From: Variovorax sp. Root411 | GTDB lineage: Bacteria; Pseudomonadota; Gammaproteobacteria; Burkholderiales; Burkholderiaceae_C | DNA: 64,000 nucleotides | Reading direction: 5' to 3' | NCBI RefSeq assembly: GCF_001425205.1 | Contig: NZ_LMDW01000016.1 | Coordinates: forward strand, 62,001 to 126,000 | Part shown: piece by piece, positions 1 to 64,000 of the stretch | How positions within the stretch are numbered: position 1 is the stretch's first letter | How the letters are laid out: each line of letters begins with the position of its first letter | The notes under the pieces: model-generated | What the model saw: the letters and a program-made list of their open reading frames with translations, nothing else | Database searches by the model: none | Told to the model about the DNA's origin: nothing | Program-made: the position numbers and the translations under genes

Positions 1-256
1 CGCCGGTGGTCTTGCCGAAACGGTTGCGGAACTTCTCGACGCGGCCGCCCATGTTGTCGACCGACTTCTGCGTGCCGGTGTAGAACGGGTGCGATTCGCT
101 GGTGGTGTCGAGCTTGAACAGGGGGAGCTCGCGACCGTCGTCGGTCTTGCCCATTTCCTTGGTGTTCGCGCACGAACGGGTCACGAACTTGAAGCCGTTC
201 GACATGTCGACGAACAGGATTTCGCGGTAATTCGGGTGGATGCCTTCTTTTGCCAT
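1..256 (-). CDS. rpmE2: 50S ribosomal protein bL31 type B (3' end outside window)
   Basis: The minus-strand reading frame from the ATG at 256 gives a protein starting MAKEGIHPNYREILF and running on past base 1, so the C-terminus is missing. The block SHPFYTG followed by a GGRVEKF-like segment is characteristic of bL31 in the large ribosomal subunit. Only one cysteine (in RSCANT) is present and there is no CxxC pair, which is the zinc-free 'C-minus' type B paralogue. Such paralogues often replace the zinc-binding form when zinc is scarce; that role is family knowledge and not shown here. A GGAAAG ribosome binding site lies just upstream of the start. Bases 257-437 hold its 5' leader and no other recognisable feature. 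Confidence 0.93.
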   Translation of the reverse strand, partial: MAKEGIHPNYREILFVDMSNGFKFVTRSCANTKEMGKTDDGRELPLFKLDTTSESHPFYTGTQKSVDNMGGRVEKFRNRFGKTTG

Positions 257-437
257 GGTCTTTCCTTTTGCGCTGTTGGAATCAATGCGCGGTCGATGCG
301 AGAGCCACCAGCGTGCCAATGATCTGGCGCGCTGCCCTGGGAAATCCAGGAAGCTGGGCGAAGCTGCCCAGCCGCACTTTTCGCGGAGCCCATGATTATC
401 GCATACTGCCCCATTTTCGAGCAAACGGAGCCCTTCC

Positions 438-1505
438 ATGACCTCTGCACCTCTGCGCGCCGGCCTCGTCGGCTATGGTTTTGCTGGCCAGACCTTCCAC
501 GCGCCCGTGCTTTCGGCCGTTCCGGGGCTCGAACTGGCCGCGGTGGCGAGCTCGCAGCCGCACAAGGTGCATGCCGACTGGCCCGGTGTGGCCGTGGTGC
601 CCGACGTGGCGGCGCTGGTGGCGCGCGCCGACATCGACCTGGTCGTGGTCGCGACGCCCAACGCGCAGCACCATCCGGTCGCCAAGGCAGCGCTGGAGGC
701 CGGCAAGCACGTGGTGGTGGACAAGCCTTTCACGCTCGATGTGGCTGAGGCGAGGGAGCTCGATGCGTTGTCCAAGCGCAACGAGCTTGTCTTGGCGGTG
801 TATCAGAACCGGCGTTTCGATGCCGATTTCCTGACCATCAAGGATGTCCTGGCGTCCGGTGTACTGGGTCGGCCGGTGTACCTGGAGTCGCATTTCGACC
901 GCTTCCGGCCCGAGGTGAAGGCGCGCTGGCGCGAGCAGGCCGTGCCGGGTTCGGGTCTGTGGGTGGACCTGGGCGCCCATCTGGTCGATCAGGCCGTCCA
1001 GCTGTTCGGCCGGCCCGACACGCTCCAGCTCGATACGGCCGCCCTGCGTGATGGCGCACTGGTCGAAGACTACTTTCATGCCGTGCTGCGTTACGAGCAG
1101 GGTCCGCATGCGCCTCTGCGTGTGGTGCTGCATGCCACGACGCTCGCGGCCCATGCGGCGCCGCGCTACATCGTGCACGGCACGCGCGGCAGCTACGTCA
1201 AGCATGGCGTCGATCCGCAGGAGGATGCGCTGCGTGCAGGGCAGCGGCCGCCAGCTGAAGGGTGGGGCGCCGATCCGCTCGACGGCGAACTCACGCTGAT
1301 CGGCAGCGACGGGGCGCCGCACTTTCGCGCCGTGCCAACGCGGGCCGGCAACTACGTCGATTACTACGCCGCGGTCCGCGACGCGATCCTCGGCCGCGGC
1401 CCGAATCCCGTGCCGCCCGAGCAGGCCGTCGCGCTGATGGAGTTGCTCGATATCGGCCGCCAGAGCGCCGCCGAAGGCCGCGCCATCCGCATCGAGCGCC
1501 CATGA
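438..1505 (+). CDS. Gfo/Idh/MocA family NAD(P)-dependent oxidoreductase
   Basis: A 355-residue dehydrogenase of the glucose-fructose oxidoreductase / inositol dehydrogenase family. The Rossmann motif G12-Y-G14-F-A-G17 is at the N-terminus. The EKP-type motif appears as D95-K96-P97, with the lysine conserved. The segment GSGLWVDLGAHLVDQ supplies the usual Asp177 and His181. These features indicate oxidation or reduction of a sugar, inositol or related polyol with a nicotinamide cofactor; the exact substrate cannot be told. A GGAG at 427-430 supports the ATG at 438. The gene stands alone and converges on rho, sharing a bidirectional terminator. Confidence 0.85.
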   Translation: MTSAPLRAGLVGYGFAGQTFHAPVLSAVPGLELAAVASSQPHKVHADWPGVAVVPDVAALVARADIDLVVVATPNAQHHPVAKAALEAGKHVVVDKPFTLDVAEARELDALSKRNELVLAVYQNRRFDADFLTIKDVLASGVLGRPVYLESHFDRFRPEVKARWREQAVPGSGLWVDLGAHLVDQAVQLFGRPDTLQLDTAALRDGALVEDYFHAVLRYEQGPHAPLRVVLHATTLAAHAAPRYIVHGTRGSYVKHGVDPQEDALRAGQRPPAEGWGADPLDGELTLIGSDGAPHFRAVPTRAGNYVDYYAAVRDAILGRGPNPVPPEQAVALMELLDIGRQSAAEGRAIRIERP

Positions 1506-1506
1506 A

Positions 1507-1542
1507 AAAAGCGCGTTGACCCGTGGGGGCCAACGCGCTTTT
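1507..1542. terminator. Bidirectional intrinsic terminator between oxidoreductase gene and rho
   Basis: A perfect 12-bp inverted repeat (1507-1518 and 1531-1542) encloses a 12-base loop. The stem starts with four A and ends with four T, so it can act as a rho-independent terminator on both strands. It begins just two bases after the upstream stop codon and ends 17 bases before the end of rho on the other strand. Confidence 0.85.
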
Positions 1543-1559
1543 GCGGGAGAGCGTGGTGC

Positions 1560-2825
1560 TCAGCCGCCGCGACGCATCATGTCGAAGAACTCGACATTCG
1601 TCTTCGTCGCCTTCATGTTCTTGAGCATCAGCTCCATCGACTCGATCTCGTCCATGTTGTACATGAGCTGGCGCAGGATGCGGGTCTTCTGCAGGATCTC
1701 AGGCGCCAGCAGCAGCTCTTCGCGGCGCGTGCCGCTGCGGTTAAGCTGGATCGAGGGGAACACGCGCTTTTCGTACAAGCGACGGTCGAGGTGGATTTCG
1801 GAGTTGCCGGTGCCCTTGAACTCTTCGAAGATCACTTCGTCCATGCGGCTGCCGGTGTCGATCAGCGCGGTGCCGATGATGGTCAGCGAGCCGCCTTCTT
1901 CCACGTTGCGCGCGGCGCCCAGGAAGCGCTTGGGACGCTGCAGCGCATTCGAATCCACACCGCCGGTCAGCACCTTGCCCGACGAGGGCACGACGTTGTT
2001 GTAGGCGCGGGCGAGGCGGGTGATCGAGTCGAGCAGGATCACCACGTCCTTCTTCAGTTCGACCAGGCGCTTGGCGCGCTCGATCACCATTTCGGCGACG
2101 TGCACGTGGCGCGCTGCGGGCTCGTCGAAGGTCGAAGCAATGACTTCGCCCTTCACCGTGCGCTGCATTTCGGTCACTTCTTCAGGGCGCTCGTCCACGA
2201 GCAGCACCATCATGTGGACGTCGGGGTAGTTGGCGCTGATCGCGTGGGCGATGTGCTGCATCATCACCGTCTTGCCGCTCTTGGGCGGCGCCACGAGCAG
2301 GGCGCGCTGGCCCTTGCCGATGGGGGCGATGATGTCGATGATGCGGCCCGTGATGTTCTCATCGCCCTTGATGCCGTCGCGCTCGAGCTTCATCTGCTCC
2401 TTGGGGAACAGCGGCGTCAGGTTTTCGAACATCACCTTGTGCTTGTTCTGCTCGGGCGGACCGTCGTTGACCTTGTCGAGCTTGGTCAGCGCGAAGTAGC
2501 GCTCGCCGTCCTTGGGCGTGCGCACCTCGCCTTCGATCATGTCGCCGGTGTGCAGGTTGAAGCGGCGCACCTGGCTCGGCGAGATGTAGATGTCGTCCGT
2601 GCTGGCCGTGAAGCTGGTGTCGGGGCTGCGCAGGAAGCCGAAGCCGTCGGGCAGTATTTCGAGCACGCCGTCGGCGAAGACCTGCTCGCCGGCCTTGGCG
2701 CGCTTCTTGATAATCGCGAACATCAACTCCTGCTTGCGCATGCGGCCGACGTTTTCGATCTCAAGCGCTTCGGCTTGCTTGAGGACTTCAGACACGTGGA
2801 GTGCCTTGAGTTCGTTTAAGTGCAT
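1560..2825 (-). CDS. rho: Transcription termination factor Rho
   Basis: The 421-residue protein matches Rho along its full usual length. It has an N-terminal helical Rho_N region beginning [15 protein letters not shown], the RNA-binding cold-shock motif GFGFLR at 61-66, and the Walker A motif APPKSGKT at 179-186. These are followed by the [13 protein letters not shown] block and the [12 protein letters not shown] block typical of the RecA-like ATPase core. Rho is the hexameric RNA helicase that ends transcription of untranslated RNA. trxA lies directly upstream on the same strand, as in many proteobacteria, but trxA has its own terminator, so rho probably also has its own promoter in the 182-base gap (2826-3007). 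Confidence 0.98.
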
Positions 2826-2960
2826 GGAATGACCCCTCGCGGGGTAATCGAACGGAAAACGGGGGGAGGTTGGGTGTGAAGCGAGAGGTGCCTCACCAAC
2901 CGGGGAACTCGAACCGGTTGCCTGGATAAAGGGCCGGTGATCTGGGGGAGATTATGACAG

Positions 2961-2997
2961 GAAAAACGCGCCGGCCAACGCATTGCGCGCTGGCCGG
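2961..2997 (-). terminator. Intrinsic terminator of trxA
   Basis: On the minus strand an 11-bp stem (arms 2987-2997 and 2971-2981, one imperfect pair, 5-base loop) is followed by GCGTTTTTCC with a five-T run. It lies about 10 bases beyond the trxA stop codon. It should separate trxA transcripts from rho. Confidence 0.8.
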
Positions 2998-3007
2998 TGG
3001 AAATCGC

Positions 3008-3340
3008 TCAGGCGAGCTGCTGGTCGATGAAGGCCGTGAGTTGCGCCTTGCTCATGGCGCCGACCTTGGTGGCGGCCAGTTGGCCGTCCTTGAACAGCAT
3101 CAGCGTTGGAATGCCGCGGATGCCGAACTTGGCGGGGATGTCGCGGTTCTCGTCCACGTTCAGCTTGGTGATCTTCAGCTTGCCTTCGTAGGTGGCCGAC
3201 ACTTCGTCGAGGATCGGCGCGATCATCTTGCAAGGACCGCACCATTCGGCCCAGTAATCGACCAGCACAGGCTGGCTGGACTTGAGCACGTCGGCCTCGA
3301 AGGAGGAATCGGAGATGTGTTTGATGAGTTCGCTGGCCAT
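3008..3340 (-). CDS. trxA: Thioredoxin 1
   Basis: A 110-residue cytosolic thioredoxin of standard length. The redox-active disulfide motif W33-C34-G-P-C37 sits in the expected sequence [12 protein letters not shown]. The cis-proline segment [11 protein letters not shown] follows. It reduces protein disulfides using electrons from thioredoxin reductase. It lies upstream of rho on the same strand. The 154 bases upstream (3341-3494) separate it from the divergent addB-like gene and hold no feature I can define. Confidence 0.97.
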
Positions 3341-3494
3341 GTGGGTCCTTGTGCGCAGAGAGTTTCGGTGCAGCTAAAGTGCTGGTCATTGTGACAGAAA
3401 CCAAGGGGTGGCGTGCCGAGCGGGACGCTATGGCAGCGATAGCCAAAAGCCCTTGCGCGTCACGTCCACGCGCTCTCCAACCCCTCGATAGAAC

Positions 3495-6074
3495 ATGAAC
3501 GAAGGCCACCCCGTCCAGGCCCTGTGGTGCGATCCCGCCGGTGGCATCGTTGCGCGGATCGTCCGCGCGCTGGCCGATCGCCAGCTGCATGCCGCCCGCA
3601 CCGTGGTACTGGTGCCCTATGCGCAGCTGATGGGCGTGGCGCGCGCCATGTGGGCCCGCTGCGGCAGCCCTGGCTTCGTGCCGCGTTTCGAGACCACCCA
3701 CAACTGGGCCCGCAGCGCCGGCGGCTTCGTGCCGACCGGCTACGACATCGCGCATGACATGGCGCGCGACCTGGTCACGGCGCAGGCGCTGCTGTCGCAA
3801 GCCGGTTTCAGCGCCGAGCGCTTTGCCCTGGCCGGTCGCGTCGTCGAACTGGCGTATCAACTGGCCCCTCTTGCAGCTGCCGTGAGTCCCGAAGAGCGGG
3901 GCGGCGAATGGGCGCAACGTGCAGCGGGCGTGGCCGAGGCGGGCAGCGAGTCGGAATGGTTCCGCATCGAGAGCGCGCTGATCCGCATCGCCGTCGCGTG
4001 GGCCTCGACCTCGGGCTATGCCACCGATGTGCTTCAACGCGACAGCACGCGCGCGCAGGTCGACGCACTCATCGTGCTCGAAGGCTTCCTGGCCGATCCG
4101 CTCACGCAGTCGCTCTGCAAGCTGTGGGGCGACCGCGCTCTTCATCTCTCGCTCGTGCCTTCGGGCGCGCCCACGCAGGCTGCGGTTTCGCACGTCGCCC
4201 TCGACCCCGAAGACGAAGCCGAGCTCGCCGCCGCCTGCGTGCTGCGCCACCTCGCCGAAGACCGCGCACCGGTCGCCTTGATCGCAACCGACCGCGCCCT
4301 CACGCGCCGCATCAGCGCCCAGCTGAGCGCGCAAGGCATCGTCACGCACGACGAAACGGGCTGGAAGCTGTCGACCACGCGCGCCGCCGCCACGCTGATG
4401 AGCGCGCTGCGCGCCTGCGCCCATGACGCCGACAGCGACCAGGTGCTCGAATGGCTCAAGAGCGGCGCCGATGGCGATGCGCCGATCGTGCAACTGCTCG
4501 AAGCCCGCTTGCGCCGCGAGGGCCTGCGTGACTGGTTGCCCTGGTGTGCCTTGGTGGCGCGCAGCGAGAAAGCGCAGGACGCCACGTTGCTGTCCTTCAC
4601 CGAGGCCATCGAGGCGCGCCGCGCGCCCATGGCCCGATCCCGCCCCCTGGCCGATTGGCTGCGCGCGCTGCGCGAGCTGCTGGAAGCCAGCGGCCAATGG
4701 GCGCTGCTCGACGAAGACCTTGCCGGCGGCAAAGTGATCGGCGCCCTGTGGCTCGATGCCGGCGCGCACGGCGACGACGACGATTTCCCCGGCGGCCGCC
4801 ACACGCTGGCCGAATTCACTGCCTGGGTCCGCGATGTGCTGGAAGACGCGAGCTTCGTGCCTCCCGCAGGCGACCAGGCGCCGAAGGTCATCGTGCTGCC
4901 GCTGTACCAATTGCTGGGCCGTGCGTTCGGTGCGGTGGTCATCCCCGGCTGCGACGACCGGCGCCTGCCCGCATCGCCCGAGCCGCCCGGCAACTGGAGC
5001 GCCGCCCAGCGACTCGAGCTGGGCTTGGCGTCGCGCGAGACGCTCGAAGCCGCACAGCGCGCAGCCTGGGCCGCGGCCCTGCATAACCCGTCGTGCGAGT
5101 TGATCTGGCGCCAGTCCGACGCCAGCGGCGAGCCGGTACGGCCCAGCCCGCTGGTGCAGGCGCTGCAGCTCGATCACGCGCTGCAGCCGTCGGCCGATCC
5201 GCGCACGCCGCGCGAAGTGGCCGTGCAGCCAACCGGATATCCGACTCCTTCCGGCGCGCTCCTGCCACTGGAGAACATCTCGACCAGCGTGTACGAAGAC
5301 CTGCGCCGCTGCCCCTACCGCTTCTTCGCGTTGCGGCAGTTGGGCCTGCGCAGCGCCGACGAGCTCGATGCCGAGGTCGACAAGCGCGACTTCGGCAACT
5401 GGCTGCATGCCGTGCTTGGCCACTTTCACGAGGCGCTGGTCGAAACCCCGACTCAGGATGCGCAGGAACGCGTCGCGCTCATCGAAGAGGCCGCCCGGCG
5501 CGCAACACAGGAGCTCAGCCTGTCCGCGGCCGAGTTCCTGCCTTTCGCCGCAGCCTGGCCCGCGGTGCGCGACGGCTACCTCAACTGGTTGACGGGGCAC
5601 GAAGCGGGCGGCGCGGTCTTCGTCGAAGCCGAGCCCTGGAAGGAACAGCCCCTGGGCACGCTGCGGCTGATCGGCCGGCTCGACCGCATCGACCGCATGC
5701 CCGACGGCCAGGCTTTCGTGATCGACTACAAGACCGAATCGGCAACGGTCAGCAAGGAGCGCGTGAAGGACCCGACCGAAGACACGCAACTGGCCTTCTA
5801 CGCTGCGCTGGTGGCCGACGACACCTTGCGCGCGGCCTATGTGAACGTCGGGGAAAAGTCCTCCGGCACGCAGACCGTCGAGCAGCCCGCCGTGGTCGAG
5901 GCGCGGGATGCGCTGGTGGCCGGCATCATCGACGACTTCACGCGCATCGCGCAGGGGGCTGCACTGCCGCCGCTCGGGGAGGGAGCCGTCTGCGACTACT
6001 GCGCCGCGCGCGGCCTCTGCCGCAAGGACTTCTGGGGCAACGAGGCCCCCCGGCTCGGGGGCATTGCGAAATGA
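3495..6074 (+). CDS. AddB-type PD-(D/E)XK nuclease with iron-sulfur cysteine cluster
   Basis: An 859-residue protein with a degenerate superfamily I helicase body and a C-terminal RecB-type nuclease. The nuclease motif is visible as GRLD (Asp730), then Asp744-Tyr-Lys746. Cys606 (in LRRCPYRFF) together with Cys833-x2-Cys836-x5-Cys842 matches the 4Fe-4S 'staple' cysteines that hold AddB nuclease domains together. No intact Walker A motif is seen, as expected for the inactive-helicase AddB partner. It would work with the next gene in double-strand break end resection and Chi-dependent recombination. Its TGA overlaps the start of the next gene in an ATGA. The symbol addB is withheld only because naming in this family is inconsistent. 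Confidence 0.85.
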   Translation: MNEGHPVQALWCDPAGGIVARIVRALADRQLHAARTVVLVPYAQLMGVARAMWARCGSPGFVPRFETTHNWARSAGGFVPTGYDIAHDMARDLVTAQALLSQAGFSAERFALAGRVVELAYQLAPLAAAVSPEERGGEWAQRAAGVAEAGSESEWFRIESALIRIAVAWASTSGYATDVLQRDSTRAQVDALIVLEGFLADPLTQSLCKLWGDRALHLSLVPSGAPTQAAVSHVALDPEDEAELAAACVLRHLAEDRAPVALIATDRALTRRISAQLSAQGIVTHDETGWKLSTTRAAATLMSALRACAHDADSDQVLEWLKSGADGDAPIVQLLEARLRREGLRDWLPWCALVARSEKAQDATLLSFTEAIEARRAPMARSRPLADWLRALRELLEASGQWALLDEDLAGGKVIGALWLDAGAHGDDDDFPGGRHTLAEFTAWVRDVLEDASFVPPAGDQAPKVIVLPLYQLLGRAFGAVVIPGCDDRRLPASPEPPGNWSAAQRLELGLASRETLEAAQRAAWAAALHNPSCELIWRQSDASGEPVRPSPLVQALQLDHALQPSADPRTPREVAVQPTGYPTPSGALLPLENISTSVYEDLRRCPYRFFALRQLGLRSADELDAEVDKRDFGNWLHAVLGHFHEALVETPTQDAQERVALIEEAARRATQELSLSAAEFLPFAAAWPAVRDGYLNWLTGHEAGGAVFVEAEPWKEQPLGTLRLIGRLDRIDRMPDGQAFVIDYKTESATVSKERVKDPTEDTQLAFYAALVADDTLRAAYVNVGEKSSGTQTVEQPAVVEARDALVAGIIDDFTRIAQGAALPPLGEGAVCDYCAARGLCRKDFWGNEAPRLGGIAK

Positions 6075-9000
6075 ACGGCGCTGCCTACGAACACAACGGC
6101 CGGCACGTCACGCGCGAGGCCTTCTACACCGTCGCCTGCGACCCGCGCCGTTCGGTCGCCGTCGAGGCCTGCGCAGGCGCGGGCAAGACCTGGATGCTGG
6201 TGTCGCGCATCCTGCGCGCGCTGCTCGAAGAGGGCGAGTCTGCCTGCGAGCCGCATGAGATCCTGGCCATCACCTTCACGAAGAAGGCGGCCGGCGAGAT
6301 GCGCGAGCGGCTCGACCAGTGGCTCGAGGATTTTGCCGAACGGACGCCGGAAGAACTGGTCGGCCAGCTCGTGATGCGCGGCGTCGAGCCAGCGGCCGCA
6401 TTGGCCGCCGTGCCGCGCCTGAAGGGCCTTTACAGGCGCCTGCTCGAAGGCGGCAGGCCGGTGCAGTTCCGCACCTTTCACGCCTGGTTCGCGGGCCTGC
6501 TGCGCAACGCGCCGCTCGCGGTGCTGCGCGAGCTGGGCCTGCCGTCGAACTACGAATTGCTCGAAGACGACGCCGAGGCGCGCGGCCACACGTGGCGGCC
6601 CTTCTTCGAGGCCGTCACCGCCGACAAGAACGCGCTGGCCGACTACTACGCTGTCGTCGCTACGCACGGCCGCTCGCAAACGGCCAAGGCCTTGAGCGAG
6701 GCTCTGTCCAAGCGTGGCGAGTTCTTGCTCGCCGATGCCAACGAGGTCGTCGACAGCGGGGTGCAGCCCGCCGGTGTGCTGTTCCCCGCGTATGCCGATG
6801 CGGCCGATCCGGCCCAGGTGCTGTTCGACACGCCGGCCATCTGCGAGGCGCTCTGGGCTGCCGCGCTGGCACTGGGCCGTGCCAGCGCGCCCACTTTCTC
6901 GGCCAAGGGCAGCGAGCTGGAGCAGGCCATCGGTGCACGGCATGCGCAGGGCGTGCTCGATGCGCTGCTGACGCAAAAGGGCGAGGCGCGCAAGTTCAGC
7001 GAAAAGCTCGTCGGCCTGGAGCAGGTGCGCATCGCGCAGGGCCATGCCATCGAGCACAGTGCCGCGCAGGCCCAGCACGCGTCGTGGCTTTTTCAGCAGC
7101 GCATGGCGCGGCTCACGCGCATCCTGATCGCTACCTTCGCCGAAGTGAAGCGCGCGCACGGCTGGGTCGACATGAACGACGTCGAGCAGGCCGCGCAGCT
7201 GCTGCTCGGCCAATCGGCGCTCTCGGGCTGGGTGCAGGAGCGGCTCGACGCGCGCATCGCGCACCTGCTGATCGACGAATTCCAGGACACCAACCCGCTG
7301 CAGTGGCAAGCACTCTACGGCTGGCTCAGCGCGTACACCGGGGCGCAGGGCCGCGCGCCGCGCGTGTTCATCGTGGGCGACCCGAAACAGAGCATTTATC
7401 GCTTCCGCCGCGCCGAGCCGCAGGTGTTCGTCGCTGCGAAGAAGTTCGTGCGCGAAGGGCTCGACGGCGAACTGCTGAACTGCGACCACACCCACCGCAA
7501 CGCACAGGCCGTGGTCGGGCTGGTCAACACCGCGATGCTGGCGGCGCAGGAAGCCGGCGAGTTCGATGGCTACCGCGCCCACACCACCGAGCGCGGCGAC
7601 GAAGGCGAACTGCTCAAGCTGCCGGCCATCGACCGCGACGCACTCGGCGATGCGGCCGATGCGGCACCGGCCGACGACGGCATGCTGCACTGGCGCGACA
7701 GCCTCGTCACGCCGCGCGTGCTGCCCGAAGAACAGCTGCTGCAGAAGGAATGCGAACAGGCCGCGCAATGGGTGGCGCAGCGTATCGCCGACGGCACGCC
7801 GCCGCGCCAGATCATGGTGCTGGCGCGCCGCCGCAGCAGGCTCTCGGCCATGCAGGACGAATTGCGCCAGCGCCACATTCCCGTGCAGCAGCCCGAGAAG
7901 AACGATCTGCACGACGCACCCGAAGTGCAGGACGTGGTCGCGCTGATCGACGCGCTGGTGTCGCCCGCGCACGATCTTTCGCTGGCGCGGGCACTGAAGT
8001 CGCCGGTGTTCGGCATCGGTGACGAGGCGCTGGTGCAGCTCGCGCTGCGCCAGCGCGAGCGCGGCCCGGTGAGCTGGTTCGCGTTGATCCTGAAGGACGA
8101 GAGTCTGCCGCCGGCGCTGATCGAGGTGGGTGTGAAGCTCAAGAAGTGGCAGCGTTGGCTGATGACGCTGCCGCCCCACGACGCGCTCGACGCGATCTTT
8201 CACGATGGCGATCTGCTCGCGAAATTCGGTGCCGCGGTGCCTGCCGCGATGCGCCAGAGCGCGCTGGCCAATCTGCGCGGCCTGCTGTCCGCATCGCTCG
8301 ACATCGATGGCGCACGCTTCGCGACGCCGTATGCACTGGTGCGTGCGCTGCGCGCGGGCGGCGTGCGGGCACCGACCGTGGCCGCGCCCGATGCGGTGCA
8401 ATTGCTGACCGTGCATGGCGCGAAGGGACTGGAGGCCGATACCGTCCTCATGCTCGACTGCGACGCGGCACCACCGCGCGCCCAGACCATGGGCGTGCTG
8501 GTCGAATGGAAGGGCGGCGACAGCGCGCCGACGCGCTTCGTGTTCCTCGCGAGCGAGAAGACGCCGCCGGCCTGCGCGGCGGCATTGCTCGAAGAGGAGC
8601 AGCGCGCACGCCATCGTGAAGAGCTCAATGGCCTTTACGTTGCGACCACGCGGGCACGCGAACGGCTGGTGCTGTCGTCGGTGCGCCCGGCGCGCGCCAA
8701 CGAAGGCAGCTGGTGGGCGCGATTGGAACCGCTGTGCGAGCCTACTGAAGCCGACGAGCCACTGGTCGCCTTGCCGACCGACTCCGGCGCGGGCAGCTTC
8801 TCGATGAAGCGCATGCCTGCGGCGCCCGTGCTGGTCGAACAACCTGCCACCAAGAAAGCGCCAGGTGCCACCGTTGACGCGCGCGCCGCCGCCTTCGGCC
8901 AGGCCGTGCACCGTCTGCTCGAATGGGCTGTCCCTGGCGAGCCGCTGCCTGCGGCCCACGTGCGCGCTGCGGCACGCGAATTCATGCTCGATGCGCAGCA

Positions 9001-9325
9001 GGCGCGCGGTGCTGCCGCGCTGGCTCAGCGCATCCGCGCGGGCGAGGGGGCGTGGGTGTGGGACGATCGCAGGGTCGACTGGCATGGCAACGAAGTCACG
9101 CTGGTGCATGAAGGCGAGACCTTGCGCATCGACCGTCTGGTGCGTGAGCGCGACAGCGGCGCCTGGTGGATCCTCGACTACAAATCCGCGGCGCGCCCCG
9201 AACGGGACGCCGCGCTGATCGCACAGATGCAGCGCTATCGCGCCGCAGTGCAACATGCCTATCCCGGTGCCACGGTGCGCGTCGCGTTCCTCACCGGGCA
9301 GGGCGAACTGGTAAATCTCGAATGA
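6071..9325 (+). CDS. AddA-type UvrD-family helicase/nuclease
   Basis: A 1084-residue protein starting at the ATG that overlaps the upstream stop codon. The Walker A motif ACAGAGKT ends near residue 40, and the DEFQDTN motif (D402) marks a UvrD/Rep superfamily I helicase. The C-terminus carries a second PD-(D/E)XK nuclease with LRIDRLV and then Asp1036-Tyr-Lys1038. A helicase with its own nuclease, next to a nuclease partner with iron-sulfur cysteines, is the two-nuclease AddAB arrangement rather than RecBCD. A longer upstream extension of this reading frame overlaps the addB-like gene and is not coding. Its stop overlaps the next gene start in an ATGA, suggesting translational coupling. Confidence 0.87.
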   Translation: MNGAAYEHNGRHVTREAFYTVACDPRRSVAVEACAGAGKTWMLVSRILRALLEEGESACEPHEILAITFTKKAAGEMRERLDQWLEDFAERTPEELVGQLVMRGVEPAAALAAVPRLKGLYRRLLEGGRPVQFRTFHAWFAGLLRNAPLAVLRELGLPSNYELLEDDAEARGHTWRPFFEAVTADKNALADYYAVVATHGRSQTAKALSEALSKRGEFLLADANEVVDSGVQPAGVLFPAYADAADPAQVLFDTPAICEALWAAALALGRASAPTFSAKGSELEQAIGARHAQGVLDALLTQKGEARKFSEKLVGLEQVRIAQGHAIEHSAAQAQHASWLFQQRMARLTRILIATFAEVKRAHGWVDMNDVEQAAQLLLGQSALSGWVQERLDARIAHLLIDEFQDTNPLQWQALYGWLSAYTGAQGRAPRVFIVGDPKQSIYRFRRAEPQVFVAAKKFVREGLDGELLNCDHTHRNAQAVVGLVNTAMLAAQEAGEFDGYRAHTTERGDEGELLKLPAIDRDALGDAADAAPADDGMLHWRDSLVTPRVLPEEQLLQKECEQAAQWVAQRIADGTPPRQIMVLARRRSRLSAMQDELRQRHIPVQQPEKNDLHDAPEVQDVVALIDALVSPAHDLSLARALKSPVFGIGDEALVQLALRQRERGPVSWFALILKDESLPPALIEVGVKLKKWQRWLMTLPPHDALDAIFHDGDLLAKFGAAVPAAMRQSALANLRGLLSASLDIDGARFATPYALVRALRAGGVRAPTVAAPDAVQLLTVHGAKGLEADTVLMLDCDAAPPRAQTMGVLVEWKGGDSAPTRFVFLASEKTPPACAAALLEEEQRARHREELNGLYVATTRARERLVLSSVRPARANEGSWWARLEPLCEPTEADEPLVALPTDSGAGSFSMKRMPAAPVLVEQPATKKAPGATVDARAAAFGQAVHRLLEWAVPGEPLPAAHVRAAAREFMLDAQQARGAAALAQRIRAGEGAWVWDDRRVDWHGNEVTLVHEGETLRIDRLVRERDSGAWWILDYKSAARPERDAALIAQMQRYRAAVQHAYPGATVRVAFLTGQGELVNLE

Positions 9326-10560
9326 CTGTTTCCCCTACCGTCGCCGTGATCGGCGGCGGACCTGCCGGCCTGATGGCGGCTGAAGTCCTGAGCGCGTCCG
9401 GCGCGCAGGTGCATGTGTATGACGCGATGCCTTCGGTGGGACGCAAGTTCCTGCTGGCCGGCCGTGGCGGGCTGAACCTCACGCACTCGGAGCCCTTCGA
9501 CGTGTTCATGACCCGCTTCGGCGAACGCCGCGCGCAGCTCGAGCCGATGCTGGCGCAGTTCGGACCGCAGCAGGTGCGCGAATGGGCGAGCGGCCTGGGC
9601 ATCGAGACCTTCGTCGGCACGTCGGGGCGCGTGTTTCCGACCGACATGAAGGCCGCGCCGCTGCTGCGCGCGTGGTTGCATCGCCTGCGTGCGGCGGGTG
9701 TGCAGTTTCATATGCGGCATCGTTGGATGGGCGATGGGGTTTTCAACATGGCGTCGCTGCGGTTCGCGACGCCGACCGGAGTCGTTACGGCAAAGGCCGA
9801 TGCGGTAGTGCTGGCGCTGGGCGGCGCAAGCTGGGCTCGCCTCGGCTCCGACGGCGCGTGGGTGCCATGGCTGCAGGCGCAGGGTGTGGAGGTGGCGCCG
9901 CTGCTGGCCGCCAATTCCGGTTTCGACGGCACCGGCTGGAGCGAGCATTTCTCCAGCCGCTTTGCCGGGCAGCCCTTCAAGTCGGTCGCGATCTCGTTCA
10001 CCGACAGCCAGGGGAGGCACTTTGCGCGCAAGGGCGAGTTCGTCGCGACGGCCAAGGGGATCGAAGGCAGCCTGATCTATGCGGCGTCGGCGCTGCTGCG
10101 CGACGAGATTGCCGCGAAGGGCAGCGCGACGCTGATGCTGGATCTGCTGCCCGACCGCAGTGCCGAACAGGTATTGGCCGCGGTGACGCACCCTCGCGGC
10201 GCGCGTTCGCTCAGCAGTCATCTCAAGAGCCGGCTGGGGCTCGAGGGCATCAAGGCGGGTGTGCTGCACGAGGCCTTGAGCCGCGAAGCAATGCAGGACG
10301 CGGCGCAGCTGGCCGCGACGATCAAGGCGGTACCCTTGAAGCTCATCGCGACGCGGCCGGTCGACGAGGCGATCAGCACGGCAGGCGGCGTGCGCTTCGA
10401 CGCGCTGGATGCGCAGCTGATGTCGAACGCGCTGCCCGGCGTGTTTGCGGCAGGAGAGATGCTCGACTGGGAAGCGCCGACTGGCGGCTACCTGCTGACA
10501 GCGTCGATGGCCAGCGGCGCGGCCGCGGCGCGCGGCGTGATCCAGCGGCTCGGCCTGTGA
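9322..10560 (+). CDS. FAD-dependent flavoprotein, HI0933/BaiN-like (TIGR03862-type)
   Basis: A 412-residue oxidoreductase. The dinucleotide-binding motif G11-G-G-P-A-G16 is followed by GRKFLLAGRGGLNLTHSE, a signature of the HI0933/BaiN flavoprotein group. A C-terminal FAD contact region (GVFAAGEMLDWEAPTGGY) is also present. Members are annotated as NAD(P)/FAD-dependent oxidoreductases, mostly of unknown substrate. The ATG at 9322 overlaps the helicase stop, so it is coupled to the AddAB-like pair. Nothing in the sequence ties its function to DNA repair. Confidence 0.85.
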   Translation: MTVSPTVAVIGGGPAGLMAAEVLSASGAQVHVYDAMPSVGRKFLLAGRGGLNLTHSEPFDVFMTRFGERRAQLEPMLAQFGPQQVREWASGLGIETFVGTSGRVFPTDMKAAPLLRAWLHRLRAAGVQFHMRHRWMGDGVFNMASLRFATPTGVVTAKADAVVLALGGASWARLGSDGAWVPWLQAQGVEVAPLLAANSGFDGTGWSEHFSSRFAGQPFKSVAISFTDSQGRHFARKGEFVATAKGIEGSLIYAASALLRDEIAAKGSATLMLDLLPDRSAEQVLAAVTHPRGARSLSSHLKSRLGLEGIKAGVLHEALSREAMQDAAQLAATIKAVPLKLIATRPVDEAISTAGGVRFDALDAQLMSNALPGVFAAGEMLDWEAPTGGYLLTASMASGAAAARGVIQRLGL

Positions 10561-10610
10561 AGGCCCCGTGCCGTTGGATGTTTTTTCGCTGAGGGTTTTG
10601 TTGCAGGCCC

Positions 10611-10636
10611 CGTTTCATTTCGCACGGAATGAAACG
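10611..10636 (-). other. Inverted repeat downstream of SRP RNA, possible weak terminator
   Basis: Nine-base arms (10611-10619 and 10628-10636) pair perfectly around an 8-base loop. It lies 18 bases beyond the 3' end of the SRP RNA on the minus strand. The sequence after the stem is GC-rich, not a T run, so it is a processing or termination structure at best. Confidence 0.4.
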
Positions 10637-10653
10637 AAGCCGCTGAAGAGGTT

Positions 10654-10747
10654 GACGAGCCTTACCCCTGGCACTGACTACGCAGTTAGGGCTGCTTGGT
10701 TCCCCACCTGACCCGGTTGGCCACTTCACCATGCAGGGAGGCCCGTC
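10654..10747 (-). ncRNA. ffs: Signal recognition particle 4.5S RNA
   Basis: On the minus strand the conserved SRP core GGTCAGGTGGGGAACC, continuing into AAGCAGCC, is present; it forms the Ffh-binding internal loops of bacterial 4.5S RNA. The proposed ends GACGGGCCT (from 10747) and AGGCTCGTC (ending 10654) pair completely, giving a closed rod of about 94 bases. The RNA with Ffh targets membrane and secreted proteins co-translationally. It lies between the flavoprotein gene and dnaX, opposite to both. End positions are inferred from pairing and may be off by a few bases. Confidence 0.93.
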
Positions 10748-10754
10748 AAGGATT

Positions 10755-10760
10755 ATTGTA
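10755..10760 (-). promoter_or_regulatory. -10 element of the SRP RNA promoter
   Basis: TACAAT on the minus strand lies seven bases before the proposed first base of the SRP RNA. It is one base from the sigma-70 consensus. No convincing -35 is seen, because the region where it would lie is occupied by the dispersed repeat that begins at 10763. Confidence 0.6.
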
Positions 10761-10762
10761 AC

Positions 10763-10850
10763 CCCCCAGGCTGCGCGCACTTCGTGTCGCTTCGCCCACC
10801 CCCCTGCTGGGGGCGACACCAGAGGCCCGGCGGGGCCGGTTCCTCGGTGT
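10763..10850. repeat. Dispersed GC-rich palindromic repeat, copy 1
   Basis: This 88-base segment shares a 34-base identical block (10763-10796) with 43582-43615, and also the blocks GAGGCCCGGC and GCCGGTTCCTCGGTGT in the same order and nearly the same spacing. Internal complementary runs (CCCCC-TGCT-GGGGG) can form hairpins. It lies between the SRP RNA promoter and dnaX. It looks like a REP-type intergenic element of this bacterial family. Confidence 0.8.
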
Positions 10851-10924
10851 CTCACGAAAGTGGGGTCTTTTTTGATTGCGGGGTGGGGCCGAGGACCCGC
10901 CTCACGCCTTTTAGAATGCCCGCA

Positions 10925-12769
10925 ATGTCTTATCTCGTGCTCGCTCGCAAGTTCCGTCCGAAAACCTTCGGTGAGATGGTCGGCCAGGGGCATGTGGTGC
11001 AGGCGCTCGAGAATGCACTGACGACGCAGCGCCTGCATCACGCCTATCTCTTCACCGGCACGCGGGGCGTAGGCAAGACCACCGTTTCGCGGATTCTGGC
11101 GAAGTCGCTCAACTGCCAGGGCCCGGACGGGCAGGGCGGCATCACGGCCACGCCGTGCGGTGTGTGCCAGGCCTGCCGCGACATCGACTCGGGCCGCTTC
11201 GTGGACTACACCGAACTCGACGCGGCCTCGAACCGCGGCGTGGACGAAGTGCAGTCGCTGCTCGAACAGGCCGTCTACAAGCCGGTGCAGGGGCGCTTCA
11301 AGGTCTTCATGATCGACGAAGTGCACATGCTCACGAACACCGCGTTCAACGCGATGCTGAAGACGCTCGAGGAGCCGCCCGAGTACCTCAAGTTCGTGCT
11401 GGCCACGACCGATCCGCAGAAGGTGCCGGTCACGGTGCTGTCGCGTTGCCTGCAGTTCAACCTGCGGCCGATGGCGCCCGAGACGGTGCTCGAACATCTC
11501 ACCGGCGTGCTGCAAACCGAGAATGTTCCGGCCGAGCCTCAGGCGCTGCGCCTGCTGGCGCGCGCGGCGCGCGGCTCGATGCGCGACGCGCTGTCGCTCA
11601 CCGACCAGGCCATTGCCTTCGGCAACGGCGAACTGCTCGAGACCGGCGTGCGCCAGATGCTCGGCAGTGTCGACCGCGGCCATGTGTTCCGCCTGATCGA
11701 GGCGCTCGCGCAGGGCGACGGCAAGACGGTGGTCGAAACCTCCGAGGCGCTGCGCGTCGACGGCATGTCCGCCGCCTCCACGCTCGAGGAAATGACGGCG
11801 GTGCTGCAGGCCATGGCCGTGCTGCAGGCCGTGCCCTCGCGGGCGGGGTCGGCCGATGCCGCCACCGACCCGGACGCGGCCGACACTGCGCGCCTCGCCG
11901 CGCTGATGCCGGCCGACGAGACGCAACTGCTTTACAGCCTCTGCCTGCACGGCCGCGGCGAGCTGGGCCTGGCCCCCGACGAGTACGCCGCGTTGACCAT
12001 GGTGCTGTTGCGGCTGCTGGCCTTCAAACCCTCCGACGCGGCTGCTTCGACGGCCTCCACGGAAAAAAAAACTCTGAATGAAGCTGCGGCCGCGGCGCCG
12101 CAGGTTCCGGTGCGTGCTGCGGCACCCGCTCCAGTGCCCATGCCGGTGGCTCCGCCCCCGGTCGAAGCCGAAGCGCCTGCTGCGGCACCCGTCCATGCCG
12201 CCCCGGTCCCTGCGGGCCATCGCCTCGCGGTGGTCGATGAACCCCGACAGGCCGAATCCCGCCCCGAGGCCAGCGATGCGACCGCCAGGGTCGTCGGCGT
12301 GCCCATTCGCGTGCAGCCTCCACCGAGTGTCCGGGACACGCCGCGCCCCGACGAGCCGCGCAGCACATTCACCCCCATTCCGGCCAGCGAAGACGGCGAT
12401 TTCTGGTACGCCACGGTCTCCGAACTGGTGGCGGCCGAGGCCATCACGGCCCTGGCACGCGAATTGGCGCTGCAGTCGCAGCTGGTGGGCCGCGACACGG
12501 ACCAGTGGCTGCTGCGCATCGAGCGCGAGACGCTCAACCAGCCGTCGAGCCGCGAAAAGCTGACAGCTGCGCTGAACAACCTCGGCCACAACATCAAGCT
12601 CGCCATCGAGATCGGCGGCGTGGTCGACAGCCCCGCGCGCCGCAACAAGCAGGCTGCCGACGAGCGCCAGCGCGTGGCCGAAGAGGCCATCATGAGCGAC
12701 CCTGAAGTGCAGGCGCTGATGCGCGACTTCGACGCGAAGATCGTTCCCGGAACGCTGAAACCGGCCTGA
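10925..12769 (+). CDS. dnaX: DNA polymerase III subunit tau (and probably gamma by slippage)
   Basis: The 614-residue clamp-loader ATPase starts [15 protein letters not shown]. It has Walker A G45-TRGVGKT52, the zinc-site cysteines in LNCQG...CGVCQAC, the DEVHML Walker B and the SRC sensor region. Domains I-III end near residue 375. They are followed by an Ala/Pro-rich linker and a C-terminal tau part that would bind the DnaB helicase and the polymerase alpha subunit. A run of nine A at 12063-12071 lies just after domain III, and both alternative frames stop within a few codons, so a gamma form of about 385 residues is likely. The upstream frame extension crosses the dispersed repeat and is ignored. 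ybaB and recR follow in the usual cluster. Confidence 0.96.
12063..12071 (+). promoter_or_regulatory. Nine-A slippage site in dnaX
   Basis: The frame is gaa-aaa-aaa-act. After a -1 shift or one extra A in the mRNA, the reading goes aac-tct-gaa-tga and ends at 12081. After loss of one A it goes ctc-tga. Both alternatives therefore give a product truncated right after domain III. Such a long A run is exceptional in this GC-rich gene. Thermus thermophilus dnaX uses a nine-A run for transcriptional slippage, and E. coli uses ribosomal -1 frameshifting. Confidence 0.75.
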
Positions 12770-12824
12770 GCCTCCAACTCTCTTATCCTTCACCCACTTT
12801 TCAACCCAACAACCAGGACCAACG

Positions 12825-13157
12825 ATGTTCAACAAAGGACAACTGGCCGGCCTCATGAAGCAGGCGCAGGCAATGCAGGACAACCTCAAGAAGGCCCAGG
12901 AAGAACTCGCCCACATCGAGGTCGAAGGCGAATCCGGCGCCGGCCTCGTCAAGGTCGTCATGACCTGCAAGCACGACGTCAAGCGCATCACCATCGACCC
13001 CAGCCTGCTGGCGGACGACAAGGACATGCTCGAAGACCTCGTGGCTGCCGCCTTCAACGCCGCCGTGCGCAAGGCCGAGGAAACCAGCGAGCAGAAGATG
13101 GGCAAGCTGACGGCCGGCATGCCCGGCCTGCCCCCCGGCATGAAACTGCCGTTCTAA
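12825..13157 (+). CDS. ybaB: YbaB/EbfC family nucleoid-associated protein
   Basis: A 110-residue protein with the family pattern: an N-terminal helix rich in Lys, Gln and Met ([18 protein letters not shown]), a [19 protein letters not shown] strand region, and a Gly/Pro/Met-rich tail ending [13 protein letters not shown]. Family members are dimeric DNA-binding proteins. Its place between dnaX and recR is the widely conserved arrangement. It is 55 bases after dnaX and 9 bases before recR. Confidence 0.95.
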
Positions 13158-13166
13158 GCGGCCGAC

Positions 13167-13757
13167 ATGGCCGACGCCAGTTCGCTCGACGCATTGGTCG
13201 ATGCGTTGCGCCGCCTGCCCGGTGTCGGCGTCAAGTCGGCCTCGCGCATGGCGTTCCACCTGCTGCAGCACGACCGCGAGGGCGCGCAGCTGCTCGCGCG
13301 CGCACTGCAGCAGGCCGCGGGCCATGTGCGGCATTGCGAGCTTTGCAACACCTTCACCGAGGCGCCGATCTGCAACGTCTGCATGGACTCGCGGCGCGAC
13401 GGGACCAAGCTCTGCGTGGTCGAGACGCCGGCCGACCAGGCCGCGCTCGAGCGCACCGGCGCGTTCCGCGGCTACTACTTCGTGCTGATGGGCAAGCTCA
13501 GTCCGCTCGACGGCATCGGGCCGAAGGACATCGGCCTGCAGAAGCTCTTCGACCGCGCGCGCGACGGCACGGTGAGCGAGGTCATCCTGGCTACGAACTT
13601 CACGGCCGAGGGAGAAGCCACGGCGCACGTGATCGGCGAAGCGCTGAAGCAGCATGGCCTTACCGTGACGCGCCTTGCGCGCGGCGTGCCGGCCGGCAGC
13701 GAACTCGAATACGTGGATCTCGGCACCATTGCGCATGCCCTGGTGGACCGCAGGTAG
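13167..13757 (+). CDS. recR: Recombination mediator protein RecR
   Basis: A 196-residue protein of normal RecR length. It has the N-terminal helix-hairpin-helix ([17 protein letters not shown]) and the zinc finger C57-x2-C60...C69-x2-C72. The Toprim domain follows ([15 protein letters not shown]) with a GLQKLFDRA segment. RecR acts with RecF and RecO to load RecA onto gapped DNA. It starts 9 bases after ybaB and is probably co-transcribed with it. Confidence 0.97.
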
Positions 13758-13772
13758 AGCAGGCATACCGGC

Positions 13773-14165
13773 ATGACGTTCACATTGCTCACTATCGCCT
13801 ACTGGTGCGTGTTCGTTGCCTGCGGCCTGCCGTACCTTGCGGCGTGGATCGCCAAGGCCGGCAGCTTCGGCCCGCGCGACAACCAGTATCCGCGCGACTG
13901 GGCGGCGAAGCAGAGCGGCTGGCGCGCGCGCGCCAACAGCGCGCAGGCGAACAGCTTCGAAGGGCTGCCGTTCTTCATCGGCGCGGTGATCATCGCGCAC
14001 CAGCTCGGCGCATCGCAGCCGCGTCTCGACATGCTCGCCGCAGCCTACGTGGTGCTGCGCGCGATCTATATCGCGCTCTACATCAAGGGCATGTGCAGTG
14101 CGCGCAGCGCTGTCTGGGCACTCGCGTTCCTGGTCAACGTCGCGATACTTTTTCTGGCGCGATGA
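13773..14165 (+). CDS. MAPEG family membrane protein
   Basis: A 130-residue protein with about four hydrophobic segments. The sequence RANSAQANSFEGLPFFIGAVIIA is the recognisable membrane-associated eicosanoid/glutathione (MAPEG) core. Bacterial members resemble microsomal glutathione transferases, but their substrates are mostly unknown. The start lies 15 bases after recR, so it may be read through from the dnaX cluster. Confidence 0.82.
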   Translation: MTFTLLTIAYWCVFVACGLPYLAAWIAKAGSFGPRDNQYPRDWAAKQSGWRARANSAQANSFEGLPFFIGAVIIAHQLGASQPRLDMLAAAYVVLRAIYIALYIKGMCSARSAVWALAFLVNVAILFLAR

Positions 14166-14303
14166 CGCTTCGGCAAAGGCTTCCCCGCGAGGCCTTCGTG
14201 CTTACGTAAAAACCCGCACGGGATCACCCCGATGCAGCCGTGTGGTGCGGCCCCTAAGCTCGATTCCGTTCACAAGAATCACCGAGCCCACAGGCACCGT
14301 TTC

Positions 14304-15341
14304 ATGCTTTATCGCCGCACCCTCGTTTCAGCTTCCGCCATTGCCGCCGCAACCATCGGGTTGCCGCGTGTCTTTGCGCAGCAGGCGAAGCTGGAGAAGA
14401 CCAAGGTCTCCATCGCGGTCGGGGGCAAGGCGGCGTTCTACTACCTGCCGCTCACCATCTCCGAACAACTCGGCTACTTCAAGGCCGAGGGGCTCGATGT
14501 GGAGATTTCCGATTTCGCCGGCGGTGCGCGCGCGCTGCAGGCGGTGGTCGGCGGTTCGGCCGATGTCTGCTCGGGTGCCTACGAACACACCATCAACCTG
14601 CAAGCCAAGAACCAGTTCTTCCAGGCCTTCGTGCTGCAGGGCCGCGCACCGCAGATCGCGGTGGGCGTGTCGACGAAGAACATGGCGGGCTACACCGGCA
14701 TTCCCGATCTCAAGGGCAAGAAGATCGGCGTCTCGGCGCCAGGCTCGTCGACCAACATGGTCGCCAACCTCGTGCTGTCGCGCGGCGGCCTCAAGGCCAG
14801 CGACGTGAGCTACATCGGGGTGGGCGTGGCCGCCGGTGCGCTCACTGCGCTGCGCTCGGGCCAGATCGACGCCATCAGCAACACCGACCCGGTGATGACG
14901 ATGCTCGAACAGAAGGGCGACGTGAAGATCATCAGCGACACGCGCACGCTCAAGGGCACGCAGCAGGTGTTCGGCGGCACGATGCCGGCGGCCTGCCTGT
15001 ATGCATCGAGCGAGTTCATCCAGAAGAATCCCAACACCTGCCAGGCGCTGGCGAATGCCATCGTGCACGGGCTCAAGTGGCTGCAGACGGCGGGGCCCGG
15101 CGACATCATCAAGACGGTGCCCGAGACCTATCTGCTCGGCGACCGCGCGTTGTACCTCGCATCCTTCGACAAGGTGCGCGAATCGATTGCCATCGACGGC
15201 CTCGTGCCGGTCGACGGCCCCAAGACCGCGCTGACCGCGATCGCGAGCTTCGACACTACCGTGAAGGCCGACAAGATCGACCTCGCGAAGACCTACACCA
15301 ACGATTTTGCTCGGCGCGCGAAAGACAGGTTCAAAGCCTGA
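14304..15341 (+). CDS. ABC transporter substrate-binding protein, NitT/TauT type
   Basis: The ATG at 14304 gives MLYRRTLVSASAIAAATIGL with an export signal ending near VFAQQ. The RR pair raises the possibility of Tat export. The mature part resembles SsuA/ThiY-like binding proteins: FYYLPLTISEQLGYFKAEGL near the N-terminus, then GGARALQAVVGGSADV. An earlier in-frame ATG at 14232 would put 24 charged residues ahead of the signal and is unlikely. The next two genes encode the ATPase and permease. The ligand (sulfonate, nitrate, pyrimidine or another small molecule) cannot be told. Confidence 0.87.
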   Translation: MLYRRTLVSASAIAAATIGLPRVFAQQAKLEKTKVSIAVGGKAAFYYLPLTISEQLGYFKAEGLDVEISDFAGGARALQAVVGGSADVCSGAYEHTINLQAKNQFFQAFVLQGRAPQIAVGVSTKNMAGYTGIPDLKGKKIGVSAPGSSTNMVANLVLSRGGLKASDVSYIGVGVAAGALTALRSGQIDAISNTDPVMTMLEQKGDVKIISDTRTLKGTQQVFGGTMPAACLYASSEFIQKNPNTCQALANAIVHGLKWLQTAGPGDIIKTVPETYLLGDRALYLASFDKVRESIAIDGLVPVDGPKTALTAIASFDTTVKADKIDLAKTYTNDFARRAKDRFKA

Positions 15342-15386
15342 TTCCGAACGTCCCCGCGACCCGGCCCAGGCCGGGTTTTTTACGCC

Positions 15387-16202
15387 ATGTCCGACCACGC
15401 ACTCGAACTTCTCTCCATCAGCTGCACCTTCCATTCGAAGGACGATCCAGGCCAGCGCTATACGGCAGTGGCCGACACCACGCTGCGCATCAAGGCGGGG
15501 GAGTTCGTCTCGGTGGTCGGTCCCACGGGCTGCGGCAAATCGACGCTGTTGAACGTTGGCGCGGGTTTGCTCGAACCTTCGTCGGGCACCGTGAAGGTCT
15601 TCGGGCAGACGCTCGCCGGCATCAACACGCGCGCCGGCTACATGTTCCAGACCGAGGCGCTGATGCCCTGGCGCAGCGCCCTCGACAACGTGATGGTGGG
15701 CCTGCAGTACCGCGGGGTGCCGGATGTCGAAGCGCGCCAGCAGGCTGAGGCATGGCTCTCGCGCGTGGGCCTCTCGGGCTTCGGCGACCGCTACCCGCAC
15801 CAGCTCTCCGGCGGCATGCGCAAGCGCGTGGCGCTGGCACAGACGCTGGTGCTCGACCCCGACATCATCCTCATGGACGAACCCTTCAGCGCGCTCGACA
15901 TCCAGACGCGCCAGCTGATGGAGAACGAAGTGCTCGACCTCTGGAGCGCGAAGAAGAAGGCGGTGCTGTTCATCACGCACGACCTCGACGAGGCGATTGC
16001 CATGAGCGACCGGGTGGTGGTGCTGTCGGCCGGCCCGGCCACGCACCCCATCGGCGAGTTCGCCATTGACCTGGCGCGCCCGCGCGACGTTGCCGAAGTG
16101 CGCACGCAACCGCGCTTCGTCGAACTGCACACGCAGATCTGGGAGGTGCTGCGCGACGAGGTGCTCAAGGGCTATGCGCAGCAACTGAGGAAGGCCGCGT
16201 GA
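15387..16202 (+). CDS. ABC transporter ATP-binding protein, NitT/TauT type
   Basis: A 271-residue ATPase with Walker A G45-PTGCGKST53, signature LSGGMRKR and Walker B IILMDEPFSALD, followed by the switch FITHDLDEA. The LSGGMRKR form is common in nitrate/sulfonate/taurine importers. It powers uptake through the next gene product, whose start codon overlaps its stop by one base (TGATG). Confidence 0.92.
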   Translation: MSDHALELLSISCTFHSKDDPGQRYTAVADTTLRIKAGEFVSVVGPTGCGKSTLLNVGAGLLEPSSGTVKVFGQTLAGINTRAGYMFQTEALMPWRSALDNVMVGLQYRGVPDVEARQQAEAWLSRVGLSGFGDRYPHQLSGGMRKRVALAQTLVLDPDIILMDEPFSALDIQTRQLMENEVLDLWSAKKKAVLFITHDLDEAIAMSDRVVVLSAGPATHPIGEFAIDLARPRDVAEVRTQPRFVELHTQIWEVLRDEVLKGYAQQLRKAA

Positions 16203-17038
16203 TGCCCCGCCTCGGACTCAACGAGCGCAATGCGCGCTTCTGGCAGCTGGCGTTGCTGGTGGTGATTCTGGTGGCGTGGCACATTGCCTCGCGCAACCAG
16301 CAGTTCGCCTTCTTCGTCGGCGAGCCGATCCAGGTGGCGGGCCGCATCTGGAGCTGGTTCCTGCCGTTCGAGGTGCCGCCCAATGCGCTGTTCCCTGACG
16401 GGCTCAAGGGCAACGCCGATATCTACCTGCACCTGGGCACCACGCTGCTGGAGACGGTGCTGGCCTTCGGCATCGGCACGGTGCTCGGACTGGCCTGCGG
16501 GCTGTGGCTGGCGCTCGCGCCCACGGCGAGCCTGATTCTCGATCCCTATATCAAGGCCGCCAATTCGATGCCGCGGGTGATCCTCGCGCCCATCTTCGCG
16601 CTGTGGTTCGGCCTGGGTATCTGGAGCAAGGTGGCGCTGGCCGTGACGCTGGTGTTCTTCATCGTCTTCTTCAATGTCTACCAGGGTGTGCGGGAGGTGA
16701 GCCCGGTGGTGCTGGCCAACGCGAGGATGCTGGGCGCCAACCAGCGGCAGTTGCTGCGCACGGTGTACCTGCCGAGCGCGACGAGCTGGGTGTTCTCCAG
16801 CCTGCACACCTCGGTCGGGCTGGCCTTCGTGGGCGCGGTGGTGGGCGAGTACCTGGGCTCGGCGCGCGGCGTGGGCTACCTGATCCTGCAGGCCGAGGGC
16901 ACCTTCGACGTCAACACCGTGTTCGCCGGCATCGTGGTGCTCACGGCCTTTGCGCTGGTGCTCGACGGCATCGTGGGGTTGATCGAGAAGCGGCTCATGA
17001 AGTGGCAGCCCAAGACCGGCGAAACCGAGAAGCTGTAG
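16202..17038 (+). CDS. ABC transporter permease, NitT/TauT type
   Basis: A 278-residue inner-membrane protein with about six hydrophobic segments. It carries the EAA-loop region VSPVVLANARMLGANQRQLL that docks on the ATPase. The ATG at 16202 is preferred over the GTG three bases earlier because it overlaps the ATPase stop codon. It completes a three-gene importer with the preceding binding protein and ATPase. Confidence 0.9.
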   Translation: MPRLGLNERNARFWQLALLVVILVAWHIASRNQQFAFFVGEPIQVAGRIWSWFLPFEVPPNALFPDGLKGNADIYLHLGTTLLETVLAFGIGTVLGLACGLWLALAPTASLILDPYIKAANSMPRVILAPIFALWFGLGIWSKVALAVTLVFFIVFFNVYQGVREVSPVVLANARMLGANQRQLLRTVYLPSATSWVFSSLHTSVGLAFVGAVVGEYLGSARGVGYLILQAEGTFDVNTVFAGIVVLTAFALVLDGIVGLIEKRLMKWQPKTGETEKL

Positions 17039-17105
17039 CGCCCTCATGCGATGATCCTGCGCGGCGCCGGAGAGCGCGGCAATGATGTCACAGGGGTAGT
17101 AAGCA

Positions 17106-18290
17106 ATGAGCCACGACAACAGGCGGGCCACGACCTTGCGCTCGCGCAACGAGGCTGCCAGGGTCTCGAACGAAGAGCTGTTCTTCGACCTGGTCTATGC
17201 GTTTTCCGTCACGCAACTCTCCCACTATCTGCTGGACCACCTCACGCTGCTGGGCGCGTTCCAGACGCTGGTGATGTGGTTCGCGGTATGGCTGGGCTGG
17301 CAGTACACGGCCTGGACCACCAACTGGTTCAACCCTGGCGCGCTGCGCATTCGCGGCGTGCTGTTCGCCATCATGCTGCTGGCCATGGTGATGGCCTCGG
17401 CGCTGCCGGGCGCCTTCGCGGAGCGGGGGCTGGTGTTCGCGCTGTGCTTCGTCGGCATCCAGGCGGGGCGCACGCTCTGCATGCTGATTGCCATCGGCTC
17501 GAACGATCCGCTCACGCCCAATTTTCGCCGGCTGCTGGCCTGGAATTGCCTGGCCGGCGCGTTCTGGATCGCGGGCGGCCTTGCCGAAGGGCAGGCGCGC
17601 CTCGCGCTGTGGTTCGTCGGCGTGCTGTGCGAATACATCGCGCCGATGATCGGGCTGCGCTTTCCGGGACTGGGCCGCTCCACGACCGCCGACTGGACCA
17701 TCGACGGCGGGCACCTCGCCGAACGCTGCCAGTTGTTCGTGATCGTCGCGCTGGGCGAGTCGGTGCTGGCCACCGGCATCGCCTTCGGCCACCATGCCGA
17801 ATGGCACGGCATCGACCTGTTCGCGCTGCTCGTGGGTTTCTCGGGCAGCCTCGCGATGTGGTGGATGTACTTCGACACCAGCGCGAAGGAGGCGACCCAT
17901 GCCATCGAGCATTCGCCCGACCCCGGCGGCATCGGCGCCAAGTTCCACTACACGCACGTGATCCTGGTGGCGGGCATCATCGTGTGCGCGGTGGCGGATG
18001 AGCTCACGATCAACGAGGGCTCGCACCATGCCGAGCTCAAGTACCTCGGCGCGCTCATCGGCGGGCCGGCGCTGTACCTGTTCGGCAATGCGCTGTTCAA
18101 GCGTGTGGTGCGCGGTTTCCTGCCGCAGTCGCACCTTTACGGCTTGGGCCTGCTGGCCGTGCTCGCAGTCTTTGCTCCGCACCTCTCGGTGATGGTGGTA
18201 GGCACGCTCACGACGCTCGTCATGATCGCCGTGGCCGCACTCGAAGCCGCGGTGCGCCGCAGGGCATGGGCTGCGGCGGCGGCTCGCTGA
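17106..18290 (+). CDS. Low temperature requirement protein A (LtrA) family membrane protein
   Basis: A 394-residue protein with many hydrophobic helices. The N-terminal block VSNEELFFDLVYAFSVTQLSH is the hallmark of LtrA proteins, named for a Listeria gene needed for growth in the cold. A second conserved block, ERCQLFVIVALGESVLATG, is in the middle. The biochemical role is unknown across the family. It stands alone between the ABC importer and the convergent mltD-type gene. Confidence 0.85.
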   Translation: MSHDNRRATTLRSRNEAARVSNEELFFDLVYAFSVTQLSHYLLDHLTLLGAFQTLVMWFAVWLGWQYTAWTTNWFNPGALRIRGVLFAIMLLAMVMASALPGAFAERGLVFALCFVGIQAGRTLCMLIAIGSNDPLTPNFRRLLAWNCLAGAFWIAGGLAEGQARLALWFVGVLCEYIAPMIGLRFPGLGRSTTADWTIDGGHLAERCQLFVIVALGESVLATGIAFGHHAEWHGIDLFALLVGFSGSLAMWWMYFDTSAKEATHAIEHSPDPGGIGAKFHYTHVILVAGIIVCAVADELTINEGSHHAELKYLGALIGGPALYLFGNALFKRVVRGFLPQSHLYGLGLLAVLAVFAPHLSVMVVGTLTTLVMIAVAALEAAVRRRAWAAAAAR

Positions 18291-18314
18291 ACCCGCCCAG
18301 CGGGAAAAGCCGTT

Positions 18315-19913
18315 TCAGCGCTTCTTCTTGGCCGGCGTGCCGCCGCGCTTTTCGCGCACCACCTGCTGCTTGCTGCTGGCAGGCACCTTGACGACATTGG
18401 CGCCTCGCGCCGAAGCCTTCACCGGTGCGCCGCGCTTCGCAGATGCCGCCACCGCGTGGCCACGCCCGACCGCCACGCCGGTGCCGGCGCGCGCCGCCAC
18501 CGTGGCGCGGATCGGCAGGTACACCACCACGCTGAAGCCGCGCTTGAAGGCGTGATTGGGCTTCACGTCGTTCCACTCGGCCACGTTGGCGGGCTTGAGG
18601 TTGTAGCGGCGCGCAATGCTGGCTACGCTGTCCGAGCGGCCGGCCTTCACCGTCGTGCGGTGCGTGATGATTTCGGGCTGGAAGCTCAGGTGGCCGCCGT
18701 CGGCCACCACGGCCGCCACATCTTCCTTCACGCGGGCGCCGCGCGGCACGATCAGCGTCGAGCCGGCCTTGATGAGCATGCGCGGCGGCACGTTGTTGAG
18801 GGCGCGCAGGTCGCTTTCGCTCATGCCGGAGCGCTGGGCCGCGTCAGCCACCGTCATGGTGCTGGGCACGACCCAGGCGGTCCAGCTGGCGTACTGGCCC
18901 TGCGAATAGGCATCGAAGTTGCGCTGGAACACGGCCGCGTTGTCCCACGGCAGCAGGATCTGCGGCGTGCCGGCTGCGATCAGCACCGGTTTGTGCGCGG
19001 CGGGGTTGAGCGCGCGGAAGTCTTCGAGCCGCACGTCGGCAAGCTTGGCGGCGAGTTCCACGTCGAGGTCGCGCGTGAGCGTGACGGTCTGGAAGTACGG
19101 GTGGTTGGCGATCAGCGGCAGCTCGGTGTTGAAGGCCTGCGGATTCGCCACGATGTTCTTCACAGCCTGCAGCTTGGGCACGTACATGCGCGTCTCGGCG
19201 GGCATGGTGAGGTCGCTGTAGGTGGTGGGCAGGCCCAGGCGCTGGTTCTTGGCGATGGCGCGGCTCACGCTGCCTTCACCCCAGTTGTAGGCGGCAAGGG
19301 CCAGTTGCCAGTCGCCGAACATGCCGTAGAGCTTCTGCAGGTAGTCGAGCGCGGCGCGGGTGGAGGCCAGCACGTCGCGGCGGTCGTCGCGGAAGATGTT
19401 CTGCTTCAGGTCGAAGTCGGTGCCGGTGGCCGGCATGAACTGCCACATGCCGGCAGCGCGCGCGCTGGAGATGGCCTGCGGGTTGAACGCGCTCTCGATG
19501 TAGGGCAGCAGCGCGAGTTCGGTCGGCATGTTGCGCCGTTCGAGCTCCTCGACGATGTGGAAGATGTACTTGTTCGAGCGCTCCGTCATGCGCTGGATGT
19601 AGTCGGGCCGGCTGGAATACCACTGCTCACGATCGCGCACCAGGTCGCTGTCGAGGTTGGGCATCTTGAAGCCACGGCGGATGCGGTCCCACATGTCGGC
19701 CGGCGGTGCGAGCGTGACCACGCTCTGCGAATGGGCCTGGCCGGTGGCGAGGGGCGAGAGAGAGTCGCGTGGGTAGATGGGTGCCGCACTGCCCGCGGCG
19801 CCGGTGCCGCCGGCCGAGGAAGAAGTGGAGGAGGAACTGTTGTTGTTGCTCGTGCCCGCGCAGCCCGCGAGCACCAGTGAACCTGCAAGGCAGGTGGCAG
19901 CGATCAGTTTCAT
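18315..19913 (-). CDS. mltD: Membrane-bound lytic murein transglycosylase D-like lipoprotein
   Basis: A 532-residue lipoprotein: [18 protein letters not shown]18 gives a clear lipobox. The SLT (goose-lysozyme-like) domain has the catalytic Glu140 in [11 protein letters not shown] and the [10 protein letters not shown] segment. Two LysM peptidoglycan-binding repeats follow (starting around [15 protein letters not shown] and [15 protein letters not shown]). A long Lys/Ala-rich basic tail ends AKKKR. It cleaves glycan strands to anhydromuropeptides at the outer membrane. The ATG at 19913 overlaps the gloB stop (ATGA), so it is chosen over one 18 bases upstream. The pairing with gloB is also seen in E. 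coli. Confidence 0.9.
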
Positions 19914-20698
19914 CGGAAGTCGTTTTTCCATTGGCGCAGTGCGGCGAACACGTCGGCCTCGGCTGCATCGGCAGCCAGCTCGGCGTGGGCACGCACCGCT
20001 CGAAGGACAGTGGCTTCGCGGCTGCGAAGAAAGGGGTTGACCTGGCGTTCGATTGCCAGTTGCGACGGCAGCGTGGGCTGCCCCTGCGCGCGCAGGCTTT
20101 CGCAGCGCGCGTTGTAGTGATCCAGTTCGGCGTTGCCCGGTTCCACCGCCTGGGCAAAACGCAGGTTAGAAAGTGTGTATTCGTGCGCACAGCAGACACG
20201 CGTGTCGCCCGGCAATGCGGCAAGCGCATCGAGCGAAGCCAGCATCTGCGCGGGCGTACCTTCGAACAGGCGCCCGCAGCCGCCGGAGAACAGCGTGTCG
20301 CCGCAGAACAGCAGCGGCGCATCGCCCCGCGCCGTTTGCGCCGCGGGCAGGAAGTACGCGATGTGGCCGGCCGTATGGCCCGGCACGTCGATGACCTCGA
20401 AGCGCAGGCCGAGCACCTCGGCAACGTCGCCTTGCGCCAGCGGCGTGAATGGCTCGGGAATGCGCTCGCGTGCCGGCCCCCACACGGGTGTGCCGGTGGC
20501 CTCGTGCAGCGCGGCCACGCCCCCCGTGTGATCGGGATGGTGGTGCGTGACTAGAATCGCGGCCAGCTGCAGCTTGTGGCGCGCCAGCGCATCGAACACC
20601 GGTTGGGCATCGCCCGGATCCACCACGATGGCGTGGGATCCGTCGTGCAGCATCCAGATGTAGTTGTCAGCGAAGGCGGGCAGCGGAACAAGGGTCAT
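19910..20698 (-). CDS. gloB: Hydroxyacylglutathione hydrolase (glyoxalase II)
   Basis: A 262-residue metallo-beta-lactamase-fold enzyme with the metal motif H52-x-H54-x-D56-H57 in [10 protein letters not shown]. The later [17 protein letters not shown] segment is the glyoxalase II signature. It hydrolyses S-lactoylglutathione to lactate in methylglyoxal detoxification. A TATAAT on the minus strand at 20709-20714 would place transcription start only a few bases before the ATG, suggesting a near-leaderless mRNA. The start codon overlaps that of the divergent methyltransferase. Confidence 0.95.
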
Positions 20699-21467
20699 GA
20701 GCGGTCAAATTATAGGTTTGCAGGATTGGTTCGCGACCCCCCCGGGGCGCTACCTTCTGGCTTGGGAGCAGGCCCAGTTCGATCAGGCGGTGGCCGACGT
20801 GTTCGGCTATCACGCGCTGCAGCTGGGTGCGGCCGAGGTCGACGGCTTGCGCGCCAACCGCATGCCGCACCGCTGGCTGGCGCTGGACGACCCCGCCCGC
20901 GGCGGCAGGGCGACGCTCCTGACCGACTTCGCGGCACTGCCGTTTGCAGCCAACAGCCTCGATCTGGTGGTGATGCCGCACGCGCTCGAACTGAGCCCCG
21001 ATCCGCACGCCACCCTGCGCGAGGTGGAGCGGGTGCTGGTGCCCGAGGGCCGCGTGGTGATCTGCGGGCTCAACCCGGCCAGCCTCTGGGGCATGCGGCA
21101 GCGCCGCGCACACCTCTATCGCCGGCTCGGCATCGGCGACCTGTACTTGCCCGAAGGCGGGGAGTTCATCGGCTACTGGCGCATGCGCGACTGGCTGCGG
21201 CTCCTGAGCTTCGAGGTGGAGTCGGGTCGCTTCGGTATCTACCGGCCTGCGGTGCGCAGCGAGGCCTGGCTGGAGCGCTCGCGCTGGATGGATGCCGCCG
21301 GCGAGCGCTGGTGGCCGATCTTCGGCGCAGCCTACTTTTTAGTCGCCGTGAAGCGGGTGCGCGGCATGCGCCTGCTGAGCGCCGAGTGGCGCCGCTCGGG
21401 CGCCCGCGCCACGGCGCCGGTGCCCATCGCGGGCAAGGTGCACCGCAACGAGGTCGGCAAGAATTGA
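20697..21467 (+). CDS. Class I SAM-dependent methyltransferase (Methyltransf_11-like)
   Basis: From the ATG at 20697 the protein has 256 residues. The SAM-fold pieces seen are [26 protein letters not shown], the usual motif IV region, and [21 protein letters not shown], the usual motif V/VI region. The glycine-rich motif I is poorly conserved. Similar genes sit next to gloB and rnhA in many proteobacteria, but the substrate is unknown. An ATG at 20664 is possible but lies inside gloB and lacks a ribosome binding site; an AAGGG precedes 20697. rnhA follows 42 bases later. Confidence 0.78.
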
Positions 21468-21509
21468 GAATGGACGAAAACGAATGATGATGAAGAAGGA
21501 AAAGCCGGT

Positions 21510-21959
21510 TTGAACGAAGTCGTGATCTACACCGATGGCGCATGCAAGGGAAACCCCGGCCCTGGCGGCTGGGGCGCGTGGCTCAAGTCGGGCTCCACCG
21601 AGAAAGACCTGTTCGGCGGTGAACTCGACACCACCAACAATCGCATGGAGCTGACCGCCGTCATCGAAGGCCTGGCTGCGCTCAAGCGGCCCTGCAAGGT
21701 GCTGCTTTACCTCGACAGCCAGTACGTGCGCAAGGGCATCACCGAGTGGATCCGCGGCTGGAAGGCCAAGGGCTGGATGACCGCGAGCAAGCAGCCGGTG
21801 AAGAACGTCGAACTCTGGCAGCGGCTCGACAAGCTGGTGAGCGAGGGCGGCCACCAGATCGAGTGGCGCTGGGTCAAGGGCCACTCGGGCGACCCGGGCA
21901 ACGAGCGCGCCGACATGCTGGCCAACAAGGGCGTGGACAAGGCGCTCGGACGGATCTGA
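21510..21959 (+). CDS. rnhA: Ribonuclease HI
   Basis: A 149-residue enzyme of standard length with all catalytic acids: Asp9 (YTDGACKGN), Glu47 (NRMEL), Asp69 (LDSQYV) and Asp135, plus His125. It removes RNA from RNA-DNA hybrids. The start is a TTG at 21510, preceded by a purine-rich AAGAAGGAAAAG. Three ATG codons at 21484, 21487 and 21490 are all out of frame, so TTG is the only sensible start. Confidence 0.95.
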
Positions 21960-21972
21960 GCGCAGCGGCGGG

Positions 21973-23286
21973 CTAGATCGCGCCGTCGAACATCATCACG
22001 TCTACCTCTTCGCCCGCGGCGATGCTGCCCTGGCCGTGATGCAGCACCACGAGCCCGTTGGCTTCGACCATCGAGCTGAGCACCCCTGAGCCCTGGTGGC
22101 TCGCGACGCACACCTCAGGCAACGCGCCCGGCACGGTCTTCACGAAGCCGCGCTGGTACTCGGTGCGGCCCGGTTTCTTGCGGATCGGGCCCGTGCTGCG
22201 CGCGCGCAGAAGCGGCGGCGGCGCGGCTGCCGCGTCATGGCAACCCATCATGCGCAGCAGCGCCGGCCGCACGAAGGCCAGGAAGGTCACCATCACGGCC
22301 ACCGGATTGCCCGGCAGGCCGAACAGCACCGCCGGCTGCGGCGACGCCTCGCGCGGGATCAGCCCCACCGCCAGCGGCCGGCCCGGGCGCATGGCCACGC
22401 GCCAGAACGCCATGTCGCCCAGCTGCTGCATCACGTCGCGCGTGTGGTCGGCCGCACCGGCGCTGACGCCGCCGCTGGTGACGATGGCATCGGCCTCGCG
22501 CGCGGCGCGCCGCAGCGCGGCGGCGAGCGTGGCCGGATCGTCGCGCACCAGGCCGAGGTCGATCACCTCGCAACCGAGCCGCGCGAGCAGGCCGAACACG
22601 GTGTAGCGGTTGCTGTCGTACACGGCGCCTTCGCGTGGCGCGTCGCCGAGGCTCAGGATCTCGTCGCCGGTCGAGAAGTAGGCCACCCGCAGCCGCCGCA
22701 GCGCAGGCACGCCCTGCAGGCCGAGGCTCGCGACCATGCCGAGCGCGGCGGGCGACAGGCGTTCGCCCTTGCGCAGCGCGGGCTGGCCCTGCATCAGGTC
22801 TTCGCCCGCAAGGCGGCGGTTGTCGCCACGGCGCAGCACCCTGGCCGGAAAGCACACGCGGTCGCCGTCGACCTTGCAGAACTCCTGCGGCACGACGGTG
22901 TCGAGGCCCGCCGGCATCATGGCGCCGGTCATGATGCGCACCGCATCGTCCGGGCCCAGCGCGCCGCGCCAGGCGGCCCCGGCCAGCGCCGTTCCCGCCA
23001 CGCGCAGCGTGACCGAGACGTCGATGGGCGCGTCCTGGGGCAGCACCGCGCCGTCGAAGGCGTAGCCGTCCATGGCGGAGTTGTCGTGCGGCGGCACGCT
23101 GATAGGCGAGACGATGTCTTCGGCCAGCACGCGGCCGAGGGCTTCGAGCAAGGAGACGCTCTCGCGTTGCGTGACGACGGCCGAGGCCGTCAGTTGCGCG
23201 AGAAAGGCGTGGACGGCCTCGACGCTCAGGTCGATGGCGGCGTCGTAGCCCGAAAGGGCGGAGGCAATGTCTGCGATGCGGCTCAT
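21973..23286 (-). CDS. moeA: Molybdopterin molybdenumtransferase MoeA
   Basis: A 437-residue protein of normal MoeA length. Recognisable blocks are [29 protein letters not shown]-like sequence (here [15 protein letters not shown]), the MoCF-like [16 protein letters not shown] and [14 protein letters not shown]. It inserts molybdate into adenylylated molybdopterin to give active cofactor. The start at 23286 overlaps the mobA stop (ATGA), so a longer upstream frame is rejected. It is the last gene of moaA-mobA-moeA. Confidence 0.95.
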
Positions 23287-23936
23287 CGGTTTTCGAGGGC
23301 GTGCAGTTCGGCCAGGGTGTTCGCGTTGAAGAAAGCGTCGGGCGCGTCGCCGGGGCGGTTGAAGGGCACGTGCACTGTGCGGTGCTGCGCGGTCCACGCG
23401 TGGACCTTGCGGCCGCCGGCTTCGGTGTAGCGCTGCAGGCTCTCGCGCAGGTCGGCGCGCAGCAGGCAGAAGACGGGTTGGAGGCGCAGCACCGCCTCGC
23501 CTTCGGAGATTTCGGGGGCGTTGACCATCGCGATCTCTGCATCATCGGCGGCCACCGCTTCGGCGAGCCGGGCGGCGAGGTCTGGCGGAAACAGCGGTGT
23601 GTCGCAAGGCACGGTCAACAGCCAGGGTGTCGTGCAGTGCTCCAACCCGGTGAGAAAGCCCGCGAGCGGCCCCGGATAGTCCGCGAGGCTGTCGGGCCAC
23701 ACCGGCACGCCGAAGGCTTCGTAGTCGGCGAGGTTGCGGTTGGCATTGACGATGAGCTGGCCGACCTGCGACCCCAGCCGCCGTATCGCATGCAGAGCCA
23801 GCGGCTCGCCGTTGAAAAGCTGCAGCCCCTTGTCGACCCCGCCCATGCGAGAGCCGCGTCCGCCGGCCAGCAGAAGCCCCGTGATGTCGACGGGCGCGAT
23901 GAAGGCGTGCGCGGGCATGGCGACCGCCTGCGTCAT
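23283..23936 (-). CDS. mobA: Molybdenum cofactor guanylyltransferase MobA
   Basis: A 217-residue nucleotidyltransferase with the N-terminal motif [18 protein letters not shown] (from residue 21) and the DTPLFP metal-site segment. It attaches GMP to the molybdenum cofactor to give the guanine dinucleotide form used by many bacterial enzymes. The ATG at 23936 overlaps the moaA stop, and its own stop overlaps moeA, so all three are translationally coupled. Confidence 0.93.
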
Positions 23937-25084
23937 CCGCCGATGTAGCTCATCTCGACGCGGCGCGGGGCTTTGCCGCCGGCATCGCCGCTGTCGTTGT
24001 CGGGCCCGCGCAGGGCGCGCAGCTCGGAATACCGATCGGCGCGGCCCTGCCAGATGTGGCCGATGGCCGAGGCGATGTCGTCGTCGCTCGCGGTGCCGCG
24101 CAGCAGCGGGCGCAGGTCATGGCCGGCGCTGGCGAAGAGGCAGAGGTACAGCTTGCCTTCGGTCGACAAGCGTGCGCGGCTGCAGTCGTGGCAGAAGGCC
24201 TGCGTCACGCTGCTGATCACGCCGACCTCGCCCCCGCCGTCGGCATAGGCCCAGCGCTGGGCGGTCTCGCCGGGCGTGGCGGCTTCCAGCGGTACCAGCG
24301 GGAATTCGGCATGGATGCGAGCGATGACGTCGGCCGAGGGCAGCACCTCGTCCATGCGCCAGCCGTTGGTGGCGCCCACGTCCATGTATTCGATGAAGCG
24401 CAGCACCACCTTGCCGCCGAGGTGCGTGCGGAAGTAGCGAGCCATCGGCAGTATTTCCTGCTCGTTGGTACCGCGCTTGACGACCATGTTGACCTTGATG
24501 GGACCGAGGCCGGCGGCCAGCGCCGCGTCGATGCCGGCCAGCACGTCGGCCACCGGAAAGTCGACGTCGTTCATGTGGCGGAACACGGCGTCGTCGAGGC
24601 TGTCCAGGCTCACGGTCACGCGCTGCAGGCCTGCGGCCCGGAGCCCGGAGGCCTTGCGCGCGAGCAACGAGCCGTTGGTGGTGAGCGTCAGCGCCAGCGG
24701 CTCGCCGGCGGGCGAGCGGATCGCGGCGAGTTGTTCGATGAGGCCTTCGATGTTCTTGCGCAGCAGCGGCTCGCCGCCGGTCAGGCGGATCTTGCGCACG
24801 CCGTGCGCGGCGAACAGGCGGGCCAGCCGCGTCATCTCTTCAAAGCTCAGCAGCGCGCTGTGCGGCAGGTACTTGTAGTCCTTGTCGAACACGTCCTTCG
24901 GCATGCAGTAGCTGCAGCGGAAGTTGCAGCGGTCGGTCACGCTGATGCGCAGGTCGGTCATGGGCCGGCCCAGGCGGTCGAGCAGCACCCCCGTGGCGGG
25001 CACGGCGACGTCCGGCACGGCCACGGCGGGGCGTGCGCGGCCGATCGTGGAGATCGGAATGACGGTATTGCTGCTGTTTTTCAT
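23933..25084 (-). CDS. moaA: GTP 3',8-cyclase MoaA
   Basis: A 383-residue radical SAM enzyme. The N-terminal cluster is C53-x3-C57-x2-C60 (CNFRCSYC). The C-terminal second cluster is in [10 protein letters not shown]...LYLC, and the protein ends in the required Gly-Gly (SYIGG). It makes the first intermediate of molybdopterin from GTP. The N-terminus to about residue 35 is longer than usual. The start at 25084 (MKNSSNT) is more plausible than upstream ATGs. It heads the moaA-mobA-moeA operon. Bases 25085-25221 upstream hold no recognised feature. Confidence 0.95.
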
Positions 25085-25221
25085 GAAGCGGGTCCGATTT
25101 TGCGCCACGGCCCAAGGGCCTGTGAACCTCAGGCTACTTGATCGCCGCCGCACAAACCATGTCCCAGGTCAATGTTCTGCAAAGCGTTTTGTACTTGGGC
25201 GGCTGCTGGCCGGCCTTGGCC

Positions 25222-26655
25222 TCAGCCGTGCTTGACGGCGACAGTCTTGAGCGTGGTGAATCCGTAGAGGGCCTCGAAACCCTTCTCGCGGCCGTAGCCC
25301 GAGGATTTCACGCCACCGAACGGCAGCTCGACCCCGCCGCCCGCGCCATAGTTGTTGATGAACACCTGGCCGCTCCTCACGCGCCTGGCCATGCGGAACT
25401 GGCGCGATCCGTCGGTGGTCCACACGCCGGCGACCAGGCCGAACTGCGTGGCGTTGGCAAGCGCCACGGCTTCGTCTTCGTCGGCGAAGGCCATGGCTGC
25501 CAGCACCGGGCCGAACACCTCTTCCTGTGCGAGCCGGTGATTCACCGGCACGTCGCGCAGCAGGGTGGGCGCCTGGTAGAAGCCGGTCTCGGGCGCTTCG
25601 TCGACCACGATGCCTTGCGCCACCATCGGGATGCCGGCATGCTGCGCATCGCTCAAGAAGTCCCATACGCGCTGCTGCTGCGTCTGGCGGATCAGCGGGC
25701 CCACGTCGAGGTCCATGGCCGCGGGACCGACGCGCAGCGCCTCGAAGGCATGGCCCAGGCGCTCCAGCAGCGGTTCGTAGATGTCGCGCTGGATCAGCAC
25801 CCGCGAGCCGGCCGAGCAGGTCTGCCCGGCGTTCTGCACGATGGCATTGATGACCACGGGAATGGCCGCGTCCAGGTCGGCGTCCGCAAAGATGATCTGC
25901 GGACTCTTGCCGCCCAGCTCCAGCGTGACCGGGCAGTGCCGCTCGGCCGCCACCTGCTGGATCAGCGTGCCGATCTTCGGGCTGCCGGTGAAGCTGATGT
26001 GGTCGATGCCCTCGTGACGAGCGAGCGCGTCCCCCACTTCATGGCCGTAGCCCGCCACGATATTGAGCGCGCCGGCCGGAAAGCCGACTTCGGCCGCGAG
26101 TTGCGCCACGCGGATCAGCGAGAGGCAGGCGTCTTCGGCCGGCTTCACCACGCACACGTTGCCGGCCGCCAGGGCGCCGCCCACGCTTCGCCCGAAGATC
26201 TGCATCGGGTAGTTCCACGGAATGATGTGGCCGGTGACGCCATGCGGCTCGCGCCAGGTGAAGACGCTGTAGCCGTCCTGGTAGGGGATGGTCTCGCCGT
26301 GCAGCTTGTCGCAGGCGCCGGCATAGAACTCGAAATAGCGCACCAGCGCCACGGCGTCGGCGCGCGCCTGCTTCACGGGCTTGCCGCAGTCGCGCTGCTC
26401 GATCAGCGCGAGCTCGTCGACGTGCTCGGCGATCTTCTGCGAGAGCTTGTAGAGCAGGCGGCTACGGTCGGCCGCGCTGACCTTATGCCAGACGCCCTCG
26501 AAGCAGTCGCGTGCGGCGCGCACGGCGGAGTCGATATCGGCCGCGTTGCTGCGCTGGATTTCGTCGAAAACCTGGCCGTCGGAAGGGTCGATGACGGGCA
26601 GGGTGCGGCCGGAAGAGGACGGGACGTGCGCGTTGGCGATGTAGTTGAGCTGCAT
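25222..26655 (-). CDS. Aldehyde dehydrogenase family protein
   Basis: A 477-residue NAD(P)-dependent dehydrogenase. It has the FTGSPKIG cofactor loop, catalytic Glu246 in LELGGKSPQ and the catalytic Cys280 in NAGQTCSAGSRVL, so it should be active. The N-terminus MQLNYIANAHV favours the start at 26655 over an ATG 33 bases upstream. The aldehyde substrate cannot be judged; the gene is not inside a clear catabolic operon. The peroxiredoxin gene ends 54 bases upstream on the same strand. Confidence 0.87.
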   Translation of the reverse strand: MQLNYIANAHVPSSSGRTLPVIDPSDGQVFDEIQRSNAADIDSAVRAARDCFEGVWHKVSAADRSRLLYKLSQKIAEHVDELALIEQRDCGKPVKQARADAVALVRYFEFYAGACDKLHGETIPYQDGYSVFTWREPHGVTGHIIPWNYPMQIFGRSVGGALAAGNVCVVKPAEDACLSLIRVAQLAAEVGFPAGALNIVAGYGHEVGDALARHEGIDHISFTGSPKIGTLIQQVAAERHCPVTLELGGKSPQIIFADADLDAAIPVVINAIVQNAGQTCSAGSRVLIQRDIYEPLLERLGHAFEALRVGPAAMDLDVGPLIRQTQQQRVWDFLSDAQHAGIPMVAQGIVVDEAPETGFYQAPTLLRDVPVNHRLAQEEVFGPVLAAMAFADEDEAVALANATQFGLVAGVWTTDGSRQFRMARRVRSGQVFINNYGAGGGVELPFGGVKSSGYGREKGFEALYGFTTLKTVAVKHG

Positions 26656-26708
26656 GGGCGGATTTTGCGCGAAGCGCGCGAATCCCATGGCCCTGCGGCC
26701 CGCAATCC

Positions 26709-27263
26709 TTACTTGGCCGCGCCGGCCTTCGGCAGCGCCTTCACCGCATTCAGCGTGCGCTCCACATGCTTGTCCGGATTCAGATTCTGGTAGTAGTAGG
26801 CGACCTTGCCGTCCGGCGAGATCACGTACGACAGGCGGTTGGCGAAGTCGGGCCGCGTCTGCATCAGCGCGTCGAAACCCTGGATCACGGTCTTGCCCTC
26901 GTCCGACGCCACCGGAAAGCGGCTCTGGCAGGACTTGACCGAGAACTTCGACAAGGTGCCGATGTCGTCCGCCGAAACGCCGATCACGCTGGCGCCCAGT
27001 GCGGCGAACTGGTCCACGGCTTCGGCGAAGGCGTGGGCCTCGATCGAGCAGTCGTTGGAATCGGCCGCCGGAAAGAAGTACAACACCACCGGCCCCTTGG
27101 CGAGCGCGTCGGCCAGCGAATAGCGGAAGGTCTTGCCGCCCAGGGCGGCGTTGGCGGTGAACTTCGGCACGGGGTCGCCGATGTCCAGGGCGGCCCAGGC
27201 GGGATGCGCCAGGGCTGAAAAAACCGTCATCCAGGCGATGCGATGGAGGTGCGAACGGGCCAT
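26709..27263 (-). CDS. Exported peroxiredoxin (AhpC/TSA, BCP-like)
   Basis: A 184-residue protein. A signal peptide (MARSHLHRIAWMTVFSALAH, cleavage after AWA) suggests it acts in the periplasm. The thioredoxin-fold peroxiredoxin core is visible in LYFFPAADSNDC72SIEAHAF; Cys72 matches the peroxidatic cysteine. The usual TPGCT context is replaced by SNDCS, and the only other cysteine (Cys112) lies well downstream, so the resolving mechanism is unclear. A GGAG precedes the ATG at 27263. It is divergent from the phospholipase D-like gene. Confidence 0.83.
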   Translation of the reverse strand: MARSHLHRIAWMTVFSALAHPAWAALDIGDPVPKFTANAALGGKTFRYSLADALAKGPVVLYFFPAADSNDCSIEAHAFAEAVDQFAALGASVIGVSADDIGTLSKFSVKSCQSRFPVASDEGKTVIQGFDALMQTRPDFANRLSYVISPDGKVAYYYQNLNPDKHVERTLNAVKALPKAGAAK

Positions 27264-27406
27264 GATGTAACTCCGCAGCGATGTGGATCGAATTCTAGGC
27301 CGGGCATCGCCAAAAGGGGCCCTTGAAACCGGTGCAGGCCGGCCCGCGTATTGAGCAGAACAATTGAAGAAACGACGGGGAAGAAACACGCCATGGAAGC
27401 ACCATC

Positions 27407-28981
27407 ATGAACGCCTGCCTCTCGCTCCTGCGCCTCGCGCTCGCCGGCGCCCTGATCGCGGCGCTCGGCGCCTGCGGTTCGCTTCCGCCGGCGCGGGAAC
27501 GGCCCGCGGAATTTGCCACCTCTGCCGACTCGTCGACCATGCTCGCGAAGATCGCCGCCGCGTCCACGCCGCCCGGCGAGCACTCGGGCTTCAGGCTGAT
27601 GCCGCTGGGCGTGTACTCGCTCGACGCACGCATCCAGCTGGCCCAGCGGGCCCAGCGTTCGCTGGTGGTGCAGTATTACCAGCTCGAGAACGACGCCGTC
27701 GGCCGACTGCTGCTGCGCACGCTGCGCGAGGCGGCGATGCGCGGCGTGAAGGTGCGGGTGCTGGTGGACGACCTGTACACCGTCAAGAGCCAGCAGTTGC
27801 TGCTGGCACTGTCCGAGACGCCCAATGTCGACGTGCGCCTGTTCAACCCGTTCTGCTGCGGGCGCAACGGCTTCCTGTCGCGCTTCGCGGCGTCGCCGTG
27901 GGAGATTTCGCGGCTCAACCACCGCATGCACAACAAGCTCTTCATTGCCGATGGCGTGATGGCGGTGGTGGGCGGGCGCAACATCGCCGAAGAGTATTTC
28001 GTGCTCAGCGAGGCGCAGAACTTCATCGACATGGACGCGCTGGTGATCGGCAAGGTGGTGCCGCAGCTCGAATCGATCTTCGACGCCTACTGGAACAGCG
28101 TGCAGGTCTGGCCGATTGCCGACATCGTCACGGGCGAGGGTGGCCGCAAGCCGAACGGCGCCGATTTCGACAGCTGGGTGGGCATGGCCGCACCGCCGCC
28201 GAAGATCGTGCTGCCGCCGTCCGACGTCCTCGGCTACGGGCCCATTGCCGAGGAGCTCGACGGCGGCCGCATGGGCCTGCTGTGGGGCGAGGCCCGCGCC
28301 ATCGCCGACCCGCCCACCAAGCCCGCGACCATGTCCGCCGACCAGGCCATCGCCACCAGTGTGACGATGAAGGTCTGGGCGCTGCTGCTCGACGCCAAGA
28401 CCGAGGTTGACCTGACCTCGCCGTACCTGGTGCCGGGCGAGCGCGGCATGGAGGCTTTCGAGGACCTGGCCAGGCGCAAGGTCAAGCTCACGCTGCTGAC
28501 CAATTCTCTGGCCGCCAACGACGAGCCGCTGGTGCACACCGGCTATGCGCGCTATCGCCAGCGGCTGCTCGAAAGCGGCGCCGACCTCTACGAACTGAGC
28601 CCGCAGCGCACCAGCGCGGGTGAGCGCTTCGGCATGTTCGGCAAGTCGCTCGGCCGGCTGCATGCCAAGACCGCTGCGATCGACAAGACACGCATCTTCA
28701 TCGGCTCGATGAACCTGGACCCGCGCTCGGCCAGCCAGAATACCGAGATGGGCGTGGTGGTCGACAGCCCGCAATTGGCGCGCGAGATGCTGCGCGTCAT
28801 CAACATCAGCAAGCTGCAGAACTCCTACCGGCTGCGGCTGGCCAAGGGCACCGGCACGCTGGAGTGGCTGACGAGCGATGGCGAGAAGGAAATGATCCTG
28901 ACCTCGGAGCCCGAGTCGGGCTTCTTCCAGCGCTTCTACAACATGCTCATCGCGCCGATCGTTCCCGAGATGCTGTTGTAG
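27407..28981 (+). CDS. Phospholipase D-family lipoprotein, cardiolipin synthase C-like
   Basis: A 524-residue protein with a lipoprotein signal (ALIAALGAC23). Two HKD phosphatidyltransferase motifs are intact: H175-N-K177-x4-D182 and H419-A-K421-x4-D426, each followed by the expected GGRN or GSMN segment. The layout (LPLGVYSLDAR-type start, NPFCCGRN insertion) resembles ClsC/YmdC, which makes cardiolipin from phosphatidylglycerol and phosphatidylethanolamine; other phospholipase D activities are possible. The next gene begins 9 bases after its stop, so it looks like the first gene of the lipid-related operon running to 33501. Confidence 0.87.
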   Translation: MNACLSLLRLALAGALIAALGACGSLPPARERPAEFATSADSSTMLAKIAAASTPPGEHSGFRLMPLGVYSLDARIQLAQRAQRSLVVQYYQLENDAVGRLLLRTLREAAMRGVKVRVLVDDLYTVKSQQLLLALSETPNVDVRLFNPFCCGRNGFLSRFAASPWEISRLNHRMHNKLFIADGVMAVVGGRNIAEEYFVLSEAQNFIDMDALVIGKVVPQLESIFDAYWNSVQVWPIADIVTGEGGRKPNGADFDSWVGMAAPPPKIVLPPSDVLGYGPIAEELDGGRMGLLWGEARAIADPPTKPATMSADQAIATSVTMKVWALLLDAKTEVDLTSPYLVPGERGMEAFEDLARRKVKLTLLTNSLAANDEPLVHTGYARYRQRLLESGADLYELSPQRTSAGERFGMFGKSLGRLHAKTAAIDKTRIFIGSMNLDPRSASQNTEMGVVVDSPQLAREMLRVINISKLQNSYRLRLAKGTGTLEWLTSDGEKEMILTSEPESGFFQRFYNMLIAPIVPEMLL

Positions 28982-28990
28982 CCTCGGGGG

Positions 28991-29764
28991 ATGGCGCAGA
29001 CCTTCACCTCGTTGTCCGCCCCGCAGGTCATGCTGTGGGGCGTACTTTTTTTCGGCGGCATCTATCTCGGCTTCGGCGGCATCACCTGGCTGTTGACGAA
29101 CTGCGTGCTGCCGGCGCTGGGCCTCGGGCGCGAACTCGATCCGCGGCCGTTGCAGCCGGGGCAACTGCAGCGCGAGCTGGGGCAGTCGGGCGTGTCGGTG
29201 CTGATCTTCGGGCTGGGCATGGTGTTTCCATGGGGGCTGCTGCAGCTGGGCTGGGCGCGGCTCGACGGCGATGCGGGGTGGCGGCAGATCGCGGTCGAGA
29301 TCGTCGCGCTGGCTTTCTGGAACGACGTGCATTTCTGGATCAACCACCGGCTGCTGCATACGCGCTGGCTGCGGCGCTTTCACGGACCGCACCACCGCTC
29401 GTTCGTGACCACGCCTTGGGCCACCTACAGCTTTCATCCCGTCGAGGCGCTGATGCTCGGCAACGTGATCCTGCTGCCGATGGTGGTGCACGACTTCAGT
29501 TTCTGGTCGCTGGCGGCGGTGCCGGTGTTCAGCCTGTTCTTCAACTGCATCGGGCATTCGAACTACGACTTCTTCACGGGCGTGTCGTACAGCAACTGGT
29601 TCGCGGCGAGCCGCCGGCACCATCTGCACCACGCCGTGCACAACGGCAACTACGGATTTCAATTCACGTTCATGGACCGGCTGTTCGGAACGCGTGTCGC
29701 GGCCGATGCAGCCGAGCCGATTCTCCGGGCCTACCGCAAGAAGCATGGCGCAACCACGGCCTGA
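28991..29764 (+). CDS. Sterol desaturase / fatty acid hydroxylase superfamily membrane protein
   Basis: A 257-residue protein with several membrane segments and the histidine clusters of the non-heme diiron hydroxylase superfamily: H114FWINH119 with H123, H131GPHH135, and RRH210HLHH214. Such enzymes hydroxylate or desaturate lipid substrates in the membrane with O2. The substrate is unknown. A G-rich stretch precedes the ATG, 9 bases after the phospholipase gene, and the next gene overlaps by 20 bases. Confidence 0.86.
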   Translation: MAQTFTSLSAPQVMLWGVLFFGGIYLGFGGITWLLTNCVLPALGLGRELDPRPLQPGQLQRELGQSGVSVLIFGLGMVFPWGLLQLGWARLDGDAGWRQIAVEIVALAFWNDVHFWINHRLLHTRWLRRFHGPHHRSFVTTPWATYSFHPVEALMLGNVILLPMVVHDFSFWSLAAVPVFSLFFNCIGHSNYDFFTGVSYSNWFAASRRHHLHHAVHNGNYGFQFTFMDRLFGTRVAADAAEPILRAYRKKHGATTA

Positions 29765-30686
29765 CGCGAGTCGCCACCTGCCGCGGCTGCGTCACTGGCG
29801 CGACTGGCAGAGCCTTGCCTATCTCGTCGCGTTGCCTGTGCTGGCTGCGTGGCAGTGGTTCCACGGCTTCGATGTCCTGTTGTATGGGCTGACGCTGCTC
29901 CTGACGCTCGGCGTCGGCGTGATCCATCACAACCATGTGCATCTGCGCATGTGGCGCGGGCGCCGCATGAACCGGCTGACGGACTTCTGGATCACGCTGC
30001 TGCAGGGGCACCCCACCTTCGTGTTCTGGCCTGCGCACGTGGCCAACCATCACCGGCATCGGCACGGGCCGAAGGACGTGGCGCGCACCTACCGCTTCGG
30101 CGGCGACACCAACCACCTGCGGGGTTACCTGCTGCATCCGTTCCAGGCGGTGTGGGTGCTGATGCCGGTGTTCTTCGCGTGGCTTGCTCGGCTGCGGCTG
30201 CATAGGCGCGGCGCGTGGCGCTACTGCATGGCGCAGTACGTGCTGTGGCTGGCCAGTTGGGCAGTACTGCTGGCGCTCGATTGGCGCAAGGCACTGGTCT
30301 TCGTCATTGCGCCCCAGCTGCATGGCCTGCACTGGCTGCTGGCGACCAACTACCTCCAGCACGCACATGCCGACGGCCGGAAGGCGCCTCGCAAGGAGGC
30401 GCAGGGCGATACCCCGGGTAGCCGGCTGAACTACGCCCGCAATTTCGAGGGGCTGGTGAACCCCTTGCTGTTCAACATCGGCCTGCACACCGCACACCAC
30501 GAGAACCCGCATGCCCATTGGTCCGAGCTCACCCGCCTGCATCGCACGCGCTACCGCGCGCAGGTGGACCCCGTGCTCAACGAGGGCGGGCTGGTGCCGT
30601 ACATGGTGCGGGTGTTCCTGCTGGGGGCCGTGTGGCCGCGTTTTCGCAGCCGCCCGCTGATGCCTCCCGATTCATCCATCAACTGA
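29745..30686 (+). CDS. Fatty acid desaturase family protein
   Basis: A 313-residue membrane protein with the three desaturase histidine boxes: HHNHVH (61-66), H102HRHRH107, and HTAHHENPH near the C-terminus. This is a second, separately derived non-heme diiron oxidase directly beside the sterol-desaturase-type one. It should introduce a double bond or hydroxyl into an acyl chain. The start at 29745 lies inside the end of the previous gene, and the next gene starts 3 bases after its stop, so both neighbours are probably coupled to it. Confidence 0.84.
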   Translation: MAQPRPDASRHLPRLRHWRDWQSLAYLVALPVLAAWQWFHGFDVLLYGLTLLLTLGVGVIHHNHVHLRMWRGRRMNRLTDFWITLLQGHPTFVFWPAHVANHHRHRHGPKDVARTYRFGGDTNHLRGYLLHPFQAVWVLMPVFFAWLARLRLHRRGAWRYCMAQYVLWLASWAVLLALDWRKALVFVIAPQLHGLHWLLATNYLQHAHADGRKAPRKEAQGDTPGSRLNYARNFEGLVNPLLFNIGLHTAHHENPHAHWSELTRLHRTRYRAQVDPVLNEGGLVPYMVRVFLLGAVWPRFRSRPLMPPDSSIN

Positions 30687-30689
30687 ACC

Positions 30690-32606
30690 ATGCCCGTCTC
30701 ATTTCAACGCGTCTACCTCGAAAGCGCCGGCTACTTTATGCCGGGCGAGCCCATTCCCAACGACCGTATGGACGTCTACATCGCGCCGCTCAACCGCATG
30801 TCGGAGCGCATCAAGCGGCGCATCCTGGCGGAGAACGGCATCCTCACGCGGCACTACGCCATCGACGAGGAAGGCGTGACCCGCCACACCAATGCGCAAC
30901 TGGCGGCCGGTGCCATCCGCGACTGCCTGCGGCGGGGTGGGGCGGAGCTGTCGCGCGTGTCGCTGCTGGCCAGCGGCTCGTCGGGCGGCGACACGCTGAT
31001 GCCGGGCTTCGCCAACATGATCCAGGGCGAACTGGCCGCGCAGCCGATGGAGACGCACTCGGTGCACGGCATCTGCGCGGCCGGCGTGTCGGCGATCCAG
31101 ACTGCCGCGCAGGGCATCGAACTGGGCGCTCATCGTTCGGCGATGGCGGTGGCGAGCGAGATGCCGTCACGCCTGTTCAAGCGTTCGCGCTTCGCGGCGC
31201 GTGGCTACGAGACCGACTTCGACTCGCACTTCCTGCGCTGGATGCTGTCCGATGGCGCGGGCGCCTTGCTGCTGTCCGACGGTACGCCCGCACTGGCCGG
31301 CGCACCGGGGCTGCGGCTGAAGCTGAAGTGGGTGCACCAGCGCGCCTTCTCGGGCGACTATCCGGTGTGCATGCAGCTCGGGCTGACCGAAGACCGGGCA
31401 CGCGGCCACCTCGATTTCGGTTCCTGGGCCGAGGCCGAAGCTGCGGGTGCGCTATCGCTGCGCCAGGACATCCGCCTGCTGCCGCACCTGTTCGACATCG
31501 GCATCCACGAGTACGCGGGGCTGGTGCGCGACGGGTGGGTCGATCCGAAGCGGGTCGATCACTTCCTGTGCCACTACTCGTCCGAAAAATTCATTCCGGT
31601 GGTCGAGGACCTGATGGCCAAGGCCGACCTGTCGATCCCGCGCGAACGCTGGTGGAGCAACCTCGCATGGCGTGGCAACACCGGCGCAGCGTCGATCCTC
31701 GTGATGCTGGCCGAATTCCTGCACACCAAGGCGCTGAAGCCCGGCGAGCAGATCTTCTGCTACGTGCCGGAGTCGGGGCGCTTCATGGCAGCGTACATGC
31801 TGCTCGAAGTGGAGGCGGTCGATGCCGTGCCGGTGGTCGTCGCGCCGCGCGCGGCGGCGGCGCCCGACGACGACCTCGTGATCGCGCCCCCGCACGACCC
31901 GGCCGCCGCACCCGACGGCCTCGGCGCCTTGTTGACCGAATTGGCCGCCATCTGGCACGACTACCGCTCCCGCGTCTGGCGCACGCCGCTGGTCCGCCAG
32001 ATCCGCGAGCGCCGCTTTGCCGTGCCCGACTACCTGAACTGGATGGGGCAATGGGTGCCCCAGGTGCGCGAAGGCAGCCTGTGGATGCGCGAAGGCGCCG
32101 CCTCGTTGAGCGAGCCGTACCAGGTGCTGGCCTCGCTGATCGGCGTGCACGCGGGGGAGGAGCAGAACGACTTCAACATCCTCTTCAGCGACTACCGCAA
32201 CGCCGGTGGCACGGTCGAGAAAATCGAGGACCTGCGCCGCAACCCCGGCGGCGAGGCGCTCAATGCCTACCTGCATGGCCTGGCCGCCACGCGCGACCCG
32301 ATCGGGCTGCTGGGCGCGATCTACATCATCGAGGGCACGGGCCAGCGCATCGTGCCGGCGCTGCTGCCGCTGCTCAAGGCCAGCCTGAAGCTGCCGCCCG
32401 ATGCCTTCCGCTTCCTCGAGTACCACGGCCATAACGACGAGCATCACCTGAGCCGCTGGCTCACGGCGGTCGAAATGGTCATGGCCGTGGAAGGGCAGGC
32501 CCGCGCCGCCCGACAGATTGCCGACACCGCGCGCCACACGGCCGCGCTGTACCTGATGCAGTTCCAGCACATCACCGAACGCAGCCCCCATGGACCGAAC
32601 ACCTGA
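30690..32606 (+). CDS. Ketoacyl-ACP synthase III fused to a heme-oxygenase-like domain
   Basis: A 638-residue two-domain protein. Residues 1 to about 375 form a FabH-like condensing enzyme with a complete triad: Cys129 (HGICAAG), His295 (FLCHYSSEK) and Asn330 (GNTGAAS). An Ala/Pro/Asp-rich linker (about 385-412) leads to residues 415-630, which look like an iron-containing redox (heme-oxygenase/TenA-like) fold. Candidate metal ligands there are H487 with E490/E491 and D494, E548, and the E577-Y-H-G-H-N-D-E-H-H586 cluster. The condensing domain would join acyl units; the second domain may oxidise the product. The fusion is unusual. It sits 3 bases after the desaturase gene and overlaps the next gene by 17 bases. 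Confidence 0.82.
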   Translation: MPVSFQRVYLESAGYFMPGEPIPNDRMDVYIAPLNRMSERIKRRILAENGILTRHYAIDEEGVTRHTNAQLAAGAIRDCLRRGGAELSRVSLLASGSSGGDTLMPGFANMIQGELAAQPMETHSVHGICAAGVSAIQTAAQGIELGAHRSAMAVASEMPSRLFKRSRFAARGYETDFDSHFLRWMLSDGAGALLLSDGTPALAGAPGLRLKLKWVHQRAFSGDYPVCMQLGLTEDRARGHLDFGSWAEAEAAGALSLRQDIRLLPHLFDIGIHEYAGLVRDGWVDPKRVDHFLCHYSSEKFIPVVEDLMAKADLSIPRERWWSNLAWRGNTGAASILVMLAEFLHTKALKPGEQIFCYVPESGRFMAAYMLLEVEAVDAVPVVVAPRAAAAPDDDLVIAPPHDPAAAPDGLGALLTELAAIWHDYRSRVWRTPLVRQIRERRFAVPDYLNWMGQWVPQVREGSLWMREGAASLSEPYQVLASLIGVHAGEEQNDFNILFSDYRNAGGTVEKIEDLRRNPGGEALNAYLHGLAATRDPIGLLGAIYIIEGTGQRIVPALLPLLKASLKLPPDAFRFLEYHGHNDEHHLSRWLTAVEMVMAVEGQARAARQIADTARHTAALYLMQFQHITERSPHGPNT

Positions 32607-33501
32607 TTTCCTGACCCAGGCGCACGACGAGCGCGACCCCAGCCCCTGGCTGGCGCTGTACCTCGACCAGAGCACGCCGCTGCCCGATGACGTCAAGGCC
32701 GCGTGGCTGGCCGATTCGAGTTCGGCCTCGCGCCAGTACCTGCTGCCGTTCCTGCGGCCGATCGCGCGGCTGACGATCATCCTGATCCAGATCGTGAAGG
32801 TGTTCGTGCCGCGCAACTGGTCGCATTCGATGTTGCTGCACCGACTTCTCGCCTGGGGGCTGAAGCGCTTTGTTTCGCCGGAGGCCAATTGGCTGATCCT
32901 GCGGCACTTTCACCTGGGCTCGCAGGTGCTGGCCTTCATCGGGCGAAACTCGCCGGCCCCGGTGGCGACGAGCCCGCTGGAGCCGGCCGACATCGACGCG
33001 CTGAAGGACGAGATGTTCCTGAAGCACGACCTGAACCTGTTCAACTTCGTGATCCGGCTAAACAAGGCGCTGCGCGACAAGGGCGTGGCGCTGTGCAAGG
33101 CGGAACAGGCCGATTTCTCGATGATCAGGGAGCCCGGTCCGCGGCTGGAAGACATGCCCCGGGGAAAGCTCAATTTTCTCGACCTGCAAAGCGCGATCGA
33201 GCTTTTTACGCCGCTTTACCAGCTGATGCTGACGGACAACGATTTTTGGCGTGCCGCCAACTCCCTGCAGCTGGACGAAACCATCGGCATCTACGCGGCC
33301 ACGATCCTGGCCGCGCCCGAACACCTCATTCTGGTCAACAACAAGCACCCGCTCGTGCCCCTGTCGACCTTGCGGGCGGGGCATCGGCTGGTGATCCACG
33401 GGTTGTCCACCGAAATGCTGCACAGCCTGCTCCAGCGGATGCAGGCGGCCCAGGAAACCGGGGCGCCAGAGACCTCCCCGTGCGAGCAGCCACTTGCATA
33501 G
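32590..33501 (+). CDS. Conserved protein of unknown function in the lipid operon
   Basis: A 303-residue protein I do not recognise. It begins MDRTPDFLTQAHDERDPSPW. A hydrophobic stretch near residues 58-76 (ARLTIILIQIVKVFVP) suggests one membrane-associated segment. The rest is helical and charged, with FLKHDLNLFNFVIRLNKALRD in the middle. No catalytic motif is obvious, though histidines and acids are present. It overlaps the synthase fusion gene by 17 bases, so its role is very likely tied to that enzyme. Confidence 0.7.
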   Translation: MDRTPDFLTQAHDERDPSPWLALYLDQSTPLPDDVKAAWLADSSSASRQYLLPFLRPIARLTIILIQIVKVFVPRNWSHSMLLHRLLAWGLKRFVSPEANWLILRHFHLGSQVLAFIGRNSPAPVATSPLEPADIDALKDEMFLKHDLNLFNFVIRLNKALRDKGVALCKAEQADFSMIREPGPRLEDMPRGKLNFLDLQSAIELFTPLYQLMLTDNDFWRAANSLQLDETIGIYAATILAAPEHLILVNNKHPLVPLSTLRAGHRLVIHGLSTEMLHSLLQRMQAAQETGAPETSPCEQPLA

Positions 33502-33527
33502 GCGTATGCTGCCCCCAGATGCGAACC

Positions 33528-33890
33528 ATGAACACGACCGATAATCCGTCTCCCAAGACCGATCTGGCAGTGACCCACGTGTTGGCACAACTGCTGGAAA
33601 AGCTTGAACACAGCGCTGTGCCCGTTGGCGCAGAGCAGTACCGTTCCGTGGTCGAACACCTCGTGCATGAGTTCGAGGATGTCGAGCAGGGCGCCGAACT
33701 CGGCCGTCTGCTCGATGCTTATCCGGCCGCGGCCGAGGTGTACGAGAACCTCAATTACCAGCACGCCGGGCTTTGCCGCTCGGCGTTGGACGCTTCCCTG
33801 GCTGCTGAAGCCAGTGCCCGGGAAGCCATTGCACGCGCGATACGCCGTGCCGAACCGAACAGCAAGGACAAGACGCATGGCGAAGGGTGA
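33528..33890 (+). CDS. Small hypothetical protein, acidic and helical
   Basis: A 120-residue protein with no recognised family. It appears fully helical and acidic, containing a leucine/valine-rich stretch (AVTHVLAQLLEKLEH) and an EFEDVEQGAELGRLLDAYPAAAEVYENLNYQ region. An alternative ATG at 33519 would add three residues. It follows the lipid operon by 26 bases and overlaps the next small gene by 14 bases, so it is probably a real coupled gene. Its function is unknown. Confidence 0.65.
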   Translation: MNTTDNPSPKTDLAVTHVLAQLLEKLEHSAVPVGAEQYRSVVEHLVHEFEDVEQGAELGRLLDAYPAAAEVYENLNYQHAGLCRSALDASLAAEASAREAIARAIRRAEPNSKDKTHGEG

Positions 33891-34107
33891 AGTGAAGACG
33901 GCGGTGGTGGCGGACGGCCTGCGTTACAAATCGAAAACGCCCGGTTCGCCGTTCCGCGCCTCGGCGTCGTTCAGTGGCGCGACCATGTCGTGCTTCATGT
34001 GCGGCAAGCACCGCGTGCGCTCGCAGCTGCGCACCCGTCAGGTGCTGGGCAAGTCCCAGACCGTTTGCGCCCCTTCCTGCAAGGCGCTCGACGAATCCCT
34101 CGAATAG
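33877..34107 (+). CDS. Small zinc-ribbon-like hypothetical protein
   Basis: A 76-residue basic protein with a CFMCGKH motif and a later C-x3-C pair (VCAPSC), a spacing that fits a small zinc-binding ribbon. It starts MAKGEVKTAVVADGLRYKSK. It overlaps the preceding 120-residue gene by 14 bases. I do not recognise the family; an RNA- or DNA-binding role is only a guess from charge and cysteines. Confidence 0.65.
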   Translation: MAKGEVKTAVVADGLRYKSKTPGSPFRASASFSGATMSCFMCGKHRVRSQLRTRQVLGKSQTVCAPSCKALDESLE

Positions 34108-34359
34108 GGGGTTGACCGAATCCGGTGGAATGACTCCTGCTAGCACATCGGGGAGGCATTTTGGAGACATTTCCGCGTGCATAAGTCACGGATTGGCCTT
34201 CCACATTGTTGCCAATCGCTATACAGTTAGACACAAATGATGCAAGTAATTGCATGAATTCAAAAGTTCTAATTTGTAGCCGATTTCCAATGAATTGCAG
34301 CCACGCCGTCGACGCCCCTCGCGGGACATGGAATTCAACGCTTGCAAAGGGGTTCTGCC
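34108..34359. other. AT-rich intergenic region with inverted repeat
   Basis: This 252-base region is clearly richer in A and T than its neighbours, most of all at about 34195-34300. A perfect inverted repeat ATGCAA-GTAA-TTGCAT lies at 34240-34255 and could be a regulator site. A TATACA at 34220-34225 could be a -10 element, but no matching -35 is obvious. It is the promoter region of the hypothetical gene at 34360. No RNA gene was recognised in it. Confidence 0.5.
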
Positions 34360-34947
34360 ATGGCTAAGTCGCGCCACGTGGTCATCCAGGTGGTCAAGCG
34401 CTCCTCCGGCAGCGCCACCCACCACGTCGAATTCCTGATGGACGACAACTTCGCCGAGCGGCTGCGGCAGTTGCGTTCGCTGGTGCCCCCTCTGGGCAGC
34501 CTCAACAAGCAGCGCGACCTCGTGATCGACAAGGTGCGCGTGCGACTGCCCAACGCCATCTGGCGCTCGGGCAACGAGATCGAGATGGACGGGGGCGTGG
34601 ACGGCTCCTGCATCGTCATTGCCGCGGAAGGCTCGTTCAATTGCGGCGGCAAGGACCGCAAGACGCGCGAGAAGCTCGTGACGTACAACTTCTCGATCGC
34701 ACGCCTGATCGAACTGCATGCCGAGCGCCCCGAGGGCGAGACCCTCTATATTCGCGACGGCGTGTTCGCCAACGACGAGCCTGCCGAATCGCCGGCCGGC
34801 CGCTGGGTCACCTCGATGCACGAACTGGAAATGGTGATGCGCGTGCCGGACGCTCCGTCCGATTTCGACACCCTGCACGACCTGGCGCTGCGCCCCGAAC
34901 ACCAGCAGGTCGGCGGCGGTGCGCCGCAACGCGCCAACTTCTATTGA
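34360..34947 (+). CDS. Conserved hypothetical protein
   Basis: A 195-residue soluble protein I do not recognise. It begins MAKSRHVVIQVVKRSSGS and contains the charged segments DDNFAERLRQLRSLVPPLGSL and KDRKTREKLVTYNFSIARL. No signal peptide, membrane segment or catalytic motif is evident. An AAGGGG ribosome binding site at about 34347-34352 supports this ATG. It stands alone behind an AT-rich promoter region and converges on the hydrolase gene. Confidence 0.7.
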   Translation: MAKSRHVVIQVVKRSSGSATHHVEFLMDDNFAERLRQLRSLVPPLGSLNKQRDLVIDKVRVRLPNAIWRSGNEIEMDGGVDGSCIVIAAEGSFNCGGKDRKTREKLVTYNFSIARLIELHAERPEGETLYIRDGVFANDEPAESPAGRWVTSMHELEMVMRVPDAPSDFDTLHDLALRPEHQQVGGGAPQRANFY

Positions 34948-34960
34948 GCCTTCTTGCCGG

Positions 34961-35803
34961 TCAACCCGCGGCCGCTGCTTCGGGTGCCGTGCCTATGGGC
35001 GTGTACTGCGCGCGGTTGTCCTCCAGCCAGCGCACCGAGAGGCTGCTGTCCTGCTGTATCGGATGGAAGTCCGGGCGCAGGTAGCTACGCCAGCCGGCCA
35101 GGTTGCCGCGCAGCAGGCCGTCGCGGCTCAGCAGGATGCGTGCGGCGCTCTTCCAGGTCGACCATTTCCACAGTTGCTTTTCGCGGCGCAGGTTGTCGAT
35201 GGTCTGGTGCATCAGGTCGCCCAGGAACATTGCCGTAACGCGGCGGAACCAGCGCGTGCGCCATTCGTCGGAGCCGCCCGTGGCCTTGTAGATGTCGAAG
35301 GCCACGCTCTTGTGTTCCAGTTCTTCGGCGCTGTGCCACAGCCACATCGTGCGCAGCCGGGGCTCGGCGCCGTCGAGGATCTCGGGGTGGGCCAGCAGCC
35401 ATTCGGCGAACAGCGCCGTGAAGTGCTCGGTGGCCGCCGTCACCGCCAGCGCGTGGCGCGGATCGGCGTCTTCCATCAGCGCCAGGCGCTTGCCCGCGCG
35501 CGCCGTCCAGCCATCCACCAGGCCCTGGCTTTCCAAGTGGTTGTTGAAGAGCGAATGAATGCGCCGGTGCGTGGCTTCCTGGCCGATGAAACCGCGCAAG
35601 TCGGCGCGGTGCTTTTCCTGCACTTCCGTCGGCAGCGTGGCAACGGCATCGCGAACCGCGTCGATGAAGAATTGCTCGCCGAAGGGGAAGCTCATCGACA
35701 GGGCGTTGAAGAAAGCGGTCGAGAATGCGTCGCCGCCGCACCAGTCGCGGGCAAAGGGCGATTGCAGATCGATCAGAAGGCGGCGGACCACGAGATCAGT
35801 CAT
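34961..35803 (-). CDS. Metal-dependent hydrolase-like protein (PF10118 family)
   Basis: A 280-residue protein of the predicted metal-dependent hydrolase family PF10118. Probable metal ligands form a diiron-like pattern: E43, E76-x2-H79 with H83 (GQEATHRRIH), and EELEHKSVAFD further on. Several helices may sit at the membrane. Family members are often beside TetR regulators and lipid genes, but no member's reaction is certain to me. A GAGG lies upstream of the ATG at 35803. It is divergent from the TetR gene, with two matching palindromes between them. Confidence 0.8.
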   Translation of the reverse strand: MTDLVVRRLLIDLQSPFARDWCGGDAFSTAFFNALSMSFPFGEQFFIDAVRDAVATLPTEVQEKHRADLRGFIGQEATHRRIHSLFNNHLESQGLVDGWTARAGKRLALMEDADPRHALAVTAATEHFTALFAEWLLAHPEILDGAEPRLRTMWLWHSAEELEHKSVAFDIYKATGGSDEWRTRWFRRVTAMFLGDLMHQTIDNLRREKQLWKWSTWKSAARILLSRDGLLRGNLAGWRSYLRPDFHPIQQDSSLSVRWLEDNRAQYTPIGTAPEAAAAG

Positions 35804-35843
35804 GAAAAACAAGCCTCGGAAAAAGCGCGGGATGGAAATAGTT

Positions 35844-35859
35844 GGTACATCTTCGTACC
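35844..35859. promoter_or_regulatory. Operator-like palindrome 1 (GGTAC-N6-GTACC)
   Basis: GGTAC and GTACC are separated by six bases, in the gap between the divergent hydrolase and TetR genes. An identical architecture occurs 45 bases away. It is 41 bases upstream of the hydrolase start, well placed for repression of that gene. Confidence 0.65.
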
Positions 35860-35888
35860 GGCATGCTTCCATGGTGCAATCGAAGATT

Positions 35889-35904
35889 GGTACTGTCAAG
35901 TACC
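35889..35904. promoter_or_regulatory. Operator-like palindrome 2 (GGTAC-N6-GTACC)
   Basis: The same half-sites and the same six-base spacing as the element at 35844-35859; here the inverted match extends to GGTACT/AGTACC. It ends 25 bases before the TetR start, well placed for autoregulation. Confidence 0.65.
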
Positions 35905-35928
35905 GTGACGTAGGAAAATGTGCCGTTC

Positions 35929-36561
35929 ATGAGTGAAACCATCGAAACAGCCGTCCCTGCCAGGTCAGCCGACGGCATCGGAAGCGAGCACTACACGCGC
36001 CTGCTGCAAGGCATGGCGCATGCCGTGGCAGCCAAGGGCTACGCCGAAACCACCATCGCCGACATCGTGCGCGAGGCCGCCGTGTCGCGCCGCACCTTCT
36101 ACGAACACTTCAGCACCAAGACCGAGTGCCTGATCGCGCTCTACGAGACCGCCAGCCGGCGCGCGCTGCAGGCGGTGAGCGAGGCCTTCGATCCGGTGCA
36201 GCCCTGGCATGCGCAGGTGGAGCAGGCCATGACCGCGTACTTCGATTACCTCGCGCAAGACCCTGTGCTGCTGCGCACGCTGTTCGTCGAGATCCTGGGG
36301 CTCGGCATGCCCGGCCTCGTGGTGCGGCGCAGGGTGAACGACGAGATCGCCAACTTCATCCAGGTGGCGATCAACAGCGGCAGTGCCGGCGCGGAAGACC
36401 CCGGTGTGCACCTGTCGGGACAGATGGCGATGACGGTGGTCGGCGGCATCAACGAACTGGTGCTGCAGGCCATCGAGCAGGATCGAGCAGGCGACCTGCG
36501 CGAACTGGTGGCGCCCGCCACGCGGCTGGTGCGGGCCGTGGCGGCCGAGAGCGGGCGCTAG
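35929..36561 (+). CDS. TetR/AcrR family transcriptional regulator
   Basis: A 210-residue regulator. The N-terminal DNA-binding domain contains TIADIVREAAVSRRTFYEHFSTKTE, a typical TetR helix-turn-helix at about residues 42-66. The C-terminal ligand pocket has no obvious family marker. A GTG at 35920 would add three residues and lies nearer the GGAA sequence; the ATG is preferred by habit of the family. It probably represses itself and the divergent hydrolase gene through the two GGTAC-N6-GTACC sites. Confidence 0.9.
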   Translation: MSETIETAVPARSADGIGSEHYTRLLQGMAHAVAAKGYAETTIADIVREAAVSRRTFYEHFSTKTECLIALYETASRRALQAVSEAFDPVQPWHAQVEQAMTAYFDYLAQDPVLLRTLFVEILGLGMPGLVVRRRVNDEIANFIQVAINSGSAGAEDPGVHLSGQMAMTVVGGINELVLQAIEQDRAGDLRELVAPATRLVRAVAAESGR

Positions 36562-36596
36562 AGCTCGAGGCTCAGGTCGGCGTTGCGCGGAAGCGT

Positions 36597-36965
36597 TCAG
36601 CCCGGCTTTTTCTGCGCGGGGTCGTAGAAGAATTGCTCTTCCGCGATGCAATTGCCTTCCCAGCGCTGCCAGGCGATCTCCTCCATGCGCATCCTGCTGC
36701 CGCCCTTGAACGTGAACTCGAAGATCCAATGGATGGCCACATGGTCGCCATTCACCAGCACCGGCCGCACGCAGGTGGAGACCACCATCTCGGTGCGGGC
36801 GAGCACGGCGGTTTCCTGCGCCACCAGCGTGCCGCGGCCGCGCCGCGGCTCGGCCTGGTTCTCGCGCATGGTGGCATCTTCGGTGTAGTAATCCTCGATG
36901 GCCTTGGCGTGCGCGCCGCCCTCGACGGCGGCGATGAATGATTCGAGTCGTTCGGGCGTGGGCAT
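36597..36965 (-). CDS. SnoaL-like / NTF2-fold protein
   Basis: A 122-residue protein with the NTF2/SnoaL pattern: LESFIAAVEGGAHAKAIEDYYTEDATMREN at the start, then IHWIFEFTFKGGSRMRMEEIAWQRWEGNCIAEEQFFYDP. Such folds host small-molecule isomerases or cyclases, or act as binding proteins; the substrate is unknown. It begins immediately after the end of the hppA gene on the same strand (1-base gap), so it is probably co-transcribed with it. Confidence 0.8.
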   Translation of the reverse strand: MPTPERLESFIAAVEGGAHAKAIEDYYTEDATMRENQAEPRRGRGTLVAQETAVLARTEMVVSTCVRPVLVNGDHVAIHWIFEFTFKGGSRMRMEEIAWQRWEGNCIAEEQFFYDPAQKKPG

Positions 36966-36966
36966 T

Positions 36967-39492
<2,526 letters not shown>

Positions 39493-39745
39493 GCTTTGCT
39501 TCTCCATTCGTTCGTTGTGACTTGTGGAGACGGACAGCATGAGCCCTGCGCGCAACGCGTACGGGACCATGTTCTCCGCCGCGTTGCTTCCTCGAAGCTC
39601 GCTGCACCTGGGTGCGGAGCCGATTGGCCAACGCTTGCAATTTACAGGCAAAAACGAGTGCGTGTGCGACGGGCTGGTGACACGGAAAGTAAACTCCGGG
39701 TTTGTCCCCATCCCTCTCATACTTTTCAACTACTCGAAAAACGTC

Positions 39746-40273
39746 ATGTCCTTCGACAAAGTTTCCCCCGGCAAGAACGTCCCCGATGCCTTCAACGTCG
39801 TGATCGAAATCCCGATGAACGCCGATCCGATCAAGTACGAAGTCGACAAGGAATCCGGTGCGATTTTTGTCGACCGCTTCATGACGACGGCCATGTACTA
39901 CCCGGCCAACTACGGCTACGTGCCGCAGACGCTGTCGGGCGACGGCGACCCGGTCGACGTGCTGGTGATTGCCCCGTACCCGCTGCTGCCGGGCGTGGTG
40001 GTGCCGTGCCGCCCCCTGGGCATCCTGATGATGGAAGACGAAGCCGGCGTCGACGGCAAGGTGCTTGCCGTGCCCACCGACAAGGTGCTGCCGATCTACA
40101 GCCACTGGAAGTCGGTCGACGACGTGAACCCGATGCGCCTGAAGGCCATCAGCCACTTTTTCGAGCACTACAAGGACCTGGAAGCCGGCAAGTGGGTCAA
40201 GGTGCTGGGCTGGGAAGGCATCGACGCGGCCAAGAAGGAAATCCTGGACGGCATCGCCGCCTACAAGAAGTAG
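39746..40273 (+). CDS. ppa: Inorganic pyrophosphatase (soluble, family I)
   Basis: A 175-residue cytosolic family I pyrophosphatase. The active-site signature is DGDPVDVLV, with upstream [17 protein letters not shown] and [12 protein letters not shown]. It hydrolyses the pyrophosphate released by biosynthesis. It is divergent from the membrane pyrophosphatase gene, with about 250 bases between the starts (39493-39745) that must hold both promoters; I could not assign -10/-35 boxes there. A longer in-frame extension upstream reads into that promoter region and is rejected. Confidence 0.97.
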
Positions 40274-40347
40274 GCCGCTCCAGTTCGAACTGGCGCGTGC
40301 GGGTGCAAGGCCCGCAGTCCGGCCTCATTGCAGCCCGGAATGGCAAC

Positions 40348-41517
40348 TCAGGCGGACCTGAAGGGGCTGCGCTCGCCCAGGTGGTCCATGTAGTTCTCGA
40401 TGCCCGCGCCCTCGCGCTCCAGGAAGCGCTCGACCGCATCGGCGAACGAGGGATGCGCCAGCCAGTGGGCGCTGGTGGTCTTCACCGGCATCAGCGCGCG
40501 CGCCATCTTGTGCTCGCCCTGGGCGCCGCCCTCGAAGCGCTGGGCACCATGTTCGATGCACCAGGCCAGCGGCTGGTAGTAGCAGGCCTCGAAATGCAGG
40601 CAGTCGACGCGCTCCAGCGCACCCCAGTAGCGGCCATAGGCAACCAGCGGCTTGTCGGGTTGCGTCGAAAGGGCGATCAGGCTGGCGGCCATCGGCTTGC
40701 CGTTGCGCTCGGCGACGAACAGCAGCCAGGCCTCGGGCATGGTGCTGGCCATGCGCCGGAAGAAGTCGCGCGTGAGGTAGGGCGGGTTGCCATGCTCGCG
40801 GTAGGTGCGTTCGTAGCAGCGGTAGAAGAAATCCCAATCGGCCTTCGAGATGTCGGCGCCGCGCGACCAGCGGAAGCTCACGCCCGCGTCGGCCACTTTG
40901 CGGCGCTCCTGGCGGATCTTCTTGCGCTTGTCGTGGGCCAAGCTGGCGAGGAAGGCGTCGAAGTCGGCGTATCCGGTGCCGGCCGTGGATGCCGTGTTCG
41001 TCCAGTGGAATTGCACGGTGTTGCGCAGCATCAGGCCGGCTTCGGCGCAGGCGGCGATGTCCGCCTCGGCGCCGAACAGCAGGTGCAGCGACGACAGTTC
41101 TTCCTGTTTACACAGCGCGACGAGCCCTTGCACCAGCAATGTGCGGCTCTGCGCGTCGTGCGCCAGCAGCCGCGTGCCGGGCACGGGCGTGAACGGCACG
41201 GCGACCACGGCCTTCGGGTAGTAGGCCAGCCCGTGCTGTTCGTAGGCGTTGGCCCAGGCCCAGTCGAACACGTACTCGCCGTAGGAGTGGTCCTTGATGT
41301 AGAACGGGCACGCCGCCTGCAACTGCTCACCTTGCCACAGCGTGACGAACTGCGGCACCCATCCGCTGTCCGGCGAGGCGCTGCGGCTGTCGTTCAGCGC
41401 CGCAAGGTATTCGTGGCGCATGAAGGGCGAGGGCTCGGCCTCGGCGGCCAGCAGCGCGTTCCATGCTTCCGGGCTCACGTCCGACGGCGACGACAGAACC
41501 CGAATGACATAATCGTT
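40348..41517 (-). CDS. FemAB/GNAT-like acyltransferase family protein (COG3146, PF04339)
   Basis: A 389-residue protein matching the COG3146 group: SPFMRHEYLAALNDSRS near the N-terminus, the basic LAHDKRKKIRQERRKV in the middle, and FEGGAQGEHKMARALMPVKTTSAHW near the end. These proteins have a GNAT/FemAB fold and are predicted to join an acyl or amino acid to an acceptor; the real substrate is not known. I prefer a TTG start at 41517 (then NDYVIRVLS), with a purine-rich AAGGAAGAAAAAGG upstream, because the ATG at 41559 lies inside the divergent nadE gene. Confidence 0.78.
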   Translation of the reverse strand, partial: NDYVIRVLSSPSDVSPEAWNALLAAEAEPSPFMRHEYLAALNDSRSASPDSGWVPQFVTLWQGEQLQAACPFYIKDHSYGEYVFDWAWANAYEQHGLAYYPKAVVAVPFTPVPGTRLLAHDAQSRTLLVQGLVALCKQEELSSLHLLFGAEADIAACAEAGLMLRNTVQFHWTNTASTAGTGYADFDAFLASLAHDKRKKIRQERRKVADAGVSFRWSRGADISKADWDFFYRCYERTYREHGNPPYLTRDFFRRMASTMPEAWLLFVAERNGKPMAASLIALSTQPDKPLVAYGRYWGALERVDCLHFEACYYQPLAWCIEHGAQRFEGGAQGEHKMARALMPVKTTSAHWLAHPSFADAVERFLEREGAGIENYMDHLGERSPFRSA

Positions 41518-41539
41518 CAAGCCTTTTTCTTCCTTCTGT

Positions 41540-43572
<2,033 letters not shown>

Positions 43573-43581
43573 AAAAGCTCG

Positions 43582-43668
43582 CCCCCAGGCTGCGCGCACT
43601 TCGTGTCGCTTCGCCTACCCCCTACCGGGGGCACTACCTGAGGCCCGGCAACGCCGGTTCCTCGGTGT
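43582..43668. repeat. Dispersed GC-rich palindromic repeat, copy 2
   Basis: It matches the element at 10763-10850, with a 34-base identical block at 43582-43615 and the blocks GAGGCCCGGC and GCCGGTTCCTCGGTGT. It lies 9 bases after glnB and 29 bases before the end of the convergent LOG gene. CCCC-TACC-GGGG and CCGGC-AAC-GCCGG complementarities could form hairpins that help end both transcripts. Confidence 0.8.
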
Positions 43669-43697
43669 TTCTGGAAGGGCCCCGGGGCCTGCTTGGA

Positions 43698-44288
43698 TCA
43701 GAGGTTTTCGGAGAGTCGGTCTTCGCGCGGGTGGAGCGGCACTTCGGCGCGCAGCGCCGTGAGCAGTTCGGGCACGTCGGTGCCGGTGCGGATCAGTTCC
43801 ATCTGCCATTCGCCCATGAAGCCCTCGCGCACGCTGTGCGCCAGGAAGCCCAGCAGGCCGTCGTAGTAGCCGGCGGTGTTGAGGATGCCGGTCGGCTTGT
43901 CGTGATAGCCGAGTTGGCGCCAGGTCCAGATCTCGAACAGTTCCTCGAAGGTGCCGATGCCGCCCGGCAGGGCGACGAAGGCGTCGGCGCGCTCGCCCAT
44001 CATGGCCTTGCGCTCGTGCATGGTGTCGACCACATGCAGCTCGTCGCACAGCGGATTGGCCAGTTCCTTATCGACCAGCGCCTTGGGAATGATGCCGACC
44101 ACGCGGCCGCCGGCGAGGCGGGTGGCCTCGGCCACCGTGCCCATCAGGCCGGTGCGGCCGCCGCCGTAGACCAGTTGGCCGCCATGTTGGCCGATCCATT
44201 GGCCGACCGCTTGCGCGGCCTGGGAAAACTCGGGACGCTCGCCGGGGCGCGAGCCGCAATACACGCAGATCGAAAATTCAGGATTCAT
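43698..44288 (-). CDS. LOG family protein (TIGR00730), cytokinin-type phosphoribohydrolase
   Basis: A 196-residue Rossmann-fold protein. It has the family motif PGGIGTFEELFE and the preceding GGGRTGLMGTVAEA and ERKAMM segments. LOG proteins remove ribose-5-phosphate from nucleotide monophosphates such as AMP or cytokinin nucleotides. The start at 44288 (MNPEFSICVYCGS) is supported by family N-termini. It lies 31 bases downstream of dgkA and may be the last gene of the sigma-factor operon. Confidence 0.9.
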   Translation of the reverse strand: MNPEFSICVYCGSRPGERPEFSQAAQAVGQWIGQHGGQLVYGGGRTGLMGTVAEATRLAGGRVVGIIPKALVDKELANPLCDELHVVDTMHERKAMMGERADAFVALPGGIGTFEELFEIWTWRQLGYHDKPTGILNTAGYYDGLLGFLAHSVREGFMGEWQMELIRTGTDVPELLTALRAEVPLHPREDRLSENL

Positions 44289-44319
44289 CCTGCCATCATG
44301 CCGCAGCCCGCAGGCCTGC

Positions 44320-44727
44320 TCATGACATGAAGCGTTGCCACAACGCCGCCGCCCAGATACCCCCGCAGAGCATGAGCGACAGCAGCACCGCGGCGCTGCC
44401 CATGTCCTTGGCGCGCTTGGAAAGGTCGTGCCACTCGGGGCCGATGCGATCAATGGCCGCCTCGACGGCGGTGTTGAGCAACTCGACGATCATCACAAGG
44501 ACCGCACTTCCCGCGAGCAGCGCCACCTCGGTCCAGCCGCGTCCGAGCCAGAAGGCGGCCGGGATCATCACGATCGACATGATGGCTTCCTGGCGGAAGG
44601 CGGGCTCGCTCCAGCCGGCGCGCAGGCCGTGCAGAGAGATCAGCGCGGCATGCCAGACCCGCTCGAGGCCCTTGCGGGCTTTCTGTGGATTGACGGCGGG
44701 ATCGGGGAGCTTGCGCAAGGCACTCAT
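44320..44727 (-). CDS. dgkA: Diacylglycerol kinase
   Basis: A 135-residue membrane protein with three hydrophobic helices. The DgkA signature is clear: ELLNTAVEAAIDRIG followed by HDLSKRAKDMGSAAV. It phosphorylates diacylglycerol to phosphatidic acid in the inner membrane. Its start overlaps the stop of the RDD gene (ATGA). Confidence 0.95.
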   Translation of the reverse strand: MSALRKLPDPAVNPQKARKGLERVWHAALISLHGLRAGWSEPAFRQEAIMSIVMIPAAFWLGRGWTEVALLAGSAVLVMIVELLNTAVEAAIDRIGPEWHDLSKRAKDMGSAAVLLSLMLCGGIWAAALWQRFMS

Positions 44728-45290
44728 CGGCGACTCATCGGTTTGGAGGTGATGAGCCGTGTACCGGCCCAGGCGTCGTGCCAGAACTGGCGCTCGGGGT
44801 GAAAACGCGCCAGCAGCGCCCAGACGGCGACCCAGCCGAAAATCAGGACGGTCGATTCGGCGCCTGACAGCTTGAACGGCGCAATGGCGGCCAGCGGCGG
44901 CAGAAACCAGACCCAGCTCAGCAGGTAGCGCCCCAATGCCCGGCGCTGGCTGACGGGCCGTCCGTGTGCGTCGACGATGCGGATGTTCCAGGTCTTCATG
45001 GCGAGGGTCTGGCCCTTGGTCCAGAACCAGACGAAGTACACGCCGAACACCACGAAAAGAAAAGCCTGGAAAAGATGGCGCCGCGAATCCATGGCATCGC
45101 GCATCTGGCCCAGCGTGCTGAAGAGCCAGCCTGAAACGAACACCACGGCAAACAGCAGCATGCCCTCATAGAGCCAGCAGGCCATGCGGCGCCAGAGGCC
45201 CGGCACTATCGATACAGGAGCGTTGGTCGCTGGAGGAGTCTGCGAGGCGGCCTGATCGGAGCCCGACGCCTCGGGAGAGCTGGAAACCAT
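44724..45290 (-). CDS. RDD family membrane protein
   Basis: A 188-residue protein starting MVSSSPEASG, with the RDD-family layout: GLWRRMACWLYEGMLLF, two or three hydrophobic helices, then GQTLAMKTWNIRIVDAHGRPVS. Members are small membrane proteins of mostly unknown or transport-related role. Ser/Ala-rich residues 1-35 are probably disordered. It sits between DUF3106 and dgkA with a 13-base upstream gap and an ATGA overlap downstream. Confidence 0.83.
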   Translation of the reverse strand: MVSSSPEASGSDQAASQTPPATNAPVSIVPGLWRRMACWLYEGMLLFAVVFVSGWLFSTLGQMRDAMDSRRHLFQAFLFVVFGVYFVWFWTKGQTLAMKTWNIRIVDAHGRPVSQRRALGRYLLSWVWFLPPLAAIAPFKLSGAESTVLIFGWVAVWALLARFHPERQFWHDAWAGTRLITSKPMSRR

Positions 45291-45303
45291 CGGAGCCTCG
45301 GGA

Positions 45304-46137
45304 TCAGGGAGCAGAGGGAGGTGCCTCGGCCGCAGAAGACGGCGCCGGTACCTGGGCTTCCGCCGGAACCGGCGCGGGCGTGGCGCTGGTTGTCGCGGGT
45401 GCCGCAGGCGTGACGGAAACCGCCGGTGTCGTTGCCGCGGGGGCGCGCTCCAGCGGTGAGGCCACAAGGATCGTTGCGGGCCCGGCTGCGGGCGTCGGTG
45501 CCAGCAGGATTCTGGGCGTGTGCTGCCCTGCAGGCGTGACGGCCGGCACTGGCACGAGCTTCTGGGACGAAACCGGCCGCACGGGAATGGCTGCCCCACG
45601 TGGCTTGGGCGGGGCGCGTTCTGCAAGCTTGCGCTTTTCTTCCTCGCTCAAGGCTTGGTACTGCTCCCATTTGACCTTGCGCTCGTCGGGTGAAATGCGC
45701 TTGACCTCGGCGAAGTTCAGGCGAGCCTGCGCACGTTGCTGGTTGCTCAGGGCGGCCCATTCGATCATGCGGCTGTGCAGGGTGGACTGATCTTCGGTCG
45801 ACATGCTCGCGTAGTTGCGAGACAGCGCCAGCCATTTCCTTTTCTGGCCGACATTCAGCGTGTTCCAGTGAACGCTTAGCGGCTTGAGGGCCTGCTGCTG
45901 CTCGGCCGTGAGTTCGTTCCAGAGTGGCTTTGTGGTCGAGACGGCCTTCGGGCTGGTGGCCGACGCGGAACTTCCCGGGGCCGGGCCCTTGATCGCCGCC
46001 TCGGTGTGGGGCTGGGCGTTGGCGAGCGTCAGGCCGAAGGCTGCGACCGCAAGCGCACCCGCCCAAACGACTGCGCCCGCCTGGAGCGGGCGCAACGGAC
46101 GGGGAGTGTTCACGCTGGAGATGGAATGGCGTCGCAT
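45304..46137 (-). CDS. DUF3106 domain-containing exported protein
   Basis: A 277-residue protein with an N-terminal signal or anchor helix (GAVVWAGALAVAAFGLTLA, cleavage near ANA). The DUF3106 repeat-like helices are visible: LWNELTAEQQQALKPLSVHW and then KRKWLALSRNYASMS and RMIEWAALSNQQRAQARLNF. The last 110 residues are Pro/Ala/Thr-rich and look disordered. The function of DUF3106 is unknown. It lies in the ECF sigma operon. Confidence 0.82.
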   Translation of the reverse strand: MRRHSISSVNTPRPLRPLQAGAVVWAGALAVAAFGLTLANAQPHTEAAIKGPAPGSSASATSPKAVSTTKPLWNELTAEQQQALKPLSVHWNTLNVGQKRKWLALSRNYASMSTEDQSTLHSRMIEWAALSNQQRAQARLNFAEVKRISPDERKVKWEQYQALSEEEKRKLAERAPPKPRGAAIPVRPVSSQKLVPVPAVTPAGQHTPRILLAPTPAAGPATILVASPLERAPAATTPAVSVTPAAPATTSATPAPVPAEAQVPAPSSAAEAPPSAP

Positions 46138-46152
46138 TCGGTCGGTGAAGGT

Positions 46153-46578
46153 TCAGTCGGAGGCGCTGTCGGCCTTCAGGAATTGAGCGAAACCCGGGTC
46201 GGTATAGGCGGCTGGCGGCAGGTCGCCCGTCAGCAGCGCGGAATCCACCTCGGCCAGTTCGCTGGCGCGATCGTCGTCCTGCATCGCGCTGATGGCGATC
46301 AGGCCGGCCACGAGCGCGATCAGCGGCACCACGGAGCCGATGCGGGTCCACCAGCTGCCACCCATCGTGAGCGTGTGACCCGACTGCACCGCCACAGGCG
46401 CGGTTCGCAGCTGCGGAGGCAGCTTGCGCGCGGCTACGGCCTGCGCGCGCGCCACGCGAAGCCGTTCGCCGATGTCGTGCGGCAACTCCTGATTGCCGGC
46501 CGAAAGGCGGGCAACCAGACGCTGGCCGAACTGGTCTTCGGCGATGCTGGAAATTGAGGTTGGAACCTTAGTGTTCAT
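46153..46578 (-). CDS. DUF3619 family membrane protein, possible anti-sigma partner
   Basis: A 141-residue protein with a soluble N-terminal half (FGQRLVARLSAGNQELPHDI, then RVARAQAVAARK) and one transmembrane helix at about 97-117 (GSVVPLIALVAGLIAISAM), then a short acidic exterior part. Start overlaps the stop of the ECF sigma gene (ATGA). A single-pass membrane protein coupled to an ECF sigma factor suggests an anti-sigma role; this is inference from context, and the protein lacks an obvious zinc anti-sigma motif. Confidence 0.78.
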   Translation of the reverse strand: MNTKVPTSISSIAEDQFGQRLVARLSAGNQELPHDIGERLRVARAQAVAARKLPPQLRTAPVAVQSGHTLTMGGSWWTRIGSVVPLIALVAGLIAISAMQDDDRASELAEVDSALLTGDLPPAAYTDPGFAQFLKADSASD

Positions 46579-47141
46579 AGCGATATTCCCTTGGCCTTGA
46601 GCGCCTTGCTCAGAGCGTGAACGGCTCGCGAACAATGGGTTTTGACGCTGCCCTCGGAGCAGCCCATCGCAGCGGCCGTCTCTGCGACGTCCATTTCCTC
46701 CCAGTAACGCATCAGGAAAGCCTCGCGTTGACGGCCCGGCAGTGCTGCGATCTGTTCCTCGATTTCGTGGAAGACCTGGGCGCGGCGGGTCGTGTCTTCG
46801 GCGCTCTCCGATTCCCTAGAGTCGGTCGGCGAGACGAAGTTCTCCAGCAGGTCGAAATCTCCGTCGTCGTCGATCGACTCGAAATCGCTGAGGTTGGAGA
46901 ACAGGGCGCGCCGGGTCTTCTGGCGGCGGAACCAGTCGAGCGTGCAGTTCGACAGGATGCGCTGGAACAGCATCGGCAGCTCGGCCGGGGGCTTGTCGCC
47001 GTAGTGCTGCGCCAGCTTCATCATGCTGTCCTGCACGATATCGAGCGCCGCTTCTTCATCCCGCACGTGGTAGACCGAGCGCTTGAAAGCGCGCCGTTCG
47101 ACGCTTTTCAGGAAGTCGGAGAGTTCTTGTTCAGTGGCCAA
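46575..47141 (-). CDS. RNA polymerase ECF-type sigma factor
   Basis: A 188-residue sigma-70 family protein. Region 2 is seen in EEAALDIVQDSMMKLAQHY and PMLFQRILSNCTLDWFRRQK. Region 4 is seen in LPGRQREAFLMRYWEEMDVAETAAAMGCSEGSVKTHCSRA. An acidic stretch (DFESIDDDGDFDLLEN) links the two. It heads the minus-strand operon with DUF3619, DUF3106, RDD, dgkA and perhaps the LOG gene. It is divergent from ilvB. Confidence 0.93.
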   Translation of the reverse strand: MATEQELSDFLKSVERRAFKRSVYHVRDEEAALDIVQDSMMKLAQHYGDKPPAELPMLFQRILSNCTLDWFRRQKTRRALFSNLSDFESIDDDGDFDLLENFVSPTDSRESESAEDTTRRAQVFHEIEEQIAALPGRQREAFLMRYWEEMDVAETAAAMGCSEGSVKTHCSRAVHALSKALKAKGISL

Positions 47142-47435
47142 GCGAGAGGGGGCGCGAAAGGCGCGCCGCGTGGGAAAGGGGGTCTGGCGATTGCGTACGT
47201 CGCGTGTGTGTTTATCGCCGCGGATTATGCCTTTGTAGCTTTACAAGGCAGCTGAAGCGAATCTGAACGCCCGGAAATGCCATAATCCGCCTTGCAAGTC
47301 AAAAGGCAAACGGGTCACGGTCCGGCGGAACATCAGTCCGCTCATGGCTTTGGCCTCAAGTCCTGGCGCGGCCCCACAAGGGTTGGCAAGGGGCACCCAA
47401 GGTATTTCGTTCCCGAAATAACACAAAGGTTGATC
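47142..47435. promoter_or_regulatory. Divergent promoter region, ECF sigma factor / ilvB leader
   Basis: These 294 bases separate the sigma gene from ilvB. A near-palindrome (GCCTTTGTA-GCTT-TACAAGGC, about 47229-47249) could bind a regulator. CATAAT at 47281-47286 could be an ilvB -10. A small hairpin TATTTCG-TTCC-CGAAATA at 47403-47420 lies just before the ilvB ribosome binding site (AAAGG). I found no branched-chain-rich leader peptide here, unlike at leuA. Confidence 0.45.
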
Positions 47436-49220
47436 ATGGAAATCTCCAAGGCGGAAATCGCTTCCGCAGCAGCCGCGTCCTCAGGCGCAGGCAATACGAC
47501 GCAAGAACTCATGGGCGCTGAAGTGCTGGTCAAGGCACTGCAGGCCGAAGGCGTCCAGTACGTCTGGGGCTACCCGGGCGGCGCCGTTCTCTACATCTAC
47601 GACGCGTTCTACAAGCAGGACACCATCCAGCACGTGCTGGTGCGTCACGAGCAGGCAGCCGTCCACGCGGCCGACGGCTATGCGCGCGCCACCGGCGACG
47701 TCGGCGTGGCGCTGGTCACCTCCGGTCCCGGCCTGACCAATGCGGTCACCGGCATCGCCACGGCGTACATGGACTCGATCCCGATGGTGATCATCTCGGG
47801 TCAGGTGCCAACGGCCGCCATCGGCCTCGACGCCTTCCAGGAATGCGACACGGTCGGCATCACCCGTCCCATCGTCAAGCACAACTTCCTCGTCAAGGAT
47901 CCGAAGGATCTGGCCATGACGATGAAGAAGGCCTTCCACATCGCACGCAGCGGCCGCCCAGGCCCGGTGGTGGTGGACGTGCCCAAGGACGTTTCCTTCA
48001 AGAAGACGCCTTACGCCGGCTATCCCGACAAGGTCGAGATGCGCTCGTATAACCCGGTTCGCAAGGGCCATGGCGGGCAGATCCGCAAGGCGCTGCAACT
48101 GCTGCTGGCCGCCAAGCGTCCCTACATCTATACCGGCGGCGGCGTGCTGCTGGGCAATGCCACCAACGAGTTGCGCACGCTCGTCGACATGCTCGGCTAC
48201 CCGGTCACGAACACGCTGATGGGCCTGGGCGCCTATCCGGCGAGCGACCGCAAGTTCCTGGGCATGCTGGGCATGCACGGCACCATCGAAGCCAACAACG
48301 CGATGCAGAACTGCGACGTGCTGCTGGCCGTGGGCGCGCGCTTCGACGACCGTGTCATCGGCAACCCCAAGCACTTCGCGCAGAACGAACGCAAGATCAT
48401 CCACGTCGACATCGACCCGTCGAGCATCTCCAAGCGCGTGAAGGTCGACATCCCGATTGTCGGCGACGTGAAGGACGTGCTCACCGAACTCATCTCGATG
48501 ATCCGCGAGAGCACCACCAAGCCCGACGCCGGCGCGCTGGCCGACTGGTGGAAGACCATCGAAGCCTGGCGCTCGCGCGACTGCCTCAAGTACGACCGCG
48601 GCAACAAGGACGTGATCAAGCCGCAGTACGTGGTCGAGACGCTCTGGAACATGACCAAGGATGCCGACGCGTACATCACGTCGGACGTGGGCCAGCACCA
48701 GATGTGGGCTGCCCAGTACTACCGCTTCGACGAGCCGCGCCGCTGGATCAACTCGGGCGGCCTGGGCACCATGGGCGTTGGCATTCCCTACGCCATGGGC
48801 ATCAAGCTCGCGAAGCCCGATTCGGAAGTGTTCACCATCACCGGCGAAGGCTCGGTGCAGATGTGCATCCAGGAACTTTCCACCTGCCTGCAATACAACA
48901 CGCCGATCAAGATCTGCTCGCTCAACAACCGCTACCTGGGCATGGTGCGCCAGTGGCAGGAGATCGAATACTCCGGCCGCTACAGCCACAGCTACATGGA
49001 CGCACTGCCCAACTTCGTCAAGCTCGCCGAGGCCTATGGCCACGTCGGCATGCTGATCGAGCGTCCACAAGACGTGGAGCCCGCGCTGCGCGAAGCACGC
49101 AAGCTCAAGGACCGTACGGTGTTCATGGACTTCCGCACCGACCCCACCGAGAACGTGTTCCCGATGGTGAAGGCCGGCATGGGCATCACCGAGATGCTGA
49201 TGGGTTCCGAGGATCTCTGA
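47436..49220 (+). CDS. ilvB: Acetolactate synthase, large (catalytic) subunit
   Basis: A 594-residue thiamine diphosphate enzyme. The N-terminal domain has VWGYPGGAVLYIYDAFY and the catalytic glutamate in VRHEQAAVHAADGYARA. The cofactor-binding motif is GEGSVQM...SLNNRY, with Glu in place of the more common Asp of GDG. It condenses pyruvate, or pyruvate with 2-oxobutyrate, in valine, leucine and isoleucine synthesis. The start at 47436 follows AAAGGTTGATC; the first 33 residues (Ala/Ser-rich) precede the conserved region. ilvN follows after 110 bases. Confidence 0.96.
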   Translation: MEISKAEIASAAAASSGAGNTTQELMGAEVLVKALQAEGVQYVWGYPGGAVLYIYDAFYKQDTIQHVLVRHEQAAVHAADGYARATGDVGVALVTSGPGLTNAVTGIATAYMDSIPMVIISGQVPTAAIGLDAFQECDTVGITRPIVKHNFLVKDPKDLAMTMKKAFHIARSGRPGPVVVDVPKDVSFKKTPYAGYPDKVEMRSYNPVRKGHGGQIRKALQLLLAAKRPYIYTGGGVLLGNATNELRTLVDMLGYPVTNTLMGLGAYPASDRKFLGMLGMHGTIEANNAMQNCDVLLAVGARFDDRVIGNPKHFAQNERKIIHVDIDPSSISKRVKVDIPIVGDVKDVLTELISMIRESTTKPDAGALADWWKTIEAWRSRDCLKYDRGNKDVIKPQYVVETLWNMTKDADAYITSDVGQHQMWAAQYYRFDEPRRWINSGGLGTMGVGIPYAMGIKLAKPDSEVFTITGEGSVQMCIQELSTCLQYNTPIKICSLNNRYLGMVRQWQEIEYSGRYSHSYMDALPNFVKLAEAYGHVGMLIERPQDVEPALREARKLKDRTVFMDFRTDPTENVFPMVKAGMGITEMLMGSEDL

Positions 49221-49330
49221 TCCGCGGAGCATTTTTCTCTCGCTCAACTTTTACTGACGAATCTATTGCCCGCCAAGCCCACGCATTACCGTGCGCGGGG
49301 GAGGGCGGCGAAAAGAGGAGTCATGCAAAC

Positions 49331-49822
49331 ATGAAACACATCATTGCAGTGCTGCTGGAAAACGAGCCGGGTGCTCTTTCCCGCGTGGTGGGCCTGTTCT
49401 CGGCCCGCGGCTACAACATCGAATCGCTGACGGTCGCGCCCACGGAGGACCCGAGCCTCTCGCGCATGACCATCGTCACGACCGGTTCCGACGACGTGAT
49501 CGAGCAGATCACCAAGCACCTGAACCGCCTGATCGAAGTCGTGAAGGTCGTCGACCTGACCGAAGGCGCCTACACCGAGCGCGAGCTCATGATGGTGAAG
49601 GTGCGCGCGGTCGGCAAGGAGCGCGAGGAAATGATGCGCATGGCCGAAATTTTTCGCGGCCGCATCATCGACGTGACCGACAAGAGCTACACCATCGAAC
49701 TCACCGGCGACCATGGCAAGAACGACGCTTTTCTGGAAGCGATCGAACGTAGCGCTATCCTCGAAACTGTCCGTACCGGTGCCAGCGGCATCGGCCGCGG
49801 CGAGCGCATTCTGCGCGTGTAG
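49331..49822 (+). CDS. ilvN: Acetolactate synthase, small (regulatory) subunit
   Basis: A 163-residue protein with the ACT domain opening MKHIIAVLLENEPGALSRVV and GLFSARGYNIESLTVAPTED. It stimulates IlvB and carries valine feedback inhibition. The C-terminal half (GRIIDVTDKSYTIELTG) is also typical. A GAGGAG lies about ten bases before the start. The symbol ilvH is used for the same protein in some genomes. Confidence 0.95.
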   Translation: MKHIIAVLLENEPGALSRVVGLFSARGYNIESLTVAPTEDPSLSRMTIVTTGSDDVIEQITKHLNRLIEVVKVVDLTEGAYTERELMMVKVRAVGKEREEMMRMAEIFRGRIIDVTDKSYTIELTGDHGKNDAFLEAIERSAILETVRTGASGIGRGERILRV

Positions 49823-49875
49823 GAGGGTGAAGGCGCCCTCAGTTCATCCGTTCATCCACACATGAGGCAAAAGTG

Positions 49876-50136
49876 ATGCGAGGTCTGCTCGGTTTCGACA
49901 GGATGGTGACTCCCGCGATCGTCCGGGTGCTCTACTTTCTCGGCCTGCTGGGCGTGATCGTCCTTGCGGGGGCGGCGCTCTACCAGCGCCAGTACCTGCC
50001 GGCCTTCACGTTCCTGATCTTCGGTGCCATCGGTGTTCGCATCTACAGCGAACTGCTCATCGTGCTGTTCCGCATCCACGACAGCCTCGTGTCCATCAAC
50101 CAGCAAATGAAGGACCGGAATTCCTCCGGCCTTTGA
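49876..50136 (+). CDS. DUF4282 domain-containing small membrane protein
   Basis: An 86-residue protein with two hydrophobic helices (about 17-37 and 44-65). The pattern LGFDRMVTPAIVRVLYFLG, ending RIYSELLIVLFRIHDSL, is the DUF4282 signature. The function is unknown. It sits between ilvN and ilvC. An in-frame GTG three bases earlier is possible. Confidence 0.82.
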   Translation: MRGLLGFDRMVTPAIVRVLYFLGLLGVIVLAGAALYQRQYLPAFTFLIFGAIGVRIYSELLIVLFRIHDSLVSINQQMKDRNSSGL

Positions 50137-50144
50137 GTGAAATT

Positions 50145-50174
50145 CACCCGCTCTGCGGGTGCTTGAGATTTTTT
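50145..50174 (+). promoter_or_regulatory. Hairpin and T-run before ilvC
   Basis: A perfect 7-bp stem (CACCCGC/GCGGGTG, 50145-50151 and 50155-50161, three-base loop) is followed after seven bases by six T (50169-50174). The gap before the T run makes it a weak terminator at best. It could partly uncouple ilvC from the upstream genes. Confidence 0.45.
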
Positions 50175-50176
50175 AG

Positions 50177-51202
<1,026 letters not shown>

Positions 51203-51240
51203 TCTTGCCGGCGAGAGGGTGCTTTCGGCACCCATTTCCC

Positions 51241-51268
51241 AAGGGCCACCCGTCGCGGTGGCCCTTTT
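51241..51268 (+). terminator. Intrinsic terminator after ilvC
   Basis: A perfect 10-bp stem (AAGGGCCACC at 51241-51250 with its complement at 51257-51266, loop of six) runs into TTTTGTTTG. It starts 38 bases after the ilvC stop codon and should end the ilv transcript. Confidence 0.9.
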
Positions 51269-51387
51269 GTTTGCAGGGGCCGAAGAGCTCCCCTGAACTA
51301 CACTGCAAGCCATGCGACTCACAGACATAGATGCTATCGAATGGATAGCGGACCGCGTAGCGCCCACAGGGGACGGAGGCCATTCCA

Positions 51388-52212
51388 ATGCATGACGATA
51401 CCGTTCCCGACGACGTGCAGCCGCGCAAGCGCCGCAAGGGCATCTACATCCTGCCGAACCTGTTCACGCTCGCGGCGTTGTTCGGCGGTTTCTACTCGGT
51501 CGTGATGGCCATGAACGCGCGCTTCGATCTCGCGGCGCTCGGCGTATTTGCCGCGATGATTCTCGACAGCCTGGACGGGCGCGTGGCCCGCATGACCAAC
51601 ACGCAGAGCGCGTTCGGCGAGCAGATGGATTCGCTGTCCGACATGGTGTCGTTCGGCGCCGCGCCGGCGCTCATCGCCTACGAGTGGTCGCTCAAGGGCC
51701 TGGGCCGCTGGGGCTGGATCGCGGCCTTCGTGTATTGCGCCTGCGCGGCGCTGCGGCTCGCGCGCTTCAACGTGAACACCGGCGTGGTCGACAAGCGCTG
51801 GTTCCAGGGGCTGCCGTCGCCCGCGGCTGCTGCACTGGTAGCAGGCTTCATCTGGCTCGTGGACGAATGGGGCAAGCGTGGCGGGGAGGTGCTGTATCTC
51901 TCGTGGACGCAGATCACCTGGGTCACCTTTGCCTTCACGCTGTATGCGGGCCTCACGATGGTCACCAATGCGCCGTTCTACAGCTTCAAGGACATCCAGA
52001 TGAAGAAGAGCGTGCCCTTCGCAGCAATCGTGCTCATCGCGCTCGGCATCGCGGTCATCAACATCCATCCGCCCACCGTGCTGTTCGGCCTTTTCGTCAT
52101 GTACGGCCTGAGCGGCTACGTGGTGTACGCGTGGCGCAAGGCCAAGGGCCAGCCGGTGAGCGTGATCAGCACCTCGACCGAAGAGCCCGACGAACGGGGC
52201 TTGCATAACTGA
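51388..52212 (+). CDS. pssA: CDP-diacylglycerol--serine O-phosphatidyltransferase
   Basis: A 274-residue membrane protein. The CDP-alcohol phosphotransferase motif is complete: DGRVARMTNTQSAFGEQMDSLSD, that is D-G-x2-A-R-x8-G-x3-D-x3-D. Several further hydrophobic helices follow. It makes phosphatidylserine, the precursor of phosphatidylethanolamine. Its 3' end probably contains the promoter of the leuA leader. Confidence 0.95.
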   Translation: MHDDTVPDDVQPRKRRKGIYILPNLFTLAALFGGFYSVVMAMNARFDLAALGVFAAMILDSLDGRVARMTNTQSAFGEQMDSLSDMVSFGAAPALIAYEWSLKGLGRWGWIAAFVYCACAALRLARFNVNTGVVDKRWFQGLPSPAAAALVAGFIWLVDEWGKRGGEVLYLSWTQITWVTFAFTLYAGLTMVTNAPFYSFKDIQMKKSVPFAAIVLIALGIAVINIHPPTVLFGLFVMYGLSGYVVYAWRKAKGQPVSVISTSTEEPDERGLHN

Positions 52213-52231
52213 CGGTGGCTTGTGCTACATT
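52201..52231 (+). promoter_or_regulatory. Candidate promoter of the leuA leader
   Basis: TGTGCTACATT at 52221-52231 looks like an extended -10 (TGn followed by TACATT). TTGCAT at 52201-52206 could be a -35, although the spacing of 19 is long. Transcription would start near 52238, a few bases before the leader peptide ATG. Confidence 0.4.
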
Positions 52232-52241
52232 CGCAATCCTC

Positions 52242-52298
52242 ATGACCAAGATTTCGCTGCTGGCCCTACTAGCCCTCCCTCACGGGCGGAGACGGTAG
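52242..52298 (+). CDS. leu leader peptide (18 residues)
   Basis: A short frame reads MTKISLLALLALPHGRRR and stops. Five of seven residues from 6 to 12 are leucine, encoded ctg-ctg-gcc-cta-cta-gcc-ctc. CTA is a rare leucine codon in such GC-rich genomes, so a ribosome short of charged leucyl-tRNA would stall there. A terminator hairpin begins 22 bases after the stop, upstream of leuA. This is the classic layout of leucine-operon attenuation. The ribosome binding site is weak or absent. Confidence 0.82.
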   Translation: MTKISLLALLALPHGRRR

Positions 52299-52319
52299 CG
52301 CACGCGCAAATCCCTCACC

Positions 52320-52356
52320 ACGGCCCGTTCGCACCAGCAACGGGCCGTTTGTTTTT
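52320..52356 (+). terminator. leuA transcription attenuator (terminator hairpin)
   Basis: A perfect 10-bp stem (52320-52329 with 52339-52348, nine-base loop) is followed by TTTGTTTTTGG. The left arm contains GCCCGT (52323-52328), which can instead pair with ACGGGC at 52282-52287 in the leader-peptide region, giving a possible antiterminator. It lies 42 bases before the leuA start. Confidence 0.85.
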
Positions 52357-52397
52357 GGGGTTGCTGGTTGATTACCAACCATCTCAGAGAAATCGAC

Positions 52398-54101
52398 ATG
52401 CTCAAGCAACCTCAAAGCAAATACCGCGCATTCGCCCCGATCGGCCTCAAGGACCGCACCTGGCCCGATGCCGTGCTGACCAAGGCGCCGATCTGGCTGT
52501 CGACCGATCTGCGCGATGGCAACCAGGCGCTGGTCGAGCCGATGGACATCGCGCGCAAGATGCGCATGTTCGAGACGCTCGTGGCCATCGGCTTCAAGGA
52601 AATCGAAGTCGGCTTTCCCTCGGCCTCGCAGGTGGAATTCGACTTCGTGCGCAAGCTCATCGAGGAAGACCGCATTCCCGACGACGTAACGATCCAGGTG
52701 CTGACGCAGGCGCGCGACCACCTCATCGAACGCACCTTCGAATCGCTGCAGGGCGCACCGCGTGCCATCGTGCACCTCTACAACGCGGTGGCGCCGGTGA
52801 TGCGCCGCGTGGTGCTCGGCATGGACGAAGACCAGATCGTCGAGCTCGCCAGCAGCCATGCGCGCATGTTCAACGAATTCGCCGCCAGGCAGCCGAAAAC
52901 GCAGTGGACCTTCCAGTACTCGCCCGAGATGTTCTCCGGCACCGACGTCGTGTTCTCGAAGCGCGTGGTCGATGCGGTAACCGAGGTCTGGGCGCCGACG
53001 CCGCAGCGCAAATGCATCGTGAACCTGCCCACGACGGTCGAGCATTCAACGCCGAACATCTTCGCCGACATGATCGAGTGGATGCACCGCAACCTCGCGC
53101 GCCGCGACTCGATCGTGCTGTGCGTGCACCCGCACAACGACCGCGGCACTGGCACCGCGGCCGGCGAACTGGCCTTGATGGCCGGCGCCGAGCGCATCGA
53201 GGGCTGCCTGTTCGGCAATGGCGAGCGCACCGGCAACCTCGACCTTGTGAACGTCGCGCTCAACCTCTACACGCAAGGCGTTTCGCCCGAGCTCGACTTC
53301 TCGAACATCGACGAGATCCGCGCCACCGTCGAGCATTGCAACCAGATTCCCGTGCACCCGCGCCATCCGTATGTGGGCGACCTCGTCTACACCTCGTTCT
53401 CGGGCTCGCACCAGGACGCGATCAAGAAGGCCTTCGCCGCGCGCAAGGACGGCGACATCTGGGACATGCCTTATCTCCCCATCGACCCGAAGGACGTGGG
53501 CCGCAGCTATGAAGCCGTGATCCGCGTCAACAGCCAGTCCGGCAAGGGCGGCATGGCCTACCTGCTCGAGAGCGAGTACGGCATCGAGATGCCGCGCCGC
53601 CTGCAGATGGAATTCATGCAGACCGTGCAACGCGTGATGGACATTGCCGGCAAGGAACTCACCGCCGCCGACCTCTGGCAGCTGTTCGTGCGCGAGTACG
53701 GCATCGAGACTGCGCAGGCACTGCAGCACCGCGTGATCGAGGAAGAAGGCGAGGGCGCCAACGCCTCCGTGGTCCTGCGCGGCGACCTGCCGTGGGACGG
53801 CGAAACCTATGCCATCGAAGGCCGCGGCAATGGCCCCATCGACGCCTTCACGCAGGCACTGAGCCAGGCCACCGGCCACACGGTGCGTGTGATGGACTAT
53901 CACCAGCACGCCATCGGCGCCGGCGCCGATGCGAAGTCCGTGGCCTACCTCGAACTGCGCGTGGACGAAAGCCGCACGCTGTTCGGCGTGGGCATCGACG
54001 CGAACGTGATCACGGCGTCGCTGAAGGCAATTGTCTCGGGCGTGCAGCGTGCTCGTGCCGTGGGCGCACACGGCGCACAATCGGTGGTTGAAGCCGCCTG
54101 A
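52398..54101 (+). CDS. leuA: 2-isopropylmalate synthase, long type (LeuA2-like)
   Basis: A 567-residue enzyme of the longer class. The N-terminal extension is followed by the catalytic [15 protein letters not shown] and the metal-site VHPHNDRGT. The C-terminal regulatory domain contains [14 protein letters not shown] and ends near residue 567. It condenses acetyl-CoA with 2-ketoisovalerate, the first step of leucine synthesis, and is probably inhibited by leucine. LRDGNQ in place of LRDGEQ separates it from the next gene's product. The leader peptide and attenuator directly upstream place it under leucine control. Confidence 0.95.
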
Positions 54102-54144
54102 CGCTGCCGATGCGCAAGGTGGGAACGAACACAGGAGATCCACG

Positions 54145-55683
54145 ATGACCGACCAACTCATTATTTTCGACACCACCCTGCGCGATGGAGAACAGTCGCC
54201 CGGCGCCTCGATGACGCGCGATGAAAAGATGCGCATTGCCAAGCAACTGGAGCGGCTGAAGGTCGACGTCATCGAAGCCGGCTTTCCCGCCAGCTCGAAC
54301 GGCGACTTCGAGGCCGTGAAGGCGATTGCCAATGCGATCAAGGACTCGACGGTGTGCGGCCTTTCGCGTGCCAACGACCGCGACATCGCGCGCGCAGCCG
54401 AGGCCCTCAAGGGCGCGGCCCGCGGGCGCATCCACACCTTCATCGCGACCTCGCCGCTTCACATGGAAAAGAAGCTGCGCATGTCGCCCGACGAAGTGCA
54501 CGAGCAGGCCAAGCTGGCCGTGCGTTTCGCGCGCAACCAGCTGGCGGACGTGGAGTTCAGCCCCGAAGACGGCTACCGCAGCGACCCGGACTTCCTGTGC
54601 CGCGTGCTCGAATCCGTGATCAACGAAGGGGCCACCACCATCAACGTGCCGGACACTGTCGGTTACGCCGTTCCCGAGCTCTACGGCAACTTCATCAAGA
54701 TGCTGCGCGAGCGCATTCCCAACAGCGACAAGGCGATCTGGTCGGTGCACTGCCACAACGACCTCGGCATGGCCGTGGCGAACTCGTTGGCGGGCGTGAA
54801 GATCGGCGGCGCGCGCCAGGTGGAATGCACCATCAACGGCCTGGGCGAGCGCGCGGGCAACTGTTCGCTCGAGGAAGTGGTCATGGCGGTGAAGACCCGC
54901 AAGGATTATTTCGGGCTCGACCTGCGCATCGACACGCAGCACATCGTGGCCGCGAGCCGCATGGTCAGCCAGACCACCGGCTTCGTGGTACAGCCCAACA
55001 AGGCGGTTGTGGGCGCCAACGCCTTCGCGCACGCCTCGGGCATTCACCAGGACGGCGTGCTGAAGGCGCGCGACACCTACGAGATCATGCGCGCCGAGGA
55101 CGTGGGCTGGGCGGCCAACAAGATCGTGCTCGGCAAGCTCAGCGGCCGCAATGCCTTCAAGCAGCGATTGCAGGAGCTGGGCGTGGCCATGGAAAGCGAA
55201 GGCGACATCAATGCCGCGTTCCTCCGGTTCAAGGAACTGGCCGACCGCAAGTCGGAAATTTTCGACGAGGACATCCTCGCGCTCGTCAGCGCGGAAGAGG
55301 TGTCGAACGTTGGTGAGCAGTTTGCTTTCGTTTCTCTCTCCCAGCACAGCGAAACCGGCGAGCGCCCCCAGGCGAAAGTCGTGTTCACGGTCCAAGGCAA
55401 GGAAGTCACCGGCGAATCCGACGGGAATGGCCCGGTTGATGCTTCCCTGAAAGCCATCGAGTCGCACGTCAAGAGCGGCGCCGAGATGGTTCTTTACTCT
55501 GTCAATGCCATCAGTGGCTCGACGGAAAGCCAAGGAGAGGTTACAGTTCGGTTACAAAACGCAGGGCGGGTGGTCAACGGTGTGGGTGCAGACCCGGACA
55601 TCGTGGTCGCTTCGGCAAAGGCTTATTTGAGCGCGCTCAACAAGTTACAGAGCCAAGCTGAGAGAGTTGCGGCACAGGGTTAG
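54145..55683 (+). CDS. leuA: 2-isopropylmalate synthase, short type (LeuA1-like)
   Basis: A 512-residue enzyme with [18 protein letters not shown], the [10 protein letters not shown] substrate-choice region and [16 protein letters not shown]. The C-terminal allosteric domain has [12 protein letters not shown]. It closely fits the E. coli-type LeuA. A CAGGAGATC ribosome binding site precedes the ATG. It begins 43 bases after the long-type leuA, so two isozymes are encoded in tandem and probably share the attenuator. Citramalate or homocitrate synthase activity is possible for one of the pair, but the full-length fit favours isopropylmalate synthase. Confidence 0.93.
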
Positions 55684-55799
55684 GTTTTAAGCGATCCTTG
55701 ATATTCGATTGAAGAAGAGGACGCAAGTAACTGATATTGCGTGCCTTTTTTGATTTCGATACACTGCGGTCCTCGTTTGTCGCCGCTGGAGATTTATAA

Positions 55800-56990
55800 A
55801 TGCCTGAAGCCCGTCTCCGCCGAGTTTCCAGCCAGCGGTTTCTACCCGCACTCAAAATGCTCGCCGTTGCGCTGTGCGCCGCGGCGTTTTTGCTGCCTGG
55901 CGCCCAGGCCGCGAAGAAAGAAAAACCCGTTGCCAAAGCCACCGTCGCCAAGAAGGCGAAGGGGCCGGTGCCGGTCGAGGTCAAGCGCAACGCATCGTCC
56001 AAGACGGCGCGCGCCGGCCGGGCCGAGAAGAATGAAAAGGCGGACAAGGTGGTTCGTGGCGGCCGCAATGTCGTGGCCACCATCCGCAAGAAGAACGGCA
56101 AGACCGTGGTGGCTGTGCAGCGCCGCTCGGTGGTTCGTGTCACCGAGGCACCGCGCCAATCTTTCGGCCAGATGGCCGGGCTTCATGGCACCGAGGACGT
56201 GCTCGACCTGAAGTCGAGCGTCGCGCTGGTCATCGACCAGGACACGCACGAAGTGCTGTTCAGCAAGAACGACCATGCCGTGCTGCCGATTGCATCGCTC
56301 ACCAAGCTCATGACCGGCCTGCTCATCAGCGAGGCCCATCTGCCGAACGACGAACTCATCACCATCACGCAGGACGACGTCGACACCGAAAAGCGCAGCA
56401 GTTCGCGCCTGACGGTCGGCACCACGCTCTCGCGCGGCGAACTGCTGCATCTGGCGCTGATGTCGAGCGAAAACCGCGCCGCACACGCGCTTGGCCGCAC
56501 CTATCCAGGTGGCCTGACGACCTTCGTGAGCATCATGAACGCCAAGGCCAAGATGCTCGGCATGAAGGACACGCGCTACGTGGAGCCCACCGGGCTGTCG
56601 AGCAGCAACCAGTCGAGCGCGCAAGACCTGGCGCTGCTGGTCAATGCCGCCTACTCCGATGCCACGGTGCGTTCGCTGTCCACCTCGCCTGAATATCAGG
56701 TCGAAGTCGGCAACCGTGTGCTGCAGTTCAACACCACCAACCGCCTCGTGAAGAGCCCCGATTGGGAAATCGGCGTACAGAAGACCGGCTACATCTCCGA
56801 AGCCGGCCAGTGCCTCGTGATGCAGGCCCGGGTGGCCGGGCGCAAGCTGATCATGGTGTTCCTGGATTCGGCCGGCAAGTTCAGCCGCATCGCCGACGCC
56901 GAGCGGGTTCGCCGCTGGGTGGAAGCCACCCATGCCAACGGTTCGCCAGCCGCTTCTTCGCGCAATACCAGCTACCAGGTGGCCGGCTGA
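55800..56990 (+). CDS. pbpG: D-alanyl-D-alanine endopeptidase (PBP7-like)
   Basis: A 396-residue serine peptidase of family S11 with a signal peptide (LPALKMLAVALCAAAFLLPG, cleavage near AQA). The active-site motifs are S166-LTK169, S223-EN225 and K328-TG. Between the signal and the catalytic domain lies a Lys/Ala-rich basic stretch (about 38-110), which is unusually long. It cleaves D-Ala-meso-DAP cross-links in periplasmic peptidoglycan. GGAG spaced nine bases from the ATG supports the start at 55800. Confidence 0.9.
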   Translation: MPEARLRRVSSQRFLPALKMLAVALCAAAFLLPGAQAAKKEKPVAKATVAKKAKGPVPVEVKRNASSKTARAGRAEKNEKADKVVRGGRNVVATIRKKNGKTVVAVQRRSVVRVTEAPRQSFGQMAGLHGTEDVLDLKSSVALVIDQDTHEVLFSKNDHAVLPIASLTKLMTGLLISEAHLPNDELITITQDDVDTEKRSSSRLTVGTTLSRGELLHLALMSSENRAAHALGRTYPGGLTTFVSIMNAKAKMLGMKDTRYVEPTGLSSSNQSSAQDLALLVNAAYSDATVRSLSTSPEYQVEVGNRVLQFNTTNRLVKSPDWEIGVQKTGYISEAGQCLVMQARVAGRKLIMVFLDSAGKFSRIADAERVRRWVEATHANGSPAASSRNTSYQVAG

Positions 56991-57021
56991 TCGACTCGCA
57001 CAGTACGCCAGCCCGCAATGA

Positions 57022-57053
57022 AAACAGGCCCTTCGCAGGGCCTGTTTGCTTTT
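57022..57053 (+). terminator. Intrinsic terminator after pbpG
   Basis: An 11-bp perfect stem (57022-57032 with 57037-57047) and a TCGC tetraloop are followed by GCTTTTG. It lies 31 bases after the pbpG stop and before the end of the convergent IclR gene. Confidence 0.88.
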
Positions 57054-57081
57054 GAGGCAGACCTTCTTCTTCTTCTTCGGG

Positions 57082-57909
57082 TCAACCTGCCGGCGGGGTG
57101 CTGCTGCTCGTGGTCGGCGGCGTGATGGCCATCCCGTCCTTGAAGCCCAGCGCGCCCGAGATTTCATTGGCCGTGGCCTGCAGCTTGGGCAGCCAGCCTT
57201 CGTCCAGCCGGTCGGCCGGCGCCGAGATCGACAGGCCCGCCACCAGCTTGCCTTGGTCGTCGTAGATGCCGGCAGCCATGCAGCGCACGCCCAGTTCCAG
57301 TTCTTCGTTGTCGCGGGCGATGCCGTATTGGCGCGCCTTCGACAGTTCGCGCTCGAGCGCCGGCAACTGGGTGATGCTGTTGCGCGTGTGGCCCGCCAGG
57401 CCCGTTCGCGTGGCGTAGCTGCGTACCCGCTGCGGGTCGTCCGCCGCCAGGAACAGCTTGCCCGTCGAGGTCAGGTGCAGGGCGGCACGCCCGCCGATGG
57501 CTCGCACCACCTGCATGCCCGAGCGCTCGCTGTAGGAGCGCTCGATGTAAACGATTTCGTCGCCCTGGCGCATGCTCAGGTTGACGGGCTGCTGCGTCAG
57601 CTTGTGCAGCTCGCGCATCGGGCCGAGTGCTGCATCGCGCACGTTGAGCCTACCCTTGACCAAGTTGCCCAGTTCCAGCAGGCGCATGCCCAGCCGATAG
57701 CTTCCAGCTTCGGGCCGGTCGACGAAGCGGCCGACTGCCAGGTCGTTGAGGATGCGATGCGTGGTCGAAGGGTGAAGCCCGGTTTTTTCGCTGATTTCCT
57801 TCAGCGAAATTGCCTCCTCGCGGGATGCCAGGACATCGATCAGCGCGAACATGCGCTCGATCACCTGGATCACGGGAACGGCGGGAATGTCGGATTGGTT
57901 TTTTCTCAT
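57082..57909 (-). CDS. IclR family transcriptional regulator
   Basis: A 275-residue regulator. The winged helix-turn-helix contains ISLKEISEKTGLHPSTTHRILNDL. The ligand domain has GRAALHLTSTGKLFLA and the GIARDNEELELGVRCMAAGIYDDQGKLVAGLSIS block. Its Ser/Thr/Pro tail is short. The targets cannot be identified; no catabolic genes are immediately divergent from it. It lies downstream of ate on the same strand, with a 30-base gap. Confidence 0.9.
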   Translation of the reverse strand: MRKNQSDIPAVPVIQVIERMFALIDVLASREEAISLKEISEKTGLHPSTTHRILNDLAVGRFVDRPEAGSYRLGMRLLELGNLVKGRLNVRDAALGPMRELHKLTQQPVNLSMRQGDEIVYIERSYSERSGMQVVRAIGGRAALHLTSTGKLFLAADDPQRVRSYATRTGLAGHTRNSITQLPALERELSKARQYGIARDNEELELGVRCMAAGIYDDQGKLVAGLSISAPADRLDEGWLPKLQATANEISGALGFKDGMAITPPTTSSSTPPAG

Positions 57910-57939
57910 GGCGCTCTGCGGTGATGACCGGGCGCCATT

Positions 57940-58773
57940 TTACTTTGTGAAATCGCCCGGTGCCTGCCAGTGTCCGTCAATCAACACTTCATGGGGGGAG
58001 AAGCGCGCCTTGTAATTCATTTTCGGGCTGTGTTCGATCCAGTATCCGAGGTAGACGTGCGGCAGCCCCAGCTTGCGGGCTTGCTCGATCTGCCAGAGCA
58101 CGCTGTAGGTCCCATAACCGGTGGATGTTGTCCCTACGCTCGACACTTCGTGTTCTCGCTGCCCCCCATGGGGGCCGTCCGCTTGCTTGGGGCGGCCCGG
58201 CGCGGCGCGGGTATCGGGCTCATAGAAGGTATAGACGGCCGAGATGCCGTCGTTCAGCACGTCGAGGATCGACACCATCCTGAGCGCGCCCGCGCTGCCG
58301 TCGGGCAGCGTTTCGCGGAACTCCACCAGCCGGGAGTTCACCCTGCTCTGCAGCAGGAACTGGGTGTACTGGTCGATGCTGTCGTGGTCCATGCCGCCGC
58401 CCGCGTGGCGGCCATTCTGGTAGCGCAGGTAGAGCTGATAGTGCTCGGGCATGAAGCACAGCTTGAGCACGCGCGCCTGCAGGCCAGCATGCTGTTTGAG
58501 CGCGCGGCGCTGGCTGCGAGTGGGCTGGAAACTGTTGGCCAGCACCCGCAGCGGGATGCATGCGCGGCAGCCGTCGCAATAGGGCCGGTAGGTGAACATG
58601 CCGCTGCGCCGGAAGCCGCTGAGCACCAGGTCGGAGTAGGCGTCGTTGTGGATCAGGTGGCTGGGCGTGGCCACCTGCGAGCGGGCCTGCCGGTCCGGCA
58701 GATAGCTGCAGGGGTAGGGCGCCGTCGCGTAGAACTGCAGCGTGTGAAGCGGAAGGTCCTTGAGGTGCGTCAC
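57940..58773 (-). CDS. ate: Aspartate/glutamate leucyltransferase (arginyl-tRNA transferase family), with in-frame repeat insertion
   Basis: A 277-residue N-end-rule enzyme (Bpt/Ate family). The family motifs [18 protein letters not shown], the cysteines in [11 protein letters not shown], and [20 protein letters not shown] are intact. Normally YTFYEPDT is followed almost at once by GTYxVLWQI. Here about 30 extra residues (189-219, Pro/Gly/Gln/Ser-rich) lie between them, encoded by a copy of the dispersed repeat (58132-58212). The GTG start at 58773 overlaps the aat stop (GTGA). It tags proteins for degradation by transferring leucine to N-terminal Asp or Glu. Whether the insertion is tolerated is unknown. 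Confidence 0.9.
58132..58212. repeat. Dispersed repeat, divergent copy 3, inside ate
   Basis: The sequence shares CACTTCGTGT with copies 1 and 2 and has the same arrangement after it (CGCT, then a CCCCC...GGGGG hairpin, then GGCCCGGCG). It is otherwise a distinct subtype with GGGGCGGCCCGGCGCGGCGC at its right end. It is open in the ate frame on the minus strand. Assignment to the same family is by pattern, not by long identity. Confidence 0.6.
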
Positions 58774-59531
58774 GTCGGTGAGAGAGGTCGCGCGGAAAGG
58801 AGTTCGGACCAGTATACGGGGTCGAATCGCCAGCGTGGGCCCTCCTGTTGCCGTACCCGCGCCACGTGTGCGACGAAGCGTTTGCGCGCCATCTCGCCGG
58901 CGCCGAGGCTCGCGAGATGGGCGGTGTTCTGCTGGCAGTCGATCATTTGGACGCCGGAATGCCGGCACAGCGACACCAGCGCGGCAAGCGCAATCTTCGA
59001 GGCGTCCGGCCGGCGCGTGAACATCGACTCGCCGAACACTGCACGGCCCAGCGCGACGCAGTAGAGTCCGCCCGCGAGCTTGCCGTCGATCCAGGTCTCG
59101 ACGCTGTGGGCGTGGCCGGCCTCGTGCAGATCCGTATAGGCCCTGACCATGTCCGGCACGATCCAGGTGCCCGACTGGCCCAGCCGCGGCGAGCCCGAAC
59201 AGGCCGCGATGACGGCCGCGAAATCATGGTCGATGCGCACCTCGCACCCAGGAGCCTCCACGAAACGCGTCAGGGTCTTGCGCAGCGACCGGTGCAGCTT
59301 GAACTCCGCCACCTGCAGCACCATACGGGGGTCCGGGCTCCACCAGAGAATCGGCTGTTCCTCGCTGAACCAGGGAAAGACGCAGTTGCCATAGGCCTGC
59401 ATCAAAGTATCGACATCGAGCGCGCCGCCGGCCGCCAGCAGGCCGGGGACGGGGTCGGCCGTGCCCCAGGCCGAGGCAGGGTCGGGCAAGGCGTCTCCGG
59501 GTTCGAGCCAAGGCAGTTGTCGCATGGGCAT
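58770..59531 (-). CDS. aat: Leucyl/phenylalanyl-tRNA--protein transferase
   Basis: A 253-residue enzyme. The motifs are [25 protein letters not shown] near the start, [10 protein letters not shown], then [30 protein letters not shown] and [15 protein letters not shown]. It adds leucine or phenylalanine to N-terminal Arg or Lys, marking proteins for ClpS-ClpAP. The start could be 59531 or 59525. It overlaps ate by a GTGA, so both N-end-rule transferases are co-translated. Bases 59532-59725 hold no recognised feature. Confidence 0.95.
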
Positions 59532-59725
59532 AGGTATACACGGCTTCGCGAAACCGAATCCAGCTGAGTGAGAATCGCCCACCGCCGACGCGCCACAAGG
59601 TTCGGCCCGCACGCAGCGGCACCACAAAACCCGCCGGAAACCCTATAGTCCACAGCTTGCAATCGCAGCTTCCACAAGCAGATCAGGCAGCCCGTGCATG
59701 CGCCGGGGATGAGCATAAGAGGACC

Positions 59726-62059
59726 ATGTTGACCACTGAACCCAATCCCACACGCTTCGGCAGCGGCCAGGCGGTACGCCGCCTCGAGGACGAGAGCCTT
59801 CTGTCAGGCGCCGGACGCTACACCGACGACGTCACGCTTCCCGAGCAGGCGCATCTCGTTTTCCTGCGATCCTCCTATCCGCACGCTCGCATCCTCTCCA
59901 TCGACACCAGCGCCGCCGCCGCCATGCCCGGCGTGCTGCGCGTGATCACCGGCGCGGAAATGGCCGAGGCCGGCGTCAAGCCCTTGCCGGGCGCCGCTGG
60001 CTTCAAGCGTGCCGACGGCAGCGAGAGCGCCAGCCCGCCGCGCTACGCCATCGCGCACGAGCGCGCGCGCTTCGTCGGCGAAGTCGTGGCCGCCGTGGTG
60101 GCAGACACCGTGCAGCAGGCGCGCGATGCCGCCGAGTCCATCATGGTCGACTACGAAGACCTGCCCTTGGTGGTCGACCTCGCAAGCGCCACCGCCAGCG
60201 ATGCACCACTGTTGTGCGAAGAAGCGTCGGGCAACATTGCCGCCGAAATGCGCCACGGCAGCAGCGAGGCCGCGACCGCGGCCTTCGCCAAGGCAGCCCA
60301 TGTGGTGGCGCTCGACGTGCACAACCAGCGCGTGGTCGCCCTGACGATCGAGCCGCGTTCCGTGCTGGCGGCGCGCGACCCCGAAACCGGCCGCCTCACG
60401 ATCCGCATGAGCACGCAGATGCCCTCCGGCGTACGCGATTCCGTCTGTGCCGCCATCGGTCTTGCGAAGGAAAAAGTGCGCGTGGTGGTTGGCGATGTCG
60501 GTGGCGGTTTCGGCATGAAGACCGGCGCCTACCCAGAAGACATCGCCGTCGCCTTCGCCGCGCTGCAGGTGGACCGCCCCGTGAAGTGGGTGGCCGAGCG
60601 CAGCGAGGAGTTCCTGTCGAGCGCGCACGGGCGCGACATCGAGGCGCGCGCCGAAATGGCGCTCGACGCCGACGGCAAGATCCTGGCCCTGCGCATCAAG
60701 ACGCTGGCCAACGTGGGCGCCTACGCCACCGGCACTGGCGTCGCGATCCAGTTGCTGATCGGCCCCTGGGTGCAGACCAGCGTCTACGACATCCAGACCA
60801 TCGACTTCCATTTCAAGGCGGTGCTCACCAATACCGCGCCCACCGGCGCCTATCGCGGAGCAGGGCGCCCCGAGGCCATCTTCACCATCGAACGGCTGAT
60901 GGACGAGGCCGCGCGCCAGACCGGCATCGACCGGATCGCGCTGCGCCGCCGCAATTTCATCCGCCCCGAGCAGATGCCCTACCAGAACCCGATGGCGCAG
61001 ACCTACGACACCGGCAACTTCGAGTCGGTGATGGACCAGGCGTTGACGCTCGCCGATTGGGAGGGCTTCGAGGCCCGCGCGGCCAACTCGGCCAGCAAGG
61101 GCAGGCACCGCGGCCTGGGCATCGCCACCTTCCTCGAATGGACCGGCGGCAATGTGTTCGAGGAGCGTGTCACGGTCTCGGTGCAGGCCGATGGCGTGAT
61201 CGAGGTGTTTTCCGCCGTCAATGCCATGGGGCAGGGCATTGCCACTTCGCTCGCGCAGCTCGCGGTGGATGCCTTTGGCGTGCCCATCGAGAAGGTGCGC
61301 GTGGTGCTCGGCGATACCGACCGCGGCGACGGCTTCGGCAGCGCCGGTTCTCGCTCGCTGTTCACCGGCGGCTCGGCCGTGCGCGTCGGTGCCGAGCGCA
61401 CCATCGACAAGGCGCGCGAGCTCGCCGCGCAGGAGTTCGAGGCTTCCATCGACGACATCGTCTACAGCCGCGGCGTCTTCAACGTGGCCGGCACCGACCT
61501 CGAACTTGACCTCTTTGCGCTTGCCGCCAAGCAGCCCGAGCGAGAAATCTTCGTCGACTCCACCAGCACCGTGGCCGGCCCGACCTGGCCCAACGGCTGC
61601 CACATCTGCGAGATCGAGATCGATCCGCCCACCGGCGAAATCAGCGTGGTGGCCTACAGCTCGGTCAACGACGTGGGCCGGGTCATCAACCCGATGATCG
61701 TGCGCGGCCAACTCGAGGGCGGCGCGGTGCAGGGTATCGGGCAGGCGCTGTACGAGCAGGTGGTGTACGACAACGAAACCGGCCAGCCCGTCACGGGCAG
61801 CCTGATGGACTACGCGGCCCCGCGTGCCGACATCGTCGACACCATGTTCCAGATGGAGATGGACGAATCGACGCCGTGCAAGAACAACCCGCTGGGTGTG
61901 AAGGGCGTGGGCGAGCTCGGCACCATCGGCGCCACGCCGGCCATCGTCAATGCGGTGGCCGATGCCTTTGCACGCAATGGCCTCGCCACGCGCGCGCCGC
62001 GCCTGCACATGCCGCTGAGCCCGGCGCGCGTCTGGCAGGCCATGCAGACCATCGACTGA
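59726..62059 (+). CDS. Xanthine dehydrogenase-family molybdopterin-binding subunit (CoxL form II-like)
   Basis: A 777-residue molybdenum hydroxylase large subunit. It opens with GSGQAVRRLEDESLLSGAGRYTDD, typical of the CoxL/aldehyde oxidase group. The active-site loop is AYRGAGR, the form II type, not the AYRCSFR loop of true aerobic CO dehydrogenase. The catalytic glutamate is in GVKGVGELGTIG. It hydroxylates an aldehyde or heterocycle. The iron-sulfur and FAD subunits normally encoded beside it are absent here. An AGAGG precedes the ATG. An SRPBCC protein follows 89 bases later. Confidence 0.88.
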   Translation: MLTTEPNPTRFGSGQAVRRLEDESLLSGAGRYTDDVTLPEQAHLVFLRSSYPHARILSIDTSAAAAMPGVLRVITGAEMAEAGVKPLPGAAGFKRADGSESASPPRYAIAHERARFVGEVVAAVVADTVQQARDAAESIMVDYEDLPLVVDLASATASDAPLLCEEASGNIAAEMRHGSSEAATAAFAKAAHVVALDVHNQRVVALTIEPRSVLAARDPETGRLTIRMSTQMPSGVRDSVCAAIGLAKEKVRVVVGDVGGGFGMKTGAYPEDIAVAFAALQVDRPVKWVAERSEEFLSSAHGRDIEARAEMALDADGKILALRIKTLANVGAYATGTGVAIQLLIGPWVQTSVYDIQTIDFHFKAVLTNTAPTGAYRGAGRPEAIFTIERLMDEAARQTGIDRIALRRRNFIRPEQMPYQNPMAQTYDTGNFESVMDQALTLADWEGFEARAANSASKGRHRGLGIATFLEWTGGNVFEERVTVSVQADGVIEVFSAVNAMGQGIATSLAQLAVDAFGVPIEKVRVVLGDTDRGDGFGSAGSRSLFTGGSAVRVGAERTIDKARELAAQEFEASIDDIVYSRGVFNVAGTDLELDLFALAAKQPEREIFVDSTSTVAGPTWPNGCHICEIEIDPPTGEISVVAYSSVNDVGRVINPMIVRGQLEGGAVQGIGQALYEQVVYDNETGQPVTGSLMDYAAPRADIVDTMFQMEMDESTPCKNNPLGVKGVGELGTIGATPAIVNAVADAFARNGLATRAPRLHMPLSPARVWQAMQTID

Positions 62060-62148
62060 CCGGGGGGCGACCGCAAGATTTTCCAAGATCGCATCGCCGC
62101 GCTCTTCGATGATGACCGCCTGATCCAACTCTGAAAGCGAGGTTTGCC

Positions 62149-64000
<1,852 letters not shown>

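Follow-up and report, generated by a model that had tools for sequence, protein, structure and literature searches.

A candidate lipid cassette built around a ketosynthase-HDO fusion and a DUF6999 protein in Variovorax and other genera

Ketosynthases (KSs) of the StlD/DarB type form a cyclohexanedione from two acyl-type thioesters. DarB-type KSs lie amid lipid-synthesis genes in the darA-darB clusters for flexirubins and dialkylresorcinols, as described in PMC3992019 and PMC9606717. A second group with relatives at the locus described here is the growing superfamily of heme-oxygenase-like dimetal oxidases (HDOs), in which about a dozen members have been functionally validated according to a 2026 review (PMC13108848). 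The same source presents UndA as an HDO that converts mid-chain fatty acids to 1-alkenes and CO2 and CADD as a self-sacrificing enzyme, and it derives the 3H/3C ligands of HDOs from three core helices. The words "ketosynthase" and "fused" are absent from its main text.

Gene layout and delimitation of the cassette

The locus lies on a stretch of 64,000 nucleotides from Variovorax sp. Root411, referred to as the window, and comprises the following features:

27407..28981, plus strand: PLD-family lipoprotein, cardiolipin-synthase-like, 524 aa (PF13091, PLDc_2, 123.7 bits); outside the functional unit
28991..29764, plus strand: FAH, sterol-desaturase/fatty-acid-hydroxylase-type membrane oxidase, 257 aa (PF04116, 80.6 bits); accessory
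29745..30686, plus strand: FAD, fatty-acid-desaturase-type membrane oxidase, 313 aa (PF00487, 78.4 bits); accessory
30690..32606, plus strand: KS-HDO fusion protein, 638 aa (ACP_syn_III_C and Haem_oxygenas_2 matches)
30690..31817, plus strand: KS domain, StlD/DarB-like by homology to StlD, about residues 1-376
31074..31076, plus strand: KS catalytic Cys129, by homology; invariant in 98/98 rows
31572..31574, plus strand: KS catalytic His295, by alignment to StlD; invariant in 98/98 rows
31677..31679, plus strand: KS catalytic Asn330, by homology; invariant in 98/98 rows
31917..32573, plus strand: HDO domain, about residues 410-628 (PF14518 match and predicted fold)
32148..32171, plus strand: HDO helix with H487, E491 and D494, each invariant in 98/98 rows
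32331..32333, plus strand: putative HDO metal ligand E548, invariant in 98/98 rows
32424..32447, plus strand: putative HDO ligands H579-x3-D583-x2-H586, each invariant in 98/98 rows
32590..33501, plus strand: DUF6999 protein, 303 aa, predicted all-helical (PF22523, 436.6 bits)
33528..33890, plus strand: small protein, 120 aa, no Pfam match over cut-off; outside the unit
33877..34107, plus strand: small protein, 76 aa, no Pfam match over cut-off; outside the unit

The initial annotation had described the first five genes as a tightly packed operon, with gaps of 3-9 bases or overlaps, and the coordinates bear this out. All five open reading frames are present at the positions it gave; PLD and FAH are separated by 9 bases and FAD and KS-HDO by 3, while FAH and FAD overlap by 20 bases and KS-HDO and DUF6999 by 17. 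The FAD frame is open from 29694, with the ATG at 29745 being the better start, matching the orthologue at 5657-6598 of locus L043. A promoter scan of the locus returned no promoter. Three terminator-like hairpins were found, no more than chance would give (mean 4.9); one of them lies within FAH (29017-29042), with a T-run that reaches its greatest strength in some Variovorax loci.

The family assignments of the first four proteins (PLD, sterol-desaturase-type, fatty acid desaturase, KS/heme-oxygenase-like) were likewise upheld by Pfam matches over cut-off, among them FAH to FA_hydroxylase (cut-off 31 bits) and FAD to FA_desaturase (cut-off 29.7 bits). The fifth protein, which had been called unrecognised, is a full-length member of PF22523/DUF6999, scoring far over the cut-off of 27 bits; Pfam assigns this family no function.

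As a functional unit, the five-gene operon had to be redrawn: FAH, FAD, KS-HDO and DUF6999 stood, PLD did not, and the core narrowed to KS, HDO and DUF6999. In 34 of the 39 loci counted as Variovorax, and in L043 (likewise Variovorax), PLD is the gene immediately preceding FAH. It has this position in none of the remaining 63 of 103 loci; among these 63 are a further locus named Variovorax, L095, and the duplicate of that locus, L050. We therefore regard PLD as a Variovorax neighbour and excluded it from the unit. The two small downstream proteins were also judged to be outside the unit; the 120-aa protein directly follows DUF6999 in 34 of the 39 loci counted as Variovorax, plus L043, and the 76-aa protein occurs in 39 of the 103 loci, every one of them Variovorax.

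Joint occurrence of KS-HDO and DUF6999 across genomes

Of 250 genomes from the order to which the window belongs, 13 had KS-HDO (E ≤ 1e-80), and exactly these 13 had DUF6999 (hypergeometric p 5.7e-22 by genome; 7.9e-15 by genus, with 10 of 121 genera; relatedness ignored in both). The order-level draws for DUF6999, KS-HDO, FAD and FAH were taken as the same 250 genomes from their shared handles. Among 150 genomes drawn from the family, five carried a full-length KS-HDO, adjoined by DUF6999 each time. Further draws, which overlap in part, contained DUF6999 in 9 of 398 genomes of the phylum, 6 of 289 of the class of genome G223 and 1 of 148 of the order of genome G368, with KS and HDO directly upstream at every locus. 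One of 14 control genomes, that of Caulobacter vibrioides, also contained it. In total, 501 DUF6999 relatives were confirmed, and the best 80 of them were listed.

Of the 103 loci read (99 distinct), 101 (97 distinct) have KS and HDO directly before DUF6999. The two exceptions are Variovorax genomes in which FAD and KS-HDO lie on another contig and FAH and DUF6999 were left in place; these split cassettes still keep all four genes, and DUF6999 thus accompanies KS-HDO at 103 of 103 loci. KS and HDO form one open frame in 93 of the 101 loci with both domains. They are fused in the window's order; elsewhere they are separate neighbouring genes, in another class without FAH or FAD (6 loci).

The accessory genes follow the core less strictly. 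Twelve of the 13 cassette genomes had an FAH match (E ≤ 1e-20), against 3 of the 237 others; FAD matches at E ≤ 5.3e-48 came from 11 of the 250 genomes, all among the 13, and a single weak one (E 1.1e-20) from a genome lacking the cassette. Both genes were found solely in the window's order, where either one can be missing, and neither gave a match even at E 0.05 in the stretches fetched from the other class (6 loci), L049 and L159; the basic reaction can therefore do without them. Hence the core is KS, HDO and DUF6999, and FAH and FAD are accessory. The His motifs of both accessory proteins are intact: ten FAH histidines (114, 119, 123, 131, 134, 135, 189, 210, 213 and 214) are invariant in 89 of 89 rows, and of the three FAD His boxes, H79/81/83 and H115/119/120 are invariant in all 87 rows with letters there and H265/268/269 in all 86.

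The initial proposal of a dedicated unit, centred on the KS-HDO fusion and including two membrane diiron-type oxidases, is thus supported by co-occurrence that reaches beyond close relatives. That KS, HDO, FAH, FAD and PLD all come from broad families might suggest chance neighbours without a common function, but the identical occurrence of KS-HDO and DUF6999 (13/13) and the survival of all four genes in the split cassettes contradict this, and we consider it hardly credible. Our preferred reading, to which we assign a probability of about 0.45, is that FAH, FAD, KS-HDO and DUF6999 form a dedicated cassette in which the KS would carry out a condensation and the HDO an oxidation, with DUF6999 and FAD/FAH processing the resulting lipid.

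Properties of the KS, HDO and DUF6999 proteins

On the KS domain, ACP_syn_III_C scored over the Pfam cut-off and ACP_syn_III under it (19.9 versus 24 bits). Its best relative of solved structure is StlD (5gk0; phmmer E 1e-58, profile E 3.6e-131), with homology across the whole domain (profile positions 2-374) and the Cys129-His295-Asn330 triad retained throughout. If a tag offset is allowed for, His295 is probably the residue altered in the StlD H302A mutant. The KS nonetheless scored below the curated NCBIfam cut-offs for StlD/DarB (NF005293, 314.2 versus 450 bits) and DarB (NF053539, 254 versus 550 bits), and its product may therefore differ from that of StlD/DarB. Unlike StlD/DarB, it also carries the motif LCH, where they have LPH, around the catalytic His, with Cys294 directly before His295 being invariant in 98/98 rows, and it is linked to an HDO and DUF6999. 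The window's own genome encodes a separate DarB-like paralogue, 39% identical (G000:C19:52923-54092).

In a tree that carries a long-branch warning, the KS formed a separate clade and grouped with DarB-like rows and not with FabH. This placement bears on the idea that a FabH-type starter KS and oxidases acting on ordinary phospholipid acyl chains make up a module for fatty acid initiation or membrane-lipid tailoring. Such a module would fit the two membrane diiron-type oxidases and lipid-related neighbours at single loci (an acyltransferase/AMP-binding fusion in L048, a diacylglycerol kinase in L047 and a PLD-family protein in L042); however, the kinase and the acyltransferase fusion belong to no gene group common to at least 3 of 25 loci, and together with the tree this makes the module unlikely. 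The 18 fused KS rows used in the tree formed a single clade (100/100), and the KS-HDO fusion therefore probably arose once, from genes that were already neighbours.

The HDO domain matched Haem_oxygenas_2 (PF14518) with 39.5 bits (cut-off 28.9); of 16 HDO sequences of the set, 15 matched this profile at E ≤ 0.01. In the whole-fusion model, pLDDT was below 50 over residues 1-200 of the KS part, and the HDO part alone, with pLDDT mostly 80-90, was used for comparison. It has a predicted heme-oxygenase-like helical fold, matching CADD (TMt 0.85), Sden_3740/3dde (0.80) and UndA (0.68-0.70). With UndA, CADD and SznF it shares PF14518, this fold and His/carboxylate residues on several helices; unlike them, it is fused to or encoded beside a ketosynthase.

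Since UndA is a decarboxylating HDO (PMC13108848), its match to the predicted domain could point to a hydrocarbon pathway, in which an OleA-like KS would condense two fatty acyl chains to a beta-keto acid and the UndA-like HDO would decarboxylate this acid to a long-chain alkene, ketone or related hydrocarbon. The KS matches include 3row, 3s21, 5vxd, 6b2r and others, which carry the deposited name 3-oxoacyl-ACP synthase III and which we take to be OleA structures. Yet these four entries gave E values of only 0.005-0.014, compared with 1e-58 for StlD, and the KS was not nearer to OleA than to other ketosynthases. In addition, the HDO fold is closer to CADD than to UndA, and a general profile scan of ten window proteins named no Ole-type hydrolase, ligase or dehydrogenase. 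We regard this pathway as rather unlikely.

Compared with the 3H/3C ligand set (PMC13108848), E548 and H579/D583/H586 are present as putative ligands, and D494 aligns with a His of 3dde. This alters the pattern to H487-x3-E491-x2-D494, and because the Asp is invariant in 98/98 rows, the usual O2 chemistry of the domain is not assured. The altered pattern, and a best fold match by TM-score to the self-sacrificing CADD (PMC13108848), would suit an HDO that modifies itself or is non-oxidative, through CADD-like radical chemistry or a structural role, leaving the KS product unoxidised by it. The metal-type residues of the other helices are invariant in all 98 rows, though, which favours a working metal centre and renders such an HDO improbable.

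The DUF6999 protein was modelled as all-helical (pLDDT 81). Neither fold nor sequence searches of the PDB gave a relative for it at the thresholds applied. None of 159 fold hits reached E ≤ 0.001, and the weak matches, of which 50 are listed, include bestrophins, ferritins and two or three HDO-like proteins at E 2-3 and are unusable. Descent from an HDO by divergence and kinship with the Metal_hydrol protein encoded at 34961-35899 were both considered and dropped, since profile comparisons with a shallow DUF6999 profile of 10 sequences yielded no match. Fifteen residues (D26, R48, N100, R105, H106, N120, H146, D147, D198, N224, D229, N251, R266, H270 and E275) are invariant in 100 of 100 rows, from which we would guess an enzymatic role.

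A possible pathway and its relation to known clusters

From the observed co-occurrence, gene order, families, predicted HDO fold and catalytic-residue conservation, we infer the following steps, their order and a product for the dedicated cassette. In the manner of StlD/DarB, the KS would join two acyl or beta-ketoacyl thioesters from fatty acid metabolism to a cyclohexanedione-type or related branched beta-diketone. Standing in for DarA, the partner protein in classical dialkylresorcinol pathways, the HDO would oxidise this nascent product with a non-heme dimetal centre and O2. DUF6999 may be a helical enzyme with this same intermediate as its substrate, and FAD and FAH would afterwards introduce double bonds or hydroxyl groups into the lipophilic product within the membrane. 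The end product would perhaps be a cyclohexanedione- or resorcinol-like lipid. In this form, the supposition of the initial annotation that the locus builds and oxidises an acyl product would hold for the cassette.

The likeness to darA-darB clusters is limited to a DarB-type KS with lipid-related genes. The F. johnsoniae flexirubin cluster spans 37 kb (PMC3992019), compared with four genes in the cassette, and general profiles named neither an acyl carrier protein nor a DarA-like protein among the window proteins scanned. No flavin enzyme was named among these proteins either; the lack of a named acyl carrier protein or flavin enzyme counts against the model.

More tentatively, the cassette could represent an undescribed pathway shared by two or more classes of Pseudomonadota. 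KSs of a new StlD/DarB-like clade would then feed an O2-using dimetal oxidase with rearranged ligands, in cis where fused, and DUF6999 would be a new enzyme class finishing the oxidised lipid. In the CC-licensed PMC literature, the combination of KS-HDO and DUF6999 was not described in the titles and abstract beginnings of the matches listed, and the name DUF6999 was absent from the part searched. If the pathway is real, a condensing enzyme covalently joined to an HDO would be a new coupling of C-C bond formation with O2 chemistry. The matched occurrence offers a handle on the function of DUF6999, and the cassette is small enough for expression and testing in a laboratory host. Among the matches listed, it is found in Variovorax, Achromobacter, Bordetella, Pigmentiphaga and other genera, which suggests an overlooked lipid.

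Relatives of single components were also seen on plasmids. No FAD relative was found in the plasmid records at E 1e-5; FAH relatives there were 28-34% identical (10 of 73 records listed), and Streptomyces plasmids carry a KS of 37.5% identity in a different cluster (from two inspected of the three such records listed).

Genes of the cassette and their distribution

All five plus-strand open reading frames described in the initial annotation were present in the window, with the spacing reported there. The fifth, previously regarded as unrecognised, was assigned to a Pfam family, DUF6999.

27407..28981 (+), PLD-family lipoprotein (PLD); Pfam PLDc_2
28991..29764 (+), sterol-desaturase/fatty-acid-hydroxylase-type protein (FAH); FA_hydroxylase
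29745..30686 (+), fatty-acid-desaturase-type protein (FAD); FA_desaturase
30690..32606 (+), fusion of a StlD/DarB-type ketosynthase (KS) with a heme-oxygenase-like dimetal oxidase (HDO); ACP_syn_III_C plus Haem_oxygenas_2
32590..33501 (+), DUF6999 protein; DUF6999 (PF22523)

The most likely start of the FAD gene was the ATG at 29745, which gives a 20-base overlap with the preceding gene. Inside the start of the FAH gene, at 29017-29042, is a 10-pair hairpin with TACTTTTTTT after it; the T-run was kept only in some Variovorax loci. Downstream of the cassette, a Metal_hydrol (PF10118) protein (34961-35899, minus) and a TetR regulator (35929-36561, plus) form a divergent pair.

Because of its specificity, DUF6999 was chosen as a tracer of the cassette (FAH-FAD-KS/HDO-DUF6999). 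In partly overlapping genome draws, it occurred in 9/398 genomes over the phylum, 13/250 of the window's order, 6/289 of the class of genome G223, and 1/148 of the order of genome G368, as well as in one of 14 control genomes (Caulobacter vibrioides). The reverse search of the 250 genomes of the order with the KS-HDO protein (E<=1e-80) returned exactly the 13 DUF6999 genomes and none beyond. Under random placing, which ignores relatedness, this match has a p of 5.7e-22 over genomes and 7.9e-15 over genera (10/121). Full-length KS-HDO was found in five of 150 genomes of the family, each time with DUF6999 adjoining; the remaining matches there were partial only (FabH-like, DarB-like or HDO-only). 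An FAD search of the order (E<=1e-15) matched 12/250 genomes: 11 at E<=5.3e-48, each of them one of the 13 cassette genomes, and a twelfth, at E 1.1e-20, that lacks the cassette. FAH (E<=1e-20) matched 15/250, namely 12 of the 13 cassette genomes and three without the core of KS, HDO and DUF6999; one of these three (G985, E 1.4e-78) is ambiguous, as its FAH lies ∼320 bases from a contig end. The co-occurrence proposed for the five families held for KS-HDO and DUF6999, found in the same 13 genomes of the order, and mostly for FAD and FAH, but not for PLD, which is tied to Variovorax. Among the best 80 of 501 relatives, the closest named DUF6999 relative was that of Variovorax sp. CF313 (99% identical). 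The locus sequence of Variovorax sp. Root473 (L043, L067) was also present in G379, a genome of the window's genus. These matches point to Variovorax, or a very close relative of it, as the source of the window.

Gene order, splitting, and fusion

Surroundings were read for 103 DUF6999 loci, comprising 10 (eight from the DUF6999 draw and two from the KS-HDO search) plus 12 from genome draws, one plasmid locus, and the 80 top-ranked of 501 relatives, which biases the set toward close relatives. Four were duplicates by sequence check, leaving 99 distinct loci. KS and HDO were directly upstream of DUF6999 in 101/103 (97/99 distinct). In the exceptions, Variovorax loci L084 and L087, FAH and DUF6999 were adjacent at the usual place, and FAD plus KS-HDO lay on a separate contig of each genome (L161 and L160, respectively). 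That the cluster is split yet all four genes are retained argues for a shared function. The split-off pair lies divergently to a gene whose product, on visual inspection, resembles a short-chain dehydrogenase.

The PLD gene was directly upstream of FAH in 34 of the 39 loci assigned to Variovorax and additionally in L043, and in 0 of 63 others, including one further Variovorax-named locus and its duplicate. Its proposed membership in the operon was therefore rejected, and PLD is a genus-level neighbor. In L042 (genome G350), FAH is closely preceded by a different PLD-family protein (3478-4635, 385 aa), so two distinct genes account for PLD neighbors. Three Variovorax loci (L085, L086, L090) carried a PLD/peroxiredoxin pair downstream of the cassette, not upstream, and L086 and L090 had upstream the two small proteins that lie downstream in the window; these flank swaps suggest that the whole cassette relocates together.

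KS and HDO formed a single open frame in 93/101 loci with both and were two adjacent genes in eight: L048 and L147-L151 (six, class of G223), L049 (G368, from the window's class but a different order), and L159 (a Pseudoalteromonas plasmid). The fetched stretches of these eight loci (that of L150 being short) gave no match to either FAH or FAD, even with the threshold at E 0.05. In L049 and L159, the gene upstream of KS encodes a membrane-type protein of 185-188 residues with conserved His (64% mutual identity, no Pfam match), which may replace FAH/FAD.

L049:10441-11007 (minus), membrane-type protein with HExxAH-like and EMHAH motifs
L159:5621-6178 (plus), membrane-type protein with HExxAH-like and EMHAH motifs

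Among other loci, L156 and L158 were without FAD, and L047 (G316) was without FAH and had FAD in two frames (11443-12302, minus), either a broken gene or an assembly error. In a KS tree of 33 rows, the 18 fused rows formed one clade (100/100), with which the two L049/L159 rows grouped (81/85). All six rows from the class of G223 formed their own clade (100/99), and five DarB-like paralogues fell outside (92/95). The tool flagged the DarB and FabH rows as long branches placed together. Most simply, adjacent KS and HDO genes would have fused once.

Domains and proposed pathway

StlD was the top solved relative of KS by sequence (E 1e-58; profile E 3.6e-131) and also headed the fold search, for which the KS model was poor. 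The KS score was below curated StlD/DarB cut-offs. C129, H295, and N330 were invariant (98/98), as was C294, directly before the catalytic His, where StlD and DarB paralogues have Pro. The HDO model (pLDDT mostly 80-90) matched CADD (TMt 0.85), Sden_3740/3dde (0.80), and UndA (0.70) in predicted fold. H579-x3-D583-x2-H586, E548, H487, E491, and D494 were invariant in 98/98; 3dde has His at the position aligned with D494. The review PMC13108848 gives 3H/3C as the usual HDO set, and H487 could be the source of the third His ligand here.

The DUF6999 model was all-helical (pLDDT 81). Searches of the PDB gave no match by fold at E<=0.001, none by profile at E<=1, and one chance-level match by single sequence; profile comparison showed no similarity to HDO. 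Fifteen Asp/Arg/Asn/His/Glu-type residues were invariant in 100/100 rows, which looks like an enzyme-like pattern, without fold backing for a specific function.

StlD/DarB enzymes join acyl thioesters. In the proposed pathway, KS would join two acyl thioesters, HDO would oxidize the product, DUF6999 would act on the same intermediate, and the membrane oxidases FAH and FAD would complete the product; we give this full reading a probability of 0.45. That KS, HDO, and DUF6999 work in one pathway, a more limited claim, is very probably correct. Classical dialkylresorcinol synthesis uses darA with darB (PMC3992019). No DarA-like protein was found by name among the window proteins scanned, and HDO may take the place of DarA. 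Among the matches listed, which were CC-licensed papers only, none described the KS/HDO/DUF6999/FAH/FAD combination; each part except DUF6999 is already known by family.

The window's genome encodes a second StlD/DarB-like ketosynthase, 39% identical (G000:C19:52923-54092; locus L052:9969-11102, minus), in a separate lipid-type cluster with ABC-2 transporter genes, a FabF-like ketosynthase, and a BtrH_N/DUF4872 protein. On two Streptomyces linear plasmids (L162, L163), a DarB-like KS is clustered with genes for two acyl carrier proteins, FabF, FabG, a P450, an FAD-dependent oxidoreductase, and a phosphopantetheinyl transferase.
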